From a virus: a DNA stretch of 64,000 bases. The stretch is taken from positions 1 to 64,000 of the IMG/VR virus record IMGVR_UViG_3300005264_000039. One strand, given 5' to 3'. A model generated the notes under the pieces. The model had not been told where the DNA came from and did no database searches. It saw only the letters and a list, made by a program, of their open reading frames with translations. The first letter of the stretch is position 1. Each line of letters begins with the position of its first letter. Shown one piece after another: positions 1 through 64,000 of the stretch. The translations under genes were made by a program, and so were the position numbers.

Positions 1-172
1 TATCATTATCAATTTTTATCTCATAACCTTCGTTTTCTTTTTCAGATAATAAAGTCTTAAAATATTCATCTCTAATTTCTTTGTTATAAAATCTGTATAA
101 AGTATCAATTCCTTCAAAATCATTGTGCGAATAAGATGTTTCTGTAATTATAAAAATTTTTTGTGGTTTCAT
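1..172 (-). CDS. Hypothetical protein, C-terminus cut by window edge
   Basis: An open frame starts with ATG at 170-172 (reads MKPQKIFIITETSYSH...) and runs off the left edge without a stop, giving 57 codons here. I do not recognise the family. The start is followed upstream by a 180-bp spacer of the CATAAC/GTTATG type that separates it from the next gene. It is the first of a series of small minus-strand genes arranged like cassettes. Confidence 0.6.
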   Translation of the reverse strand, partial: MKPQKIFIITETSYSHNDFEGIDTLYRFYNKEIRDEYFKTLLSEKENEGYEIKIDND

Positions 173-224
173 TTTGATAATTGTTAAATTGTTTTAATTT
201 GCAAATTAAATGAATAATAAAACT

Positions 225-354
225 CATAACATTTGTTTACACGTTATTTGCTTTTTTTATTGTTATTAATTTACGTTTGTGCTTAATTTTGAACTACTTA
301 TCGTTGATTTGCATTGTGCTAAAAAGCAAACAACGGCAAGCAGTTATCGTTATG
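225..354. repeat. Cassette-type spacer with inverted CATAAC/GTTATG ends
   Basis: The spacer begins with CTCATAACA and ends with ATCGTTATGC directly beside the stop codon of the neighbouring gene, so its ends are inverted complements. The same end pattern recurs in the spacers at 980-1045 and 2403-2472, and the left end alone at 1956-1961. The interior differs between copies. The layout resembles recombination or cassette spacers seen between small genes in Bacteroidota, but canonical attC core motifs are not present. Confidence 0.5.
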
Positions 355-355
355 C

Positions 356-550
356 TTAACTTAAATATTCGTTGCATACAAGTTCAGCGATAACTTTTGA
401 AAGTTTGCCATATTCTGGGAAAATGACTTTCAGTGCATTATAATCAGCTTCCGAAAAAGAAACGGAAACCTTTTTGGTTTTAGGGTTCGGTATTTTTTTA
501 CGTCCCGAACCTTTCCTTTTACCACCTCTTTTTTTAGATTCCATCTTCAA
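356..550 (-). CDS. Small basic ribbon-helix-helix-like protein
   Basis: 64 residues (62 if the internal ATG two codons in is used). The N-terminus is very basic (KKRGGKRKGSGRKK), followed by a segment KVSVSFSEADYNALKVIF that reads like the beta-strand plus first helix of a ribbon-helix-helix DNA-binding fold, and then a second predicted helix. It could be a small transcriptional regulator or antitoxin-like protein; no partner toxin is evident. It overlaps the 3' end of the upstream gene by 17 bp, so the two are probably co-transcribed from the promoter at about 885-916. Confidence 0.55.
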   Translation of the reverse strand: MKMESKKRGGKRKGSGRKKIPNPKTKKVSVSFSEADYNALKVIFPEYGKLSKVIAELVCNEYLS

Positions 551-887
551 ATATATTATAATCTACAATTTGATTATATACATATTGTTCGGCAACGATA
601 CATATAGTCTTTCCTCCATATCTCCCATGAAAAATACGACAAAGAAAACCATCTATAATCGTGATATGGTTATGCTTCCGATTGAAAAGTGTATAGAATA
701 TATGTAAAGCTCTATCCCCTTTTTCTAGAAAATCATCTAAAAAACCATCAGAAAATTTGCCGTTGAATTTTTCTCTAAATAGTTCAAATTCAGATAATTC
801 ATCGAAATATCTTTCTTCACCTACCTTTTTTATTTTCAAAAAATTCTTATTTTTCATAACTATTGTCTCTTTATTAATTATACGCAA
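534..887 (-). CDS. Hypothetical protein (~117 aa)
   Basis: Unrecognised soluble protein. An internal methionine at residue 11 (MKNKNFLKIKK) is an alternative start closer to a typical length. The middle is rich in Phe, Glu and Asp (ELSEFELFREKFNGKFSDGF); there is no signal peptide or membrane segment. A convincing Bacteroidota-type promoter lies directly upstream, and the downstream small basic gene overlaps its stop, so these two form a short operon. Confidence 0.55.
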   Translation of the reverse strand: MRIINKETIVMKNKNFLKIKKVGEERYFDELSEFELFREKFNGKFSDGFLDDFLEKGDRALHIFYTLFNRKHNHITIIDGFLCRIFHGRYGGKTICIVAEQYVYNQIVDYNIFEDGI

Positions 888-916
888 AGATATGATAAAA
901 GTTTCACATAATCAAA
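885..916 (-). promoter_or_regulatory. Bacteroidota-type promoter (TTTG-N20-TATCTTTG)
   Basis: Read on the minus strand: TTTG at 913-916, a 20-bp spacer, then TATCTTTG at 885-892. This matches the -33 TTTG / -7 TAnnTTTG promoter of the primary sigma factor in Bacteroidota. It lies just at the 5' end of the 534-887 frame, which favours the internal ATG at residue 11 as the true start. Confidence 0.6.
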
Positions 917-979
917 CTTATTTTAATAGAAGTGAAATTATTTTTTAATTATAATGCTATATGATTGAAAAACAACAAG

Positions 980-1045
980 CATAACATGCAATTTGAAACA
1001 AGTTTTGTGAAAAACAAAACCAGTTCAATATTGCTATTCGTTATG
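980..1045. repeat. Cassette-type spacer with inverted CATAAC/GTTATG ends
   Basis: Begins GCATAACATG and ends ATTCGTTATGAG, 7 bp before the stop codon of the next minus-strand gene. Inside is a hairpin, AGTTTTGT / ACAAAACC with a GAAAA loop, which could also serve as a terminator. Same end pattern as the spacers at 225-354 and 2403-2472. Confidence 0.5.
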
Positions 1046-1052
1046 AGTAATA

Positions 1053-1892
1053 CTATACAATGTTGTTTTTATAGTTTCTTAAATCATTAATCACAATTGT
1101 AAGCATTTCGTCCATAGATAATTTTGACGGCAATTCTTTCACATTAATCAATTGATTTATTAAAGAGAATGTTTTTTCTTTCGTTAAATTTTCTTTAAAC
1201 ACAGCTTTTTTAACATGTTTTTTTACCATACTTCTTATATTTATTTCTTCTTTTTTTGCATCTAATAAATTCAAATATGTTTTTTTATAATTAAAATCTC
1301 CAAAAGGATAATAATCTCCAAAAGCATAATTATTATTTATTTTAACAAACCGTAAATAATTACGGTCAGGCATTTCAAAAACAGCCTGTGTCTTATGCTC
1401 ATTACATAATTTTTTATATTCATCCATTGCAATTTTCTGAACGTGCAGAGTATATAAAACAACATCTTCTTGATAATACTCATCTTTTATGGTGCAAAAA
1501 ATAAAAGTAGAACCTGTGTCAGTAATCTTTCCAATAATATTAAATTCGACATTTTCCTTTTTTGGCTCTTTATACTGTGGTTTAAAACCTGCTAATTCTT
1601 TTTTATTTGCAATTGCTCGTAAAGTTTCCTCATCGCTACTATCTTCATCATACCATGTAGGTTTTGTCTTGTAGTCAGAAATAGACATTACTTTATCATC
1701 TTTTCTATACTCAAAAAGTTCTTTATTTTTACTACATTCCTGAAATGTATCACTTCTTTGCACAATAAAATCTTCTTTTGTAAAGTCATTACTTAATTCC
1801 ACACCATTTAAAAAATATCTACGATATTCTAATGTGTTTTTTCGGATTAAAAATGCGTCCTTACCTTCAATTTCTATTACATTCAAACTCAT
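1053..1892 (-). CDS. Hypothetical protein (~279 aa)
   Basis: A complete 279-residue frame of unknown family, predicted cytosolic. It has a charged central linker (residues ~75-115, rich in Glu, Lys and Asp), a beta-rich middle (FNIIGKITDTGSTFIFCTI) and a Lys-rich helical C-terminus. It is the largest gene in the accessory array at the left edge and is separated on both sides by the CATAAC-type spacers. No catalytic motif could be assigned. Confidence 0.6.
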   Translation of the reverse strand: MSLNVIEIEGKDAFLIRKNTLEYRRYFLNGVELSNDFTKEDFIVQRSDTFQECSKNKELFEYRKDDKVMSISDYKTKPTWYDEDSSDEETLRAIANKKELAGFKPQYKEPKKENVEFNIIGKITDTGSTFIFCTIKDEYYQEDVVLYTLHVQKIAMDEYKKLCNEHKTQAVFEMPDRNYLRFVKINNNYAFGDYYPFGDFNYKKTYLNLLDAKKEEINIRSMVKKHVKKAVFKENLTKEKTFSLINQLINVKELPSKLSMDEMLTIVINDLRNYKNNIV

Positions 1893-1997
1893 ATCTTTAA
1901 TTTTTATTTGATTAATAATTTATTAATTTTATATGTTACGAATAAATAAAATACTCATAACATTGTTTTTGATGTCATTGTTTTTTTTAAGAAAAAA

Positions 1998-2366
1998 TTA
2001 AAACTCCGCCGATAATTTAACATTCCACCCAGAAGCAAAATTTTGTAACTGGTGAACGTTTTTTATATGAAACAATGGACATCTATTTCCATCAATATCC
2101 AAGACCAACGGAAATTTATTAAACATAAAACGAATTTTAACAGAACTCGCATCTTTTAATATATCGAAAAACAGACCTTTATCATCTTCCTTAAAATCAA
2201 ATTTCAGTAACCAATTTTTTGTTAATTCGATAGATTTTAATTTAGATATTTCATATTGACCGTCATTTGGTAAGTATTCGATAAAATCGCCATTAATTGA
2301 TTTCACTTGAATAATTCTATCGTAAACTTTTAGATAGTTGTTTATATTTATATCAGTATTTTGCAT
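1998..2366 (-). CDS. Conserved Bacteroidota phage hypothetical with VHQLQN motif
   Basis: 122 residues. It has the order YDRIIQVKSI ... IELTKNWLLKFDF ... KNVHQLQNF near the C-terminus, a pattern I associate with a common hypothetical protein of Bacteroidota phages and prophages; the function is unknown. No signal peptide or membrane segment. Its upstream spacer carries the TATAAC/GTTATG pattern, its downstream spacer only the CATAAC end. Confidence 0.65.
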   Translation of the reverse strand: MQNTDININNYLKVYDRIIQVKSINGDFIEYLPNDGQYEISKLKSIELTKNWLLKFDFKEDDKGLFFDILKDASSVKIRFMFNKFPLVLDIDGNRCPLFHIKNVHQLQNFASGWNVKLSAEF

Positions 2367-2402
2367 AAGATAACATTTTGATAGATGATTAATAATAAAA
2401 GC

Positions 2403-2472
2403 TATAACAGTGTTTTTGACGCTATTATTTTTTTCTTTAAAAAAATAACATCACAAACACATATTCGTTATG
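2403..2472. repeat. Cassette-type spacer with inverted TATAAC/GTTATG ends
   Basis: Begins GCTATAACAGTG and ends ATTCGTTATGAT. Between them is a strong AT hairpin with a TTATTTTTTT / AAAAAAATAA stem. The segment AGTGTTTTTGA is nearly repeated near 1960 (ATTGTTTTTGA), showing that these spacers share more than their tips. Confidence 0.45.
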
Positions 2473-2478
2473 ATTAAT

Positions 2479-2655
2479 TTAAACTATACCTAATAATTTC
2501 ATAGCTTTATTTTGACAGTCTATGAATGTGCCAGCATTTAAGTTATAAGTTCCCACATTGTCCATTTCTTCATAATTAGAATATAACTCATCAAACAATT
2601 TTGAATACTCATCGTATTTGCCACTTTCCAATATTCTTTCAATTTTAGTCTTCAT
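2479..2655 (-). CDS. Small hypothetical protein (58 aa)
   Basis: An ATG at 2653-2655 opens a 58-codon frame ending in TAA at 2479 (MKTKIERILESGKYDEY...GIV). Acidic and mostly helical, with no known family. It fills an otherwise empty gap and is followed by a CATAAC-type spacer like its neighbours, so I regard it as a genuine small gene. Confidence 0.5.
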   Translation of the reverse strand: MKTKIERILESGKYDEYSKLFDELYSNYEEMDNVGTYNLNAGTFIDCQNKAMKLLGIV

Positions 2656-2705
2656 AATTAGATATTTTATTTAAGATTAATATTTGTCATTCTCGTTAAA
2701 GTTAA

Positions 2706-2993
2706 TTAAATTATCTGTAAAAATAATATTTCAAAGAAAGAATAATAACGCTCAAATTCTAACGTATTTTTATCAAACTCTCCTAATCTATAAACAGTGT
2801 GGTCTGCATTAAGATAAACAACTTGTTCATTAAAATCTACTTCAATTCCGTTTATTTCGTGTTGTCCAAAAATTAAAGACATCGTAAAAATTCCATCATC
2901 ATATTCGCTTTCAAACTTAATTTCAACATCTTCCTGCAAAGAAGAATAATTGAAAAACATGTTTTTACATACTTGTACTGCTTTTTCTTTCAT
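2706..2993 (-). CDS. Hypothetical protein (95 aa)
   Basis: Acidic 95-residue protein with alternating short beta-like segments (MSLIFGQHEINGIEVDF, VVYLNADHTVYRL) and a hydrophobic C-terminus (FFEILFLQII). Unrecognised. The start codon nearly abuts the stop of the upstream glycosyltransferase gene (1-bp gap), so the two are probably translated from one message. Confidence 0.55.
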   Translation of the reverse strand: MKEKAVQVCKNMFFNYSSLQEDVEIKFESEYDDGIFTMSLIFGQHEINGIEVDFNEQVVYLNADHTVYRLGEFDKNTLEFERYYSFFEILFLQII

Positions 2994-2994
2994 T

Positions 2995-3714
2995 TTATTT
3001 TATTTTATTTTTACAAAATGTAGTCATTGAACTTATAATTTGATTAGTATGTTGTATATTATTATTCATATCAATCCAATGCAATACATTTGCAGATGGT
3101 ACTAATTTTATTTTCAAATTGTGTTCACTAACTTTTTCACTCCAACACCAATCATGTGTTTTTATATTATTATATCGTGCAACGTATTTTGGAGATAAAT
3201 GTTTCCAAAACATAACATATCCAGTGCCAATATAATCAATATATATTGAATGTTGTTTTTTTTCATTATCAATTTCCATTTCATCAGGATTTAACTCCCT
3301 ATTCAAATACAATCCAGACACACCTATTACAGTATTATCACTTTGTAATAGTTCTGTTAAAATAAGTTTAAATGAGTTTTCAGTTGATGTTATATCGTCT
3401 TCTCGTAGATGTATAATATCACCAGATGCAATTTGCAGTATATCATTGTAAGTTTTCGCTAACAATCTACTAACACCATTTTTTTTATCTGTTGCATTTT
3501 TATATATAATTGGGGGTTTTCCCTTTATTATGACAATGTCACTAAAATATTTTGCATACACATCACAATTCAATTCAACATTTGAATTATTCACTATTAT
3601 TAATTCTGGTTTCATTTCCAACATACTAATATCATCTATTAGATTATTCATCCAAATTTGTAAGAAATGTTGTATTCTTCCACTATATGCAAGTCCGATA
3701 GTCATTTTTACCAT
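2995..3714 (-). CDS. Glycosyltransferase-like protein (GT-A fold)
   Basis: 239 residues. It opens with a beta strand typical of nucleotide-sugar transferases and has a VNNSN segment at ~40, an acidic cluster LREDD at ~103-107 that could be the metal-binding DxD-type motif, and THDWCWSEKV near the C-terminus, resembling the acceptor-side acidic motif of GT-A enzymes. This suggests glycosylation of virion, DNA or cell-surface components. It is followed within 1 bp by the 95-aa gene. Which sugar is used cannot be told; the family assignment is moderate. Confidence 0.55.
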   Translation of the reverse strand: MVKMTIGLAYSGRIQHFLQIWMNNLIDDISMLEMKPELIIVNNSNVELNCDVYAKYFSDIVIIKGKPPIIYKNATDKKNGVSRLLAKTYNDILQIASGDIIHLREDDITSTENSFKLILTELLQSDNTVIGVSGLYLNRELNPDEMEIDNEKKQHSIYIDYIGTGYVMFWKHLSPKYVARYNNIKTHDWCWSEKVSEHNLKIKLVPSANVLHWIDMNNNIQHTNQIISSMTTFCKNKIK

Positions 3715-3731
3715 ATTATAAATTAACTAAT

Positions 3732-4484
3732 TTATTTTTTCATATTTGGTCGGAAACTTCGTTTAGTATCAAATCCTCGTTGCATAAATCGAAATTTATC
3801 TTCAATTGGTTTACTGATTTCATCTGTTGTAGTTAGTACATCGGTATAATAATTATAAATCATATTATACATTTCATAATCAGTATATATCTTTGAAAAC
3901 ATTGATATCTTTGTGTTGGTGTATATGTGCACATCGTGATTAACATCAAACATTATAATGGGACTACGTTCATTGATTTGTATCTCTTTCACAATACTTT
4001 TTAACGCATTCATATTATATTCTGATATATATATATCAGTTAGCTTATTAGCATCAATAATGTATATATTATGTACTTTATAATCAGTTTTAATTTGTTG
4101 AAACATTCTTTGCTCGGAATGTTCATTTAAAAACAATTCAAATTTATTAAATTTATAATTATTTTTGTATATCATTGACATATCTACTTGTAATTCCATG
4201 TATACTTTATCAGAAATACAATATATGCGTGTTGTACCATAAAACATGCTATTAAGTCGTATATACATCATAATAAACATATTCAATTTTATATTATATC
4301 TATTACTTATTTTTTTAACTGAATTTGTTTTTAATTGATAATGTTTTATTTGTTCATATGTCACTACGTTATTTATGTATTTATCGGTAATATTATTTGA
4401 TTTCATTTTTACTACATCATATAATCCATTTGATTTGATGTGGTGGAAATAATAATCAGTATAATTTGTTATTAATTTACTCAT
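3732..4484 (-). CDS. Hypothetical protein (250 aa)
   Basis: Tyr-, Asn- and Ile-rich 250-residue protein of unknown family. The C-terminus is basic (FMQRGFDTKRSFRPNMKK). No signal peptide; a hydrophobic stretch near residues 68-80 (LNMFIMMYIRLNSM) may be buried rather than membrane-spanning. It stands alone, with a TATTTATG-type box about 90 bp upstream and a strong terminator isolating it from the UvsX operon. Confidence 0.55.
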   Translation of the reverse strand: MSKLITNYTDYYFHHIKSNGLYDVVKMKSNNITDKYINNVVTYEQIKHYQLKTNSVKKISNRYNIKLNMFIMMYIRLNSMFYGTTRIYCISDKVYMELQVDMSMIYKNNYKFNKFELFLNEHSEQRMFQQIKTDYKVHNIYIIDANKLTDIYISEYNMNALKSIVKEIQINERSPIIMFDVNHDVHIYTNTKISMFSKIYTDYEMYNMIYNYYTDVLTTTDEISKPIEDKFRFMQRGFDTKRSFRPNMKK

Positions 4485-4573
4485 ATATTGATTTTTGTGT
4501 GTAATATTTTACACATAATTATACATGTTGTGTATTATATTACACGTTTATTAAAATATAATAATTATATTAT

Positions 4574-4581
4574 CATAAATA
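4574..4581 (-). promoter_or_regulatory. TATTTATA-class phage promoter (TATTTATG variant)
   Basis: On the minus strand reads TTTTACTTTATTTATG, matching the CTTTATTTATA form found ahead of other minus-strand genes. It lies about 90 bp upstream of the 3732-4484 gene. Confidence 0.35.
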
Positions 4582-4618
4582 AAGTAAAATTTTATTTAAT
4601 ATTGGATATTTTTGAAAA

Positions 4619-4650
4619 AAAAAATCAATATATTAATATATTGATTTTTT
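4619..4650 (-). terminator. Perfect palindromic terminator after the UvsX operon
   Basis: AAAAAATCAATATATT is followed immediately by its complement and a T-run, a 32-bp perfect palindrome. It sits 25 bp past the stop of the 70-aa gene, so it ends minus-strand transcription coming from the UvsX operon; on the plus strand there is no gene to terminate. Confidence 0.65.
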
Positions 4651-4675
4651 ACTTTGTCAATTATGGTAATCCCAC

Positions 4676-4888
4676 TTAGTTTATTTTAATATTAAACCAT
4701 TTTTCAACTTCGCTGTGTGAACCGAATTCAACTTTACCTAACATTTGCTCATATGCATCTTCATATACAATCATGTATTTATCTTTGAATCCTGTCTTTG
4801 TGATATGTAATAATTCAGGAGAATCATCAAATTTAAATGTTTGACATGTTGTTTCTATTTCAGTTAAATTTATTTTTGTTTTACTCAT
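4676..4888 (-). CDS. Small acidic protein co-translated with UvsX
   Basis: 70 residues, no recognised domain. Its start codon overlaps the last codons of uvsX (8-bp overlap), which implies translational coupling and a possible accessory role in recombination or replication. The last third (VEFGSHSEVEKWFNI) looks like a small folded element. Confidence 0.6.
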   Translation of the reverse strand: MSKTKINLTEIETTCQTFKFDDSPELLHITKTGFKDKYMIVYEDAYEQMLGKVEFGSHSEVEKWFNIKIN

Positions 4889-6452
4889 TTTCTTTTTTAT
4901 TATTTTTTATTTTTTTACTTCTATCATATTCCAATATTAAGATATTAGCAATTATATCATATAATATATCTTTCAAATGTGGATGTGTTATTGTAAATAG
5001 TTCTATGAAATCTTTTTGATAAAATTTATATTCTTCAATTTCACCTGTTTTTTCATCGGTAATTTCTAATTTACTCCATGCACCAGCTACGGTTATAAAT
5101 CCATTTTCTTTTAAAACATCATACCATCCACTAAATTCATCAATTCCTTTATTAAAAAGTATATCAAAATTACAACTTCTAAGTGGCGGTGCAATTCTAT
5201 TTTTAGAAACAATTACTTTTGTATTAATTCCAATTACATTTTTATTTTTATCTTTTAATTGACCATTCTGTTTTAATCTTAATCGAACTGAACTGTGGTA
5301 TGCAATTGATTTACCTCCCGATGTCGTGTATGGGTCGCCAAACATGGTATTATGTGATACTACATTATTAGACATATAAGTATTATCACCACCTAAATTA
5401 AAATCTACAATTGGTATTAATTCATCTGTTTTAACGATTGTAAAATTATACCATCTGACATTTTTATTCAGTTTATACTTATCTTCATTACCATATAATT
5501 TCTTTATTTCTATAAATGATTCTTTTTGTGTTGCATTCTCTTTACATAAAATTTTATGCTCGCCACTTGTTTCTAATGTTTCAAAATCATATTCAATAAT
5601 ATATTTAATACTATCCTTTTTTCTTATAATATGTTTTATATCATTCCATTTATCATTATATCCTGCAACTTTATATTTAAATGAAGAAACATCGATTGCT
5701 GTGTCTATTTCCATTTGATTATAATCGTGACCCATGTTTTTAAATAAGTCATTCATAGAAATAGTATATTTACCATTGTCCATTTGAACATGTATTTTTG
5801 TACTTGGGTGTACACATCCTAATTTAGTACGCAATTGATTTGTAAATATTAACAATACACGTTGTTTATTAATTAAATTAGTTATCTTCCGCATTGCCTT
5901 TGACAATATGATTGCTTTACTAGTTGCCCAACCATCTTTATTATAATCAGCACCTTGTTCAACTACAGTAGTTGCACCTGCAACACTATCAACAACAATT
6001 GTTATAAGCTTATCGATTGATTTGCCTCTCACTTCAAGAATAAGTTTTTCAATTGTTTCAAATATTTCCTCTAACGTTTCTAATTGAATATATAGTAGTT
6101 TATCAGTATCAATACCAATTGCATATAAAAATTCTTCAGTAACAGCACTTTCAGTATCAATGTATACACCGACACCATCATTAGTTTGTGTGTTTTTTAA
6201 TATAGTACTTGCCAATAAACTTTTACCACTTGCTTCCAACCCAGTTATTTCAATGATTTTACCAACTGGCAGTCCTCCATCTTTTCGATTTGAAATAATT
6301 AAATCAGTTATTGCGTTTCCTGTCGATACATACTCTTTTATATCAGATGGGTTGTCTTCAGTTCCTAGAAAATATGCAACTGTTTCATTTTTAAATAATT
6401 TATTAATTGAATCTTTCAGTGTTTCAATTTCAGTTTTTTCTTTTTTTGCCAT
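4881..6452 (-). CDS. uvsX: UvsX/RecA-type recombinase interrupted by a mini-intein
   Basis: A 523-residue precursor. Walker A GLEASGKS at 71-78, Walker B strand ending VVDS at 153-156, an L1-like region around 160-175, and the L2/C-terminal part TNQLRTKLG...TMFGDPYTTSGGK typical of RecA/UvsX ATPases. Residues 213-368 are an intein, so the spliced recombinase would be about 367 residues, close to the usual UvsX size. The protein forms presynaptic filaments on ssDNA for recombination-dependent replication and repair. The gp32-like gene is directly upstream on the same strand. A hairpin between them could attenuate read-through. The C-terminus is Lys/Glu-rich. Confidence 0.93.
   Translation of the reverse strand: MAKKEKTEIETLKDSINKLFKNETVAYFLGTEDNPSDIKEYVSTGNAITDLIISNRKDGGLPVGKIIEITGLEASGKSLLASTILKNTQTNDGVGVYIDTESAVTEEFLYAIGIDTDKLLYIQLETLEEIFETIEKLILEVRGKSIDKLITIVVDSVAGATTVVEQGADYNKDGWATSKAIILSKAMRKITNLINKQRVLLIFTNQLRTKLGCVHPSTKIHVQMDNGKYTISMNDLFKNMGHDYNQMEIDTAIDVSSFKYKVAGYNDKWNDIKHIIRKKDSIKYIIEYDFETLETSGEHKILCKENATQKESFIEIKKLYGNEDKYKLNKNVRWYNFTIVKTDELIPIVDFNLGGDNTYMSNNVVSHNTMFGDPYTTSGGKSIAYHSSVRLRLKQNGQLKDKNKNVIGINTKVIVSKNRIAPPLRSCNFDILFNKGIDEFSGWYDVLKENGFITVAGAWSKLEITDEKTGEIEEYKFYQKDFIELFTITHPHLKDILYDIIANILILEYDRSKKIKNNKKENE
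5349..5816 (-). other. Mini-intein in the UvsX L2 region
   Basis: In-frame insertion of 156 residues (213-368 of the precursor). The N-terminal block CVHPSTKI begins with Cys213; a TSGEH block (295-299) matches the TxxH block B; the C-terminal block ends VVSHN with His367-Asn368, followed by extein Thr369 as +1 nucleophile. The exteins join as RTKLG-TMFGDP, a conserved RecA segment that reads naturally. At 156 residues there is no room for a homing endonuclease, so this is a splicing-only mini-intein. Confidence 0.88.
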
Positions 6453-6469
6453 GTTATATTATTTTATAT

Positions 6470-6503
6470 GAAAAATAGAGTAAGTAATAACTACTCACTC
6501 TAT
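6470..6503 (-). terminator. Hairpin between gp32-like gene and uvsX
   Basis: On the minus strand, ATAGAGTGAGTA pairs with TACTTACTCTAT (one G-T wobble) around a 5-nt loop and is followed by TTTTTC. It can terminate or attenuate transcription between the ssDNA-binding protein gene and uvsX. Confidence 0.55.
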
Positions 6504-6514
6504 CATATTTTAAC

Positions 6515-7327
6515 TTAATCTTTTAATAAATTTTTAAATTTATCTAAGTAATTTTCTTTTCCAGTATCAGCAGTTGGTTCGTCTTTTTTAGATATAACTT
6601 GTTTTGACTCTTTAACCGTTTGTTCGTTAGTTGGTGTGCCTTCTTTTTTATAATCAATATATTTTTCTAGTGCTTCTCTATATTTTTCTTCTGGTTGTTC
6701 TTTGAATAATGCTGTCGATTGTATGTCTACTACACTATCTACAATAGCTTTACATTCAGCATCACTATCGGCTAGCATTGATGGTTTTCTTGCAAATCGA
6801 ATTTTTGTATTACCATATTGATTTCCTGCTTCTTTTGGTGTTTGTTTGGTAATAATTATATCAGTACCAGTCTTTTCATCTGCAATGTCACCATATTCAG
6901 GGTCAGATGCATATACTAATATTTCTTTTAAAATTCTTTCACTGAAATTCCAGTATTTAACTTTCGGAGTTTTACCTTCAACTTCTTCACTTCTTACAAT
7001 TACAGGTACTAATATACGTTTAGTTGGTGATAGTCTTTTTGCAAGTTCAATATCATCAGAATCTTTTGAAGAATATAGTTCTTTTACAAATTTTAAAATT
7101 ATGTCTTCTTTTTGAAATGTTTTTGCACTTATTAAACTTGGTTTTGTGAAGTAATAAATATATTGGCCAATGAACGGCCAACCAGATTTACCATATTTAT
7201 TTGGTACTATTCTTACTCGTGTGTCACCTGCTTCAAGTTTTAAAAATAAATCACCGAAATCGTTACTTCCTTGTTTTGAATTAAGTTTTTCTAACTCTTG
7301 TTTTACTACATCTAAATCTAATGCCAT
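6515..7327 (-). CDS. gp32-like single-stranded DNA-binding protein
   Basis: 270 residues. The N-terminal LDLDVVKQELEKLNSKQ is followed by an OB-like core (GDTRVRIVPNKYGKSGWPF, VPVIVRSEE, KYWNFSERILKEILVYA) in the order found in gp32-type proteins of distant T4 relatives. The C-terminal 40 residues are low-complexity Lys/Glu-rich and end EKYIDYK...LDKFKNLLKD, consistent with a partner-binding tail. No zinc-binding Cys/His cluster of the T4 gp32 kind is visible. Position directly upstream of uvsX, on the same strand, supports the assignment. It coats ssDNA during replication and recombination. Confidence 0.75.
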   Translation of the reverse strand: MALDLDVVKQELEKLNSKQGSNDFGDLFLKLEAGDTRVRIVPNKYGKSGWPFIGQYIYYFTKPSLISAKTFQKEDIILKFVKELYSSKDSDDIELAKRLSPTKRILVPVIVRSEEVEGKTPKVKYWNFSERILKEILVYASDPEYGDIADEKTGTDIIITKQTPKEAGNQYGNTKIRFARKPSMLADSDAECKAIVDSVVDIQSTALFKEQPEEKYREALEKYIDYKKEGTPTNEQTVKESKQVISKKDEPTADTGKENYLDKFKNLLKD

Positions 7328-7346
7328 TTTTTTTGTTTTTGTTTTG

Positions 7347-7523
7347 TTAATTATTTGGGTTAATTTTGTTTGGGTTATTTTTTTCTAATAATTTTTCTAA
7401 TGTTAATGTAATTTCATTTTTAAACCACATTGTTCCATCATTATAATATTCAATTATTTTTTCTAATAATTTTTCTTCAGTTATTTTATTATTGAATTTT
7501 TTTAAGTATTCTTCTATTTTCAT
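7347..7523 (-). CDS. Small helical protein upstream of gp32-like gene (58 aa)
   Basis: ATG at 7521-7523, TAA at 7347-7349; reads MKIEEYLKKFNNKITEEK... and ends in NNPNKINPNN. Lys/Glu-rich, probably two helices. Unknown function. It sits 19 bp upstream of the gp32-like gene on the same strand and is likely co-transcribed. Confidence 0.5.
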   Translation of the reverse strand: MKIEEYLKKFNNKITEEKLLEKIIEYYNDGTMWFKNEITLTLEKLLEKNNPNKINPNN

Positions 7524-7686
7524 ATTTACAATTTTTGTTTTTTATAAACTAATAAAATTAAAAAAAAATTATAACACATATCAAAATATTGGATTTAAGC
7601 CTTTCAAATTTTATAGTTACACTTACATATAACTTTTATAAAATAATGCAACAGATTTAATATTTCGATTGGTTGTGTTTATTTTA

Positions 7687-8907
7687 TTAAGTATAATTAC
7701 CATCATAAATTTTAATATCATAAAATAAATTCAATTCTTTTAACATATCGAAAATATTTTTTATTTGTGTATCATTATGATGTTCTTCGTCAATATCAAA
7801 TAAAAATGAATCATAATTATACATAACTAATTTAATATTCACGTTATCAATTATTTTTAAAATTTTATGTATTATCATCATCGACATCTCCATTTCAAGT
7901 AATTGAATATAATAATTAAATATTTTTATTTTTGTTACATATTGTGAATTTGTTATATAATTTTTTATTTTATTAAATGGACTTTCGATATAACCATGTA
8001 AATTATATTGTTCCCATAATTTTTCAATTAATATATCAGCTTTTTGAAATATTTCTATGTTATTTCTCTCATTATTTTGTTTATCATCATATAAAAATCT
8101 AAAATTTTTTATTTTTGATTGTCTATATTGTTCATTAGTTAACTGAGTAGTATTGAAATAATATCTTTCTCCTAAATAAGTATGCCAATTATTATATTCA
8201 GTCGGAATGTCTATATTGAAAATTTTGGATAGTAATAGTAAATGATAAGAATTAAAATCAATTTCTAAGAAAAACCCTTTTTCGAATTGTGTGGTTATCA
8301 TTGACCTTTCGTTATTCTTTTTATTCAAACTCATAAAATTTAAATTATAAATATTATTAGTTGGTCGTAGTGTTTTTGAAAATAATGTGTAATTGCTATA
8401 TATTTTATCAATTTTATTACTAGTTACAAATTTATATGTTTTAGCTTTATATAATTTTAATATATCAATATCAATATTTATATTATTTTTTTCAATTTGT
8501 ATCATGTTTGATATTATTGTATTATTGACAAAGGTGTTATATGATAAATTTATATCAATGCGTTTATAATCGAATAATTCTATTATTTTATGATTTGGAA
8601 TTAAGTATAACTTACTATTATAAAAACTATTGAAAGAATCATATGTTTGAGTTGTATAATAGTCTATTTTTTTTGTTTTTATAAAATTTTGGATGGTTAC
8701 ATCATATATATTATCTTTATTTTCTATAGATAATGATTGTAGTAATTCTTTTTTATTATTAGTATATATTTTATATGTGTTATATTTTGATATTTTCAGT
8801 TTATGTGTCACAATTACATTGCCATCATCTTCAATTATCAAATACCGATTGTTTGTACAATTATAAATATGTCTATTGCTAAATTCTTTTATTAAAAATA
8901 TAAACAT
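7687..8907 (-). CDS. Reduced family A DNA polymerase-like protein
   Basis: 406 residues; the C-terminal half follows the family A polymerase motif order. A segment at ~181-201 (LRPTNN...NLNFMSL...ER) parallels the GRLSS...PNLQNIP...R stretch. Motif A is LEIDFNSYHLLLL with Asp217. Motif B is YRQSKIKNFRFLYDD with Arg262, Lys265, Phe269 and Tyr273 in the RxxxKxxxFxxxY-type spacing. Motif C is MYNYDSFLFDI with Asp366 in place of the usual VHDE. A Q/E-rich helix (QLLEMEMSMM) precedes motif C as in Pol I. The first ~175 residues show no 3'-5' exonuclease motifs. Because a full family B replicase is also present at 22331-25072, this is probably an accessory or remodelled polymerase. Tyr replaces the His before the motif C Asp and Ser replaces the Glu after it, so activity is uncertain. 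Confidence 0.6.
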   Translation of the reverse strand: MFIFLIKEFSNRHIYNCTNNRYLIIEDDGNVIVTHKLKISKYNTYKIYTNNKKELLQSLSIENKDNIYDVTIQNFIKTKKIDYYTTQTYDSFNSFYNSKLYLIPNHKIIELFDYKRIDINLSYNTFVNNTIISNMIQIEKNNINIDIDILKLYKAKTYKFVTSNKIDKIYSNYTLFSKTLRPTNNIYNLNFMSLNKKNNERSMITTQFEKGFFLEIDFNSYHLLLLSKIFNIDIPTEYNNWHTYLGERYYFNTTQLTNEQYRQSKIKNFRFLYDDKQNNERNNIEIFQKADILIEKLWEQYNLHGYIESPFNKIKNYITNSQYVTKIKIFNYYIQLLEMEMSMMIIHKILKIIDNVNIKLVMYNYDSFLFDIDEEHHNDTQIKNIFDMLKELNLFYDIKIYDGNYT

Positions 8908-8929
8908 TTTTTATTGAAAATGAAATAAA

Positions 8930-9502
8930 TTAATTATTCAATGAATATTCTATATATCTACCTGATAGTAATTTTTGTAATCCTTTCATTTTTTTTTCAT
9001 AATGTTGTATTGTTCTTTTATTTGTATCATAGATACCATTTTCTGTGATAATATCATTCTTTTTGACATCATATATTTTTCCTGTAATTTTCCATTCTAA
9101 CGTTATACCATAATATAAATTACCATTAATTCCTTTTCTTTTATCTGTTAGTGTGTCATATTGTTTATTATCAATTTCTATAACAACTGAATTATAATCA
9201 TTACGTTTTTTTATAAAAAATCGTTTTATAAATCCATTCGTATAATCTCTTTCAGTTGGATTTATTTTTAATATTGCGATTGGTTCTTCAAATCTAGTAT
9301 AAATATATTGTCCTTTCAATTTTAAAAATTTTAAAAAAATATTATTGGTATTTAATTTCAACAGACGTTTATCGTCTGTTGAAAATAGAAAATTGTTTTT
9401 TTCATAATAATATCCAATATATTCAGTACCTGATAGTAACATATATTCTTTTCCTTTAGTATATAACATTTTTTTATCAGATGTAATTGGTGTGTATTTC
9501 AT
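8930..9502 (-). CDS. Conserved T4-like virion-type hypothetical protein
   Basis: 190 residues. The sequence contains PTERDYTNGFIKRFFIKKRND, a motif I associate with an uncharacterised conserved protein of marine T4-like phages, and a Gly/Tyr-rich N-terminus (GKEYMLLSGTEYIGYYY). It lies between the baseplate hub gene and the polymerase-like gene on the same strand. Structural role inferred from neighbourhood only. Confidence 0.55.
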   Translation of the reverse strand: MKYTPITSDKKMLYTKGKEYMLLSGTEYIGYYYEKNNFLFSTDDKRLLKLNTNNIFLKFLKLKGQYIYTRFEEPIAILKINPTERDYTNGFIKRFFIKKRNDYNSVVIEIDNKQYDTLTDKRKGINGNLYYGITLEWKITGKIYDVKKNDIITENGIYDTNKRTIQHYEKKMKGLQKLLSGRYIEYSLNN

Positions 9503-9547
9503 AATGGACTGACTTTCAATTACTTATAATTATTTTATGGGTTTATT

Positions 9548-9590
9548 AATATTATTAATTATATTAATTATATTAATTATATTAATAATT
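9548..9590. repeat. Short tandem repeat, 9-bp unit ATATTAATT
   Basis: Three to four near-perfect copies of ATATTAATT in the gap between the hub gene's 3' end and the next minus-strand gene's 5' end. Low-complexity DNA; it may act as an AT-rich upstream element for the 8930-9502 gene. Confidence 0.6.
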
Positions 9591-9642
9591 TCCTGCTTGA
9601 TATTTTATATTAAGAATAAAGTAAATTAAATTTTTTAAAACA

Positions 9643-12555
9643 TTACTTCACCAATAATTTTTCAATTTTCATCATAGAATCAATATGTGTTTGTGCAATT
9701 ATTTTCTGTCCTCTATCAGATAACATAAAGGCACGTTCAACTGGGGTTGTATAAAACCCATTTTCAGTTAATATTGCTGGGCATTTTGTATAATTTACTA
9801 TTCCTACATTATGACGTTTGTCAATACGATATTTGGATGATATGCGTTTATTATTAATTGTATTAATCCACATAGTATCCAACTCATCATAAAATATTTT
9901 AGCATATTCATATGATTTATCAGTAAAATTATTTTTATATGTTTTACCTTTTCGCTGATATGTAGGTGTTGAAATTATAGTCATTACACCACCTGCTGTA
10001 CCTCTTTGACCAACATATTTAATTCTTTGTGCATTTCCATGTATTGATACTACTATTACTTGTTTATTAGGATTATTTTTTATGAATTTGTTTATAATTT
10101 GTGAACGTGTCCAAATAGAAACATCATTATTAGTAGTTATAGTTGGAATAGTTGTTAATCCACGTAAATTACCTAATTTAATAATTTGTTTCATAACATC
10201 TCGATTGAATTTATATTCTAATAATTGTGGAACACCACTATTATCAGATACATCATTTGGTGGGTATCTTTTATATGATGGATTCGTATTAATACCATGT
10301 CCTGGGTCAATAAACCAAACAACATTTGATGGTTTATTTTCATTTAAAATATCTTGTTGTTGATTATTTATAATTTCTTCTGCATTATTATCTAAATCAT
10401 CGGATATAACTGTATAATTATTTTTTGCAAATGATGGACTATCATAATTAACATTGTTAATGTCATCTTCATTATTAACACGCATAATTGTTTCAATTGA
10501 TGTGTCCCATCCAGACGGAGTTATTGTATGTGAGACATTTGTTATTTGGAATATTGCTTTGTTTTTATACCTATCAGGTAAATAATCAATACCAATTATA
10601 TTGCCAAATTGAATACCTCCTATTCCATCTAATGTAGTAGACATTTTCAATGGTAAAAACATCATTTTTTTATTATTTTTCACATTTGTATCAGTTTTAA
10701 CATCACGACCAAAATTATCAGCAATACATTTTGCCATAATTGTTTTTAATGTAACGACATTTTCATCAGTGCGACCATTCCAACCCCATCCATATACACG
10801 TTTTTTTGCTTCTAATAGTTTAGTATTGTATTCTGATTCGCTCCATTCTGTGACATTTTCATTTGAATCGCCATCACTTAAATCCGTTTCGGAATTAACA
10901 CGTGGTAATCCTAAATCGACTGTTGCTAAGTTAGTTAAGTTTGCACCATAAAAATTATATTGTGATGTAGTACTATCCGAATTACTTACATTCGTATTAT
11001 TTGCATTAGTTCCATACATTATTTGTGCTTTTATTTCTTCATCTACATTAGTTGAAATATCTACATTTTTAACTATACTATTTTTATTGTATACTTTTAA
11101 AATATATGGATTTAATTTATCACGTTCGACAAAGTTGTAATCGACAATTTGAATAACATCTGGTTCATTTTCATTGACAAAAGAACCTAAGTTCCAAGTA
11201 TTTACATTAGCATCATTTATGGAATTTAAAATACTAGTTAACAACTCATTTAATGTTTTTGTTGAATTGACCGCATTTAATATAAGTCGTAAGTTTAATA
11301 ATATACCTTGTAGTTTGAAATATTGCCCATCGACAATATCAATGACTAATTCGTTTGGTATAGATGAAATTGATTTTGAAAGAAACTTGTTATCTTTAAA
11401 AGAAGTTTGTCCAAATGGTAATATGCAGATAAGTGGGTCTGCAGAAAAATGTATTCCATTGAATGATAATTTTGTGTTATTGCTATTTAATTTAGGTAAT
11501 AAATCCTGTTGAGACATTTCAATCGAACCACCTGTATCATTTTTTAGTTGGTTATTTAATATATGTGCTTGAAAGTTTTTATTTGTTAATATAACATCAT
11601 CACCACATTCAGTATTATTTTTAATCCGAAGTGATAAATTATTATTTATAATATATTTTTCAAAATATTCCCATGTCACATAGTATTGGTGGTCTTCCTT
11701 TTTATCAATATCATTAAAATCGCCTTCTTCATACTTAGCAGATTCAATGTCAATTCTAATACCCATCATTTTATTTGCAATAATAAGTTCCTTATCATCA
11801 TTACCATTAATTCTATCAACTGTAGCACGAATTGTAGATTTTATATTCTCATCAACTACGTGTTCATTATCTACATTTGGTTTTGTTAATTTTTTAGATG
11901 TTGAATGGATATTCATATCTAAAAACATACCACCTACACTTTGTATAGTAGTTGTACAATCAAAACCACCATCAGGTCTAATAGACCAGCTAAATGTAGA
12001 AATCGGACCTTGCATCCCATCATAATGTCCATTGTATTTATCAACTAATTCATATATTTTTTTAGTCATGCATCTGTCTGAAATTGGTGGTATTTTGTGT
12101 AAATCACTGTAAACATTTGTATTATTATCATCAGCCATAATATTCCAACCCCATTCTAATAATAAACTCATGCCAGGTGTCATATACAATTTTTCAAATG
12201 TATTTAATTGTTGAATACTCCATACAGTAAAATTAATTGTAGCTTCTCTTATTGAACCCATACTCCCTTTATTTGTTACTGATACATTTGTAATGCCTGG
12301 TAATGGTCTATCATATTCATCGTATAATTCTTTATATCCACTTGGTGTTTTTTTTGTTGATAATGATGTCGTGCCATTGTATAAAATATTGTCATTTCTT
12401 ATATTGTTATCACCATCTATTGAAACCATCGATGTTAATCTTGTCCATGTAGTTTTATTATTTAACCAGTTTTTACGTAAATTAATATTATTTTGTTGTC
12501 TATAATCTAATGTTTTGCGAATGTTATTTCGTATGTCGCTTAAAAATAGTCCCAT
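9643..12555 (-). CDS. Baseplate hub-like protein with C-terminal Amidase_3 domain
   Basis: 970 residues, two parts. The N-terminal ~730 residues resemble tail hub/baseplate proteins of T4-like phages: INFTVWSIQQLNTFEKLYMTPGMSLLLEWGW near residues 105-145 and a beta-rich middle. Residues ~745-970 are an N-acetylmuramoyl-L-alanine amidase: FIDPGHG with His753, zinc ligand Glu780, SIHGNA with His839, and TENGF with catalytic Glu931. It would sit at the tail tip and cut peptidoglycan during injection, the role that gp5 lysozyme plays in T4. A TATTTATA box precedes its start, as for other structural genes. Confidence 0.8.
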   Translation of the reverse strand: MGLFLSDIRNNIRKTLDYRQQNNINLRKNWLNNKTTWTRLTSMVSIDGDNNIRNDNILYNGTTSLSTKKTPSGYKELYDEYDRPLPGITNVSVTNKGSMGSIREATINFTVWSIQQLNTFEKLYMTPGMSLLLEWGWNIMADDNNTNVYSDLHKIPPISDRCMTKKIYELVDKYNGHYDGMQGPISTFSWSIRPDGGFDCTTTIQSVGGMFLDMNIHSTSKKLTKPNVDNEHVVDENIKSTIRATVDRINGNDDKELIIANKMMGIRIDIESAKYEEGDFNDIDKKEDHQYYVTWEYFEKYIINNNLSLRIKNNTECGDDVILTNKNFQAHILNNQLKNDTGGSIEMSQQDLLPKLNSNNTKLSFNGIHFSADPLICILPFGQTSFKDNKFLSKSISSIPNELVIDIVDGQYFKLQGILLNLRLILNAVNSTKTLNELLTSILNSINDANVNTWNLGSFVNENEPDVIQIVDYNFVERDKLNPYILKVYNKNSIVKNVDISTNVDEEIKAQIMYGTNANNTNVSNSDSTTSQYNFYGANLTNLATVDLGLPRVNSETDLSDGDSNENVTEWSESEYNTKLLEAKKRVYGWGWNGRTDENVVTLKTIMAKCIADNFGRDVKTDTNVKNNKKMMFLPLKMSTTLDGIGGIQFGNIIGIDYLPDRYKNKAIFQITNVSHTITPSGWDTSIETIMRVNNEDDINNVNYDSPSFAKNNYTVISDDLDNNAEEIINNQQQDILNENKPSNVVWFIDPGHGINTNPSYKRYPPNDVSDNSGVPQLLEYKFNRDVMKQIIKLGNLRGLTTIPTITTNNDVSIWTRSQIINKFIKNNPNKQVIVVSIHGNAQRIKYVGQRGTAGGVMTIISTPTYQRKGKTYKNNFTDKSYEYAKIFYDELDTMWINTINNKRISSKYRIDKRHNVGIVNYTKCPAILTENGFYTTPVERAFMLSDRGQKIIAQTHIDSMMKIEKLLVK

Positions 12556-12566
12556 GTTGTTTTTTA

Positions 12567-12574
12567 TATAAATA
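12567..12574 (-). promoter_or_regulatory. TATTTATA late-type promoter for the hub gene
   Basis: Minus-strand sequence CATATTTATATAAAAAAC ends 8 bp before the ATG of the hub-amidase gene, giving the common TATTTATATAAAA form. Confidence 0.6.
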
Positions 12575-12619
12575 TGATATTTTAATTTATATGTATATTT
12601 AAGTTTTTTTAAGAAACTA

Positions 12620-12652
12620 TTTTGTTTATTAATAATTTTTAGTGTATATTTG
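12620..12652 (+). promoter_or_regulatory. Bacteroidota-type promoter (TTTTG-N20-TATATTTG)
   Basis: TTTTG at 12620-12624, exactly 20 bp, then TATATTTG at 12645-12652, 44 bp before the sigma factor ATG. It matches the host primary-sigma consensus, so this operon can be transcribed by unmodified host RNA polymerase. Confidence 0.7.
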
Positions 12653-12695
12653 CAAATATATATTATTAATCACTCTAAAATAAAAAATAAAAAAA

Positions 12696-13490
12696 ATGGC
12701 ATTCACAACATCGGATAGTTATGTAAAATACGTAGCTAGTATAAGGAATCTAAAACCATTGTCAAAGAAGGAAGAATCTTCTTTGACAATGCGTGCACAT
12801 GGTGGTGACATAGGTGCTCGTAATGAATTGGTTAAGCACAATTTATTGTGGGCACTAAAATCAGCAAGAAAATTTCAGCATACTGCTGAATTAGAAGATT
12901 TGATTCAGGAGGCAAATTTAGGATTATTGCTTAGTGTTGATAAATACTCCGATATTGGCAATAAGTTCTATACATTTGCCAAAAGTCACATTAATAAGGA
13001 GATTTTTGATTTTCTTGCAACCAAAAATTCTACTATTCGTATTCCGTGGAATCGTAGAAGAAATTTGGATAAAATACGGAAGTTCAAAGAAGATTTCGTA
13101 AAAAAACATAATCGCACACCAAGTATGTTTGAAATTCGTGATGTGTGTGGAGGAAGTGAACTTGATGAAACGATATCGGTTTCTCTGGACAGTCCTGTTA
13201 CTGAAGATGGACTAACCATAATAGATACAATCGGTGTGAATGATGATGAAATAACCACATCTAAAAAAACAATCATGTCTGAATTGGAACGATTGTTAGA
13301 TAAAAATGAAATTGTAATAATTTCATTGATGTTTGGGTTTGTAGATAATATCGAACGAGATATACCAACAATTTCAAATGTATTAGAACATGAATATAAT
13401 ATCTCATATTCTAATAAACAAATAAGTAGAATAATTGACGGTGCTTTGATAAAATTGAGGAAATCAACAATATTTAAAGAAATGTTATGA
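12696..13490 (+). CDS. Sigma-70 family RNA polymerase sigma factor (late-type)
   Basis: 264 residues. Region 2 is clear: [18 protein letters not shown], then [20 protein letters not shown] and the helix [17 protein letters not shown]. Region 3 follows ([21 protein letters not shown] and [11 protein letters not shown]), and region 4 is a degenerate helix-turn-helix in the last 60 residues ([27 protein letters not shown]). It would direct host core polymerase to phage promoters, plausibly the TATTTATA boxes seen throughout the window, as gp55 does in T4. Its stop overlaps the DnaJ start. Driven by a host-type promoter, consistent with expression before the late genes. Confidence 0.88.
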
Positions 13491-14461
13491 TGAATAAGAA
13501 AGATTATTATAAAATATTGGAAGTTTCACAGGAAGCATCTGGTGATGATATAAAAAAATCATATCGGAAATTAGCAAAGAAATACCATCCTGATACGAAT
13601 CCCGGCAATGTAGAAGCAGAAGAAAGATTTAAAGAAATTGCAGAAGCATATGAAATTTTAGGAAATGTGGAAAAACGTTCACAATATGATATGGGTAGAC
13701 AATATTCACTGAAGGATATTTTAAACACGTATGAACAAGCGATATTCAGAACCAATGTCAATTATGGTATGGATATACGAGTTGAAGTTGTTGTTGAACC
13801 AACTCAATTATTAAAAGATAACACGATAATAATTGAATACCCACGTGTAATAAAATGTACTTCCTGTAATGGTGTTGGAGGTCACACTACAAAATCATGT
13901 GAAGTCTGTAATGGAAATGGTTATATTGATAATAATGGCATTAAAATAGAATGTCCGATATGTGGAGGTACAGGAAGCATACCAGATGATGTATGTGAAT
14001 CATGTAATGGGAATAAGTTTATTAAAACGAACAAAAAGTTAAAAATAACATTGAATAAAGGAATATCATCAAAACAATTCAAACGAATTCATAATATGGG
14101 TAACGAAGGATTGAAGAAAAATGGTGATTTATATATCATCCAACGTATTAAAAATACGGATGAATTTAGAATATTACCAAATGGGGATTTATTGGCGAAT
14201 GTACATATTGATGTATTTGATTTAATGTTGAATGATGAACATGAAATAATATTATCAGATGATATTAAAGTCAAATATAATACAAAAGACCGTGTTAACA
14301 TGAAAATTGTATTAGATGGTGAAGGTATATTTGTAGAAGCAGTTGGTAAAACAACTAATTTAATAATAAACTTCATACCAAAAATACCAAAACAATCCGA
14401 ATTTAATAATAATAATTTGAAAAAAATTAAAATGTTAATTAAAAGGATAAAAACAAAATAA
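13487..14461 (+). CDS. dnaJ: Phage DnaJ (Hsp40) co-chaperone
   Basis: 324 residues with the full type I layout. J domain at 5-70 with HPD at 34-36; zinc-finger domain with four CxxC pairs (Cys124/127, 138/141, 156/159, 170/173), mostly CxxCNGxG; then a substrate-binding C-terminal region. The Gly/Phe linker is very short. It would stimulate host DnaK ATPase and help fold phage proteins or remodel complexes. ATG overlaps the sigma stop as ATGA, so translation is coupled. Two ATGs in tandem open the frame. A terminator follows 13 bp after the stop. Confidence 0.92.
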
Positions 14462-14473
14462 AACTAGCAACTG

Positions 14474-14503
14474 AATCTCATCTTAATGGTGGGATTTTTT
14501 TTG
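14474..14503 (+). terminator. Rho-independent terminator after sigma-dnaJ
   Basis: AATCTCATC pairs with GGTGGGATT (two wobble pairs) around loop TTAAT, followed by a run of eight T residues. Confidence 0.75.
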
Positions 14504-14540
14504 TTATAATATTTAATATATTTTATTTATAATGACAATC

Positions 14541-14548
14541 TATTTATA
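14541..14548 (+). promoter_or_regulatory. TATTTATA late-type promoter for the portal gene
   Basis: CTATTTATAATAAAAT sits 18 bp before the portal ATG; a second TTATTTATA lies about 18 bp further upstream (14524-14532). Confidence 0.6.
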
Positions 14549-14565
14549 ATAAAATATATATCAAA

Positions 14566-16215
14566 ATGCCAAATAAAAATCAAAATAATTTTTTTGATGA
14601 TTTAAAGAAAATATTTTCCGCATCAATTGTTGTAAAAAACAAAAAGGGAAATCAAAAAATTGTAAATTTGTATAAGTTAAATACTAATGCAAATTTACAA
14701 ACAAACTTTACATATCAACAGCCTAATTCGGTGTATCGTCCAAATACTGGAATGACACCATCGAATACGACATCATTTCAAATATTGCGTTCTGAATTAT
14801 ATAGTGATTATGAAGTAATGGATAATGATGCTATTTTAGCAACTGCATTAGATATATATGCGGATGAAAGTACAACCAGAGATATAATGGGTGATATTAT
14901 TACTATTATAACTGACGATGTTAAAATAAAAGATTCATTGAGTACATTGTTTAATAACGTGCTGAATATCGATTTTAATTTATGGGGATGGGTTCGTAAT
15001 TTAGTTAAATATGGTGACTTTTTTTTGAAGTTAGATATTGTTGAGGAAGTTGGTATCGTCAATGCACATCCATTGTCTGTGTATGCTGTTGATAGGGAAG
15101 AAATTCCAGATTCACCAGATGAAATATCTTTTAACTATGATATGTCAGTTGGTGTTCGTGTCCCATTTAAAGATTTACGATATAATAGTAATAGTAATGT
15201 TGCGACATTTCATAGTTATGAAGTATCACATTTTAGATTATTAAATGATACTAATTTTTTACCATATGGTAAATCGATATTAGAGCCAGCTCGTAAAGTT
15301 TGGAAACAAATTGTACTGATGGAAGATGCAATGCTAATTCAACGTATAATGAGAGCACCCGAAAAGCGTATATTCAAAGTAGATGTGGGGTCAATACCAC
15401 CTGCGGAAGTAGAATCTCACATTAATAATATAATGAATAATATTAAGAAGACTCCACTAATTGATAATAAAACAGGGGATTATAATTTGGAGTTTAATAT
15501 GCGTAATATGTTAGATGATTTCGTCATACCAGTACGTGGTGGTAATAGTGGTACTGAAATAGATACTTTACCTGGATTAGATTATAGTGCAATTGATGAT
15601 ATTGAATATTTGCGTTTAAAATTATTATCATCATTAAAAATACCAAAGGCATTTATTGGATTTGATGAAAATGTTGGTGATAGTGCATCATTAAGTACAC
15701 AAGATGTTAGATTTTCAAGAACAATAGAACGTATTCAACGGATTATTGAAAGTGAATTGACTAAAATAGCAATCACACATTTATTTGCACAGGGTTTTAG
15801 TGAAAGTAGTTTAGTTAATTTCGAATTGAGATTAACACCATCAAGTCAGCTTGCTAGATTAGAACATTTAGAAACTCTCGACCAACAAATTAATGTTGCT
15901 AATAGTTTACGTGATTTGAAATTGTTTAGTGATGAATATATTTATGAAAATATATTCAATATTTCAAGTAAAGAAATGAAAATAGAACAAAATAGATTAG
16001 TTAATAATTACAAATTAGTGTATAGATTGGAAACGATTGAAAATGATGGTGAAGACCCATTTGATACAGTTGGTAAGACTGACGAAGATTATAACCTTGA
16101 TGATGAATATGAAAAGAAAATACATAATGTACAGAATACTTATATCCATGATTCTTTTATTGGACACTTAAAAAATCAATATAACAAAAAAAAAGACACT
16201 AAAATAATAAAATAA
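14566..16215 (+). CDS. Portal vertex protein (gp20-like)
   Basis: 549 residues. Features of T4-type portals: the N-terminal LRSELYSDYEVMDNDAILATALDIYADE, the WVRNLVKYGDFFLKLDI core, a central MEDAMLIQRIMRAPEKRIFKVDVG segment, the basic/Gly stretch DDFVIPVRGGNSGTEIDTLPG, and the ISSLKIPKAFIGFDE-type clip/wing element. It forms the dodecameric DNA gateway at the capsid vertex and the scaffold-nucleation site. It begins the late head block downstream of the sigma-dnaJ operon, with its own TATTTATA box. Confidence 0.9.
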   Translation: MPNKNQNNFFDDLKKIFSASIVVKNKKGNQKIVNLYKLNTNANLQTNFTYQQPNSVYRPNTGMTPSNTTSFQILRSELYSDYEVMDNDAILATALDIYADESTTRDIMGDIITIITDDVKIKDSLSTLFNNVLNIDFNLWGWVRNLVKYGDFFLKLDIVEEVGIVNAHPLSVYAVDREEIPDSPDEISFNYDMSVGVRVPFKDLRYNSNSNVATFHSYEVSHFRLLNDTNFLPYGKSILEPARKVWKQIVLMEDAMLIQRIMRAPEKRIFKVDVGSIPPAEVESHINNIMNNIKKTPLIDNKTGDYNLEFNMRNMLDDFVIPVRGGNSGTEIDTLPGLDYSAIDDIEYLRLKLLSSLKIPKAFIGFDENVGDSASLSTQDVRFSRTIERIQRIIESELTKIAITHLFAQGFSESSLVNFELRLTPSSQLARLEHLETLDQQINVANSLRDLKLFSDEYIYENIFNISSKEMKIEQNRLVNNYKLVYRLETIENDGEDPFDTVGKTDEDYNLDDEYEKKIHNVQNTYIHDSFIGHLKNQYNKKKDTKIIK

Positions 16216-16304
16216 ATATTTATATATTGGTATTAAAACACCAATATCAAGAATAAATGATAATATATTAGCAATAAAACCGAATTATTAAAATAAAATA
16301 ATAC

Positions 16305-16312
16305 TATTTATA
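16305..16312 (+). promoter_or_regulatory. TATTTATA late-type promoter
   Basis: ACTATTTATAAGAAAT, 13 bp before the ATG at 16326. Confidence 0.55.
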
Positions 16313-16325
16313 AGAAATACTTACA

Positions 16326-17174
16326 ATGGGTAAAAAGCACAATAAATTAAAAAATACAGGCATATTATTTGAAGTCTTGATTAATATGTTAACGAAGTCA
16401 ATAATGTCACATGATATTAAAATAGAAAGTCGTATTAAAGGCATTATGAAGACAAATTTTAATGACAGTGAAATCTATAAAGAATATAATTTGTATAAGC
16501 GGATTAGTGAAGCAACGATACCGAAAAATGATTTTAATAATTTCATTTCGCAAATTATAAAAAGTAGAAAATTACTAGATGAACATAAATTGAATAGTGA
16601 AAAGTATAATCTCATAAAAGAATTGAAAAATTATTATGATTTAGGTGATATATTGAAGAAGAGAATTTCAAATTATAAATTATATGCATCCGTGTATAAC
16701 TTATTTGAATATGTAGTGAATAATAATGTTAATAAGAAAATATTAATGAATTCAACGAACACAATCAAAGAACATGTCACTGGTCATAAGACAGATAAAA
16801 ATAAACTATTATCCGAATTTAAAGAATTGGATTCTAACACTCGTATTATTAGTTATGGTTTATTATTAAAAAAGTTCAACACAAAATATTCAAATATAAA
16901 CGAAAATCAGAAAAAACTGTTATCATCATATATAAATTCAATATCAAATGATACATCATTAAAAGAATACATTGATACTGAAATTGCTAAATTCAAACGT
17001 ATTGTAGAAAAACAACTTAAATTAAATAATATCGATAATAGATTGAAGATAAAGATTACTGAATTGTATAAACGTTTAAATGATATGTTTATAGGGGATA
17101 TTGCAACTGATAACCATGTACTGAATTTATTACGAATATACGAAATACAAAATGATTTTGATACTATAAAATGA
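16326..17174 (+). CDS. Conserved T4-like head-region protein (LKNTGILFE family)
   Basis: 282 residues, almost all helix, Lys/Asn/Ile-rich. The opening KHNKLKNTGILFEVLI resembles the start of an uncharacterised conserved protein encoded near portal genes in marine T4-like phages. A structural or assembly role is inferred from position after the portal and from its late-type promoter; no enzyme motif is seen. It ends at the inverted repeat described at 17191-17294. Confidence 0.65.
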   Translation: MGKKHNKLKNTGILFEVLINMLTKSIMSHDIKIESRIKGIMKTNFNDSEIYKEYNLYKRISEATIPKNDFNNFISQIIKSRKLLDEHKLNSEKYNLIKELKNYYDLGDILKKRISNYKLYASVYNLFEYVVNNNVNKKILMNSTNTIKEHVTGHKTDKNKLLSEFKELDSNTRIISYGLLLKKFNTKYSNINENQKKLLSSYINSISNDTSLKEYIDTEIAKFKRIVEKQLKLNNIDNRLKIKITELYKRLNDMFIGDIATDNHVLNLLRIYEIQNDFDTIK

Positions 17175-17190
17175 AATGGTATTTAATATA

Positions 17191-17294
17191 TATAATAAAT
17201 GCAATTATTATACAAAAATCTCGTCATTAAGACGAGATTTCTTGTTTATGGTTGTTTGATACCATTTAATATTATAATAGCTTAAATCGAATAT
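17191..17294. repeat. 104-bp inverted repeat, left copy
   Basis: This segment equals the reverse complement of 25438-25541 at all but one of 104 positions by manual alignment. It lies between convergent genes (stop of the 16326 gene and stop of the 17294-17776 gene) and has a strong bidirectional terminator in its middle. Together the two copies bracket about 8.1 kb. Confidence 0.9.
17216..17240. terminator. Bidirectional terminator inside the left inverted repeat
   Basis: AAATCTCGTC-ATTAA-GACGAGATTT, a perfect 10-bp stem; TTTTTGTATAA follows on the minus strand, CTTGTTT on the plus strand. Confidence 0.75.
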
Positions 17295-17776
17295 TATATA
17301 GTGTAATTGAAGTTTAGTGCATTACGATTGATTTGCAATTTTATTGACTTTTCCACATTTTCTTGTTTTATTTCATTTTCTTCATTAAAATAATATGATT
17401 TAGTTTGTGAATAGTTTTTTACAACATCATTATTTAAAAATCGTTCTAATTCATATTTGTTAACAAATACACTACAATAATCATTTTGAATTAAGTTTTT
17501 ATCATATGTAAGACCATATAAGTTTAATTTAGTTATAAATATGATATTTGGTTCTTTTTTAATTAATTCATATTCATTTGATTCTATCTTTTTTATAAGT
17601 CGTTCGATATTACTTTTTTCGGTTGATATATTTATATCACCACGTTTATGTGATTTGGGTTTTGTTTTTTGTTTACTTCTTTTTTTTGTATTTGTATCTC
17701 TTTTTTCTGTATTAGTATTATCTTCACTTGTTAATTTATCATATAAATTATCATTTTTTAAATTTACGGTTATCAT
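17294..17776 (-). CDS. Hypothetical protein with Lys-rich linker (160 aa)
   Basis: N-terminal ~55 residues are Lys/Asn/Thr-rich and probably disordered; the remainder (IIFITKLNLYGLTYDKNLIQ...) forms a small alpha/beta domain. Unknown. It is last of three closely spaced minus-strand genes running from 18856 to 17294. Confidence 0.55.
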   Translation of the reverse strand: MITVNLKNDNLYDKLTSEDNTNTEKRDTNTKKRSKQKTKPKSHKRGDINISTEKSNIERLIKKIESNEYELIKKEPNIIFITKLNLYGLTYDKNLIQNDYCSVFVNKYELERFLNNDVVKNYSQTKSYYFNEENEIKQENVEKSIKLQINRNALNFNYTI

Positions 17777-17780
17777 GTTA

Positions 17781-18332
17781 TTATTTTTTTAATTGTTTCT
17801 CGAATTTATCATATTCTGCATATAATTTTGTTTTTATTTCTTCCTTAGACAACCCAATATCCCAATCTTCAATATCTCCCATATCGGTTATATAAGTAGA
17901 ACTATCAAATGTATTGATATATTCATCTATTTGAGCCTTGAAGTCTCTCAAATATGCATCGATATTTTTATTGATTTTTTCTTGGTGTCTTTCTTTTAAT
18001 GTACCATCTATTATATACTGTGTATCTTCTTCTGTCACACAATTTAAGCACATATTTCGATGTTTATACATTTCTCTATTAGCAAATCCTTTTAATGATT
18101 TGTTGCATTTTGGACATGTCAATGGTATTTTGTATTTATCACGTGCAGTTTGTAATTTACTCTTGGATATTTTAATTCCATTTTTAATTGTCCACTCCTT
18201 ATTATTATCAATCCATACATCGCCTTCTACATATTTTTTGGTTTTATCTGATTTTGTAACTAATATTTTAGTAGTTTCTGTGAAATTTCCTTTTAATATA
18301 TCCTTTACACGTTTAATATTTTCATCTTTCAT
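17781..18332 (-). CDS. Zinc-ribbon-containing conserved phage protein (183 aa)
   Basis: A GDVWIDNNKEWTIKNGIKIS segment at ~38-57 and a zinc-binding pair, CPKC at ~94 and CLNC at ~114, match the general plan of a conserved protein of unknown function in T4-like phages. The C-terminal 70 residues are helical and acidic. It overlaps the upstream gene by 4 bp. May bind nucleic acid or act as a small head/tail accessory factor; not determinable here. Confidence 0.6.
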   Translation of the reverse strand: MKDENIKRVKDILKGNFTETTKILVTKSDKTKKYVEGDVWIDNNKEWTIKNGIKISKSKLQTARDKYKIPLTCPKCNKSLKGFANREMYKHRNMCLNCVTEEDTQYIIDGTLKERHQEKINKNIDAYLRDFKAQIDEYINTFDSSTYITDMGDIEDWDIGLSKEEIKTKLYAEYDKFEKQLKK

Positions 18333-18856
18333 AACTGAGAAGTTTCAATTTGTTTTAATTTAATTGTTAATGTACCATTTGAATATACATTATTATGTAT
18401 TTTTTGTAATGTATTAATATTTATGTGATTCCACGGTTCTATTTTTCGTTTTGTCATTGATTTATTATATAATATTTTATTATGTTCTAATATCACATTT
18501 TCGAATCTACTTTTAGCAAAATTATGTTCATGCAGAATCTCATATTTCAATATACCACCATCATTAACCGAAGTTTCAATTATGTACAAATAATTTTTTA
18601 ATTTTGTATTATTTGTTTTATAAAATATATATATTTCTTCATTGAAGAATTGTTTTACTATTTCATAATCAAACTCATCAAATTTCAATTGTTTTAATAT
18701 ATATCGAAAAAATGTTTTGAACATATTAAAACGTGCTTTCGGGCTTTTGTGATATAATTTATAATTGTCAGTATCACCATAAAATAAATTATAAAATGTA
18801 ACATCTTTAAATGCTTTTTGTAATTTATTTAATAAAAATAATTTTATTTTTTTCAT
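18329..18856 (-). CDS. Hypothetical protein (175 aa)
   Basis: Basic, aromatic-rich, helical protein with no recognisable motif. The start (MKKIKLFLLNKLQKAF) could be a weak amphipathic helix. Its stop overlaps the start of the zinc-ribbon gene (4 bp), indicating translational coupling. Confidence 0.55.
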   Translation of the reverse strand: MKKIKLFLLNKLQKAFKDVTFYNLFYGDTDNYKLYHKSPKARFNMFKTFFRYILKQLKFDEFDYEIVKQFFNEEIYIFYKTNNTKLKNYLYIIETSVNDGGILKYEILHEHNFAKSRFENVILEHNKILYNKSMTKRKIEPWNHININTLQKIHNNVYSNGTLTIKLKQIETSQL

Positions 18857-18880
18857 GTGTTTTATTATAAAAAATATAAA

Positions 18881-19840
18881 TTAAATATTTTGTATGAATC
18901 CTTCTTTTCGGAGAACATAATCAATTGCATTATTTGCAACATTAAATCCAAGAACTTCGCTAATTCCTTTTACTCCTGGACTACCATTTATTTCTAAACA
19001 ATGTGTGTTATCATTACTATCCTTAATAAAATCAAATCCAATTGTAAAAATCGAATCCCCAAATTTAGTTTGTAATGAAGTTATCATCGATTGTATGTAT
19101 ATTAGTTCTTTTTTTGTTGGGTCGTATCGTTCAACAGCCGCACCTTTGCTCACATTAGTTCGAAAATCAATACCTGCTCTATTTCTACGCTCACCGCCAA
19201 TAACCTCATCGCCAACTGTAAATATTCTAACATCGTAATTTGAATCTATATTTTCTTGCATAATAAATGGTCCTGTTTTTCGATATAGAATTTCTGCAAT
19301 TGATTTTAATTGTTCATCGTTAAATACTTTTAAAACATCATTGCCTAAACTACCAGTTAAAGATTTTAATATCAATGGGTATTTAATTTGTTCGGCAAAA
19401 TGCAATAATCTACTATCTGTGGTTGCAAGATTTACTTTTGGAATGTATATTGTTTTGGGTGTAGGTATATTTAATTCTTTAAAAAACATATAGTTTTGAT
19501 ATTTGTCATTTGTGAAGCCAAGTAAATCAATTGGATTGTAAAATGATAAATTTAATATATTTTTAATGTTATTTATATATCGAGATACATGTTTAGCATT
19601 ATTTGTAGATAATGCTGGTCGTCTAATTATAAAAACATCATTTTCATTAATATAAACAAATTTTTCCAATGGACTGGAATACACTTTGTATCCGATTTTA
19701 TCTTTGTATATAGTAGTAAACGATTTGTCAATTAAAATTACATTTATTCCTAACTGCTTTACATACATATACATAGTGTATTCTGCACTTTGGTTGTTTG
19801 GATTTGTTGGTGTTTTACTGAATATGAATATTTGTTTCAT
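18881..19840 (-). CDS. RimK-type ATP-grasp ligase
   Basis: 319 residues. Middle and C-terminal parts carry ATP-grasp signatures: FFKELNIPTPKTI, a KYPLILKSLTGSLGNDV glycine loop (about 175-190), FIMQENID, DVRIFTVGDEVIGGERR, and the metal-binding LEINGSPG near 287-294. Such enzymes join a carboxylate to an amine, for example adding glutamate residues to a protein or making small peptide conjugates. Related genes occur in marine T4-like phages. The substrate is unknown; modification of a host ribosomal or phage virion protein is possible. It stands first in the minus-strand group 17.3-19.8 kb. Confidence 0.82.
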   Translation of the reverse strand: MKQIFIFSKTPTNPNNQSAEYTMYMYVKQLGINVILIDKSFTTIYKDKIGYKVYSSPLEKFVYINENDVFIIRRPALSTNNAKHVSRYINNIKNILNLSFYNPIDLLGFTNDKYQNYMFFKELNIPTPKTIYIPKVNLATTDSRLLHFAEQIKYPLILKSLTGSLGNDVLKVFNDEQLKSIAEILYRKTGPFIMQENIDSNYDVRIFTVGDEVIGGERRNRAGIDFRTNVSKGAAVERYDPTKKELIYIQSMITSLQTKFGDSIFTIGFDFIKDSNDNTHCLEINGSPGVKGISEVLGFNVANNAIDYVLRKEGFIQNI

Positions 19841-19924
19841 GTATTATTTTTAAATAAATAGTAATTTTATTTGGTTTTGTTAAATAAAATTATTTTATTT
19901 GTACGGAATTATTAAAAACAAGTT

Positions 19925-20488
19925 ATGAAATTTTTTTATTTATATATAATGCTATTGTCTTTTATTAATACACATACCAATAAAAGCACAAATACAATTG
20001 TATTAGTTCCAATGAAAACACAAAATACAATTGTATTATCACATAAAAAAAACTTATATGTGATAATTAAAAAATACGAAGGTGTTAGATTGCATAAATA
20101 TTACGATGGTAATGGAAAAGATAACAGGGGTACAATTGGGTATGGTCACCTAATTAAATCCAATGAAAACATACCAAATGTAATATCAGAAGATTATGCT
20201 ATGGACTTATTGTATAATGATGTTAAATATATTTACAACTATATTTCAAATAGATTCCCTGACTTACATGAAAACCAGAAGTGTGCATTAGTTGATTTCG
20301 CATTTAATTTAGGAATTGGTACTTTAAGTCGGAGTACGATACCAAACCTAATTAAAACTGGTGAATACGACAAAGTACCCAATGAAATTATACAATATTG
20401 TTATTATAATGGAAAAGTACATCGGGGGTTGAAAGAACGTAGAATGGTGGAGATTAAAATGTGGAATCAATGTCAGATTCATCAATAA
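19925..20488 (+). CDS. GH24 (T4-type) lysozyme with N-terminal signal-like segment
   Basis: 187 residues. An N-terminal hydrophobic stretch (FFYLYIMLLSFI) acts as a signal or signal-anchor. The catalytic domain reads KKYEGVRLHKYYDGNGKDN then GTIGYGH, giving Glu52, Asp61 and Thr70 of the E-D-T triad; the C-terminal NLGIGTL...GLKERRMVEIKMW is typical of phage lysozymes. It cleaves the glycan backbone of peptidoglycan, for lysis after export by its signal segment. Its 3' end overlaps the convergent 20454-20975 gene by 35 bp. Confidence 0.88.
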   Translation: MKFFYLYIMLLSFINTHTNKSTNTIVLVPMKTQNTIVLSHKKNLYVIIKKYEGVRLHKYYDGNGKDNRGTIGYGHLIKSNENIPNVISEDYAMDLLYNDVKYIYNYISNRFPDLHENQKCALVDFAFNLGIGTLSRSTIPNLIKTGEYDKVPNEIIQYCYYNGKVHRGLKERRMVEIKMWNQCQIHQ

Positions 20489-20975
20489 ATTGCCATTTTT
20501 TAATTTCACATATTTTATCTAATAAATTAAATAATATTATTCTTTCATCGTAAGTTATATTTTGTATATCTGGGATGTTAGATACGTAATTTATAATATC
20601 ATTTCTACCATATAGAAATGATATTTTTTTTAATGGTATAAGGTCACCCTTTAATTTTTTATTTGTAAACTTTGAAAGAATCGCATCAATACTTTTATTA
20701 TTTAATATATTTTCATTGTATAGTTGGTGTTTCCCATCGAGTATATATTTAATTTTAGTTTCGAGCATGGTTAATGCTGGTATGTCATTTGTTGAATTTT
20801 CCATTAAATATAATTGTTGTAATAATGGAATTGCATTTAATAATCTATTAATTGATGTAATATCTAATTGTAATTTGTTATTAGTATTATTCATAATAAA
20901 ATGTAATAGTGTATCATCGCTAGTATCAAGTAATTTTGATATTGCAATTTTCTTTTCATGTGTATTGAATGTCAT
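20454..20975 (-). CDS. Hypothetical helical protein (173 aa)
   Basis: Leu/Ile/Asn-rich helical protein with no known motif. Convergent overlap of 35 bp with the lysozyme gene. Standing between lysozyme and clamp genes on the opposite strand, it is an isolated minus-strand unit. Confidence 0.55.
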   Translation of the reverse strand: MTFNTHEKKIAISKLLDTSDDTLLHFIMNNTNNKLQLDITSINRLLNAIPLLQQLYLMENSTNDIPALTMLETKIKYILDGKHQLYNENILNNKSIDAILSKFTNKKLKGDLIPLKKISFLYGRNDIINYVSNIPDIQNITYDERIILFNLLDKICEIKKWQFIDESDIDSTF

Positions 20976-21051
20976 TGTGAGTAGTTTGTTTATTAAATAT
21001 ATAGTTATCTTTTTTTTTAATTTCTTTTATTTAAATTAAAAAAATTAAATT

Positions 21052-21813
21052 ATGGATGCATTAACAAAAACAACACTACAAACATTTGTTCAAAAATATT
21101 ATATGGGTGGAATCGTAACCGATAGTATATGGAGTTTTCACGAAGAACAAAATGAATTGAAAGTAATGTTTAGAACAGAAGGAAAATCAATCATCGGAAC
21201 GGGGTCAATTTCCAATATAAGTGATTTACCCAATTTTAGAATAGGTATTAACTCAGCGAAATCAATACTGACTGCAATTAGTAATTTGGATGATGATATG
21301 GAAATTGAAATGATTAAAGATGATGGATTTGATATGTTCACCTATATGAAGTTTAAAGATAATGATGTTACTAAAAAATGTAAATTGAGTGACCCAGATA
21401 TGATTTTAAATCGTTATAGAGATACTAAAATTACTGATGATATATTTGATACTGTAATTGTTATTGATGATGATTTTATAAAAAAATTCAATAAAATCGA
21501 AAATACTGAAGATGCAGATAATATTTCAATGAAAGTTAATGTAGATGGAAGTATACAGTTTGTAGTGAATTACAATGAAAATCGAATTGTAGACAACAGT
21601 CAATTTACATTCAATACGTCTGAGTTTAAAACTGAGTGGGATGAATATATAAGATTTGACATAGATGCTTTCAGACGAATATTTAAGTATAATAAAGATA
21701 TTGTAATGGGTGTTATGAAAATAAGTGACAAAGCTAAACTTGCCAAATTTGAATTTAAGTTAAAAGGTAATATGACATATACATATTATACACCTGCATT
21801 TGAAGTAGTATAA
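21052..21813 (+). CDS. Putative DNA polymerase sliding clamp (gp45-like)
   Basis: 253 residues of alternating beta strands and helices. Supporting features are the size, the acidic surface (DDDMEIEMIKDDGFDMF), the two-fold repeat-like layout with short strands, the C-terminal beta hairpin (KLAKFEFKLKGNMTYTYY), and the position just upstream of the gp43-like polymerase on the same strand. It would encircle DNA and tether the replicase. No diagnostic motif exists in this family, so the assignment rests on shape and context. Confidence 0.6.
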   Translation: MDALTKTTLQTFVQKYYMGGIVTDSIWSFHEEQNELKVMFRTEGKSIIGTGSISNISDLPNFRIGINSAKSILTAISNLDDDMEIEMIKDDGFDMFTYMKFKDNDVTKKCKLSDPDMILNRYRDTKITDDIFDTVIVIDDDFIKKFNKIENTEDADNISMKVNVDGSIQFVVNYNENRIVDNSQFTFNTSEFKTEWDEYIRFDIDAFRRIFKYNKDIVMGVMKISDKAKLAKFEFKLKGNMTYTYYTPAFEVV

Positions 21814-21872
21814 TATTCAAATGGTAACATATAGTTACCATTTTTCTTTTATATAGAAAACATTGAAATAAT

Positions 21873-22317
21873 ATGATTTTTAATATGATTAGATTTAACA
21901 AAGAAATACAAGGCACTAGGGATAGCGACCATTATGCAACACCAAAAAGTTTTATCAAAAATTACATAGTGAATTTGCATTTGACCATGTCCTTTAAGAA
22001 GTACTAAAGATGGTCTTTTACTTGATTGGAATGGTGTAATTTATATAAACCCACCATATTCTAATATAACACCATTTTTAATAAAAGGTGTTGAAGAAAT
22101 AAAAAAAAATGTAATGCAATTAAATTGGTTTATTTGATACCGATAAGGAGTGATACAAAATATTGGCATAATGCAATATGCAACTGAAATACGTTTTATA
22201 AAAGGTAGATTAAACTTTAATGAAAGTAAGAGTCTTGCTCCATTTCCATGTGTTTTAGTAATTTTTGATAAAACATTGAGTGGGAATAGTAATTGTGTTA
22301 CATATGAACAAAAATAA
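21873..22317 (+). pseudogene. Decayed Dam-type DNA N6-adenine methyltransferase
   Basis: Reading across frames gives the typical order of the phage Dam family: TRDSDHYATPKSF, then KDGLLLDWNGVIYINPPYSN (containing the catalytic NPPY), then LIPIRSDTKYWHNA, and finally TEIRFIKGRLNFNESKSLAPFPC. These lie in different frames and at least three shifts separate them; the first frame stops at about 22005. The product is therefore non-functional. It lies between the clamp and polymerase genes, in the same orientation. Confidence 0.75.
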
Positions 22318-22330
22318 AAGGATAAGATAA

Positions 22331-25072
22331 ATGTATAAAACAATATATTACAATAAGACTAAAAATGTTATTCATTTATGGGATGATGTAACAGGATATA
22401 AAAAATTTAAATATGAAGATTATGCGTATACATTAACAAATGAAAAAACGCAATATAAATCTCTATTCGGTGAAAATGTTAAAAAAGTAACAGATATAAC
22501 TAAATATAATAATGATGAATTATTAGAGAGTGATATAAGACCCGAATTTAAAGTATTATCGGATTTGTATTTGGATAGTGATGAAGTATCTACTGATAAT
22601 AATATTTTATTTTTTGATATTGAGGTTGAAGTTACAGATGGATTTCCAAATTCACATTTGGTTAATAACAAAGTCACTGCAATATCATTATATTTTTCAA
22701 AAACTAAAAAATATAGTGTTCTATTATTAAATGATGAATCATCGATAGATGATAATGATTTAACTGAAATCCCATCTGATTATAATATTAAATTATTTGA
22801 TAGTGAGAAAGATTTATTATTATATTTCATAAAACTATTACAAAATAATAAACCTAATATTGTAACTGGTTGGAATATTGAGACGTTTGATATTCCATAT
22901 ATTTATAATAGAATTAAAAAACAGTTAGGTTATAAATATGCAAATCGTCTATCACCTATTAATATAGTAAAATATCAACATGACAATGCAAATGCAATCA
23001 GAACTACAATAGCAGGTATTGATATTTTAGATTATATATCACTCTACAAACAATTTACGCAAAATGAACAATCTAGTTATTCACTAGAAAACATATCTCA
23101 AAAAGAATTAAAGCGTGGTAAAACTAAATTCGATGGTTCATTAAATAATTTATTACGAACAAATCCTTTGAAATTCATTGAGTATAGTATAACTGATACT
23201 GAATTGGTTGTTGCACTTGATACTAAATTGAATTTTATTGAGTTGGCTCGGTCGATTTGTCATAGAGGACATGTTACATATGAAAATATAAAATATAGTT
23301 CAATATGGTTAGAAGGTGCTTCTCTTGTATATTTACATCGTAAAAACATCATAGCACCAAATAAAAAAAGTAAACAAATATTTGAATTGGTGCAAGACCA
23401 TTTAAGTGATGATAATATTATTAAATTTAAGCATAATATTGATATAACAACTGTTCCTTTCAATGGAGTATTACGGTTTAAAAAATCAGAAACAAATTAT
23501 TTCGATGTACCATATACTGAAATTAAAGATAATACTATAACATTAAAAACTAAATTACATAAATTCATAAAAAAATCATATACTGTGTTAGTTGCATTAT
23601 TGGGTGCATATGTGAAAGAACCAATAGCAGGATTATTTAAATGGATATATGATTTAGATTTAGTATCATTATACCCATCTATTATTAGGTCATTAAATAT
23701 AAGTTATGAAACTAAAATAGGGAGAATATTACAATGGGATAAAGATTATTTGAAGAATAAAACAAAGAAGAATTATATTATAGTATACCGAGATGGAACA
23801 AAACAAAATATAACTCACGAAAAGCTATTTAAAATACTTAGTACTAATAATATAGCAGTAGCAACAAATGGTGTAATGTACGATACATCTACAATTGGAT
23901 TTATTCCATCTATTTTAACCGATTGGTTTGGTGAGCGTGTTAAAATGAAAGATTTGATGAAGTATCATAAAAAAAAGAAAGATGTATATTTGTCAGATTA
24001 TTATAATACACGACAATGGACAATGAAGATTATGTTAAATTCATTTTATGGAGTAATGGCACTACCAAGTTTCAGATTTTATGACATGGACAATGCAGAG
24101 GCAACAACATCAACTGGTCAAAGTATTATAAAATATACAGCAAGAAAAGCAAATGAATTTTATAATAATCAAACTAACAGTACGCAACTACCTGATAATG
24201 TGATATATACAGATACGGATAGTATTTTTTTATCATCTTTACCACTTATACCTGATAAAAAACTATCAGATGACGAAATGATTGAAAAAACAATTGATGT
24301 GGCATTACAAACTCAGACATATATAAATGATGCGTATGATGTATATGTGAAAGAATATCATAATCTTAAAGGAACTCATTTCCTAAAAATTAAACAGGAA
24401 TTAGTTGCTAAAAGTGGATTGTGGATTGCAAAGAAGCGATATGCATTAGATGTTATAAATGAGGAAGGAATTACAGTTGATAGTAATTTACAGGTAACTG
24501 GTTTAGATGTAATTAGAAGTGATTTTCCACCTGCATTTAAAGGTGTATTAACTGAGATATTATTATCAGTTATGAATGATAAATCCGAAAAAGAAACTAC
24601 TCAAATAATAAAAGATTTCAAGCATTCATTTAAAAAGTTAAAAGAAACAGATATATTATCAATTATGATGAGTACAGGTATAAGAGGATTAACTAAATAT
24701 GATTATGATGACAGACAAAAATTTACATTTGGTAAGGGTACTCCTATTCATGTTAAAGCAGGTTTATTCCACAATGACTTCTTACAAAAGAATAAACAAT
24801 TTAATTACGATATGATAAGAAACGATGATAAAATCAAATGGACAAAATTATTGCCGAATGAATATAATATTAACGTAATTGCATTAAAAGAACAAGATAA
24901 CGGATATTATGAAGGATTGATGGATTTTGTTAAAAATAATATTGATATCGAAGAAAATTTCAATGGGAAATTATTGAAAAAGTTAGAACAGATTTATAAG
25001 GCTATGAGATGGGATGTGAATGCAATAACACAAAATTATAATGAATCTATTGATAAATTATTTAATTTTTAA
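22331..25072 (+). CDS. Family B replicative DNA polymerase (gp43-like)
   Basis: 913 residues. 3'-5' exonuclease motifs: FFDIEVE with Asp96/Glu98, WNIETFD (182-187) and YSITD (285-289). Polymerase motifs: DLVSLYPS with Asp443, KIMLNSFYG (566-574), and YTDTDS with Asp628/Asp630. All catalytic residues are intact. It replicates the phage genome together with the clamp and ssDNA-binding protein. Start ATG follows a purine-rich AAAGGATAAG site. Downstream lie an interrupted small gene and the right copy of the inverted repeat. Confidence 0.95.
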   Translation: MYKTIYYNKTKNVIHLWDDVTGYKKFKYEDYAYTLTNEKTQYKSLFGENVKKVTDITKYNNDELLESDIRPEFKVLSDLYLDSDEVSTDNNILFFDIEVEVTDGFPNSHLVNNKVTAISLYFSKTKKYSVLLLNDESSIDDNDLTEIPSDYNIKLFDSEKDLLLYFIKLLQNNKPNIVTGWNIETFDIPYIYNRIKKQLGYKYANRLSPINIVKYQHDNANAIRTTIAGIDILDYISLYKQFTQNEQSSYSLENISQKELKRGKTKFDGSLNNLLRTNPLKFIEYSITDTELVVALDTKLNFIELARSICHRGHVTYENIKYSSIWLEGASLVYLHRKNIIAPNKKSKQIFELVQDHLSDDNIIKFKHNIDITTVPFNGVLRFKKSETNYFDVPYTEIKDNTITLKTKLHKFIKKSYTVLVALLGAYVKEPIAGLFKWIYDLDLVSLYPSIIRSLNISYETKIGRILQWDKDYLKNKTKKNYIIVYRDGTKQNITHEKLFKILSTNNIAVATNGVMYDTSTIGFIPSILTDWFGERVKMKDLMKYHKKKKDVYLSDYYNTRQWTMKIMLNSFYGVMALPSFRFYDMDNAEATTSTGQSIIKYTARKANEFYNNQTNSTQLPDNVIYTDTDSIFLSSLPLIPDKKLSDDEMIEKTIDVALQTQTYINDAYDVYVKEYHNLKGTHFLKIKQELVAKSGLWIAKKRYALDVINEEGITVDSNLQVTGLDVIRSDFPPAFKGVLTEILLSVMNDKSEKETTQIIKDFKHSFKKLKETDILSIMMSTGIRGLTKYDYDDRQKFTFGKGTPIHVKAGLFHNDFLQKNKQFNYDMIRNDDKIKWTKLLPNEYNINVIALKEQDNGYYEGLMDFVKNNIDIEENFNGKLLKKLEQIYKAMRWDVNAITQNYNESIDKLFNF

Positions 25073-25141
25073 TAATGGTTTGGAATGATTTTAAAATAAC
25101 TGAATAATACATGGGGATTGTTTAGTAGAAATAAAAAAAAT

Positions 25142-25408
25142 ATGTTACAAAATAGAGTTGAAGAATTGAAAATTGATGGTGAAAATATAATATAAAAAAG
25201 AATCATTATCGAAGTTCCATTACCATATGAAGCAATTCAAGATTGTTTTATGTATAATGCAATGGATGCACCAACCGAAATTAAAAGACTGTTAACGGAA
25301 CTTCTTGTAGAAACGATTGACGAATTAATTTTAACAGAACGACCAAGTTATGTTGACGAAAATTGGTTGAAAGGTAAATTAAAACAGGTAAATAATGAAA
25401 ATAAATGA
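25142..25408 (+). pseudogene. Interrupted small gene with in-frame TAA
   Basis: One frame runs from ATG 25142 to TGA 25408 (89 codons) with a TAA at 25193-25195 (codon 18). The part after the stop (KRIIIEVPLPYEAIQDC and DAPTEIKRLLTELLVE) has the composition of a real protein. It may be a nonsense-mutated gene, or a shorter gene starting at an internal ATG. Not recognised. Confidence 0.4.
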
Positions 25409-25437
25409 AATATAAAAGGTGTGATAATATACATGTT

Positions 25438-25541
25438 ATATTCGATTTAAGCTATTATAATATTAAATGGTATCAAACAACCATAAACAAAAAATCTCGT
25501 CTTAATGACGAGATTTTTGTATAATAATTGCATTTATTATA
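25438..25541. repeat. 104-bp inverted repeat, right copy
   Basis: Reverse complement of 17191-17294 with a single difference (an A-run base near 25488). The core is a perfect terminator, AAAAATCTCGTC-TTAAT-GACGAGATTTTT (25490-25518). Like the left copy it lies at the meeting point of convergent genes. Confidence 0.9.
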
Positions 25542-25546
25542 CAGTA

Positions 25547-25996
25547 TCAACATGTTTTTTTATATTTTATGTTATGTGATATTTTATTTTCATAAAACAA
25601 ATAAACAATACCAATATTATTAAAATATATGTGAGTATGACATTTTTTCAGACTAAACAAATCAACCCATCCTGAATTGTTAAATTCCAAGTTTGCATCT
25701 AATTGTATAAGTTTATATAAATAAACGTATCCTGCGTTTTTGAAATTCATATCTATTGTTATTTGAACAACACTTTCTAAATTAACATGTCCATTATTAT
25801 TGAACATGATATTTGACGAAATGCAAATCAAGTCAGGAAGTTCAACACAACCATTATTCTCGAATGTAATATTGGCTGTGATTTCTTTTACATTTGGTAG
25901 ATATACATCACCATTATCAGAAGTAATTATTATCACTCCATTGTTAATATGGTAATTTATATTTCTACCTTTTAAATATAACACTATATTTTCCAT
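25547..25996 (-). CDS. Repetitive beta-solenoid-like protein (149 aa)
   Basis: About six repeats of ~20-22 residues with the pattern F.NNG.V.L..L..I...I (for example ITFENNGCVELPDLICIS and IMFNNNGHVNLESVV). Such repeats usually fold as a beta-solenoid or leucine-rich-type surface. No signal peptide. It could mediate protein binding; function unknown. It is followed on the minus strand by the right inverted repeat. Confidence 0.65.
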   Translation of the reverse strand: MENIVLYLKGRNINYHINNGVIIITSDNGDVYLPNVKEITANITFENNGCVELPDLICISSNIMFNNNGHVNLESVVQITIDMNFKNAGYVYLYKLIQLDANLEFNNSGWVDLFSLKKCHTHIYFNNIGIVYLFYENKISHNIKYKKTC

Positions 25997-25998
25997 GT

Positions 25999-26160
25999 TT
26001 ATATTGGTACTTTAATAAAATGAGTACCGTTGTCTACTAACTTAGTAGACCCTTTAAACTCACACCCATCAATTATCAGTTTTTTAACTGGTTTATTGAT
26101 TTTGTTGGTTTTGTTTTTTTTTGATACTAGTTTTTTTAGCAATTCAATTATTTTTTTCAT
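25999..26160 (-). CDS. Small basic protein (53 aa)
   Basis: ATG at 26158-26160, TAA at 25999-26001. Sequence starts MKKIIELLKKLVSKKNKTNK and ends KLVDNGTHFIKVPI. Lys-rich N-terminus, beta-rich C-terminus. Unknown. It directly precedes the solenoid gene and has a TATATTTG promoter box upstream. Confidence 0.5.
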   Translation of the reverse strand: MKKIIELLKKLVSKKNKTNKINKPVKKLIIDGCEFKGSTKLVDNGTHFIKVPI

Positions 26161-26186
26161 AATATTTTGTTTTAATTATTATACTG

Positions 26187-26194
26187 CAAATATA
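26187..26194 (-). promoter_or_regulatory. Bacteroidota-type -7 box (TATATTTG)
   Basis: TATATTTGCAG on the minus strand, 27 bp before the ATG at 26160. A -33 element is weak (TTTTC about 20 bp upstream). Confidence 0.4.
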
Positions 26195-26313
26195 GAATAT
26201 ATAACTTTAATATGAAAATTAATTATGTTAAAAAATGTTAATTATTTGAAAATAGTTGAAATATAAAGGTGTACCAAGTGATACGTTAGCAACTATGATA
26301 ATACACAAGCTCA

Positions 26314-26565
26314 TCAAAAAGCATCCCAAATAGCATCGTTCATTGTATGAAAGTCGTCATATGCATTTACATCAAGCATGTCCGTCTGTATGTCCTTACC
26401 ATCGATGTCATATCTTTTTAGATGTGTGTATTTTGGCTCTCCATGTCCATGATTTGATTTGTGGTTATATTAATAGACTTTACCTTTGTAAGTTGCTGAA
26501 AAAACATCTTCGGTACTCTCTTCTATTTTCCTGTTTTGGATGATGCAATCTGTTGTTATCTTCAT
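26314..26565 (-). pseudogene. Interrupted conserved small gene with in-frame TAA
   Basis: A single frame of 84 codons from ATG 26565 to TGA 26314, broken by TAA at 26470-26472 (codon 32). Before the stop: KITTDCIIQNRKIEE...KGKVY; after it: YNHKSNHGHGEPKYTHLKRY followed by DIDGKDIQTDMLDVNAYDDF. The second part resembles a small conserved phage protein (GEPE...YDIDG...QTDM pattern). TAT to TAA would explain the break. Confidence 0.5.
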
Positions 26566-26600
26566 TTTGACAATATATTTTAATAAAATTAATATTAAAT

Positions 26601-26798
26601 TCATTTGATATGAATAGACACATCAATATTACAATCATGCCATCTATTCGGGTTTGAAACTCTCCCGAATTTATCCCAAGTTATAAGCTGATTTTGCTCT
26701 ATCTCACCATCATAATTTGGTATATCAACAATTCCTTCATAGATGTGTGGTTCTAATATACCCTTTTTAATTTCTTTTTCTAATTTTTTAAAATTCAT
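26601..26798 (-). CDS. Small hypothetical protein (65 aa)
   Basis: Lys/Glu-rich helix at the N-terminus, then an acidic segment (PNYDGEIEQNQLITWDKFGR) and a short beta C-terminus. Unknown. A TATTTATA box is ~78 bp upstream. Confidence 0.5.
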   Translation of the reverse strand: MNFKKLEKEIKKGILEPHIYEGIVDIPNYDGEIEQNQLITWDKFGRVSNPNRWHDCNIDVSIHIK

Positions 26799-26875
26799 AA
26801 CTTCATATCATCCGTTTGTTCGTATCATTTTCATAATTTGTTTTTAATTTAAATGTTATGTTTTGTATTCATTTT

Positions 26876-26883
26876 TATAAATA
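26876..26883 (-). promoter_or_regulatory. TATTTATA-class promoter (CTTTATTTATA form)
   Basis: Minus strand reads TTTACTTTATTTATAAAAAT, identical in form to the boxes at 39535 and 42734. Confidence 0.45.
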
Positions 26884-26947
26884 AAGTAAATTTTTATTAG
26901 ATGGTAGGTATATTTGAATAAAAAAATTAATAATTATTTTAAAATAC

Positions 26948-26955
26948 TATTTATA
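26948..26955 (+). promoter_or_regulatory. TATTTATA late-type promoter of the baseplate operon
   Basis: ACTATTTATATTAAACAT lies 18 bp before ATG 26974. Because it falls inside the longer frame opened by a TTG at 26914, it argues that translation starts at 26974. Confidence 0.6.
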
Positions 26956-26973
26956 TTAAACATAATAAATTCA

Positions 26974-28788
26974 ATGGAACGACAAATAAATTATCTAAAT
27001 AAAGATTTTAATCAATTTAAAACTAATTTACTCGATTTTGTAAAAGTATATTTTCGAGATACGATAACAAATATAAGTCCAACTGACCCTGCTATGATGT
27101 TTGTTGAGTTGGCGAGTTATGTTGGCGATGTATTATCATTCTACACAGACTATCAATTCAAAGAGAATCAATTATTATTTGCAACTGAACAGAGTAATAT
27201 AATTCAATTAGCACAAATGCGAGGTTATAAACCTAGAATTATATCACCAGCAAAAGTTGAGATAAGTGTTTATCAAATAATACCATCTATATTAAATGGT
27301 AGTGATTATGAACCTGACTGGAATTATGCATTACAAATTAAAGCAGGTATGAAAATAACATCAAACACAAACAATTCAATTACTTTTAGAACATTGAAAG
27401 ATATTGATTTTGGGTTCTCAAATTCAACTGATGTGACCGATGTAACTATTTATGAATTAGATGATAGTGACAATCCGATATTTTATTTATTGAAGAAAAA
27501 TGTGATTGCGGAAGCAAGTGATGTGAGAGAATATAGTTACCAAGTAACTGATTCAAAGCGATATTTGACAATTGAAATTCCGAATGCAAATGTAATAGGA
27601 ATCGAATCGGTGTATGATGGAACTGGTAATCGGTGGTATGAAACTGAATACTTAGCACAAGATACTATATTTGAACAACTTGATAATACAAATGAAGCAA
27701 CTCAAAGTGAAACACCATATGTATTACGATTTAAGTATGTACCTAAACGATTTATTACGAGATATAATACTGATAATAAATTAGAATTACGTTTTGGTAG
27801 TGGAAATGTTAATAATTTAGATGAAACAGTAATACCACATCCAGCTAATATAGGTTTAACAACACCTATGCAAAGAAATGTGTCACAGTATGACTATGAT
27901 GTTTCAAATTTTTTATTTACAGATAGTTATGGTCAATTACCTTTTAATACGACATTGACAATTAAATATATTATAGGTAATGGTATTGAAAGTAATGTTA
28001 TATCAAACGTATTACAAGTTGTTACTGAAGTTGAATTTAGTAATGATACATCATCACTTGACATGTCATTATACAATCAAGTTACACAATCATTGTCAGT
28101 TAATAATGATGATAGTGCAGTTGGAGGTCGTGGACAAGAAGATGTTGATAGTATTCGTGAAAATGCATTATCATACTTCTCAGCACAAGATAGAGCAGTT
28201 ACACGAGAAGATTATATTTTACGAGCATTATCATTGCCACATAAATTTGGAACTGTTTCAAAAGCAGATGTTGAACGGTCACATGTCAATAAAAATGAAA
28301 TAGATTTAAGTATATTGTGCTATGATGATAATAAAAATTTAGTATTAGCGAATGATACTATAAAAGAAAACCTAACTGTATATCTTGATAGATATAGAAT
28401 GATGACAGATATTATAAATATAATCGATGCTTATATTGTAAATATATCAGTGAAATTTAACATAACAACATATCCAAATTTTAATAATAAGGAAGTATTG
28501 TTAAAAAGTATAGTTGCACTACAAGAATTTTTCAACATTGATAAATGGGCAATTAATCAACCAATAATATATGCAGATATAATGAAGGAATTGTCAATAA
28601 TTGAAGGTGTGAAAACAGTACAAAGTATAGAAATAGAAAACAAATTTGATTATCTGAGTGGTTATGCTTCTAATTATTATGATATATTATCTGCAACTAG
28701 AAATGGAGTTATATACCCAAGTAAAGATGCAATGATTTTTGAAGTTAAATTTAAAAACAAGGACATTACAGGTAGAGTTGTAAATTAA
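26974..28788 (+). CDS. Baseplate wedge protein (gp6-like, baseplate J family)
   Basis: 604 residues from ATG 26974 (the frame extends to a TTG at 26914 but the late promoter lies between). N-terminal half has the gp6/baseplate J pattern: LNKDFNQFKTNLLDFV, NISPTDPAMMFVELASYVGD, LSFYTDYQFKENQLLFA, IIQLAQMRGYKP. Later GGRGQEDVDSIRENALSYFSAQDRAVTREDY matches the conserved core of J-type wedge proteins. gp6 joins wedges into the baseplate ring. First gene of a ~10-kb operon of tail genes. Confidence 0.85.
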   Translation: MERQINYLNKDFNQFKTNLLDFVKVYFRDTITNISPTDPAMMFVELASYVGDVLSFYTDYQFKENQLLFATEQSNIIQLAQMRGYKPRIISPAKVEISVYQIIPSILNGSDYEPDWNYALQIKAGMKITSNTNNSITFRTLKDIDFGFSNSTDVTDVTIYELDDSDNPIFYLLKKNVIAEASDVREYSYQVTDSKRYLTIEIPNANVIGIESVYDGTGNRWYETEYLAQDTIFEQLDNTNEATQSETPYVLRFKYVPKRFITRYNTDNKLELRFGSGNVNNLDETVIPHPANIGLTTPMQRNVSQYDYDVSNFLFTDSYGQLPFNTTLTIKYIIGNGIESNVISNVLQVVTEVEFSNDTSSLDMSLYNQVTQSLSVNNDDSAVGGRGQEDVDSIRENALSYFSAQDRAVTREDYILRALSLPHKFGTVSKADVERSHVNKNEIDLSILCYDDNKNLVLANDTIKENLTVYLDRYRMMTDIINIIDAYIVNISVKFNITTYPNFNNKEVLLKSIVALQEFFNIDKWAINQPIIYADIMKELSIIEGVKTVQSIEIENKFDYLSGYASNYYDILSATRNGVIYPSKDAMIFEVKFKNKDITGRVVN

Positions 28789-28799
28789 GAAAATAAATT

Positions 28800-29723
28800 A
28801 TGATAAACATATATAAGATAAAAGAAGATAGTGTTATATTTAAAGATAGTAACCAAAATGTAGGAACTGACCCGATTTTAGAATTTGATGAAACTTCACG
28901 TGTGTTATTTAAATTGGATACACAATTGAATGTTAATAATAACTATTTGATTAATTTCACAATAGCATCATCAACAGACATGGTTAATGACACTTTCAGT
29001 GTATACCCAATCACATCCGATTGGACAAGTGGTTATGGGAAAATAGATATTGATAATTCAGATAATGTCACATGGTTCAATCGTCAAACTGATATAAACT
29101 GGACAGTTTCGGGTGGGGATTATGATGACACTAATGTGATATATTATAATGATATGTATAATTCTTTGAAAACTAATAAAGTGATATTTTCGATTGATGA
29201 TTTTAGGTCTATTAATATAGATTTGGGATTATTATTAAAATGGGATAACACGATTTTATCAGATAAGGTATTAATGTTGTATTCAAAAGAAACTCATACA
29301 ATATATTATCCTAAATTAATAGAAGTGACACCTCAAATATATAATAGTTACCGACAAATCATTATGAATGAAATGTTTATTGTGTATGGAATAAATAATA
29401 TATTAAAACGCAATGCAACAACACAGCGATTTAGATTTAGTGCAAAAGATTCATATATTATGAAAGATTATTCAGAAACAAATGATTATATTAATCAATA
29501 TGATTTACCAAGTGAAACATATATTTCATTAACAGATTTATCTACCAATGATGTAATCGTGCCATTTGACGATAATATTCAATTAGATTGCGATAAAATT
29601 AGTAACTATATTGATATAAATTTATCAGAATTGAATATCAATCGATATTATAATATTTCAATAAAAGTTGTAATGGGTAACATTGAACGTGTCTTTAATA
29701 ATTTTACATTTTATTTACAATGA
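28800..29723 (+). CDS. Tail/baseplate protein with carbohydrate-binding-like fold
   Basis: 307 residues, beta-rich. The segment FSVYPITSDWTSGYGKID...VTWFNRQTDINWTVSGGDYD resembles the DNRLRE / carbohydrate-binding module pattern with conserved Trp residues. Starts 11 bp after the gp6 gene and overlaps the next gene by 4 bp. Likely a virion surface or baseplate-rim protein; binding to a glycan is an inference. Confidence 0.55.
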   Translation: MINIYKIKEDSVIFKDSNQNVGTDPILEFDETSRVLFKLDTQLNVNNNYLINFTIASSTDMVNDTFSVYPITSDWTSGYGKIDIDNSDNVTWFNRQTDINWTVSGGDYDDTNVIYYNDMYNSLKTNKVIFSIDDFRSINIDLGLLLKWDNTILSDKVLMLYSKETHTIYYPKLIEVTPQIYNSYRQIIMNEMFIVYGINNILKRNATTQRFRFSAKDSYIMKDYSETNDYINQYDLPSETYISLTDLSTNDVIVPFDDNIQLDCDKISNYIDINLSELNINRYYNISIKVVMGNIERVFNNFTFYLQ

Positions 29724-30100
29724 AAAAAGAAATAATACGACAAAGTAATATAACAGGTAGATGGGAACATAAACTACCAAATTCAGATAAATGGGCACAT
29801 GATATTACCAATAACGATAATATACTTACAATTACAGATTCAAATAATATCGATTATGATAATGGTGATATTATAACTATTTATGATGGAATTAAATATC
29901 ATTCGGAAATACTAGATGTTTCACAATTAGTACTAATGGATTTTGATATGATTGATGATAATGTGATAACTGAACTAACTGAGATGCAAGATAATCCTGA
30001 GATAATTGCCATAGATGAATCATCAATTGATTGGGATATTGATATTGATGATGAAATTGACCCAATGCACACAGCATATTCAAATAGTACTATAAAATAA
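29720..30100 (+). CDS. Small acidic structural protein (126 aa)
   Basis: Starts RQSNITGRWEHKLPNSDKWAHD and continues as an Asp/Ile-rich acidic chain. Unrecognised; 4-bp overlap with the gene before and 5-bp gap to the gene after place it within the tail operon, perhaps as a connector. Confidence 0.6.
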   Translation: MKKEIIRQSNITGRWEHKLPNSDKWAHDITNNDNILTITDSNNIDYDNGDIITIYDGIKYHSEILDVSQLVLMDFDMIDDNVITELTEMQDNPEIIAIDESSIDWDIDIDDEIDPMHTAYSNSTIK

Positions 30101-30105
30101 GATAA

Positions 30106-33100
30106 ATGAAACTAAACATACAAATACTCTCAACAACAAACAATTCAATTGTTAAAAAGTATTATGAATATACTGATTTTGATTTTATAAATTATAAATT
30201 AAATTTGAATATTAAAAATGTATATGGTAATTTGAGAAATGGAAACTATATTACCAATATTGAAATCATTAATTCTATTTTAGGTACACATTCAAATTAT
30301 AGATTGAAAGTTAATGCAATATCAGCATCACGAAAAGAAATTGAACTGAAAATGCCGATTGGTAATATATTGAATGTATCATATAATTCATTATTAACAT
30401 CATTTAATGGAATAATGAAGCAATATGCACCAAACTTTTTAAAAACTAATGATTATAAGTTAAGATATGTTTATTTGGATTTTTTAGACGATGATAAATA
30501 TCAGATTATAAATTTCATTGGAACAAAAAATAATACAATTGTATTTAAACTAAACACACCAATTGGCGATGATATTATTGTTGGTGATGATGTCATTATT
30601 TATGAAAAACTATACAATGACATAGTTCAAAAGGTTAAATTAGTACCATTGAATAATGATTCAGTGTATGACAGAATTAGCAATTTTAAATATAAATTGC
30701 AAATGATTGAAAATTATGATGGGAAGATTAATATATTACCTCCTAGTAGTGTGGATATAGTTAAATATACGAATATTATAGAAAGTATAATTAAATCATT
30801 TGATATATATGAATATTATTTGTACTATAAAAATGAACCAAACAACACGTACCCAAAGGATATTAATGGTAATAATTTACCATTGTCAGATGAATTGGTA
30901 GAATCGTGGTTTGTTGACATATTGTCTTCCGCTGAATTATATGATAAAAGTAATGTAAACTTATTATTGAAAATTGTTCCTGATTATATATTTACAAATG
31001 AATATAATGTCCAATATTTGAAATTTGTGTCATTGATGGGACAACATTTTGATATATTATGGTTGTATATATTACACAGTGGTGATTTGAAAATAGGTAA
31101 TAGTGATATAAATAAAGGTTTAAGTGAAAAACTTATATATCAAGTACTAAGGGATTTCAATTGGAAGCCTATTAGTAATTTTGAAGATAGTGATTTGACT
31201 GACTATTTGTATAAACAGGAGCATGATGATTCTTCATTGGTATATGCATCTGATGAATTAGTTAGTAAAAAACAAATTGATTTGGAATTTTGGAAACGTT
31301 TATTGGATAATGTAGTTTTCTTATATAAAACAAAAGGAACTAAAGAAGGAGTACGTGCATTGTTAAATATATATGGAATACCATCTACCACATTATTAAT
31401 ACAAGAATTTGGTGGTAATCACCCATACTATGTTAATAATTATTTTGATTATGATAAATTTATATATGCATTAGACAAAACAACCAATAATTCTGCAAAT
31501 ATTACATTTGAAGATTTGAAGTTTCGTGGGTTCGAAGTTCGTGTTAAAATAACAAACGAAAGTGATAATATTATATTAACAAGTAGCGATGATACTATAC
31601 AAATATACACGAGATTTTCAGATAAAAGTTTAGTATTTAATGTAAATGGTAATTTAACTGAAATAAATAATACTGATATTTATAATGGTGAATGGTGGAA
31701 TATTAATGTGAGTTATAATGCATTAGCATCTGAAAATGTAGATGGAGTGCATGATTTTGATTATACTGAACGAGTCGTGTATACAATGACATTGACTAGT
31801 CATGTTGATAATATTATTTATTCACGAAATTATAAATCAATACCAATTACAAGTGTAGTTAATATCATTGATGAATTGAATGATAGTAAGACATTTGTAG
31901 TTGGAAGTTCATTTTCAGGGTATATTCAAGAAGTAAGATTCTGGAATCAGTTTATTGGGTATAATAATGTGATATATCACACTCTAGCACCAACTACAAT
32001 TAGTAATTGTGATGCTACTGTGTTATACGATGATTTGCTAGTACGATTAGCATTGGGTACTGATTTGAATACTTATAATCACGCGACAACTACAACTATA
32101 CCAAACCAAGCACCAAGTAGAGATGATAGTATAACAATAACATTTAATGGATTTGACAATGAAAATAATTATATGTCATTAGTTGAAAAATACTATCATG
32201 TTGTACCTGATATTAGTAATAATCATGCTATAAGTCGAAAGATACGATATAACCGTGATGATACTACTACTTGTAGTGCCTTTGGAGATACATTTACTAC
32301 TAATAAGAATGGTAGTTTCGATTCATCATTTGATTCATCATTTGATATTGGTGGAAGTGTTGATGATGGTGGTGGTACAGTGACAAGCCTACAATTATCA
32401 ATGAAAACTAATACGGAAAATAAAAATGTTAGTAATAATAAGATAGGAGTATATTTTTCAACGGCAAATGAAACAAATAATAGTATTTATGATTTTTTTG
32501 GTGGTAATAATATTGATAATTACATTGGAGATTCAGAGTCAGAGTTTAGCAATTCATATAAATTATTAGACCCACTAGTCAATTATTATCAACAACAATA
32601 TGATGGTAAATATGATGTGTGGGCGTATTTTAGAATGATGAAACAGTATAATAAAAGTATTTTCTATCATTTATATCAAATATTGCCATTGCGAACAACT
32701 AATATTTTGGGTGCAACTGTTGAAAATGATATTTTACATAGGAAAAAGGTAACATATTTACAAACAGACCCAAATATAACTGATGTGAAATTGGAATCTG
32801 AACTTGATATGATGGAGCATGGAGTTGATTTTGTTATAGATGATTATTTAATTGATTTAGGTTTATATAATAATAAGCTATCGTTTGATTATGAATTACG
32901 TGAAACTGGTATAGGTGTTAATATTTTACATCCTAAATTAAAGCAATATTATTACATAAATGGTGAACTTATCTATAGTAATCGTTCGAAAAATTATATC
33001 GAAGATTATACTGAAATGATAATTGATAATGGGTTTCGTAGTAAATTAAACTATATAACAACAATGGATTCAATAGGTATAGGAGGGGCATCAACATTAA

Positions 33101-33153
33101 CTGACTCAAATCAACCAATTGTAACAATTACACATGTTAATACTGAAAATTGA
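30106..33153 (+). CDS. Large tail/baseplate protein with LamG-like insert (1015 aa)
   Basis: Central motif LYKTKGTKEGVRALLNIYGIP (about residues 405-425) is a signature I associate with baseplate-proximal proteins of large phages. Residues ~460-620 look like a laminin-G/concanavalin sandwich (WWNINVSYNAL...FVVGSSFSGYIQEVRFWNQ). Around residue 735 is a short low-complexity repeat (FDSSFDSSFD) followed by a Gly-rich stretch. Probable wedge or fibre-connecting protein, with the lectin-like domain exposed. Confidence 0.65.
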   Translation: MKLNIQILSTTNNSIVKKYYEYTDFDFINYKLNLNIKNVYGNLRNGNYITNIEIINSILGTHSNYRLKVNAISASRKEIELKMPIGNILNVSYNSLLTSFNGIMKQYAPNFLKTNDYKLRYVYLDFLDDDKYQIINFIGTKNNTIVFKLNTPIGDDIIVGDDVIIYEKLYNDIVQKVKLVPLNNDSVYDRISNFKYKLQMIENYDGKINILPPSSVDIVKYTNIIESIIKSFDIYEYYLYYKNEPNNTYPKDINGNNLPLSDELVESWFVDILSSAELYDKSNVNLLLKIVPDYIFTNEYNVQYLKFVSLMGQHFDILWLYILHSGDLKIGNSDINKGLSEKLIYQVLRDFNWKPISNFEDSDLTDYLYKQEHDDSSLVYASDELVSKKQIDLEFWKRLLDNVVFLYKTKGTKEGVRALLNIYGIPSTTLLIQEFGGNHPYYVNNYFDYDKFIYALDKTTNNSANITFEDLKFRGFEVRVKITNESDNIILTSSDDTIQIYTRFSDKSLVFNVNGNLTEINNTDIYNGEWWNINVSYNALASENVDGVHDFDYTERVVYTMTLTSHVDNIIYSRNYKSIPITSVVNIIDELNDSKTFVVGSSFSGYIQEVRFWNQFIGYNNVIYHTLAPTTISNCDATVLYDDLLVRLALGTDLNTYNHATTTTIPNQAPSRDDSITITFNGFDNENNYMSLVEKYYHVVPDISNNHAISRKIRYNRDDTTTCSAFGDTFTTNKNGSFDSSFDSSFDIGGSVDDGGGTVTSLQLSMKTNTENKNVSNNKIGVYFSTANETNNSIYDFFGGNNIDNYIGDSESEFSNSYKLLDPLVNYYQQQYDGKYDVWAYFRMMKQYNKSIFYHLYQILPLRTTNILGATVENDILHRKKVTYLQTDPNITDVKLESELDMMEHGVDFVIDDYLIDLGLYNNKLSFDYELRETGIGVNILHPKLKQYYYINGELIYSNRSKNYIEDYTEMIIDNGFRSKLNYITTMDSIGIGGASTLTDSNQPIVTITHVNTEN

Positions 33154-33182
33154 TATTAACGGATTTTAAAAAATAATAATGA

Positions 33183-33190
33183 TATTTATA
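33183..33190 (+). promoter_or_regulatory. TATTTATA late-type promoter
   Basis: GATATTTATATAAAAATA, 12 bp before ATG 33203; restarts transcription inside the tail operon. Confidence 0.6.
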
Positions 33191-33202
33191 TAAAAATAAA
33201 TT

Positions 33203-33835
33203 ATGGGATATTTAGATAATGAAATAATTCAGATAGAAGCAATTTTAACACGAAAGGGAAAAGAATTGCTATCTAAAAATAATGGTACATTTTTAATTTC
33301 AAAATTCGCATTGTCTGATGATGGTGTAGATTATAATTTGTATAATGAAAATACAACAGATGAATTAAAAGGATTACTAATTGAAAATTCACCAGTACTT
33401 GAACCAGTTGCTGATGAAACGGAAGTAATGAAAAATAAATTAATAACACTGCCAATTGGTACAACTCGTATGCCGATGTTGTCAATAGGGCAAACATCGA
33501 TTGTATTAAATGCTAGTCAACATCATATTATAACACCAACTATTGTTAATTTCTCAAATGCAAATGATGTATTTGGTTATACTGCAACTATTGATGATAA
33601 TAGTGTTGCTGAATTAATACCATATTCATCATTAACAATTGGTACAACAAATATATCAACTGATACAAATTCGTATTATTCATCTGAAAGTAAGACTGTA
33701 ATTGGACAGCAATTTGAAATAATTGGTCGAAATTTATTGGAAGATAAAAATACAAAAATAATAATACAAGGAAACGAAACAGGTGGTCAAGTAGAAATTG
33801 CACTAACTGTGAAGAAAATTACACAAAATATATAA
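33203..33835 (+). CDS. Conserved virion protein (ILTRKGKELL family)
   Basis: 210 residues. N-terminus ILTRKGKELLSKNNGTF then FALSDDGVDYNLYNE is a pattern conserved in tail-associated proteins of marine T4-like phages; the remainder is beta-rich with Ser/Thr-rich strands, suggesting an Ig-like or adaptor domain. Unknown precise role; context says tail or fibre attachment. Confidence 0.65.
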   Translation: MGYLDNEIIQIEAILTRKGKELLSKNNGTFLISKFALSDDGVDYNLYNENTTDELKGLLIENSPVLEPVADETEVMKNKLITLPIGTTRMPMLSIGQTSIVLNASQHHIITPTIVNFSNANDVFGYTATIDDNSVAELIPYSSLTIGTTNISTDTNSYYSSESKTVIGQQFEIIGRNLLEDKNTKIIIQGNETGGQVEIALTVKKITQNI

Positions 33836-33845
33836 AATATAAATA

Positions 33846-35096
33846 ATGGCAAGAATATACCAAGATAGTACAGGAGCTTATTATACAAATGAAATAAATC
33901 CATATGGATACGAATACCCAAATGGGAATCAGTTTGTATACCCAACACCTGTACCAACACCTGTACCAACTCCGACACCAATACCTGTACCAACACCAAC
34001 ACCAACACCTGTACCAACTCCGACACCAACACCACCAATACCAGATGATGTTGTAAATGATTTGGTGAGTAATGTGTATACACCATTTAATCTTGTTAAT
34101 GATAAAGATGTTGTATTTAGCAGTAAAGAAAGCATATCACTTGCAACATGGACAGATAATAATACAGAATTGACTAGTTTCTTTTATGATGATAGTAAAA
34201 ATAATAGAGATTATTTTTTAAATTCTTATGATGTTGACCCTGTTACGAATGAAGAAGCAAATATTCAATTTAGTATAAGTTTTGGAAATGTACATGGATG
34301 TGGAGCACCAAGTGTTGATGCATCTTTCACAGATGATAATAGTCCTACAAAAGCAATTTATTATAATATTAAACATGTTATTGGTCAAGAAGCAAACGAT
34401 AAAATAATAATAAATGATGTTGAATTGGATAGAATTTTTGCTATTAGTATTCGACAAGAACAGTTACAGGATAAAATAAAACCAAGTGCATGGAATTTAC
34501 ACGTAAATTTCAATTCAACAGATGTGTATTTTATAGATAATCAATCCACATCAGTTGATACGACTTTAGACAAATATTCAATTATAGCTGTTAATAGTGA
34601 TGGAACACCATTTGGTGGAAGTACAACTATTGTAGGCACTGTCTTTCTTGATAAGGGTCTTATTATACTTGATGTTGATGTTATTGAGACACTTGTTGGT
34701 GCAACAGTATTTTCTAATTGCGGACTCGATTCAATTAATTGTAGTGGTTCGGCTTGTGATACAGTTGCAACTGGATTTGCAGATACAAATAACAATGCAG
34801 TATTTTTAGATGGCATTCAGAGCTTTGTAATGATAAGTGAGATAGCAACTTCTTCAATTATATATTTTGTACGAATTAAACATGATAGGTATAACCATTC
34901 AAATAATACGACATATGTTCAAAATGATAATGGTGATTTAATATATTCTAGTATGGTTGACAATCCATTCACATACATCACTACAATTGGGTTGTATAAT
35001 GACACAAATGAATTATTAGCAGTTGCGAAAACAAGTAGACCAATATTAAAAACATATGAACGTGAAGCACTAGTTCGTGTTAAGTTGACATTTTAG
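33846..35096 (+). CDS. Fibre-like virion protein with Pro-Thr linker (416 aa)
   Basis: A short N-terminal domain (ARIYQDSTGAYYTNEINPYGYEY) is followed at residues ~33-66 by a PVPTPTP-type linker, then a long beta-rich region with several Cys (GCG, NCGLDSINCSGSACD) that may hold disulphides or metals. The linker probably separates a base-attachment domain from an exposed domain. Ten bases after the previous gene; co-transcribed. Confidence 0.6.
   Translation: MARIYQDSTGAYYTNEINPYGYEYPNGNQFVYPTPVPTPVPTPTPIPVPTPTPTPVPTPTPTPPIPDDVVNDLVSNVYTPFNLVNDKDVVFSSKESISLATWTDNNTELTSFFYDDSKNNRDYFLNSYDVDPVTNEEANIQFSISFGNVHGCGAPSVDASFTDDNSPTKAIYYNIKHVIGQEANDKIIINDVELDRIFAISIRQEQLQDKIKPSAWNLHVNFNSTDVYFIDNQSTSVDTTLDKYSIIAVNSDGTPFGGSTTIVGTVFLDKGLIILDVDVIETLVGATVFSNCGLDSINCSGSACDTVATGFADTNNNAVFLDGIQSFVMISEIATSSIIYFVRIKHDRYNHSNNTTYVQNDNGDLIYSSMVDNPFTYITTIGLYNDTNELLAVAKTSRPILKTYEREALVRVKLTF
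33941..34040 (+). repeat. In-gene repeats encoding the Pro-Thr linker
   Basis: Tandem units of CCAACACCTGTA / CCAACTCCGACA (12 bp, sometimes 6 bp) coding P-T-P-V. Repeats of this type are prone to length change by slippage. Confidence 0.8.
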
Positions 35097-35099
35097 AAA

Positions 35100-36554
35100 A
35101 TGATATATAAAACAATAAATAATGAAAATATAAATGAATTTGAATTTACTGTTAATAAACAATATGTATTTGAAAATGCTGATTTAAATATACATAAATG
35201 CGAATTCAATAATTCATTTCCAATTGATGAATCTTATGATAAAAAGTATATAGATTATGTTTGGTTGGATAGTAGTTTTTATAAAAATTTTTATATTGAT
35301 AAACTAAAAACATATGGTAAACATAACACACACCAATACAGGCGTTTAGGATTATACAGCAACTTCATCAAAATTGATAATAGTATATATAACACATGGA
35401 TACATCCATCTTCAATTGAAATTAGTGTTGGGAGTCATAATCTAAAAGACGATTCAAATGGTAATATTATAAATGCCGATATTGTAAATCATTCTCTATA
35501 TGATGATTTTAACAATACTTTGCAGGAACAATTGAAATATAGTATATTAGTATATGATTTTAGTAATTTAAAATATTATACTGAAAATAGATTGAATGGA
35601 ATCGTTCCAACTATAGAATATATTGATAATGATATTACATATGATAACAATATAACTGATATAACTGGGTTTAATAATAATTTGACATTTGTAGCTGATG
35701 ATGTGACAACTGAGATATATAATGATGATGTATATATTCATTTGAATAATTCCGATGAATATTCTATATTAGAAAGTGATACACTGAAAGATACATTTAA
35801 GAATGATTTTACAATAGTATTAGAATTAAATTATATAAATGGTGTAAATGGTGAAATAAGTTTATTAAAACGAGGTAATGATACTAATATATTATTCGAA
35901 ATATTATTCAATTCGACTACTAATAAAGTAATATTCCGTCATACTGTAAAAAATAATATAATCGAAATTGATGTTGATTTAGATTTGTCAGTGAACATAA
36001 CTAATCCAAGTATTATATTACAGCGTATTGAAGATACATTTACACTGCAAGTAATGACACCAACATCAAACGAAAGTAATTCAGTTGATATTAGTATTAA
36101 TGCTAATAGTGCTATGTATAATAATATGAATGTGGATTTTAAAATCACAACACCACAATTACCAGCGTATTTTAATGCATCAATTAAACGACTATCAATA
36201 TATGACCAGGTATTTAATATTACTAAATTTCACAAATATAAATATACATATGATTGGTTTGATAATTATTTCTTTGGTAATGTGTTCTATGAATACGGTA
36301 TCATATCAATAACTAAATCAAATGTTGCAAAAGATTTGAATGATGAATCAATTATAATTACAGAATTATTGTTAAAAAATACACGTGTAATTTATGAGCA
36401 TGAATATATCTGCACTGTTAATATAAATGATTTTAATTATACTCGTAATGAAACTACATTAAAAATAAATACAGATGAATATGTTGATAATAAAATTGAA
36501 TACAATATTCCAAACTATATAACGAAGACGATTACAACAATATGTGCGAGATAA
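35100..36554 (+). CDS. Tail structural protein with LamG-like region (484 aa)
   Basis: Residues ~195-375 read like a concanavalin/LamG sandwich (YIHLNNSDEYSIL, FTIVLELNYINGVNGEISLLKRG, LQRIEDTFTLQVM, RLSIYDQVFN). N-terminal part unrecognised. Starts 3 bp after the fibre-like gene; its 3' end overlaps the following gene by 11 bp. Likely a virion surface protein with glycan-binding potential. Confidence 0.6.
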   Translation: MIYKTINNENINEFEFTVNKQYVFENADLNIHKCEFNNSFPIDESYDKKYIDYVWLDSSFYKNFYIDKLKTYGKHNTHQYRRLGLYSNFIKIDNSIYNTWIHPSSIEISVGSHNLKDDSNGNIINADIVNHSLYDDFNNTLQEQLKYSILVYDFSNLKYYTENRLNGIVPTIEYIDNDITYDNNITDITGFNNNLTFVADDVTTEIYNDDVYIHLNNSDEYSILESDTLKDTFKNDFTIVLELNYINGVNGEISLLKRGNDTNILFEILFNSTTNKVIFRHTVKNNIIEIDVDLDLSVNITNPSIILQRIEDTFTLQVMTPTSNESNSVDISINANSAMYNNMNVDFKITTPQLPAYFNASIKRLSIYDQVFNITKFHKYKYTYDWFDNYFFGNVFYEYGIISITKSNVAKDLNDESIIITELLLKNTRVIYEHEYICTVNINDFNYTRNETTLKINTDEYVDNKIEYNIPNYITKTITTICAR

Positions 36555-36885
36555 ATTATTACAGTATAGTAATTTCTTATTTGAAAACAAAAAGGTAACT
36601 AATTTATTAACAGAAGACGACATACGTTCAACTGGAATGGGTCAGTCAGGGGAAGATATACAATTATCTAGCACAGCAAGGAAACAAATTCCATATAATT
36701 TTGAATGTAAAAATGTTGAAAAATTGAACATTTGGTCTGCAATATCGCAAGCAGAAGATGAGAGTAAAAAACACAAAACCACACCAATTGTAGTTTTTAA
36801 GCGAAATAGAACAAAGACATATGTGACAATGGAATTTGATGCGTTTATTGAGCTACTAAAACAATCACAACCATATCAAATATAA
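36544..36885 (+). CDS. PD-(D/E)XK-type nuclease-like protein
   Basis: 113 residues from a GTG start. Contains GEDIQLSSTARKQIPYNFECKN, i.e. an Asp followed by an E-x-K element, and then WSAISQAED and PIVVFKRNRTKTYVTMEFD. This matches the core of a small family of phage restriction-endonuclease-fold nucleases (Holliday-junction or very-short-patch type). Unlike most members, the N-terminus is short. Last gene of the tail operon, followed by a strong terminator. A role in DNA trimming during packaging or recombination is inferred. Confidence 0.6.
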   Translation: MRDKLLQYSNFLFENKKVTNLLTEDDIRSTGMGQSGEDIQLSSTARKQIPYNFECKNVEKLNIWSAISQAEDESKKHKTTPIVVFKRNRTKTYVTMEFDAFIELLKQSQPYQI

Positions 36886-36930
36886 CTGCTAAGACACTAT
36901 TGAATAATAATGGTGTCAAGATATAACAAC

Positions 36931-36959
36931 AAAAAACCCTGTCTTAAACAGGGTTTTTT
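36931..36959. terminator. Bidirectional terminator at the end of the tail operon
   Basis: AAAAAACCCTGT-CTTAA-ACAGGGTTTTTT, a perfect 12-bp stem with T-runs on both strands, between convergent genes. Confidence 0.85.
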
Positions 36960-36970
36960 GTTACATTTAA

Positions 36971-37120
36971 TTAACTAATTTCACGCCATTGTACATGTAA
37001 AACAACATCATTAATTTGGTATTTTTTCCCATCGAAATATGTTTTTTGATTTAATCTCGATATGGATTCTTTCGTCAGTGGTATTGTTTCATTTAATTGA
37101 ATTTTGAATATATTTTCCAT
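36971..37120 (-). CDS. Small hypothetical protein (49 aa)
   Basis: ATG at 37118-37120, TAA at 36971-36973. Sequence MENIFKIQLNETIPLTK...VVLHVQWREIS looks like a compact beta-alpha fold. It follows the 113-aa gene on the same strand and ends just before the bidirectional terminator. Confidence 0.55.
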   Translation of the reverse strand: MENIFKIQLNETIPLTKESISRLNQKTYFDGKKYQINDVVLHVQWREIS

Positions 37121-37158
37121 TTTTTTGTTTATTTTTAATTGTTATTTATATTTTTTAA

Positions 37159-37500
37159 TTATTCGGGACTAAAACAACTATTCAGCTGAAGTAAGTCAAT
37201 AGCTCTTTTTATAACTTTGCCCATATCATCGTTTTCACCATTGCTAAAATCAAAAGTTCCAATTATTTTAGGTGTTGAATTTTTACTTCGCTGTGTTCCG
37301 ATTATAATATTTACATAATCACATTTATTATTGTCAATCGCTGTTAATATTGCTACTTTGTGGATATATGATGATTTGTTTTCTAACCATGTACCATTAT
37401 CCACATCTTTATTAATATTTTCTGAATAATTATAGTGTACACACCCATCTTCAATATCGGAATATGTTTTTTTTAATTCTTCTTTTAAAAATTGTTCCAT
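37159..37500 (-). CDS. Hypothetical protein (113 aa)
   Basis: Soluble alpha/beta protein of unknown family (VAILTAIDNNKCDYVNIIIG in the middle). A TATTTATA-type box is 35 bp upstream; a 49-aa gene follows. Confidence 0.55.
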   Translation of the reverse strand: MEQFLKEELKKTYSDIEDGCVHYNYSENINKDVDNGTWLENKSSYIHKVAILTAIDNNKCDYVNIIIGTQRSKNSTPKIIGTFDFSNGENDDMGKVIKRAIDLLQLNSCFSPE

Positions 37501-37534
37501 TTTAATTATATTTTAGAGTTTAATGACTATATAG

Positions 37535-37542
37535 TATAAATA
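37535..37542 (-). promoter_or_regulatory. TATTTATA-class promoter (CGTTTATTTATA form)
   Basis: Minus strand AAGTTCGTTTATTTATACTA. The same TTCGTTTATTTATA form recurs at 58882 and 63461. Confidence 0.55.
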
Positions 37543-37566
37543 AACGAACTTTTTTTTAATATTAGC

Positions 37567-37574
37567 TATTTATA
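37567..37574 (+). promoter_or_regulatory. TATTTATA late-type promoter of the M15 endolysin
   Basis: GCTATTTATATAAAAATG; the box is only 5 bp from the ATG, so the leader would be very short or translation relies on the first few bases. Confidence 0.55.
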
Positions 37575-37579
37575 TAAAA

Positions 37580-38110
37580 ATGAATCCAGATAAAATTACA
37601 TTAAAACGTATTAAATATTTACACCCATATTTACAACTTGATGCGTATTTGATATATCAAGATTTATATAATAGAGGTATTAAAATTCGATATACATCTA
37701 CATATAGAAGTTTCAACGAACAAAATACACTATATGCACAAGGTAGGATGAATTTAAAGGAATTAAATATATTACGGAAGAAAAATAATCTATACCAGCT
37801 GTCAGAAAAAGAAAATCGAGTAGTGACAAATGCAAAGGGCGGTCAGAGTTGGCATAATTATAGACTTGCATTGGATTTTTGTTTACTTGATAGACATAAT
37901 GCTTATAATATGAATTATGATATAAACAATGACAACGAAAAAGATTGGATGCAAGTTGTTGAAATATTTAAATCATATAATTGGGAATGGGGTAGTGAAG
38001 TTAATTTTAGAGGAGACACACCACATTTTCAAAAGACATTTGGGCATAGTATCGTAGATATACGTAAAAAATATGAAAATAACGAATTTTTAGAATATGT
38101 AAAGTTATGA
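37580..38110 (+). CDS. M15-type D-Ala-D-Ala/L-Ala-D-Glu peptidase endolysin
   Basis: 176 residues. Zinc-peptidase motif SWHNYRLALDF gives His92 and Asp99 (SxHxxxxAxD) and DTPHFQ gives His149; the N-terminal RYTSTYRSFNEQNTLYAQGR is the usual substrate-side region. It cuts peptidoglycan cross-links or stem peptides. No signal peptide, so a holin or the GH24 lysozyme system would be needed for access. It is the third wall hydrolase in the window. Confidence 0.88.
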   Translation: MNPDKITLKRIKYLHPYLQLDAYLIYQDLYNRGIKIRYTSTYRSFNEQNTLYAQGRMNLKELNILRKKNNLYQLSEKENRVVTNAKGGQSWHNYRLALDFCLLDRHNAYNMNYDINNDNEKDWMQVVEIFKSYNWEWGSEVNFRGDTPHFQKTFGHSIVDIRKKYENNEFLEYVKL

Positions 38111-38153
38111 AAAAAGTAATATATGTTATAATATTTATTATTTTACTGAAAGG

Positions 38154-38423
38154 TTAATTCAATATTTCAAAGTAAGTAAAAGGAAAAAAACTAGCTAAAG
38201 TATTATAGTATCGTAATTCTTCATATTTTAATTTATCATTTTCAAAGCAATTCTCATTTATAAAATAAATATCACCATATTCATTAAGTTCAATCCTACC
38301 AATATAAAGACTATTACTTCCATGCCATTTAAACTTAACTTTAGTTCCTTGTTTAAGTAATGCTTTCTTTTTGTATGTTAATTGATTTTCACGCTGTATC
38401 TTGAATCCTTTTATTTTCATCAT
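38154..38423 (-). CDS. Hypothetical protein (89 aa)
   Basis: Basic N-terminal half with KQGTKVKFKWHGSNSLYIGRI, reminiscent of a small SH3-like barrel, then an acidic C-terminus. Unknown. It is 3 bp downstream of the sulfotransferase-like gene and co-transcribed. Confidence 0.55.
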   Translation of the reverse strand: MMKIKGFKIQRENQLTYKKKALLKQGTKVKFKWHGSNSLYIGRIELNEYGDIYFINENCFENDKLKYEELRYYNTLASFFPFTYFEILN

Positions 38424-38426
38424 ATA

Positions 38427-38930
38427 TTATGATTTATTATATTTAATTGATAATTCATTCATTGCAATATTAATATCACCAATTGCACCAATCTTTTCCC
38501 AAAATAACTTAAATCCTTCTGATATGTCATGTAACCATATATGTTGTGCATTTGGCACTAATTGAGTAATTAACATATTTGTATTCTCATAGTAGTATTC
38601 AGCTAAATTTAATATTTTATGTTGTGTACTACCTAGATGAAACGAACCAAATTTCAATAAACTTTGTCGTTTTGCTAAACTATGAATACATGACGTTCTT
38701 TCACGTTGTAAATGTACCCAATATGCATTTGGATATGATGTTTTTAATATCGGAATGAAATAACTCATACGATGGTCAATTTCAATGTGATTATCGGGAT
38801 ATTTGAGATTATTATTTGTTAATCCAGATGTATTTGTTTCATGTCCACTTGTATAATTTTTTATGTGTGTGGTTGCTTTTGAAAATGTCACAGTACCACA
38901 CCGACCAGTACCAACTACAAATATTCTCAT
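38427..38930 (-). CDS. Sulfotransferase-like P-loop protein
   Basis: 167 residues. Starts MRIFVVGTGRCGTVTF, the 5'-phosphosulfate loop of sulfotransferases; WVHLQRERTSCIHSL at ~90 matches the 3'-phosphate-binding segment (R..S). It would transfer sulfate from PAPS to a sugar or protein. The protein is short for the family, so part of the acceptor region may be missing. Phage sulfotransferases of this kind are known in cyanophages. Glycosyltransferase genes nearby suggest a surface-glycan role. Confidence 0.7.
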   Translation of the reverse strand: MRIFVVGTGRCGTVTFSKATTHIKNYTSGHETNTSGLTNNNLKYPDNHIEIDHRMSYFIPILKTSYPNAYWVHLQRERTSCIHSLAKRQSLLKFGSFHLGSTQHKILNLAEYYYENTNMLITQLVPNAQHIWLHDISEGFKLFWEKIGAIGDINIAMNELSIKYNKS

Positions 38931-38960
38931 GTTATATATTTTGAAATATGGGTTTCATTT

Positions 38961-39233
38961 TTAATATAGTATTTGATTTATCCGAATTGATAATTTATTT
39001 GATAATTTTCTAAATTTGGGTTTTTTATTTAGATAAATAAAATTACTATTCCATCCTGAAAATGGTAGAACGAAATACATTATTGAATATTAATATGATT
39101 TATCTTGATATGTGGGTCTTTGTGATTTTTCTTTCCCACTTATAATATCCACTTTTTGTTTTTCCATATGTTTCGTCAATCTAATAAATAAAAATTGGAA
39201 AAATATCCTGTTTGATAGTCCTAATTTGCTCAT
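38961..39233 (-). pseudogene. Interrupted small membrane-associated gene with in-frame TAA
   Basis: A 91-codon frame from ATG 39233 to TAA 38961, broken by TAA at 39090-39092. N-terminal part SNRIFFQFLFIRLTK and C-terminal part MYFVLPFSGWNSNFIYL together match the plan I associate with a small conserved Bacteroidota-phage protein; the middle (KQKVDIISGKEKSQRPTYQD) differs. Either a decayed gene or a 47-aa product ending at 39090. Confidence 0.45.
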
Positions 39234-39235
39234 TG

Positions 39236-39520
39236 TTAATTGTTTTTATTACGTGAATTAATCCACGTTGTTATTTCACTTCGTGTTGGTGCTGAGTAAA
39301 TACATTCATCGTATTTATTATGATTCATTCGTCTTGTATTCATCTTAACACGTTTTAATCCTTTTTTAACATATGGAATATCTATATCCAACCAATACCA
39401 ATGGGTTGGTTTATTAAATCCTTGTTTTTTTATATATTGTGCGGTTTTTAAATCTACAACATCAACATTATCAATTCCTACTCCACATATGAAATTTAGT
39501 ATTATATTATTTTCTTCCAT
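39236..39520 (-). CDS. Conserved small hypothetical protein (94 aa)
   Basis: Contains KPTHWYWLDIDIPYVKKGLKR and YSAPTRSEITTWI, well-ordered motifs suggesting a real conserved protein of Bacteroidota phages, function unknown. A TATTTATA box is 15 bp upstream. Two bases after its stop comes the start of the interrupted 38961-39233 frame. Confidence 0.6.
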   Translation of the reverse strand: MEENNIILNFICGVGIDNVDVVDLKTAQYIKKQGFNKPTHWYWLDIDIPYVKKGLKRVKMNTRRMNHNKYDECIYSAPTRSEITTWINSRNKNN

Positions 39521-39534
39521 TATTTCATTCTTTT

Positions 39535-39542
39535 TATAAATA
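39535..39542 (-). promoter_or_regulatory. TATTTATA-class promoter (CTTTATTTATA form)
   Basis: Minus strand AATTACTTTATTTATAAAAA, 15 bp before the ATG at 39520. Confidence 0.55.
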
Positions 39543-39568
39543 AAGTAATTTTTTTAAATATATTGTTA

Positions 39569-39576
39569 TATTTATA
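39569..39576 (+). promoter_or_regulatory. TATTTATA late-type promoter
   Basis: TTATATTTATATAAAAATTA, 14 bp before ATG 39590. It overlaps a longer frame opened by TTG at 39563, which supports the start at 39590. Confidence 0.6.
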
Positions 39577-39589
39577 TAAAAATTATATA

Positions 39590-39934
39590 ATGAATAAAAA
39601 AGAATTAATTAAACTAATTGAAATTGTTGTTAAACGTAAATTAAGTGAAAATAGTAAAATTGAACAATATGCTATCAATACAAGAGATATGCATACTGCT
39701 ATTCATAATTTATATGTGGTGAATAAGAAATCAGATGTAATAAGATTAGATAATCTATTTAAAGCATTGCGAAAAGCAAAAACTGAAGATAAAATAAATA
39801 ATATATGGTATGTTATAAATAATAAATTTCCTGATTTAGAAGTGTTTGAAATTAATTATCGTGAAATTGATGATGATGACATGTATGGTAATATTCTTAT
39901 ATGGAATGATAATTCATATGATATTTACATGTAA
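39590..39934 (+). CDS. Putative internal head protein with capsid-targeting-like N-terminus
   Basis: 114 residues from ATG 39590. N-terminus MNKKELIKLIEIVVKRKLSE shares its pattern with three other proteins in this window (40084, 42919 and 61961 genes) that otherwise differ. LSE at 18-20 fits the (L/I)xE cleavage rule of the T4 prohead protease. The remainder is a helical domain plus an acidic C-terminus. Packaging into the head followed by cleavage is an inference. Late promoter directly upstream. Confidence 0.6.
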   Translation: MNKKELIKLIEIVVKRKLSENSKIEQYAINTRDMHTAIHNLYVVNKKSDVIRLDNLFKALRKAKTEDKINNIWYVINNKFPDLEVFEINYREIDDDDMYGNILIWNDNSYDIYM

Positions 39935-39940
39935 ACAAAA

Positions 39941-39968
39941 AAAAACGATATTATTCAATATCGTTTTT
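39941..39968. terminator. Bidirectional terminator
   Basis: AAAAACGATATT-ATTC-AATATCGTTTTT between convergent genes; it overlaps the last codons of the minus-strand gene. Confidence 0.8.
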
Positions 39969-40124
39969 TTTAATATATGTTTTGATTAACTTTTTGATAT
40001 AATACCAATTAGTCATTCTCGATTTTACAGTAGCATTTTCATCAAGAATTTTATCAGTTGAAATTTTTATTTCACGAACAACTTCAATTGGTACGTCCTC
40101 GTTGTCTTTTCGGTTCTTTCCCAT
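39951..40124 (-). CDS. Small hypothetical protein (57 aa)
   Basis: Best start is ATG 40124 (MGKNRKDNEDVPIEVVREIK); the frame extends to 40172 but that overlaps the upstream gene more. Overlap with the upstream gene is 41 bp. Charged helical protein, unknown. Confidence 0.5.
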   Translation of the reverse strand: MGKNRKDNEDVPIEVVREIKISTDKILDENATVKSRMTNWYYIKKLIKTYIKKNDIE

Positions 40125-40686
40125 TTTTTTTATTTTTTTGTGTGTTAATAGGTATTTCAAATGAATCATCAAAGAATGGAATTATGAATTTGCGACCCTT
40201 TACAATTGTAAAGAAATCTTTAGCATCATTGTCATTTATAAAGACATTTCGTTCTGAAATAACTTTTCCAAATCGTTCATCTGTATAAATCATTTGCATT
40301 TTCATACCATTATATGATTTATTATCTTTAGTTGTTTTTACTTTACTACCATATAATATACTTTCTTGGTCGAACATTTCTCCAAGTGTTAATATATCTT
40401 TTTTGGTTATATTTGGAATGAAGAATGATTGTTCTTTATTACCATAATAACCAATTACTGTTTGATAACCATAACCAAGTTGTCTGATTACTTTTTTAAG
40501 GTTATCGTTTTGTTGATTGTTTTCTTTCGATGATTGGTTTTTACCATTTTTATTCATGGCAGTGACCACACCAAACGTATTTATACTTTTAACCAATCCT
40601 TTCATAATTAATGCTATTCTTGCATAACCAGACTCGTTTAATTGTTTTTTTACAATTGTTTCTATTAACTGTACTAATCTTTTCAT
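40084..40686 (-). CDS. Putative internal head protein, DUF3293-like
   Basis: 200 residues from ATG 40686 (the frame extends upstream through the promoter). N-terminus MKRLVQLIETIVKKQLNES with LNE at 16-18 belongs to the shared capsid-targeting-like set. After it, NNQQNDNLKKVIRQLGYGY, GNKEQSFFIPNI and LGEMFDQESILYG parallel the order of DUF3293-type proteins (N..L...L...G...GyyGn.EesF.v......LG..f.Q.si). C-terminus very basic. Possibly a DNA-binding protein injected with the genome. Confidence 0.6.
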   Translation of the reverse strand: MKRLVQLIETIVKKQLNESGYARIALIMKGLVKSINTFGVVTAMNKNGKNQSSKENNQQNDNLKKVIRQLGYGYQTVIGYYGNKEQSFFIPNITKKDILTLGEMFDQESILYGSKVKTTKDNKSYNGMKMQMIYTDERFGKVISERNVFINDNDAKDFFTIVKGRKFIIPFFDDSFEIPINTQKNKKNGKEPKRQRGRTN

Positions 40687-40696
40687 GTTATTTTTA

Positions 40697-40704
40697 TATA
40701 AATA
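40697..40704 (-). promoter_or_regulatory. TATTTATA late-type promoter
   Basis: Minus strand TTTATATTTATATAAAAATA, 11 bp before ATG 40686. Confidence 0.6.
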
Positions 40705-40815
40705 TAAAACCAATGCAATTAAAAGTCCAAAAATGATTTTAATATACCAATTAATTATATTAAAAAATGTTAAAATTTAATTTTATTTTGTACCAATCAT
40801 ACCCTAATTAATACA

Positions 40816-40938
40816 TCAGTGGTCATAACCACGTGTTTTAGTAAGCAACTCAATATTCTTCCCATCTATAATATCCATTGTATGCCAATTGTTTCCGAGT
40901 TGGCTGTTTACTCGTTCACTTCCTATTTCTAAATTCAT
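40816..40938 (-). CDS. Possible small protein (40 aa)
   Basis: ATG at 40936-40938, TGA at 40816-40818 (MNLEIGSERVNSQLGNNWH...). Composition is protein-like and fills a 280-bp gap between glycosyltransferase and internal-protein genes. It could also be the remnant of a larger gene. Confidence 0.35.
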   Translation of the reverse strand: MNLEIGSERVNSQLGNNWHTMDIIDGKNIELLTKTRGYDH

Positions 40939-40995
40939 TTTAATGTAATTGGATTACTTCTTGTGTAAATAGTGTTTGTACATGGATTTATAATA

Positions 40996-41667
40996 TCATT
41001 CATTTGGTAAATCATCTCTTTTTCCCATTCCATTTGCAGATGTTCTTTGTAAAGTAGTTAATGAATCATTAATAAATAGTTTAATCATGGAAATTTCATA
41101 TAACTTAGTTGCAACACGAAAATCGCCAAATGAATAGGGAGTCCATTCAATTGAATCATTGTATATTGTCGAATGACAAAATCCTAATATAGATACTTGT
41201 GCAGATATGGGTGGGTGACCATGTTTATATTTTAAAAAGTTTACATCATTTGGTATTTTAATATTATTTGGAAATAATACCTGCCACATAACAAAATTAT
41301 TAACAGATGTTATTAAAGTGTTTAATTTTAATAAACTATTGTCCAAATTAAACATATCATCATCATCAATATACAAAACATATCCATTTTTGGTATATTT
41401 TAATAATTCATTTAAATATAGATTCCACGGTGCTGGTCTTCTTTTTGGTGGTACATTTATTATATCAGTTGGATGAATGTATTTAACTCGAACTATTGTT
41501 ATATCATCATATTCTTTGACATAATTCCATGTGAAATCATCATCGACACTTACTATTATATTATAATTCTTATATGTTTGACGACGAATAGATTCAATAC
41601 ACTTTTTAAAGTAATTTGGTCTATTACTTGTACGAATTAGTATGTTAAATAGTGTGTCGTTTTTCAT
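40996..41667 (-). CDS. Family 2-type glycosyltransferase
   Basis: 223 residues. GT-A fold start NILIRTSNRPNYFKKCIESI, then RRQTYKNYNIIVSVDDD, and a metal-binding cluster YIDDDDM at ~98-104. It transfers a sugar from a nucleotide donor; the acceptor is unknown. It is one of three glycosyltransferase-like genes (with 2995 and 59189) and lies near a sulfotransferase. Next to it is a decayed stretch (41732-42040) that may be the wreck of another enzyme. Confidence 0.82.
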   Translation of the reverse strand: MKNDTLFNILIRTSNRPNYFKKCIESIRRQTYKNYNIIVSVDDDFTWNYVKEYDDITIVRVKYIHPTDIINVPPKRRPAPWNLYLNELLKYTKNGYVLYIDDDDMFNLDNSLLKLNTLITSVNNFVMWQVLFPNNIKIPNDVNFLKYKHGHPPISAQVSILGFCHSTIYNDSIEWTPYSFGDFRVATKLYEISMIKLFINDSLTTLQRTSANGMGKRDDLPNE

Positions 41668-41731
41668 TTGAAATTATTTAATATTTTTTATATAGCTTCT
41701 GTTCTTAGAAATTTTGATTTTGTAACAGGTT

Positions 41732-42040
41732 TTATACCAATACCAAGCAAAATTCAGAATATTTTTTATATGTAAAATCTATAAATTGGTCGAGTGTAAC
41801 TGTATTCATAAAAACACTACTCCGCTTTTTATTTATAATATCGTTGCCTTTATAATATGTGTTTTTAAATTGTTTGCGTAATTCATGTTATTATTTTTAT
41901 ATAAATAGATTGAGATTTGAGTTTTATTTTTCATTTTTTTTACTAATTTAGTATATTTAACTATATTATCCACATCATTAAATAGTTCATCATGCATACC
42001 ATGTCTCATTCGTGCACCACGATTTTCAGTTTTTATGAAT
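41732..42040 (-). pseudogene. Decayed gene remnants with an orphan late promoter
   Basis: A ~450-bp stretch without an intact gene. On the minus strand a TATTTATATAAAAA box (41900-41907) precedes ATG 41886, whose frame closes after 17 codons, while the adjacent frame continues as ELRKQFKNTYYKGNDIINK and LDQFIDFTYKKYSEF to TAA 41732. Upstream, NRGARMRHGMHDELFNDVDN reads like a fragment of a second protein. Frameshifts are apparent. Confidence 0.45.
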
Positions 42041-42119
42041 GGAAACTATTACTTTGTATATATAATTGTTTATAAGTGAAATTACGGTGTACTATATCGG
42101 TATTTGATAGTATAGTTTA

Positions 42120-42437
42120 CTAAAAATAATTATATTTAATATTAACAACATATATTACCGATAATATAAATAAGAATATTTTTATTGTATGTGGTTTGTT
42201 AATATTATCATATGGAACAAAAGTATTAACATATAATAAAAATAATACATTACATAAAAATAAATAAATACGTATTAATACATTAGTATCAGTGATATTA
42301 CTAAATAAGTATAATAAAAGTAACATAGTAAATACAGTAGGAAGGATAATTATGTCAGATACTTTCTCATATGGTATTGATGATATCATTATGAAAAATA
42401 TATATATAAATATTAGTATCATTATTAAATTACTCAT
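42120..42437 (-). CDS. Small integral membrane protein (105 aa)
   Basis: Three to four hydrophobic segments (LIMILIFIYIFFIMI; ILPTVFTMLLLLYLF; IYLFLCNVLFLLYV; IKIFLFILSVIYVV) separated by short polar loops. A holin or other inner-membrane protein is possible but holins lack a sequence signature; not linked to a lysin gene. Confidence 0.55.
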   Translation of the reverse strand: MSNLIMILIFIYIFFIMISSIPYEKVSDIIILPTVFTMLLLLYLFSNITDTNVLIRIYLFLCNVLFLLYVNTFVPYDNINKPHTIKIFLFILSVIYVVNIKYNYF

Positions 42438-42477
42438 GTGTTTATTTTTTAATATGTATTTTTTATTTTTTAATAAG

Positions 42478-42720
42478 TTAAAATTTACAATGATAAATAT
42501 TTATAATTCTATAATTATTTTCACTTACGAATATAACAGATGTATTATCATGTGAGAAGCTATATTCAAACATTGGAAATGCAATTTGTAAACGTTTGAA
42601 GCATTCTTCAAATGTCATTGATATATCATCATTGAATTTTGTTATTTCTACGATTAGACGTGTAATAGTGTCAGTTATTATAACATCACTAGACTCGAAT
42701 TCAACTGCGAATATTTTCAT
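42478..42720 (-). CDS. Hypothetical protein (80 aa)
   Basis: MKIFAVEFESSDVIITDTIT, then a helical middle and a beta C-terminus (TSVIFVSENNYRIINIY). Unknown; preceded by a TATTTGTA box 13 bp upstream. Confidence 0.55.
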   Translation of the reverse strand: MKIFAVEFESSDVIITDTITRLIVEITKFNDDISMTFEECFKRLQIAFPMFEYSFSHDNTSVIFVSENNYRIINIYHCKF

Positions 42721-42733
42721 AATTTATATTTTA

Positions 42734-42741
42734 TACAAATA
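42734..42741 (-). promoter_or_regulatory. TATTTATA-class promoter (CTTTATTTGTA variant)
   Basis: Minus strand AATTACTTTATTTGTATAAA, 13 bp before ATG 42720. Confidence 0.45.
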
Positions 42742-42774
42742 AAGTAATTTTTTTTGAATAATATATATTTACAT

Positions 42775-42807
42775 AAAAAAACAAGTAAATATTTTACTTG
42801 TTTTTTT
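42775..42807. terminator. Terminator
   Basis: ACAAGTAAA / TTTACTTGT stem with flanking A- and T-runs; ends minus-strand transcription from the 42919-43473 gene before the next promoter. Confidence 0.75.
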
Positions 42808-42918
42808 ATTATATATAATGTTACTTAGAACATTCCGATTGTATATTCTTTATCTAATTTATTATACTTGTTAATTGTTGGTTTGTATATTTTATTCTTT
42901 TGTTATTTTGTTATTTTG

Positions 42919-43473
42919 TTATTTGAATTCATATGTTGGTATGAACTCTTTAGCATATTTTTTAAGTAATTTTACTAAATATATCGCCTGTTGTTTAGGA
43001 GTCAAAACCATATTCAAATCACCATTAATTGTATGTTTAATGTTAGTTTCATCTCGAATCATGAAAGTATGTAGAGTTCTACTATGTAACGAGATATGGG
43101 TTGACAATTTAAAAAAGTTATTGTTTTTATCTTGAAAGAAGAATTCCATTAAATTATTATTCCCATTTTTAACAGGTACACGAGCGTTATCAGGTGTTAC
43201 CAACTTTAGTATTTCTTTACGTAATTCTTCGATGTAAGCATCTTTAACTGATTCCCATGTTTTGTTTAGTTTCCATTTTTTGGAATTGTTTTCACGTTTA
43301 AACTCTTCAAGCTCATCGTCCAGCTTTTTATACGCTGGTTTGATATTATCACGTAGTTTAATAATATCTTTTATTGTTGTTTTTTTGTTAAATTTAATTT
43401 TATCACTTTCATTCAATGTTTTACTAACTATTGATTCGATTAAACTTGTTAATTGTTGGTTTACATTTTTCAT
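42919..43473 (-). CDS. Putative internal head protein with capsid-targeting-like N-terminus
   Basis: 184 residues. N-terminus NQQLTSLIESIVSKTLNES with LNE at 20-22 matches the shared set. The next region is a Lys/Glu helical coil (KKLDDELEEFKRENNSKKWK); the C-terminus is a mixed domain. Late-type promoter directly upstream. Three copies of an ATAACAAA unit follow the stop codon. Role as a head-internal, possibly injected protein is inferred from the N-terminus. Confidence 0.6.
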   Translation of the reverse strand: MKNVNQQLTSLIESIVSKTLNESDKIKFNKKTTIKDIIKLRDNIKPAYKKLDDELEEFKRENNSKKWKLNKTWESVKDAYIEELRKEILKLVTPDNARVPVKNGNNNLMEFFFQDKNNNFFKLSTHISLHSRTLHTFMIRDETNIKHTINGDLNMVLTPKQQAIYLVKLLKKYAKEFIPTYEFK

Positions 43474-43486
43474 ATTAATATTTTTA

Positions 43487-43494
43487 TATAAATA
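43487..43494 (-). promoter_or_regulatory. TATTTATA late-type promoter
   Basis: Minus strand AGTTATATTTATATAAAAAT, 14 bp before the ATG at 43473; divergent from the promoter at 43517. Confidence 0.6.
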
Positions 43495-43516
43495 TAACTA
43501 AATAGTTATTAAATAC

Positions 43517-43524
43517 TATTTATA
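43517..43524 (+). promoter_or_regulatory. TATTTATA late-type promoter
   Basis: ACTATTTATAATAAAATA, 8 bp before ATG 43533. Confidence 0.55.
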
Positions 43525-43532
43525 ATAAAATA

Positions 43533-43898
43533 ATGAAAATAAGAAGACTACCAAATTTCTTACAGAATATGAAAATGTTGCCTTTTATAATAAATGGTAT
43601 TACACTGATGCCATTTGGCATATTCATTAGAAAAGGACAAGAAAACAATAAAAGACTTATTAATCACGAATCAATTCATGCTCAACAACAAAAAGAATTA
43701 TTATTTATATTCTTTTATATATTATATGGCATTGATTTTATATTGAAATTTCTTAAGTATGGAAACTTAGTTGATACGCATCGTGAAATTATGTTTGAAC
43801 GTGAAGCATACACAAATCAATATGATTTTTCATATTTAAACAAACGTAAATATTGGTCATTTATTAAATATATGTTTAAAAATAATAAAAAAAACTAA
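43533..43898 (+). CDS. Zincin-like membrane-associated protein of Bacteroidota type
   Basis: 121 residues. NHESIHAQQQKELL contains an HExxH motif; ELLFIFFYILYGIDFILKFL is a hydrophobic segment; FEREAYTNQ, followed by YLNKRKYWSFIKYMF, completes a pattern I associate with small hypothetical proteins of Flavobacteriia. This supports capture from a Bacteroidota host. A putative metallopeptidase acting at the membrane, substrate unknown. Confidence 0.7.
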   Translation: MKIRRLPNFLQNMKMLPFIINGITLMPFGIFIRKGQENNKRLINHESIHAQQQKELLFIFFYILYGIDFILKFLKYGNLVDTHREIMFEREAYTNQYDFSYLNKRKYWSFIKYMFKNNKKN

Positions 43899-43910
43899 AT
43901 AATAAATAAT

Positions 43911-44624
43911 ATGATAACACTCAACTCTGTCAATGAATTATATTCATCGTATTTAAGTAAACCTAAATATAAAGATGTATCATTATATTGGAGGACATAT
44001 TTAAAATCATATCCATTTAATATACAATTATGGTTAATTAAAAATTCAACAACAAGTAGTATGCCGAGTGTACGAACTATGATTCAAGCAAATGATTCAA
44101 ATGTAATATACATAGGTGAAAATATGGATTCTACTTGGGAACTATTTGCAAGTAATTCTGATAGTTTTAATAAGTTCCGTTCAGGATTTATATATCAAGG
44201 ACAAATTTCAAGCTATATATTATTCAATAATGAATTAACATTCATTCAAAAAAATATATTTCAAACTGAACCATATATTAAAATTATATTTGGTGATATA
44301 ATTGTCCAACCTAAAATAATTAATAAATATGCATATGAACATTTTAATACTTATTATGATTATTATTCAAATGTAACAGAACTATATCAAAGTGGAACTG
44401 GTAATATTTTAATGACTCCACTAACATCACCAATGTATTATGGTGAGCATGTTTCTACGTTTATTGCTAAATACGACAATGTTGAAAAGATTGTTAATAC
44501 ATTTAAACGAATTATGTTTAATGATATTGAAACTCGTCAGACATATGTATTACCATCATCATATAAACAAAGTGAGTTATATGAAGTTACGAAAACGACA
44601 CCCAAAACATCTTTGATTAGATAA
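43911..44624 (+). CDS. Hypothetical protein (237 aa)
   Basis: Tyr/Ser/Asn-rich protein with WRTYLKSYPFNIQLWLIKN near the start and a long mixed region. No recognised motif or signal peptide. It is 12 bp after the zincin-like gene, so co-transcribed from its late promoter; a structural role is possible. Terminator at its stop codon. Confidence 0.55.
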   Translation: MITLNSVNELYSSYLSKPKYKDVSLYWRTYLKSYPFNIQLWLIKNSTTSSMPSVRTMIQANDSNVIYIGENMDSTWELFASNSDSFNKFRSGFIYQGQISSYILFNNELTFIQKNIFQTEPYIKIIFGDIIVQPKIINKYAYEHFNTYYDYYSNVTELYQSGTGNILMTPLTSPMYYGEHVSTFIAKYDNVEKIVNTFKRIMFNDIETRQTYVLPSSYKQSELYEVTKTTPKTSLIR

Positions 44625-44653
44625 AAAAATCCCATGTAATATGGGATTTTTTT
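44623..44653. terminator. Bidirectional terminator
   Basis: AAAAAAATCCCAT-GTAAT-ATGGGATTTTTTT between convergent genes; its left arm begins at the last stop codon. Confidence 0.85.
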
Positions 44654-44729
44654 GCTTTGGTGATGTTTATATTAGAACCCATACGACATAAACACATTAT
44701 CAATTACCCATTTATCATCGTTATTTACT

Positions 44730-45050
44730 TCATCCGAAGTATATGTTATTTTTAATTGTATTTTTATTTAACAATGGTTTAATGTGGATTGGGTTTACAC
44801 TCAAAACTTCAAAACTACCTTCATGTGTATGTCCAGTTCCATCTACAAATTGGTAGTTGGCTTTTATTTTAACTATAAAATATCTATAATCATCATTAAA
44901 TTTATTCAATTCGTAACTATTGAGATTATCTTGTAAAATTGTTCCATCGAATATTTTTTTTTCTAAGAAACTCAATGGGGCTTCACACACAAATAAATTA
45001 TTTTCAACATCTTTGGTAACTGCTATATTAAAAATTTCACTATTATTCAT
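44730..45050 (-). CDS. Conserved hypothetical protein with probable C-terminal frameshift
   Basis: 106 residues as read. ENNLFVCEAPLSFLEKKIFDG and YRYFIVKIKANYQFVDGTG, then THEGSFEVLSVNP, look like a conserved phage protein. The frame ends abruptly in NTIKNNIYFG, while the -1 neighbouring frame continues ITYTSDEVNNDDKWVIDNVF and MSYGF to a stop at 44672. A single-base change near 44755-44765 probably truncated the protein. Overlaps the upstream gene by 8 bp. Confidence 0.6.
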   Translation of the reverse strand: MNNSEIFNIAVTKDVENNLFVCEAPLSFLEKKIFDGTILQDNLNSYELNKFNDDYRYFIVKIKANYQFVDGTGHTHEGSFEVLSVNPIHIKPLLNKNTIKNNIYFG

Positions 45051-45525
45051 CTTTTTGTTTTTTAATATGAGTACATTTTATTAATGGTAAATTACTAAAT
45101 TTTATTGGGTTATCATAATTAACCGATATATATTGTGATGTATGAACCCACCTATCAATTGGTTGATGTTCTGCATTTTCCCAGCTACGAGTATATCGTA
45201 GTACTTGATATATATCGAATGCTTGTTTCGATTGGATTGGTATTTCATCACATGTAATTCCACGAAATGCATTATTTAATGTTAACGATTCATCATCAGT
45301 AGTGTTACCAACAACATGTGATTTTAATTGTTTGGTAAATAAATCGATAAAATCATTTGATATGACATTTTTTTTATTAACACCATATTCAATTGAATTG
45401 ATGTATCTAAATATTTCTTTATACTGTAATAATCCTATTCTACCGATTAATTCCATTGCACTTTCAATTAAAACTAATTGTTGTTCATTTAATATAATTT
45501 CGTATTTTTTATTTGTATCTTCCAT
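45043..45525 (-). CDS. Conserved phage hypothetical (EQQLVLIESAMELIGRIGLLQ family)
   Basis: 160 residues. Helical N-terminal LNEQQLVLIESAMELIGRIG and a C-terminal AFDIYQVLRYTRSWENAEH correspond to a widespread phage protein of unknown function (LY.RI..GQ...WDI.QVIRH pattern). Overlaps its neighbours on both sides, within an operon of six minus-strand genes. Confidence 0.65.
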   Translation of the reverse strand: MEDTNKKYEIILNEQQLVLIESAMELIGRIGLLQYKEIFRYINSIEYGVNKKNVISNDFIDLFTKQLKSHVVGNTTDDESLTLNNAFRGITCDEIPIQSKQAFDIYQVLRYTRSWENAEHQPIDRWVHTSQYISVNYDNPIKFSNLPLIKCTHIKKQKDE

Positions 45526-45856
45526 GCTGGGCTGTGTTAATATTTGATATTGCGTTTAGCATTATTAATATGATTCGATTATCTTTATATTTATGAGCAA
45601 TTTCATACAACCAATAATAATTGAATTCTGAGTTTTTTAATATGTTTATTATATTTGGTGAGAATGTGTTTTTTAATTGTATAATTAATCTAGTATCCGC
45701 CAAATCATTGAGTTGTTTAAATAGACTCCCCTTCCTATCATTAAAATATCGGATTGAATATAATTTTTGTTCAAATGGATTCATTTTTAAAATTTCGGGT
45801 GAAAATTTAGACTCCAATTTTTCGATTGCTTTTTTTGTTTTTTCGTATAATTTCAT
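45509..45856 (-). CDS. Hypothetical helical protein (115 aa)
   Basis: Lys-rich helices (YEKTKKAIEKLESKF), no recognised motif. Overlaps the next gene by 17 bp; ends in AQHGRYK. Confidence 0.5.
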   Translation of the reverse strand: MKLYEKTKKAIEKLESKFSPEILKMNPFEQKLYSIRYFNDRKGSLFKQLNDLADTRLIIQLKNTFSPNIINILKNSEFNYYWLYEIAHKYKDNRIILIMLNAISNINTAQHGRYK

Positions 45857-45862
45857 GTTATT

Positions 45863-46849
45863 TTATTTTATTAGCATTAGTTGACCAAATATACCTATAT
45901 TGATATTATTTGTGTTTATATATTGATATATTTTATTTGTCAATTTACTTCCAATAAATCCATTTAAAATGAATTTATCATACTCATGTATCGGAATATG
46001 TGATAATAATTGATATTTCGTTAGATTGAACATCGAGTATTTTTCTTTGATAATATCATTATTGTTATGATATGATTTTATATGTGAGAAATTAGTTTCA
46101 AGTGCGAGTAACGCATCAATGCCAATTACAAGTGGATTTGTGTGATGTATTTCATTTAATGACTCCGCATTATTAATTTCATAATATGAAATAGGATAAT
46201 CAAAAAAATCCAAGTCGTTTGTAATTCTCAGTACATTTCGCTTGAATATATCTGAATAATTATATACATTGTGTTTCACAATATCATCGACATATAATTC
46301 AATTCGTTGAAGATTAAATGCATTTTTGTCGAAGTCTGGATAAGTCGATGCATTTGGTTTAAATGTTGTGTTATATGTTGATGATTTAATTATAAAATCT
46401 TTATCTGTTTTATTTAGATATGACGGTAAATGCTCTTGTAAAGAATCGTCAATATTAGTAATCTCAAGTACTCTAAATTTACCAATCGTATCAAGAACTG
46501 TTATTGTTGTTTTACCACGTCTGATAATAGTTCCATTTGACAACGGTGCTATTTTATTAGTATTTGTATTTATAAAAATGCCATTGTACACATTGTTATG
46601 TATATGATTTCTAATATATAAATTAAGTACCCCCTTCGATTTTTGTTTTATATTGGGAATGAGTGTTTTATTTATATTTGCATTATTTACTATTATATTT
46701 TTATGTATGACACTGTTTAAATTACTATATTTAATTGTTGATATTGTTTCAGACGTTTTATCAACTAATAATAATTCATTGTATATTTTGGGTTCTAGTG
46801 CTAAATTATTTATACGTGCAGGTTGATTGATGTATACTGATGATTTCAT
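45863..46849 (-). CDS. Hypothetical protein (328 aa)
   Basis: Asn/Ile-rich, mostly beta in the first half, with a helical C-terminus (PIHEYDKFILNGFIGSKLTNKI). Unrecognised. The operon position (between zinc-finger/ThyX-like genes and small unknowns) gives no firm clue. Unusual Asn abundance reflects the AT-rich genome. Confidence 0.5.
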   Translation of the reverse strand: MKSSVYINQPARINNLALEPKIYNELLLVDKTSETISTIKYSNLNSVIHKNIIVNNANINKTLIPNIKQKSKGVLNLYIRNHIHNNVYNGIFINTNTNKIAPLSNGTIIRRGKTTITVLDTIGKFRVLEITNIDDSLQEHLPSYLNKTDKDFIIKSSTYNTTFKPNASTYPDFDKNAFNLQRIELYVDDIVKHNVYNYSDIFKRNVLRITNDLDFFDYPISYYEINNAESLNEIHHTNPLVIGIDALLALETNFSHIKSYHNNNDIIKEKYSMFNLTKYQLLSHIPIHEYDKFILNGFIGSKLTNKIYQYINTNNINIGIFGQLMLIK

Positions 46850-46862
46850 TCTATTTATTTTT

Positions 46863-47099
46863 TTAAATTTGTTTTTGTATCATATATATTTGTTTGTATG
46901 TGTATTTTTCATTTACATATTTTGTAATTTGCGATTCAATATACTTAATTATAACACCTGCTGACACTTTATAATGTAATTCATTTTCACAAACATGGCA
47001 TTTCAAATTATCATGCCAATTTATATTACCACATATATCACATAGTTTATAATTATGTGGATTGTTGTTGATTTCTCCTAGTGTGTGAATATTATTCAT
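46863..47099 (-). CDS. Small zinc-ribbon protein (78 aa)
   Basis: CDICGNINWHDNLKCHVCENE gives two CxxC pairs 12 residues apart, a zinc ribbon; a helical C-terminus follows. Could bind nucleic acid or act as an adaptor. Overlaps the ThyX-like gene by 8 bp. Confidence 0.6.
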   Translation of the reverse strand: MNNIHTLGEINNNPHNYKLCDICGNINWHDNLKCHVCENELHYKVSAGVIIKYIESQITKYVNEKYTYKQIYMIQKQI

Positions 47100-47886
47100 T
47101 TATTATTTTTTTTATGTTATTTACCAATGTATTTGTTATATTCAGTGTACCTGTGTTTTCACTTCGTACATGGAACAGATTATCAAATGTATCTGAGTCA
47201 TTCTTCCAACCAGCCATAGCAAAATACACTAATCGATTACTAGGTAAAAACATATTAGCAATCTCTGATTTAATGCCTTTACGTTTAAGCCATAAACTTA
47301 ATTGATATAATTTTTTACTTGTAAATTTAATTAACGATTGCTGTGTGATAGATAGTTCGGTTGGAATGTAGAATGTTGGTTTGTATCGTTTATCACGAGA
47401 AGTTTCAATTTCAAATGAAAATTTACGATGTCGTACTAAATGAGAAATGAATTTATATGGAACATGTCCCCATATAATTTTAAAATTGTCAAACAAAGAC
47501 ATATCAATATTTTCGTTTTTAATGTCATTTAAAATTGATTCATTTATATTAGCTCGTAATAATGTTCGTAAATTTGTAAAATATGTTGGTTCATTGTTTT
47601 CATTCAATGTAACATACGAATATCGAGTAATTTTATTTACAAATGATGCATAGTCAGTATTAAATTTTGATTGTATTTTATTTAATAATGTTTGATTTAA
47701 TATTATTGGCACAAATTCAAATACACTTGATGCCTTTCCTCCGCTTTCTGTTAATAACCGATTCCACAATAATTGTTTCTGTGCATCTGTTCGTGTTTGT
47801 GATATTCTACCTTTTGTTATACCTGCAGAGAAATCTACAATGTCACTATTTGATAATTCTATGTGGTGTTGTTTTCGTATAAACAT
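47092..47886 (-). CDS. ThyX-like flavin-dependent thymidylate synthase (divergent)
   Basis: 264 residues. The signature region FISHLVRHRKFSFEIETSRD followed by KRY corresponds to the RHRxxSxNExSxRY motif (Arg152-His153-Arg154) but has extra residues and lacks the Asn. The C-terminus (ANMFLPSNRLVYFAMAGWKND and FDNLFHVRSENTGT) parallels the folate/dUMP-binding end. It would make dTMP, sensible for an AT-rich phage. Because the signature is altered, activity is uncertain. First gene of the operon. Confidence 0.62.
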   Translation of the reverse strand: MFIRKQHHIELSNSDIVDFSAGITKGRISQTRTDAQKQLLWNRLLTESGGKASSVFEFVPIILNQTLLNKIQSKFNTDYASFVNKITRYSYVTLNENNEPTYFTNLRTLLRANINESILNDIKNENIDMSLFDNFKIIWGHVPYKFISHLVRHRKFSFEIETSRDKRYKPTFYIPTELSITQQSLIKFTSKKLYQLSLWLKRKGIKSEIANMFLPSNRLVYFAMAGWKNDSDTFDNLFHVRSENTGTLNITNTLVNNIKKIINE

Positions 47887-47904
47887 GTTTATTATTTTAG
47901 TTTT

Positions 47905-47912
47905 TTATAAAT
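47905..47912 (-). promoter_or_regulatory. TATTTATA-class promoter
   Basis: Minus strand AATTGTTTTATTTATAAAAA, 19 bp before ATG 47886; it would drive the six-gene minus-strand operon. Confidence 0.5.
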
Positions 47913-47940
47913 AAAACAATTTTTTTTGTTATTATCACAA

Positions 47941-47948
47941 TATTTATA
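47941..47948 (+). promoter_or_regulatory. TATTTATA late-type promoter
   Basis: CAATATTTATATAAAAATAT, 11 bp before ATG 47959; it overlaps an upstream-extended frame and so supports the start at 47959. Confidence 0.6.
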
Positions 47949-47958
47949 TAAAAATATT

Positions 47959-48387
47959 ATGGAATTAACAAATTTATTTACAGCAATAGAATCAATATTC
48001 ACTTATTATAATGATGATGAGCAAAGTATATATCATTTTTTACGAATAAGTTCTAATCCAAATGTAATTGACTTTGATGAGCGTATTGCATTAGTATTGT
48101 ATAAAACAATAATCGATGGACATTTAACATCAAATGATATTGAAACATTGTATAATGAGAATGTATCGAATTATATACAGCAAATAAATCAATATACAGG
48201 AGAAAGTGATTACAATTATATTGATAGAATAAATAGTAGTGAAGTATTATCACGATTACGATTTTGTATTCTTGATGATGAATACTTTATATCAACATAC
48301 AATTCAAAATTGTCATTAAATAGTACAAATGATATTAAATCGTCATTGCGAATGAATAATTATAATGGTTATGGATGTCATATTTAA
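47959..48387 (+). CDS. Hypothetical protein upstream of the scaffold gene (142 aa)
   Basis: From ATG 47959: ELTNLFTAIESIFTYYNDDE and a helical, acidic body ending NGYGCHI. The 163 bp to the scaffold gene is AT-rich with one weak hairpin (ACTCTAT/ATAGAGT, ~48450). Late promoter and position before scaffold and capsid genes suggest a head-related role, unproven. Confidence 0.6.
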   Translation: MELTNLFTAIESIFTYYNDDEQSIYHFLRISSNPNVIDFDERIALVLYKTIIDGHLTSNDIETLYNENVSNYIQQINQYTGESDYNYIDRINSSEVLSRLRFCILDDEYFISTYNSKLSLNSTNDIKSSLRMNNYNGYGCHI

Positions 48388-48550
48388 TTTTAATTATTTT
48401 TTTATACTATATATAATAAAGAATAAGATTCTTACCTAATACTCTATTATAATATAGAGTCAAATAATTATATTATTAATAATTTTTACTAATAAAAATT
48501 GATAATTAACCCATATTTTTGTAATATAATACAAAATTAAAAAAAGAATT

Positions 48551-49534
48551 ATGAAAAAGAACAAGAAAATCAATGATTTATTGCAAGAAGCAATAGACGA
48601 AGCAAAATTAGTACGTGAAACTGCTAGACAAACAACAAAGTCTTTTATGTCAGATTCATATAATCCTAAATTAAAATTTGAGATTAATGATGATGAAGAT
48701 GAAGATGAGTTAATTGGCAATGATGAAAATGAAATCTTAGAAAGTTTTATTACATTAGAAGATTTAGAACTTGATGATGAGTTGGAACTTGATGATGAGT
48801 TAGAACTTGGAGATGAATTAGAACTTGAAGACGAGTTAGAACTTGAAGACGAGTTAGATTTAGAACTTGATGATGAGTTAGAACTTGATGATGAGTTAGA
48901 TTTAGAACTTGATGACCTTGAAGACGAGTTAGAACTTGAAGACGAGTTAGATTTAGAACTTGATGACCTTGAAGAAGAGGATTTATCAATTGATAATGAA
49001 CTTGAATTGGAACTTGGAGATGAATTAGAACTTGAAGACGAGTTAGAACTTGATGAAGATTTAGATTTGGAATCATTATTCAATGAAGTAAGTTCGCAAA
49101 TTAAAGAAGAAGACGAAGCAGAATTACAAATGAAACAATTAATGGAACAATTGCAAGATGCAAAAGTACAATTAAAACGTTCACTAAAAATAATCAATTT
49201 TCAACAAAAACAAATTAAAGAAGTGAATTTAATAAATGCAAAGTTATTATACACTAATAAAATTTGGAAAGCTGATAATTTACAAGAAAATACTAAACAA
49301 AAAGTATTTGAAACAATTGATAAGGCATCGTCAATTAAAGAAGCAAAACTTATTTATGAAACATTAAAATCTTCTTTAAAAGTGAATTCGCATAAACGAA
49401 CTAAAACAAAACAAAAAAAATTAACTGAGAGCGTGTCTTCAAAGAGAACAACGTCAACTAAACCAATTATAAGTAATGAATTGAATTCACAAGCAAAACG
49501 TTTTCAACAATTGGCAGGTATCTTAGAAAATTAA
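48551..49534 (+). CDS. Prohead scaffold protein (gp22-like)
   Basis: 327 residues. N-terminal KKINDLLQEAIDEAKLVRE, then ~110 residues of Leu-Asp-Glu repeats (LELDDEL/LELEDEL; about residues 70-178), then a coiled-coil core with NLINAKLLYTNKIWKADNLQ and KASSIKEAKLIYETL, a pattern of T4-type scaffold proteins, and a basic tail ending FQQLAGILEN. It directs capsid assembly and is degraded afterwards. Immediately precedes the major capsid protein. Confidence 0.8.
   Translation: MKKNKKINDLLQEAIDEAKLVRETARQTTKSFMSDSYNPKLKFEINDDEDEDELIGNDENEILESFITLEDLELDDELELDDELELGDELELEDELELEDELDLELDDELELDDELDLELDDLEDELELEDELDLELDDLEEEDLSIDNELELELGDELELEDELELDEDLDLESLFNEVSSQIKEEDEAELQMKQLMEQLQDAKVQLKRSLKIINFQQKQIKEVNLINAKLLYTNKIWKADNLQENTKQKVFETIDKASSIKEAKLIYETLKSSLKVNSHKRTKTKQKKLTESVSSKRTTSTKPIISNELNSQAKRFQQLAGILEN
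48763..49060 (+). repeat. In-gene acidic repeats of the scaffold gene
   Basis: Imperfect 18-bp units GAACTTGATGATGAGTTA / GAACTTGAAGACGAGTTA and 24-bp variants, coding LELDDEL-type peptide repeats. Expansion or contraction by slippage is likely between relatives. Confidence 0.85.
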
Positions 49535-49559
49535 AAAAAAACTTAAAAAATAAAAAATA

Positions 49560-51254
49560 ATGAATTTATTTAACGACATTATGGCACAAGGTGGAACAAA
49601 AGCGTTACACCGTAGACAATTCGAAGAAACTAAGAAATTAGTAAACCGTTGGGATAAAACTGGTCTATTAGAAGGACTTGGTGATGGATATGATAAACAT
49701 GGTATGGCAATTATGCTTGATAACCAAGCTCGTCAACTTATTGATGAGGTTAGTAAAACAGGCGGACCTTCTGCAGAAGAATGGTCAGGTGTTGCACTTC
49801 CATTAGTACGTAGAATTTTTGGTGAAATTGCATCGAAAGACTTCGTTTCAATTCAACCAATGAATTTACCATCAGGATTAGTATTCTTTATTGATTTTAA
49901 ATATGGAAGTAATCAACCTGGTTTCACAACTGCTGACGGACCAACACATCAAGAAAATACTATTTATGGTGTAACTTCTGCGGAAGGTGAACCAACAGGT
50001 GGTTTATATGGTGCAGGTAGATTTGGATATTCTATTAATGATAATAGTGTTTCTATTACTCCATTTGCAGTAAACGATTCAACTTGGGAAGATGTTAATT
50101 TTAACGAATCTTTAAAAGCAGGTGTTACAGCAAAAACTATTAGAAAAGTTACTTTTAACTTAGAAAACTTAGAATCTGATTATAATGGTGTGAAAGCATT
50201 TACAGTTGAAAACGCTGATGGTGTTACAACTATGAATAATTTTTACCCAGCATACACAAAACCAATTGATGAAACTGGTGCTTTTAGTAAAACAAAAGTA
50301 ACATTCTTTATGACTGCAACTGATGAATACGCTGACCCAATTGATACAGATTCAACATTAGTTATCAAATATCATAAACAACCAGTTGATTATAATAGAG
50401 GTGATTTTGAATCTGTTGGTGACCCATCATGGGCAGACGGAACAACTTCTCCAGAAAAATATAGTCCAACTACAGTTGGTGCTAATGCACTTGATATTCC
50501 TGAAATAGATGTTGCATTAAGAAGCGAACCTATTGTTGCTAAAACAAGAAAGTTAAAAGCGGTATGGACACCAGAATTTGCACAAGATTTAAATGCATAT
50601 CATTCAATTGATGCAGAAGCTGAATTAACAGCAATCTTATCAGAATACATATCAATGGAAATTGATTTAGAAATTTTAGAAATGTTACTTACTAACGCTG
50701 TAACTTCTGACGTTTGGTCTGCTAAAATTGGTAATGTTTATTTAGGGTCTGATACATTTGGAACACAAGATGCAGAAGAAGGTAGAACACTATCTTATAC
50801 ACAACCAGAATGGTTTAAAACACTTGGAACAAAAATCCAAAAAGTTTCAAACTTAATTCACCAAAAAACTATGCGTGGTGGAGCAAACTTCATAGTTCTT
50901 TCTCCGAAAGTAGCAACAGTTTTAGAATCAATTCCAGGATTCCAAGTAGCTACAGACGGTAATCAAATGAGCTTTGCAATGGGTGTTCAAAAAGTAGGTA
51001 GTTTTAATAACAGATATACTGTTTATAAAAACCCTTACATGCTTGAAGATACAGTATTAATGGGATATAGAGGTACAGCATTCTTGGAAACAGGAGCAGT
51101 ATATGCACCTTACATTCCTTTAGTAATGACTCCAATCATTTATGACCCAACTAACTTATCTCCAAGAAAAGGCGTTATGACACGTTACGCTAAGAAAATG
51201 GTTCGTAAGGAGTTTTACGCTTCATTAAAAATTTCTGACTTACAGTACATATAG
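49560..51254 (+). CDS. Major capsid protein (gp23-like)
   Basis: 564 residues. SGVALPLVRRIFGEIASKDF then SIQPMNLPSGLVFFIDFKYG is the gp23-type core (RRxF...IASxDxVSxQPM.xPxGLVF), and RKLKAVWTPEFAQDLNAYHS plus DAEAELTAILSEYISMEID the E-loop/A-domain region. A GLLEGLGD site near residue 37 fits the protease rule (LxE), suggesting N-terminal cleavage on maturation. It forms the hexamers of the head. Codon use is less AT-extreme than the neighbours, as expected for a highly expressed gene. Confidence 0.92.
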   Translation: MNLFNDIMAQGGTKALHRRQFEETKKLVNRWDKTGLLEGLGDGYDKHGMAIMLDNQARQLIDEVSKTGGPSAEEWSGVALPLVRRIFGEIASKDFVSIQPMNLPSGLVFFIDFKYGSNQPGFTTADGPTHQENTIYGVTSAEGEPTGGLYGAGRFGYSINDNSVSITPFAVNDSTWEDVNFNESLKAGVTAKTIRKVTFNLENLESDYNGVKAFTVENADGVTTMNNFYPAYTKPIDETGAFSKTKVTFFMTATDEYADPIDTDSTLVIKYHKQPVDYNRGDFESVGDPSWADGTTSPEKYSPTTVGANALDIPEIDVALRSEPIVAKTRKLKAVWTPEFAQDLNAYHSIDAEAELTAILSEYISMEIDLEILEMLLTNAVTSDVWSAKIGNVYLGSDTFGTQDAEEGRTLSYTQPEWFKTLGTKIQKVSNLIHQKTMRGGANFIVLSPKVATVLESIPGFQVATDGNQMSFAMGVQKVGSFNNRYTVYKNPYMLEDTVLMGYRGTAFLETGAVYAPYIPLVMTPIIYDPTNLSPRKGVMTRYAKKMVRKEFYASLKISDLQYI

Positions 51255-51305
51255 ACAGTTACTTACAAGCGTTATTTTGAGTGATGCTTTAAGTAAAACA
51301 ACAAT

Positions 51306-51334
51306 AAAATCCTGATAGAAATATCAGGATTTTT
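51306..51334 (+). terminator. Terminator after the major capsid gene
   Basis: AAAATCCTGATA-GAAA-TATCAGGATTTT followed by a T-run. Confidence 0.85.
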
Positions 51335-51341
51335 TTTATTT

Positions 51342-51349
51342 TATTTATA
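51342..51349 (+). promoter_or_regulatory. TATTTATA late-type promoter
   Basis: TTTTATTTATATTAAAATTA, 12 bp before ATG 51362, directly after the capsid terminator. Confidence 0.55.
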
Positions 51350-51361
51350 TTAAAATTATAA

Positions 51362-52869
51362 ATGAAGCTAATGCAATGTAAATATTGTGATAAACAATAT
51401 ACAGACTTAATTAATAAAAGTGGTGGATTAACTAAGCATTTAAAATCTAAGCATGGTATAGTTGATAAAAATGCACTTGGTCATTTTGATGTCATTACAG
51501 TAGACGACAAACCAACTATTAAATGTCCGTATTGTGATTGGACAACAATTGATGTAAATAATTTAAGTGGGCAATTTTCCGTACATATATTAAATACACA
51601 TAATAAATCTGAATTTGAATGTGTATCTGAATTTCCAGATTTCAAAACATATTTTAATTTAGATAAAAAAATAGATACTAGATATAAAGAAAATTATGTT
51701 ATATGCAAAATTTGCGGTAAATACATGAAGCGTATCAATAATACGCATCTGAAAAAACATGATACAACACTAATAGAATATAAACAAAAATATGGTTTGG
51801 ATGATATAGTATCAGTAATGTCATCCCAATTACAGTCAGGTATAACAACACAACGAAATATCACATCCGATTATTCATTAAATAATAGTGAAATAATAGT
51901 ACCTAAAAGCTATTTTAGTGATTATATAACTGCAAATGGAAAACTCAATTTAATAAAACATATCCCATCGTTATTAACAGAAATTAGAACATCACAATCA
52001 TTATTTCCATATCCTGTAAATACTAATAATGATATACGTGAAATAATTAGTAAAATATATAAATATAATACATCAACAATATTACAAGATAATGTATTTA
52101 ATAACAACACATCAATAATAGGTGTATACTTTTTAAAAACAATATTTAAATCTTATTGGAATAGTAAGTTTAAAGATAAAAAATCTATTGTTGATGCTTG
52201 GTTCGATGATGATATTATGGGAAGAGTAATCAGATATATAATTGGAATAAATTTTTCAACTAAAATATCGGACTTTACTATTCATAATGTATTAAAAGGA
52301 TTAACCGAACATAGATTATCAATTAGTTTCTTTAAACCGATTGTCGCTGTTGCAATATATGAAAAGCTATTAACTAACAAAACTAATCCAACTGTAATCG
52401 ACCCTTGTGTTGGATTTGGGGTAGATTGTTAGGATTCAGTAGCAAGTATCCACTTGGAACATATATTGGCTGTGAGCCAAATAAAACAACCTTTAATGAG
52501 CTATTAGAATTACGAGATATTATTATTAGTAATTCGGATGTGAAAAAGGAACAAATTAAATTATACAATTGTAAATGGGAAGATTTTAAATATAACGGTG
52601 ATTATGATTTAGTATTTACATCTATTCCATATTATGATACTGAGATATATTATAATCAATCTGAATATTTTACATATAATGATATTGACGATTGGAAAAA
52701 TACTTTTATATCTACATTTTATAATTATAAAAATGTGTTTATTAATATGGATATGAATACATATGATAAGTTAAATTTAGATAGTGATATATTATATAAA
52801 TTGTCGAATAACACATCACATTTCAATAAAAATACAAAAACTAAATGTGAACTAATTGTTAAAATCTGA
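51362..52869 (+). pseudogene. Zinc-finger DNA methyltransferase broken by one frameshift
   Basis: First frame 51362-52432 (356 aa): three zinc-finger-like units (CKYCDKQYTD...LTKHLKSKHG; CPYCDW...FSVHILNTH; CKICGKYMK...HLKKHD), a helical linker, then TVIDPCVGFG, the start of SAM motif I, and immediate termination (VDC stop). The second frame (to 52869) continues GRLLGFSSKYPLGTYIGCEP and a catalytic TSIPYYDTEIY motif (motif IV, TSPPY class). Joining them needs one extra G in the GGGG run at ~52417-52420. A strongly AT-biased N4/N6-type methylase, probably inactive, or expressed by frameshifting. Confidence 0.75.
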
Positions 52870-53294
52870 AAAATAATTATATGTATAATAAATTAAGTTT
52901 TAATTATAATAATTTATAATAAATATCATGTACACTACTTATACATAGCATTACAAACATATGAAACCTTTCAATATTAAAATAGTGTATTATATGCTGT
53001 TATGTAAGTGTATGTGAAATTATAATATAAATCTCATACTTTTCAAGTGTCAAAAAACGTGAAAATCTTATATATATTTATATTAAAGTAATATAAAGTG
53101 CTGATGTGTTGGTTGTTATGTTTATATTGAATGTCTTAATTAAAAAGTTACTTTATTTGTAAATAAAAAAATAAAATTCTTTTTTATAATCATTTCTTTT
53201 AAAATATCTCACCGCAATTTTAAGAAAAGAGAAACTCGCAATTTCATATAAAAAAGAATTTTTAAATATTAAACCTTTAAAAACAATTTGTATT
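52870..53294. other. 425-bp intergenic region, no gene seen
   Basis: AT-rich DNA between the broken methylase and the secreted-protein gene. Short frames (under 20 codons) only. It holds a TATTTGTA box at 53154-53161 and a short hairpin-free A/T tract before the next start. Confidence 0.6.
53154..53161 (+). promoter_or_regulatory. TATTTATA-class promoter (CTTTATTTGTA variant)
   Basis: AAGTTACTTTATTTGTAAAT is the plus-strand version of the minus-strand boxes at 42734 and 62863; it lies 134 bp upstream of the 53295 gene. Confidence 0.35.
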
Positions 53295-53702
53295 ATGAAA
53301 AAATCAGTTTTATTGGTAATTTTATTATTATCATTAATTAGTATTACTTTTGGGCAATCATTTGAACAAAATCAGTTAAAAAATGAAAATTTAGTTGCAT
53401 CATATGATACACTTGGAATAGTTGTTGCATCATACTTTAATACTATAAGTGTTGGTAATGATATAGTATTTAGAAAAGAATTAAATCCAAATTATACATG
53501 CACATTAGTAATACATGGAAAAAATGTACTTTTTCTTTATAATAATGTTGAAATATATTGCTATAATGATGAGATTTTAATTCTTGAAGTTAATACTACA
53601 GATATAAATAATATATTAACTATGACATTCTCGGCATCTTATGAAGATACTAGAAAACTCACAGGTTATTATAATATGGTAATATTTATGGAATCTAATT
53701 AA
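53295..53702 (+). CDS. Secreted protein with signal peptide (135 aa)
   Basis: MKKSVLLVILLLSLISITFG reads as a classical signal peptide (basic start, hydrophobic core, likely cleavage after ITFGQ). The mature ~115 residues are beta-rich with two Cys. No known family. The Bacteroidota-like signal and isolated position suggest a host-acquired exported or periplasmic protein. Confidence 0.6.
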   Translation: MKKSVLLVILLLSLISITFGQSFEQNQLKNENLVASYDTLGIVVASYFNTISVGNDIVFRKELNPNYTCTLVIHGKNVLFLYNNVEIYCYNDEILILEVNTTDINNILTMTFSASYEDTRKLTGYYNMVIFMESN

Positions 53703-53836
53703 TTAAATTAACTATAAAAAATATAATTACAACAATTAAAATCCAAAACTATAATTCTTTTAGTAACTTTAGAAATTTTTTAAACACTAAACTTAATTTT
53801 AAAACAAATTAAAAGAGTTAAGACATTTTATATTAA

Positions 53837-54118
53837 ATGATTATGGGTAAAATAATGAATATTAAAAATAGACAAAATGACGAACCTAATGAACAAATGA
53901 AATACAAGACTCTATTAAAAAATACAATATTAAAAAGGACTAGCTACAAATTGTTATTAGTATTGGATAAATTACTTGATAAACTACTTGCTATAACTGT
54001 AAAACAACGAATTTTAATTCTAATTCTAATAGCGATGGTTGTAACAATACATAGTATCGAACTTAGTTTTATCGTATTTTTAAGAATAGTCTATATTTAT
54101 ATTGATAATAAAGACTAA
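53837..54118 (+). CDS. Small protein with C-terminal membrane segment (93 aa)
   Basis: Basic helical N-terminal half, then ILILILIAMVVTIHSIELSF, a strong transmembrane segment, and a short charged tail. Function unknown; 60 bp upstream of the RNA ligase gene. Confidence 0.5.
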   Translation: MIMGKIMNIKNRQNDEPNEQMKYKTLLKNTILKRTSYKLLLVLDKLLDKLLAITVKQRILILILIAMVVTIHSIELSFIVFLRIVYIYIDNKD

Positions 54119-54177
54119 TAAATGTGTGTGTGTAACAATATAAAAATTAATTACATTTATTTAAAATAAACTGAATT

Positions 54178-55494
54178 ATGAAACTAAACAAACCAACTAA
54201 CCCTAATTATTGTTTTACTGTTGTAAAACTTGGGGATGACATTAAGTTACCAAATATGGACAATATTGTTCATAAAAATGTATTTGGTAACCTTGTGATA
54301 ACAGGAAAAAGTATATTTAAAAAAGGTGATTTAGCACTATATATACCAGTTGAAACTCAGCTTTCATCTGAATACTGTAAATTCAATGATTTATTCGATA
54401 AAAAGGAATTTAACAATGATACTACAAAAAAAGGGTATATCAGTTATAAAAAAAGACGAATTAAAGCTATTAAATTTTATAAAGGGACTTATGAATCAAA
54501 TGGGTTATTAATGCCGTTAGATAGCTTATCATATATCAATGATGACATTGCAAAATCATTAACATTAGGAGATGAATTTGATACAATTGGTGGTGTTGCT
54601 GTGTGTAATAAATATGAATTACCAATTAAACGTCAAAAAGGACAATCAAATAATAACAAACCAACTGGATTTAATCAAGTAATAGATAATCAATTTAAAT
54701 TTCATGTAGACACATTACAATTGGGTAAATTTATCGATAGATTTAATCCGCATGACCTTATTTCTATTACATATAAATTACATGGTACTAGTGCTATAAG
54801 TAGTAATGTATTAGTCAAAAGAAAACTCAATTTAATTGAAAAATTATTGTTGAAATTAAATGTTAATATTAACACGTCTTATTATAGTAACACTGGATTA
54901 TATTCTAGTCGGAAAGTAATTAAAAACAAATGGATACGAAAGGAAAATCAATATCATCAAAAAGCAGATTTACGTAGAACAGCACACGAATTAATATCAC
55001 CACTATTACCCAAAGGAATGACTGCTTATTATGAATTAGTAGGATATGAGCCAAATGGAACAATGATACAAAAGCCATTTGACTATGGATACACCAATCC
55101 AAACGATGATGATAATGAATATACTGAAGGTGTTCATTTTGGTATATATGTGTATAGACTGACATATACAAATGAATCTGGTATAGTATTTGAATTTTCA
55201 GCAAAACAAGTTCAAGATTGGTGTAAGGTTTTTAATGTAAAACCAGTACCTGAATTATATTATGGTTCAGCAAATGAATTATTTGGATATAATGATGTTG
55301 ATTTACATGATTGGAGACAAAAATTATTAATAGTATTAAAAGATAAATATTGGTTAACACAATGTAATATGTGTAATAATAAAGTACCAAGTGAAGGTAT
55401 CGTTGTTAGACGTGAAGGATATTCATTGGATATATTGAAATATAAGAATTTTGATTTCTTATTACTTGAAACAAAATCATTAGATAAATCATGA
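54178..55494 (+). CDS. RNA ligase (DRB0094/Rnl-type)
   Basis: 438 residues. An N-terminal OB-like region (FTVVKLGDDIKLPNMDNI) precedes the nucleotidyltransferase domain. Motif I is YKLHGTSAI with Lys200, the adenylated residue; motif III-like YYELVGYEPNG; motif IV SEGIVVRREG; motif V LKYKN...LETK. ATP-dependent sealing or repair of RNA such as cleaved tRNA is the usual job, often countering host nucleases. The phage carries no visible Pnkp partner here. Confidence 0.85.
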   Translation: MKLNKPTNPNYCFTVVKLGDDIKLPNMDNIVHKNVFGNLVITGKSIFKKGDLALYIPVETQLSSEYCKFNDLFDKKEFNNDTTKKGYISYKKRRIKAIKFYKGTYESNGLLMPLDSLSYINDDIAKSLTLGDEFDTIGGVAVCNKYELPIKRQKGQSNNNKPTGFNQVIDNQFKFHVDTLQLGKFIDRFNPHDLISITYKLHGTSAISSNVLVKRKLNLIEKLLLKLNVNINTSYYSNTGLYSSRKVIKNKWIRKENQYHQKADLRRTAHELISPLLPKGMTAYYELVGYEPNGTMIQKPFDYGYTNPNDDDNEYTEGVHFGIYVYRLTYTNESGIVFEFSAKQVQDWCKVFNVKPVPELYYGSANELFGYNDVDLHDWRQKLLIVLKDKYWLTQCNMCNNKVPSEGIVVRREGYSLDILKYKNFDFLLLETKSLDKS

Positions 55495-55572
55495 TGTAAA
55501 TAACAAACTTAACTATACATAAACTTGGTGATAGTTTTGTTTGTTATAATATAATGAAAATAAGTAAAACAA

Positions 55573-55905
55573 ATGGATATAACAATGTGTAAAGGAGACG
55601 AATGTAAACTCAAAGATACATGTCTCAGATTTAAAGGAAAAACAAACGAATTATATCAATCATATTTTACGGAAATGTTATATGATGGTAATACTAATAC
55701 ATGTGATTATTATATAGAATATATACCAAAAAAAGTATTAGTAAAAGTATACACAAAAGAAAGATTACCTGATAAAATAGGGTATTATTATTGCAAAGAA
55801 TTTGATAGTGTGGTTAAAAGTATAATTGAATTTATACCACATAATCAAGATTACATTAATAAATTTAAAAATGTTGCATATTGGTATGAAGAGGTTGAGA
55901 ATTGA
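55573..55905 (+). CDS. Cys-rich conserved small protein (110 aa)
   Basis: The N-terminal third carries Cys residues spaced C-x4-C-x5-C...C (CKGDECKLKDTCLRF and CDYY), a pattern of Bacteroidota-phage small proteins that may bind zinc; the C-terminal half reads LPDKIGYYYCKEF...FKNVAYWYEEVE, resembling DUF551-type domains. Role unknown. Confidence 0.6.
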   Translation: MDITMCKGDECKLKDTCLRFKGKTNELYQSYFTEMLYDGNTNTCDYYIEYIPKKVLVKVYTKERLPDKIGYYYCKEFDSVVKSIIEFIPHNQDYINKFKNVAYWYEEVEN

Positions 55906-56030
55906 AATTTCTAAATGATTCCAACTGACAATGGTTGTGTTTGGAGAAAATTGGAGACTTGGTATATGAGAAGAATGGTTCACCGAAAACCATAAAACAA
56001 GTGTTTAATGAGTTAGGTGTAATTCTATAA
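55902..56030 (+). pseudogene. Possible remnant of a small gene
   Basis: One frame (43 codons, from TTG 55902) contains an in-frame TGA (55926) and then QWLCLEKIGDLVYEKNGSPK, ending at TAA 56028. Composition is protein-like, but it may be chance in AT-rich DNA. Confidence 0.25.
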
Positions 56031-56123
56031 ACATGACGTATTTGAAGTGATTTTAAATTATATACTCAAACGTAACACATCCAAAAGCCCCTTTGATATA
56101 ATGTAATTGTCTGTTATAAAAAC

Positions 56124-56160
56124 AAAAAAACCACATGTAAATATCTACATATGGTTTTTT
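56124..56160. terminator. Terminator between convergent genes
   Basis: ACCACATGTA / TACATATGGT stem with flanking A- and T-runs; the one mismatch becomes a wobble on the minus strand. Confidence 0.7.
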
Positions 56161-56172
56161 TGTTTTATCATT

Positions 56173-56388
56173 TTATTTGAAGGTACAACCTATATCATCA
56201 GCTATTTTATGGTGGTTTCTAACATGTAACCATTCCATTATATCGTTTACTATTTCTACGTTTGTTTCCATCTCTTCTTCTATCATTATATCATCAATAA
56301 GTACAAGTAATTCATCACATTTGGTATTTCCTGTACTTTCTGCTGATATTATTACGCTAATTTTTTGTTTTAATTCTTCTTTTGTCAT
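56173..56388 (-). CDS. Small acidic protein (71 aa)
   Basis: Helical, Glu-rich (IDDIMIEEEMETNVEIVND). Overlaps the exoribonuclease-like gene by 4 bp. Unknown. Confidence 0.55.
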   Translation of the reverse strand: MTKEELKQKISVIISAESTGNTKCDELLVLIDDIMIEEEMETNVEIVNDIMEWLHVRNHHKIADDIGCTFK

Positions 56389-57332
56389 TTAATTTCATTT
56401 AATTGGTGTTTTAAAAATGTATATAACTTCTTATTCCAAACAGCATCATCAATTGATTTATGTTCATTGTATTGCGTTGGGTAGTTTGGCGATGATTTTA
56501 TTTCATATAAGACACTATCAAATGTTTGTTTACTTGGAACACTGTCAGACTGTTTATCAATTGCATTTGCTTTATATTGGACAATCATGTCCAAATCTTG
56601 TTTCAAATCAAAACAAGTCCAATTAATATTAGGTGGTAAATTCAACAATTTAGTATCAAATAATCTATAAAATAACATCCAATCAGTCGTATTATAATAT
56701 CCATAAAATTGAGCCCTCTCATTTGGATATTTTTTCTCAATTGTACCAAATTTTGTTTCAACATTTTCAGTACCTAAAAAAGATTCAATTTCAGTAGATA
56801 TTTGATTTGATGATTTACCATATTTGTTAATAAGCTGTTTTAAATCTTTATAATATATTTTAGGAAATTCAGTCCAGTCATTAAAATCTATATGTAATGT
56901 TTCTTTTCCTATATCACTATTACGAATATCATTTAATTTCAGTCCTTGATATATTGAAATTAGTACATTATTACGTAACCATAAATCTTCCCATGCATCT
57001 TTTAAATTAAATTCATTACATATTGCATAATACGTTGTAAAATAATTTAATTTAACTTGATTATCTTTTATTGATGTAATTGAATATTCTCCAATTGGGA
57101 GTGCATATTCCCAAGTATTCCAATTACATGAATCATTTGTGTCAGCGGTTAATTTTGAATTGGTTACGCCAATGTTCGTATATTCATTTGGAACACTTAT
57201 TGTTCGTGTTCGTGTTTCACTCACAATACCAATACTTATCAATTCTAATGTTGGTGTTTGTTTTATTTGCTTACCAAATAACTTAATATTTTTATTATAC
57301 TCGTGAAATTTAGTATCTAAGAAGTACTTCAT
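56385..57332 (-). CDS. DEDDh exoribonuclease relative (Rv2179c-like) with altered active site
   Basis: 315 residues, starting MKYFLDTKFHEY, where the family has DTEF: Asp6 is kept but the partner acidic residue is Lys8. LELISIGIV, QFYGYYNTTDWMLFYRLFD and TCFDLKQDLDMI parallel the family core, and EHKSIDDAVWNKKL supplies His291 and Asp296 of the DEDDh set. The N-terminal half has an insertion (~residues 50-160). A 3'-5' exonuclease acting on RNA or DNA is expected, but the E-to-K change suggests impaired catalysis. Confidence 0.7.
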   Translation of the reverse strand: MKYFLDTKFHEYNKNIKLFGKQIKQTPTLELISIGIVSETRTRTISVPNEYTNIGVTNSKLTADTNDSCNWNTWEYALPIGEYSITSIKDNQVKLNYFTTYYAICNEFNLKDAWEDLWLRNNVLISIYQGLKLNDIRNSDIGKETLHIDFNDWTEFPKIYYKDLKQLINKYGKSSNQISTEIESFLGTENVETKFGTIEKKYPNERAQFYGYYNTTDWMLFYRLFDTKLLNLPPNINWTCFDLKQDLDMIVQYKANAIDKQSDSVPSKQTFDSVLYEIKSSPNYPTQYNEHKSIDDAVWNKKLYTFLKHQLNEIK

Positions 57333-57334
57333 AA

Positions 57335-57421
57335 TTATCTATGGGGTTCTATTTTTTTTCTATTTTTATAAACAACTTCAAGTTCCCAATCGTGTTTTGA
57401 TTTTTTGTTTTTTTCATTCAT
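57335..57421 (-). CDS. Very small basic protein (28 aa)
   Basis: ATG at 57419-57421, TAA at 57335-57337. MNEKNKKSKHDWELEVVYKN...; basic, and 2 bp upstream of the exonuclease start. Short enough that it could be chance. Confidence 0.4.
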   Translation of the reverse strand: MNEKNKKSKHDWELEVVYKNRKKIEPHR

Positions 57422-57427
57422 TTTATT

Positions 57428-57694
57428 TTAACGTAATTCTAGTATTTTAACATAACATTCTTTTACATCTTTCAAACAATACCATCTATCAAAGTACTTT
57501 TCTACATATTCATCTTTAATCCATCCATCGGGGTTTTCATATTGTTTATAATAATGTTTCCACCTTTTTAATATTTCATTGAATTTAATCGTGTAGTCTA
57601 TAGCAACATATTTATGCATTGTTGCAAATATTTCTACATTATAGCGTTCATCAATTTCACCAGAAGAATATTTTACAATATATAAATTTTCCAT
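57428..57694 (-). CDS. Conserved small hypothetical protein (88 aa)
   Basis: Aromatic- and Lys-rich with VEKYFDRWYCLKDVKECY near the end; no known motif. Co-directional with the exonuclease-like gene and the 28-aa gene. Confidence 0.5.
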   Translation of the reverse strand: MENLYIVKYSSGEIDERYNVEIFATMHKYVAIDYTIKFNEILKRWKHYYKQYENPDGWIKDEYVEKYFDRWYCLKDVKECYVKILELR

Positions 57695-57782
57695 TTGGGT
57701 TTTGTTTTTTTATTTAATTCGAATACTTTTTATAAATTACACGTCACAATTAAAACTTTTTATAAAATATTATTTTTATTAT

Positions 57783-58139
57783 TTATAATGCTTCTGATTT
57801 TAAGAGTTTATTTAGTTGATGATAATTTATTATACCATAATGTTCATTTAATTCTTCTGTCATTGTAAATATTTGTTGTGCACCATTATGTCTAAACTTA
57901 ATAATAAGATTATTTGTATTGTCGGTACTTTGCTGTATATAATCAATACTAATATTTCGTGTATTAATATACTCACTTTCAAGAGAAGGATTGTCAGTAT
58001 ATTTTAAAATTAGTTTATAACAGTATTTATTGATAATAGTATTGAGACTGAATCTACTTGTGTTATCGAATAATGATAAAATAACCATTATAGAAAAAAA
58101 TATACCAATTATTATTAAAAATATGTTTATTAAATCCAT
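57783..58139 (-). CDS. Membrane-anchored protein (118 aa)
   Basis: N-terminal segment DLINIFLIIIGIFFSIMVIL is a signal-anchor-like helix, followed by a soluble domain of ~90 residues. Unknown. Confidence 0.55.
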   Translation of the reverse strand: MDLINIFLIIIGIFFSIMVILSLFDNTSRFSLNTIINKYCYKLILKYTDNPSLESEYINTRNISIDYIQQSTDNTNNLIIKFRHNGAQQIFTMTEELNEHYGIINYHQLNKLLKSEAL

Positions 58140-58151
58140 TTTATATAATAT

Positions 58152-58328
58152 TTAATGATTCCAATTGGAATCATTTTGTAATGAAAGATAATCTTCACAA
58201 TATATTCCATGTATACCATTGATTTGATAATACATTCGAGTATCACCCATCACTTGTTTATAATTAGGTTCTCTACCTAATCATTTGGCAATGATTATGT
58301 TATTTTCTATTACTTGTTTATTGCTCAT
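58152..58328 (-). pseudogene. Interrupted small gene with in-frame TGA
   Basis: 59 codons from ATG 58328 to TAA 58152, with TGA at 58281-58283 (codon 16). MSNKQVIENNIIIAK-stop-LGREPNYKQVMGDTRMYYQ; a Trp codon (TGG) at that position would give IAKWLGREPN, a plausible small phage protein. Overlaps the upstream gene's 3' end by 11 bp. Confidence 0.4.
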
Positions 58329-58839
58329 TTTTAATTATCTTAAATATTTTTTGTATGCCATCATGTTCTGCTTCTTCATATGACATAGTTTCGATAAACC
58401 TATCTTCATTATCATCTATATGTCTTGTATGATAAATACAAAGTCCACTACAAAGAAGTTTTAAATCTGAAGATGTAGTATTCACTCTAAACCACCTAAA
58501 TAATTTCCGAATAAAACTATCAGACCCTTCGGTATCTTTTAAAAGAATATACCATGTCTCTAACCAACTTGCATCTGATATTCGTTGAGTAATATCATAA
58601 TCAGGTAAGTTTGGATTTGGTAATTGACTAAATATCCAATCAATTAATCGGTAGTATGTTGGTGCTGGAATATAACTATTATGTTTATACCCATCTATAT
58701 TTACATTATCTTTAAATAATTCATATCTTTTTTTTAAAATATGATTTATATCATAGTAATCATTAGTATCATTATTAAATCCTTTCTCTTTAGCAATTTT
58801 AGCCAATTTAAATGTGATTATTTCTTTATTTAATTCCAT
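58318..58839 (-). CDS. Hypothetical protein (173 aa)
   Basis: NLPDYDITQRISDASWLETWYI and the C-terminal DDNEDRFIETMSYEEAEHDG are ordered segments, but no family is recognised. A TATTTATA box lies 43 bp upstream. Confidence 0.55.
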   Translation of the reverse strand: MELNKEIITFKLAKIAKEKGFNNDTNDYYDINHILKKRYELFKDNVNIDGYKHNSYIPAPTYYRLIDWIFSQLPNPNLPDYDITQRISDASWLETWYILLKDTEGSDSFIRKLFRWFRVNTTSSDLKLLCSGLCIYHTRHIDDNEDRFIETMSYEEAEHDGIQKIFKIIKNEQ

Positions 58840-58881
58840 ATATTTGACATCTCCAAACTTATTTGTATAATAATTAGTTTG

Positions 58882-58889
58882 TATAAATA
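58882..58889 (-). promoter_or_regulatory. TATTTATA-class promoter (CGTTTATTTATA form)
   Basis: Minus strand AATTCGTTTATTTATACAAA, 43 bp before ATG 58839. Confidence 0.5.
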
Positions 58890-58950
58890 AACGAATTTAT
58901 TTTTTAATAATGTAAAATTTAATTGTTTTTATTTAATATAAAAAATAATT

Positions 58951-59184
58951 ATGAAAATAGTAGAAGGATTATACACTAAAACAGATAAAACATCTCGTGA
59001 TATAAAAGTATTTGTTTTAGAAGAAAATAATACCCATATAAAAGGGATTGACTTATCATTATTAAACGAACAAGACACACAAGAATTTAATAGTGCATTA
59101 AATATATTAAATGATGTAATAACAAAAACAATAAAAACATCATTTAGAAATTTTAAAAAAGACCAACTAACAATAAAAAAATAA
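58951..59184 (+). CDS. Conserved small protein (77 aa)
   Basis: Begins KIVEGLYTKTDKTSRDIKVF, with a helical body and basic end. A type of small protein of unknown function seen in T4-like phages. Four bases before the glycosyltransferase gene, so co-transcribed. Confidence 0.55.
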   Translation: MKIVEGLYTKTDKTSRDIKVFVLEENNTHIKGIDLSLLNEQDTQEFNSALNILNDVITKTIKTSFRNFKKDQLTIKK

Positions 59185-59188
59185 AAAC

Positions 59189-60508
59189 ATGAAAATTTTA
59201 TTATTGAGCAATGATTTAAGATTAGAAGACGAACATTCGATTTCGTTATTTAATTTGATAGTTAAAACATCTACTGATAATGTCGAATGGGTTAATTTTT
59301 CTCATTATTATGATATGAAACACCCTGATTTTGGTAATATATTGAAAATTGATTTAAATAATATTGCTGGTAATGGTGTTATGACTATCTATCCATTTAA
59401 TCTATTAGATGTAGTAAATTCACCCAAATTATTCAATGAAGTATACGAAGAAGAATTACCTGATTTAATAATGGTTTCAACTAATGATTTAACTAAATAT
59501 GATTGGATTTTTTCTGATGATAAAAATATTAACATCTTAAACAATACACCAGTAATTGTATATAATAGTTGGATTGATTTACCGTTGGTATATGGGTTTA
59601 AACCATATTACGAATTTGCCGATAAAATATTAACTATGAATTATATGGCACACACTAATGCTAAATTAATATTGGGAAAGCGTGCTTTCAATAAAAAAGT
59701 AAACTATTTACCGCCAAATATCAATACAAATGTTTTCAATGGCAACATCATTAACAATGATTTGAACAAGATTTTTAAAAACACATCTAAATTCAATATA
59801 ATTGCAGAAAATCACCCACGTAATATTGAAGTGTTTACTCAATTTATTCAAACAATTGGTCATAGTATTCGTAAACAAATTAGATTAATAATAATAGATG
59901 GGAATGATACAATTGTAAATTACTTGCGAAACAATTTATTAGATAAGTTAAATATAATACCAATTACAAAGCAATTATCAGATAATGATTTAAATTATCT
60001 ATTTAGTATGTCTGATTTGTATATCGACAATAAACCATTAAATGATTTATCTTATAATACATTAAAGGCTATTAGTTGTAGTACACCGATTGTAGTTAAT
60101 AATACTGGTGCTAACATTGATTATTCGACTGATTATAATTTACTAAACAGATTATCAAAAGAAAAACCATATCCTACAACAGTAAAAACAACAAGTAATT
60201 CAATATTAGTTGAAAAGGGTTTGAAGGTATTACAAACGATGTATAAAAACCAAATGGTGTATTCAACGATAAGTGACGATAATGAGTTTATTAAAAAGAT
60301 GAATTCAATTTATAAAAATAAACATAAAACAGGTGAATTACGAGCAAAAGCAATACAATACTTTGATACGGATGTTATTAGTTCAAAATTGATAGCTATA
60401 ATAAATGATACTGTAGATAATTTTGAACCCAAAAGTATCAAACTACCATTGGTGGTGAAAAATAGTTACAAAGGAATAAAAAATAATATGAGTGGTAAAT
60501 ATATTTAG
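59189..60508 (+). CDS. GT-B (family 4-type) glycosyltransferase
   Basis: 439 residues. N-terminal Rossmann-like half ends in YMAHTNAKLILGKRAF and VNYLPPNINTNVF (the usual acceptor/donor interface); the C-terminal donor-binding half has LNYLFSMSDLYIDNKP and LKAISCSTPIVVNNTGANID, matching the E-x7-E-like donor pocket of GT4 enzymes though the acidic residues are not perfectly placed. Transfers a sugar from a nucleotide donor. Target unknown; it may decorate phage DNA, virion or host surface. Confidence 0.72.
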   Translation: MKILLLSNDLRLEDEHSISLFNLIVKTSTDNVEWVNFSHYYDMKHPDFGNILKIDLNNIAGNGVMTIYPFNLLDVVNSPKLFNEVYEEELPDLIMVSTNDLTKYDWIFSDDKNINILNNTPVIVYNSWIDLPLVYGFKPYYEFADKILTMNYMAHTNAKLILGKRAFNKKVNYLPPNINTNVFNGNIINNDLNKIFKNTSKFNIIAENHPRNIEVFTQFIQTIGHSIRKQIRLIIIDGNDTIVNYLRNNLLDKLNIIPITKQLSDNDLNYLFSMSDLYIDNKPLNDLSYNTLKAISCSTPIVVNNTGANIDYSTDYNLLNRLSKEKPYPTTVKTTSNSILVEKGLKVLQTMYKNQMVYSTISDDNEFIKKMNSIYKNKHKTGELRAKAIQYFDTDVISSKLIAIINDTVDNFEPKSIKLPLVVKNSYKGIKNNMSGKYI

Positions 60509-60530
60509 TTTACTTAATTTTATTAAAATC

Positions 60531-60538
60531 TATTTATA
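60531..60538 (+). promoter_or_regulatory. TATTTATA late-type promoter
   Basis: ATCTATTTATAATAAAATGC, 5 bp before ATG 60544. Confidence 0.55.
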
Positions 60539-60543
60539 ATAAA

Positions 60544-61056
60544 ATGCCACTAATAAAACGTTCTGTATTTAAACCTAGTGAAAGTAAATACTACACTTAT
60601 TATAATACACGAATCAAAAAAACAGCAAATACTACACCATCTAAATTAAAAACAGGATATGTATGTAGATTATTTTATACTAAATTAGATGAAGTTAAAA
60701 AGGTTGGTCAATATGGTAAACGGATTGTATTGACAAAACCTTTGCAATATATAATACTGGTGTTACATCCAAATTTTCATGGATATATGCATGCACTGAA
60801 AATATCAAATATTCGACCAACTTATTTTAAAAAATGGGTGAATAAAATTGGAATTGGTAGTGACAAGCAACGTAAATTCATAATACTAAAATTGAAATTT
60901 CCTCGTTTAAAAATGACACAACAACAAGCAAAACAATTTTATAATAAAAACATAAAACCACACACAAAAACTTCATTTGAAAATACTTATCGTACATTCC
61001 GAACTGATAGAATGAAAAGTGTGAAAGTTGCTGATTTTGAATTTGATAAATTATGA
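60544..61056 (+). CDS. Conserved T4-like phage protein (170 aa)
   Basis: Basic. YIILVLHPNFHGYMHALKIS in the middle and FENTYRTFRTDRMKSVKVAD at the end give a pattern (FHG...HALK ... YRTY) seen in a conserved protein of unknown function in T4-like marine phages. Late promoter suggests a head- or DNA-associated role. Confidence 0.6.
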   Translation: MPLIKRSVFKPSESKYYTYYNTRIKKTANTTPSKLKTGYVCRLFYTKLDEVKKVGQYGKRIVLTKPLQYIILVLHPNFHGYMHALKISNIRPTYFKKWVNKIGIGSDKQRKFIILKLKFPRLKMTQQQAKQFYNKNIKPHTKTSFENTYRTFRTDRMKSVKVADFEFDKL

Positions 61057-61310
61057 TTGATTACTATTTAATACTACCTGGAATGGATGAAACTGATATG
61101 ATTTTTGATGAAATGACATTGGGTACTAATAATAAAATGGGTACATTTTTTGCATCAGGTGGATTTAATATTTTACAACAAATTGTGAATGATAATAATG
61201 AGAAATTATTAGCACAAATTAAAATAAAAGATAATAAAAACAAAGAATGGACAATAATGTCATTTCTTGACTTAATTAGCCAAATTGAAATACGCCTCCC
61301 AAATGAATAA
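61053..61310 (+). CDS. Small conserved protein (85 aa)
   Basis: Acidic start (LPGMDETDMIFDEMTLG) and helical end. Overlaps the preceding gene by 4 bp and the following one by 8 bp, so the three are translationally coupled. Unknown. Confidence 0.55.
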   Translation: MIDYYLILPGMDETDMIFDEMTLGTNNKMGTFFASGGFNILQQIVNDNNEKLLAQIKIKDNKNKEWTIMSFLDLISQIEIRLPNE

Positions 61311-61878
61311 GATTTATAATAAAATTATAGTTTTAATAGTACGAGTTAAATTATTATTCCATCCACTATTCAGATTATCAATAAATAAAATACCAAATCG
61401 TTTTGGGAATAATATATCAGATGAAATTATTCGCCAATTATATTATATTATATTATATGAAAAACTAAAATCTATAATAAAAATATCAAAATTCATCATA
61501 ATTGATTATAATGTGCTTTCTAAATTAACACGAATTGAACTGTTGTCGTATATAACTAATAAAATCAATATGATTATTAAACGTTATGAATCAAATATAT
61601 ACACTAAATTTATAACATTGACAAATAATGTTATAGGACGTAAATATTATGATATTATATATACACAATCATTTAAACCATATCACAATCAAAATATAAC
61701 ATTCATTCAAAATGTAATATGGATATTTTATAATGATTATGTAAAGTTATATCAAAAATTGTATATGTTATTTGATATATTTACGTTATCATATAAAATA
61801 GCTTCAGTGGAATTGTATGAAAATTTGTATAATTATAAGCACCAAGAAATAATACAAAAACATAAAATAAACAACTAG
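61303..61878 (+). CDS. Hydrophobic helical protein (~191 aa)
   Basis: Best start is ATG 61303, inside the previous gene's last codons (an 18-bp longer TTG start is possible). Rich in Ile, Tyr, Lys, with a hydrophobic N-terminal segment IIVLIVRVKLLFHPLFRL, possibly peripheral-membrane. Unknown. Confidence 0.5.
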   Translation: MNKIYNKIIVLIVRVKLLFHPLFRLSINKIPNRFGNNISDEIIRQLYYIILYEKLKSIIKISKFIIIDYNVLSKLTRIELLSYITNKINMIIKRYESNIYTKFITLTNNVIGRKYYDIIYTQSFKPYHNQNITFIQNVIWIFYNDYVKLYQKLYMLFDIFTLSYKIASVELYENLYNYKHQEIIQKHKINN

Positions 61879-61893
61879 ATATTATTTAACAAC

Positions 61894-61925
61894 AAAAACA
61901 TCAACTATATTCAGTTGATGTTTTT
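61894..61925 (+). terminator. Terminator
   Basis: AAAAACATCAACT-ATATTC-AGTTGATGTTTTT, a perfect 13-bp stem. Confidence 0.85.
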
Positions 61926-61938
61926 ATTTATATATTAC

Positions 61939-61946
61939 TATTTATA
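61939..61946 (+). promoter_or_regulatory. TATTTATA late-type promoter
   Basis: TTACTATTTATATAAAAG, 15 bp before ATG 61961; a second TATTTATA at 61925-61932 overlaps the terminator's end. Confidence 0.6.
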
Positions 61947-61960
61947 TAAAAGACCACACT

Positions 61961-62392
61961 ATGAATAAAAAAGAATTAGTACGATTGATTGAAAATATCA
62001 TTTCTGAGAATATAAATTTCGATAAACTTAAAACATCAATAACTAAATTACAAAATGATAAAATAGATATACAGCAAACATTTCAACCTGAAATAGAAAA
62101 ATTGCAGACCGAAATCAATTGGTTACAAGATATGATACAGCCAATTATCAAATTCGAATCATCAGTTCAACAAGTCATAAAAATAAAAAAAGTAAATATA
62201 GATTTTAAACCAATTGACTACAATGCCAAATTATGTACAATTAATTTAACAATGCATATTAAAGGTTTTGATGATGTTGTTAATGCAATGAAAACTGAAA
62301 TCGATGTTATTGCAAAAAACATTTTTAGTAAACTTAGTAAAATTAAAATTTCATTAAAAGGTAATAAAATCAATGTAGTATTACGCAAATAA
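61961..62392 (+). CDS. Putative internal head protein with capsid-targeting-like N-terminus
   Basis: 143 residues. MNKKELVRLIENIISENIN shares MNKKEL(I/V)(K/R)LIE with the 39590 gene; ISE at 14-16 fits (L/I)xE cleavage. A coiled-coil (LKTSITKLQNDKIDIQQTF) follows, then a Lys-rich end. Late promoter upstream. Confidence 0.6.
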   Translation: MNKKELVRLIENIISENINFDKLKTSITKLQNDKIDIQQTFQPEIEKLQTEINWLQDMIQPIIKFESSVQQVIKIKKVNIDFKPIDYNAKLCTINLTMHIKGFDDVVNAMKTEIDVIAKNIFSKLSKIKISLKGNKINVVLRK

Positions 62393-62477
62393 TATAACGA
62401 AATCTTAGTTCTAATGATGTATAATATACTTATAATATCAAACAATCACTAGAAATAATAACGTCTTATAACACAAA

Positions 62478-62502
62478 AAAAAGCCATTTAAAATGGCTTT
62501 TT
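62478..62502. terminator. Terminator between convergent genes
   Basis: AAAAAGCCAT / ATGGCTTTTT stem with flanking A-run; serves both directions. Confidence 0.75.
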
Positions 62503-62520
62503 AATTATTAGTATATTTGT

Positions 62521-62778
62521 CTATTTATTACTTTCAATAAAACTGACAATTTCTTTCAATGAATCGTAGTTATCTTTCGTTACAACTATACTCGCCCACG
62601 CTCCATCTACAGATTTGTAACCAAGTATATATCGGATTGCTACAAGTATTCTTTTAAATAAACTTCGATTAGTTAAATGTGGAAATAGATATACCATATT
62701 ACGAACATCTTCAACTGTTTTTTCGATTATTATTTGGTGTTCGTTCGCACCACACGCACATTTTAATACTTTAATCAT
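62521..62778 (-). CDS. Conserved small Bacteroidota-phage protein (85 aa)
   Basis: N-terminal CACGANEHQ with a Cys-x-Cys element and NRSLFKRILVAIRYILGYKS in the middle form a recognisable plan (C....EH...W.R...A..YI.GY). Cysteines may bind zinc. Function unknown. Confidence 0.6.
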   Translation of the reverse strand: MIKVLKCACGANEHQIIIEKTVEDVRNMVYLFPHLTNRSLFKRILVAIRYILGYKSVDGAWASIVVTKDNYDSLKEIVSFIESNK

Positions 62779-62903
62779 ACTATTTGTTTTATTTGAGTAT
62801 AATTTTATAGTCAGTTGGTTTATTTATTGTAATTATTTTGGAATTTATTTTCACTCACCTTTAACAAATAAACGAATTTAATTTTAATTATCCCCATTAT
62901 AAT

Positions 62904-63176
62904 TTATTCATTAGTGACATCTTCAAACATCACAGTATTAAATTTTAATTCAGGGAATTCCTGAAATTCGACTTTAGAACTATATGCTTCAACATATATT
63001 TCTTCGATTGTTAAAATATCTCCAATTACAAATGGTAAATTCTCATGTTCAATTGGATATCCGTTTGTGCCTGTATATCTTACTTGTCTATTTTTAGGAA
63101 TATGTGTTCTTGTCGAGTTACTGTTTACAAATGACATCACTATCAATCCATCTGATATATTCATTGGTATGTTCAT
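62904..63176 (-). CDS. Hypothetical protein (90 aa)
   Basis: Beta-rich, with FVNSNSTRTHIPKNRQVRYTG and acidic end; resembles a small structural domain. Overlaps the upstream gene by 4 bp. Unknown. Confidence 0.5.
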   Translation of the reverse strand: MNIPMNISDGLIVMSFVNSNSTRTHIPKNRQVRYTGTNGYPIEHENLPFVIGDILTIEEIYVEAYSSKVEFQEFPELKFNTVMFEDVTNE

Positions 63177-63445
63177 TGTTTTTCGTATTTTTGTTGCTGG
63201 AATAACATATTATCTTTACGCTTACATTTTAAATAATTTCGCATTGGTATTGTGAATATGCCGATTGAAGAATGTTTTGTTGTTCTATACATTAAAGTGA
63301 TACTGTATGGTATCTTATACCAAAATGTACGGTTTATATTAAAATAAATAGGAGATTTTAATGTTATATTAAGTGTTTTTAACATATATAATCCTATAAT
63401 GAATAATATAATACTTGATACTGTGTTTATGTATAGTATAATCAT
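63173..63445 (-). CDS. Small membrane protein (90 aa)
   Basis: N-terminal hydrophobic segment INTVSSIILFIIGLYMLKTL followed by a basic soluble part ending KRKDNMLFQQQ. Unknown. Confidence 0.5.
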   Translation of the reverse strand: MIILYINTVSSIILFIIGLYMLKTLNITLKSPIYFNINRTFWYKIPYSITLMYRTTKHSSIGIFTIPMRNYLKCKRKDNMLFQQQKYEKQ

Positions 63446-63460
63446 ATTTTTAATTTTTAT

Positions 63461-63468
63461 TATAAATA
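63461..63468 (-). promoter_or_regulatory. TATTTATA-class promoter (CGTTTATTTATA form)
   Basis: Minus strand AAGTTCGTTTATTTATAATA, 16 bp before ATG 63445. Confidence 0.55.
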
Positions 63469-63537
63469 AACGAACTTTTTAACTAATAATTCAATTTTTA
63501 TAATAAAAAATAAATCTGGTAGTATTAAAATTATTAC

Positions 63538-63545
63538 TATCTTTG
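63538..63545 (+). promoter_or_regulatory. Bacteroidota-type -7 box (TATCTTTG)
   Basis: TATCTTTGCATTA lies 16 bp before ATG 63561. A clear -33 TTTG is not evident, so the call rests on the -7 box. Confidence 0.5.
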
Positions 63546-63560
63546 CATTAAAAAATTATT

Positions 63561-64000
63561 ATGAATAAAGTATTATATGGTCATGTTGACATTAAATCAG
63601 CATATGTAATTGATGACTATCCGTATAGTAGACTCAGAACAAAAATGAACGTTTGGGTTGAAACACATCCCAAACGAGGTGACAGAGTTTATAGACAAAC
63701 TCAGAATCCAAAAACAGGCAGATGGAATAAACCAAAAGTATCTACATATTTTATGATTACATTTTTATTTTTAGATGAAAAAAATCATGTAGTTGTTAAA
63801 GGGTTAAATGAATATGCTGATGAGAAAGAGGTTCAATTGTATATAAAAACAATTGGTATCAAGAATTTAAACAAATATCAATTAGAACAATATAAAAAAC
63901 TAACAGGAGAGGCAGTCGTCAACTATAAATTAAAATGGGAAAGACGACCAAACGACAAGAAGTTATATCAAGTACGATTGCGAATTGATAGAGGTAGTTC
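63561..64000 (+). CDS. Conserved phage hypothetical, C-terminus cut by window edge
   Basis: At least 146 codons, open to the right edge. YGHVDIKSAYVIDDYPYSRL, WVETHPKRGDRVYRQTQNPK and NEYADEKEVQLYI match a protein of unknown function that I associate with many phages (HV...AYVVDDYPYG.RLR, WLET.PK.G.R...QT.NPK). The host-type promoter and this conservation suggest an early gene. Confidence 0.7.
   Translation, partial: MNKVLYGHVDIKSAYVIDDYPYSRLRTKMNVWVETHPKRGDRVYRQTQNPKTGRWNKPKVSTYFMITFLFLDEKNHVVVKGLNEYADEKEVQLYIKTIGIKNLNKYQLEQYKKLTGEAVVNYKLKWERRPNDKKLYQVRLRIDRGS

Follow-up and report, generated by a model that had tools for sequence, protein, structure and literature searches.

A reduced family A DNA polymerase of the divPolA1 type beside recombination genes in a virus fragment

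Genes surrounding the polymerase

The DNA analyzed here, referred to as the window, comprises 64 kb of a virus fragment of 68,380 bases (IMGVR_UViG_3300005264_000039). On its minus strand, positions 7687 to 8907 hold a complete open reading frame of 406 amino acids, from ATG to TAA, which begins 22 bases past the stop codon of a gene for a 190-residue protein. In strand order, the minus-strand genes encode a baseplate hub protein, the 190-residue protein, the 406-residue protein, a small open reading frame, a gp32-like single-strand DNA-binding protein (SSB), and the recombinase UvsX. The 406-residue protein is assigned below to a type of family A DNA polymerase named divPolA1, and a family B DNA polymerase (PolB) is encoded elsewhere in the window.

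4881 to 6452, minus strand: UvsX/RecA recombinase with an apparent mini-intein
6515 to 7327, minus strand: gp32-like SSB
7687 to 8907, minus strand: divPolA1-type reduced family A DNA polymerase, 406 amino acids (from homology, alignment, AlphaFold2, and Foldseek), with an apparent degenerate exonuclease remnant (residues ~1 to 140), a truncated thumb, and a palm with shortened fingers (residues ~170 to 406)
8930 to 9502, minus strand: conserved upstream neighbor of 190 amino acids, of no known family, that co-occurs with the baseplate hub gene
9643 to 12555, minus strand: baseplate-hub-like protein with a C-terminal Amidase_3 domain, the start of the conserved gene order
22331 to 25072, plus strand: complete PolB (PHROG_262, E 1.6e-169)

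Among relatives of the polymerase, the baseplate hub gene lies upstream of divPolA1 in 61 of 66. Where at least 8 kb of downstream sequence was available (32 relatives), genes on the same strand encode an SSB in 30, RecA/UvsX in 29, a 5'-3' exonuclease of the FEN type in 28, and DnaB in 26, and a conserved protein of ~130 residues (hyp2) is found downstream in 31. A protein of this size (~40% identity) sits between divPolA1 and the SSB in 55 of 56 relatives, for example at 10931 to 11317 in relative L033. The 5'-3' exonuclease, DnaB, and hyp2 genes were not found in the 64-kb window, which belongs to a 68-kb fragment. Searches with the 190-residue neighbor and with hyp2 gave no informative match; the former is probably a structural protein.

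Other features of the region were also observed. The Amidase_3 domain fused to the tail protein at 9643 to 12555 (minus strand) is an N-acetylmuramoyl-L-alanine amidase domain (E 1e-15). The UvsX gene at 4881 to 6452 (minus strand) contains an in-frame insertion of ~150 residues, at approximately residues 215 to 370, that starts with Cys and ends with His-Asn before a Thr. This insertion resembles a mini-intein without an endonuclease, and its match to Pfam Intein_splicing is weak (E 0.31). In several relatives, UvsX is encoded in two pieces with a gap of ~0.9 to 1.1 kb (12166 to 14847 in L033, 7758 to 10208 in L037, and 5056 to 7501 in L012). A search of the L033 gap against Rfam gave no intron match, and the split could possibly reflect an intein or another insertion. 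A full DnaJ (Hsp40) homolog, with J, zinc-finger, and C-terminal domains, is encoded at 13487 to 14461 on the plus strand and adjoins a sigma factor gene at 12696 to 13490.

Family assignment and reduced architecture

As a lone query, the window protein gave no match in Pfam, NCBIfam, or the PDB and no meaningful match in PHROGs, so that relatives were needed for its assignment. A search of viral contigs with the single protein gave no useful related loci. By tblastn against phage genomes, the protein matched an uncultured 484-kb phage (E 6e-31), a protein of Flavobacterium phage immuto annotated as 'DNA polymerase family A' (E 2e-24, 32% identity over residues 126 to 380), and Microcystis phage Mel-JY01 (E 7e-14). 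Weak tblastn matches to structural proteins of cyanophages (E 0.3 to 0.6) were taken as chance. Relatives were gathered with tblastn and a four-member alignment. The alignment led to at least 513 related stretches of viral contigs in a first scan, and a second scan gave at least 584, so that the family far exceeds the 14 phages published. The first retrieval used a motif C pattern, while the profile for the second ended before motif A, which removes a possible motif bias. The window protein shares only 22 to 31% identity with its relatives.

The window protein itself does not reach the cut-off of Pfam DNA_pol_A (PF00476), with zero match, and it is placed in family A by its homology to relatives that do match Pfam and by its fold. 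DNA_pol_A was matched at E ≤ 0.1 by 54 of 73 family members (best 6e-13), with the immuto protein above the curated cut-off. Searched against the PDB, the family profile matched Klenow first (4.4e-10), followed by Bst and Taq. Judged from these sequence matches (immuto, 2e-24; family profile against Klenow, 4.4e-10), the likeness to family A polymerases is not due to chance. An AlphaFold2 model calculated with 73 sequences has a pTM of 0.86 and a pLDDT of 83, with values above 90 for the greater part of the palm and fingers, and Foldseek matched it in the PDB to the apicoplast polymerase apPol (best, 4e-13), Taq, and Klenow at E values of 4e-13 to 1e-11. The predicted structure thus has the palm-fingers fold of Pol I (Klenow TMq 0.67) rather than a non-polymerase fold. 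The original prediction, that a reduced polymerase of family A is present as a second enzyme near genes for recombination, is borne out by this homology and fold and by the nearby SSB (6515 to 7327) and UvsX (4881 to 6452) genes.

The name divPolA1 occurs, among the literature searched, only in one paper (Yutin et al, 2024, Virol J 21:200, PMC11348598) and its preprint. The text of that paper describes divPolA1 in 14 phages around immuto as a protein with conserved palm residues, a truncated thumb, and an inactivated exonuclease, which accompanies a regular polymerase (family A, B, or C) and is followed by conserved replication genes (PMC11348598). Apart from the exonuclease, of which it has an apparent remnant, the window protein shows these features: it is homologous to divPolA1 of immuto (QQO91919.1), keeps the catalytic residues of the palm, has a truncated thumb, is itself extra to a regular polymerase (PolB), and lies upstream of SSB and UvsX genes. 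It is therefore almost certainly a divergent divPolA1 member and not a new kind of protein. Unlike most divPolA1 proteins, it has a shorter N terminus and an Asp, D274, in place of Gly767, and no FEN exonuclease or DnaB gene was found in the 64-kb window. The divPolA2 protein of barbaviruses is likewise a family A polymerase with little thumb that a PolB phage carries as an extra, but differs, as described in the same text, in its N-terminal domain and its variable gene neighborhood (PMC11348598). In the sequence of divPolA2 AUR84708, the gate residue is still Glu and motif C reads FDE. The family size, the active-site signature with its control set, the co-occurrence with primase, and the selection estimates given here go beyond the published text, although the signature may show in part in the published figures.

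In common with Klenow, Taq, and the apicoplast polymerase (PF00476), the window protein has the palm-fingers fold and equivalents of D705, D882, K758, F762, Y766, and Q849. Unlike these enzymes, it has a shortened thumb and fingers, is predicted to lack active proofreading, and has no 5' nuclease domain. The thumb, most of which lies between the counterparts of G544 and R668, is by this measure 39 residues long compared with 124 in the E. coli enzyme (Klenow), with a family median of 34 and a median of 127 in control PolAs. The stretch of the fingers from Y766 to Q849 spans 61 to 62 residues in divPolA1 compared with 83 to 85 in canonical enzymes. Before the thumb, the window protein has 141 residues and the family a median of 178. 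Residues 1 to 140 lack a DxE motif. In the AlphaFold2 model, the strands and helices of this region follow a DnaQ-like order (pLDDT ~42 to 51 for residues 1 to 40), and residues 1 to ~140 may be what is left of a shrunken exonuclease domain. The claim that no exonuclease is attached therefore holds only in part. An hhalign comparison of the N-terminal domain with the Pol I exonuclease domain gave no sequence match.

Close pairs of relatives have dN/dS values of 0.03 to 0.20, and divPolA1 relatives evolve under purifying selection. Bacterial genome assemblies contain few members of the family (7 loci, every one on contigs of metagenome-assembled genomes, MAGs), which indicates a phage gene and not a host gene.

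A fixed combination of active-site residues

Equivalent residues were assigned by alignment with E. coli Pol I and T7 polymerases. Motifs A, B, and C had been proposed to occur in order, and the alignment with E. coli Pol I agrees:

8257 to 8259, minus strand: D217, the catalytic Asp of motif A, equivalent to E. coli D705 (Asp in 76 of 76 and 71 of 71 readable members of two sets)
8242 to 8244, minus strand: H222, at the steric-gate position, equivalent to E. coli E710 (His in 76 of 76 and 71 of 71)
8089 to 8127, minus strand: motif B in the O helix, with Y261 (R754), K265 (K758), F269 (F762), and Y273 (Y766)
7807 to 7815, minus strand: motif C, with Y365-D366-S367 aligned with H881-D882-E883

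Further equivalents in the window protein are Q335 for Q849 and R181 for R668. One assignment fails: Arg262, proposed as the Arg of motif B, aligns with R755. The counterpart of R754, a triphosphate contact in Pol I, is Y261, so that the dNTP-binding Arg is not conserved in the window protein, nor is it in divPolA1.

Active-site residues were counted in a first set of 76 members, including the window protein, and a second set of 72 further relatives, a few of them MAG loci (~146 relatives). The 78 canonical viral PolAs of a control set were obtained by searching with motif B and the sequence that separates it from motif A. In the first set, the positions of D705, D882, K758, F762, Y766, Q849, and R668 are invariant or nearly so, and the equivalents of D705, K758, Y766, Q849, N845, and R668 are retained in almost all of the ~146 members. 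Position 710 is His and position 881 is Tyr in all 76, while position 883 is Ser in 52 and Ala in 24, and position 754 is Tyr in 66. The second set repeats the pattern, with His at 710 in 71 of 71 readable members, Tyr at 881 in 70 of 70, Ser or Ala at 883 in 70 of 70, and Asp at 705 and 882 in all that could be read. In the 78 control PolAs, in contrast, position 710 is Glu in 76 and His in 1, position 881 is His in 72 and Tyr in 5, position 883 is Glu in 43 and Ser in 22, and position 754 is Arg in 74. The combination E710H, H881Y, and E883(S/A) is a fixed active-site signature of the divPolA1 family, present in all readable members; from the Klenow, Taq, and apicoplast enzymes the window protein differs by E710 to His, H881 to Tyr, E883 to Ser, and R754 to Tyr.

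Motif C of the window protein does read YDS, as originally noted, and departs from HDE. However, this motif is only partly unusual because Ser at the E883 position is ordinary in canonical viral PolAs (22 of 78), which also weakens YDS as evidence for either an RNA polymerase or an inactive enzyme. The diagnostic features are the steric-gate swap and the fixed combination, rather than YDS alone. His at position 710 is common to divPolA1 but not strictly defining, since one control PolA shares it. The record L218 (IMGVR_UViG_3300033149_001989) encodes an otherwise canonical PolA with an HDE motif C and His at the steric gate (DYSQLHLR), and offers a natural single-change comparison.

Ribonucleotides are excluded by E710, which corresponds to E658 in Bst and E480 in T7 (PMC13228545; PMC7200780), and this exclusion is lowered in Bst Pol I without the Glu (PMC7200780). 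Motif A of divPolA1 relatives reads, for example, DFKAYHP (L067) or DFQGYHP (L075). In family B polymerases, motif A is DFxSLYPS, and its Tyr is a bulky ring gate. By analogy, the His at the steric gate of divPolA1 may serve as a ring gate like the family B Tyr. The window copy has D274 where most relatives have Gly767 and L224 at the position of R712, and from these substitutions it might be less active than its relatives.

Coexisting replicases and the role of divPolA1

A complete family B replicase had been predicted in the genome, and the PHROG_262 match of the gene at 22331 to 25072 confirms it; this PolB is probably the phage replicase. PolB is present in 12 of 15 records tested, immuto having instead a separate PolA of 778 residues, while two of the 15, of 116 and 80 kb, have neither PolB nor a full PolA. 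A DnaG-type primase is encoded in 8 of the 15, including all seven of at least 157 kb. In the 484-kb phage (LR756508.1), PolB lies in pieces over several kb at 260623 to 266900, and a PolC-type match is found at 47415 to 48068. The coexisting replicases belong to unrelated families, and therefore no single replicase partner explains divPolA1. The replicase varies among relatives while divPolA1 stays, which indicates that divPolA1 is not tied to one replicase.

A catalytically altered accessory factor was one role originally suggested for the protein. In this case, a catalytically dead family A palm would have a scaffolding or regulatory function, with either the PolB replicase or UvsX and SSB as its partner. 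The protein has lost most of its thumb and the equivalent of R754, and its motif C departs from HDE, all of which could be read in this way. However, few positions of the family are as well conserved as the two metal-binding Asp residues, Q849, and the Lys, Phe, and Tyr of the O helix, and the Asp residues, Lys, and Tyr are kept in essentially all of the ~146 relatives, which would be unexpected in a dead scaffold. The coexistence with replicases of unrelated families, as the published text describes it (PMC11348598), also argues against this role, and we consider it unlikely. The other suggested role, a repair or priming enzyme, is supported in its first part, as a catalytic function in repair or recombination is favored over an inactive factor. 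Its second part is disfavored: with a DnaG-type primase in every tested record of at least 157 kb, a priming role is unnecessary.

The same primases weigh against a ribonucleotide-incorporating enzyme derived from family A, either a primase or a primer-extending RNA/DNA polymerase. The change of the steric-gate Glu to His in all members would fit such an enzyme, given the effect of removing this Glu from Bst Pol I (PMC7200780), and T7 RNA polymerase likewise lacks the Glu (G542) and has an HDS motif C. However, both the sequence and the fold searches matched DNA polymerases and not RNA polymerases, F762 and Y766 are retained, and neither the motif C Ser, found in 22 of 78 phage PolAs, nor His-710, found in one canonical PolA, marks an RNA polymerase. 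A ribonucleotide-incorporating enzyme is quite improbable on this evidence. It is more improbable still that divPolA1 is the main phage replicase with PolB as the accessory enzyme. Its place within a conserved replication gene order, where regular polymerases are described as having looser neighborhoods (PMC11348598), could suggest this arrangement, but an enzyme without a thumb or proofreading is unlikely to copy genomes of 150 to 190 kb, and every larger genome tested has another full-length DNA polymerase. The published text likewise describes regular polymerases as swapped between families with one always present (PMC11348598).

We consider divPolA1 to be, probably, an active family A polymerase of palm, short fingers, and thumb stub, with proofreading dead or lost, that is additional to the replicase. 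For the window protein itself, polymerase activity is likely on the basis of its sequence, because the catalytic set is conserved. The missing thumb and proofreading suggest short, distributive synthesis. The neighboring SSB, recombinase, 5'-3' exonuclease, and helicase genes point to gap filling, primer replacement, or recombination-linked synthesis, and the chances that gap filling or recombination is the actual role are about even. With most of its thumb gone, the enzyme would be distributive, and partners, the gp32-like protein among them, would recruit it to DNA. Together with the separate 5'-3' exonuclease, divPolA1 could perform the job that bacterial Pol I does in one chain, filling gaps, replacing primers, and making short stretches of DNA at the recombination intermediates that UvsX produces, while bulk synthesis would be left to the replicase (here PolB). 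His in place of the steric-gate Glu would alter sugar selection, perhaps as a bulky ring gate or perhaps by relaxing ribonucleotide exclusion. A bolder proposal, which we regard as speculative, is that this natural, family-wide steric-gate swap, with its invariant His and Tyr and the Ser/Ala of motif C, gives an altered specificity for the sugar or primer end (such as tolerance of ribonucleotides or of RNA/DNA junctions). A second, universally kept polymerase could then close gaps and recombination intermediates with the separate 5'-3' exonuclease.

If the proposed role is correct, Pol I would have been split into parts within a phage operon. The retention of a second polymerase across many mostly uncultivated T4-like phages, whichever replicase they carry, would point to a replication step that the replicase omits. 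The question is testable because immuto phages are cultured, and the invariant swap at a ribonucleotide-excluding residue provides a clear biochemical prediction. A polymerase of ~400 residues with hardly any thumb and, as predicted, no proofreading would also be of use as a minimal family A model.
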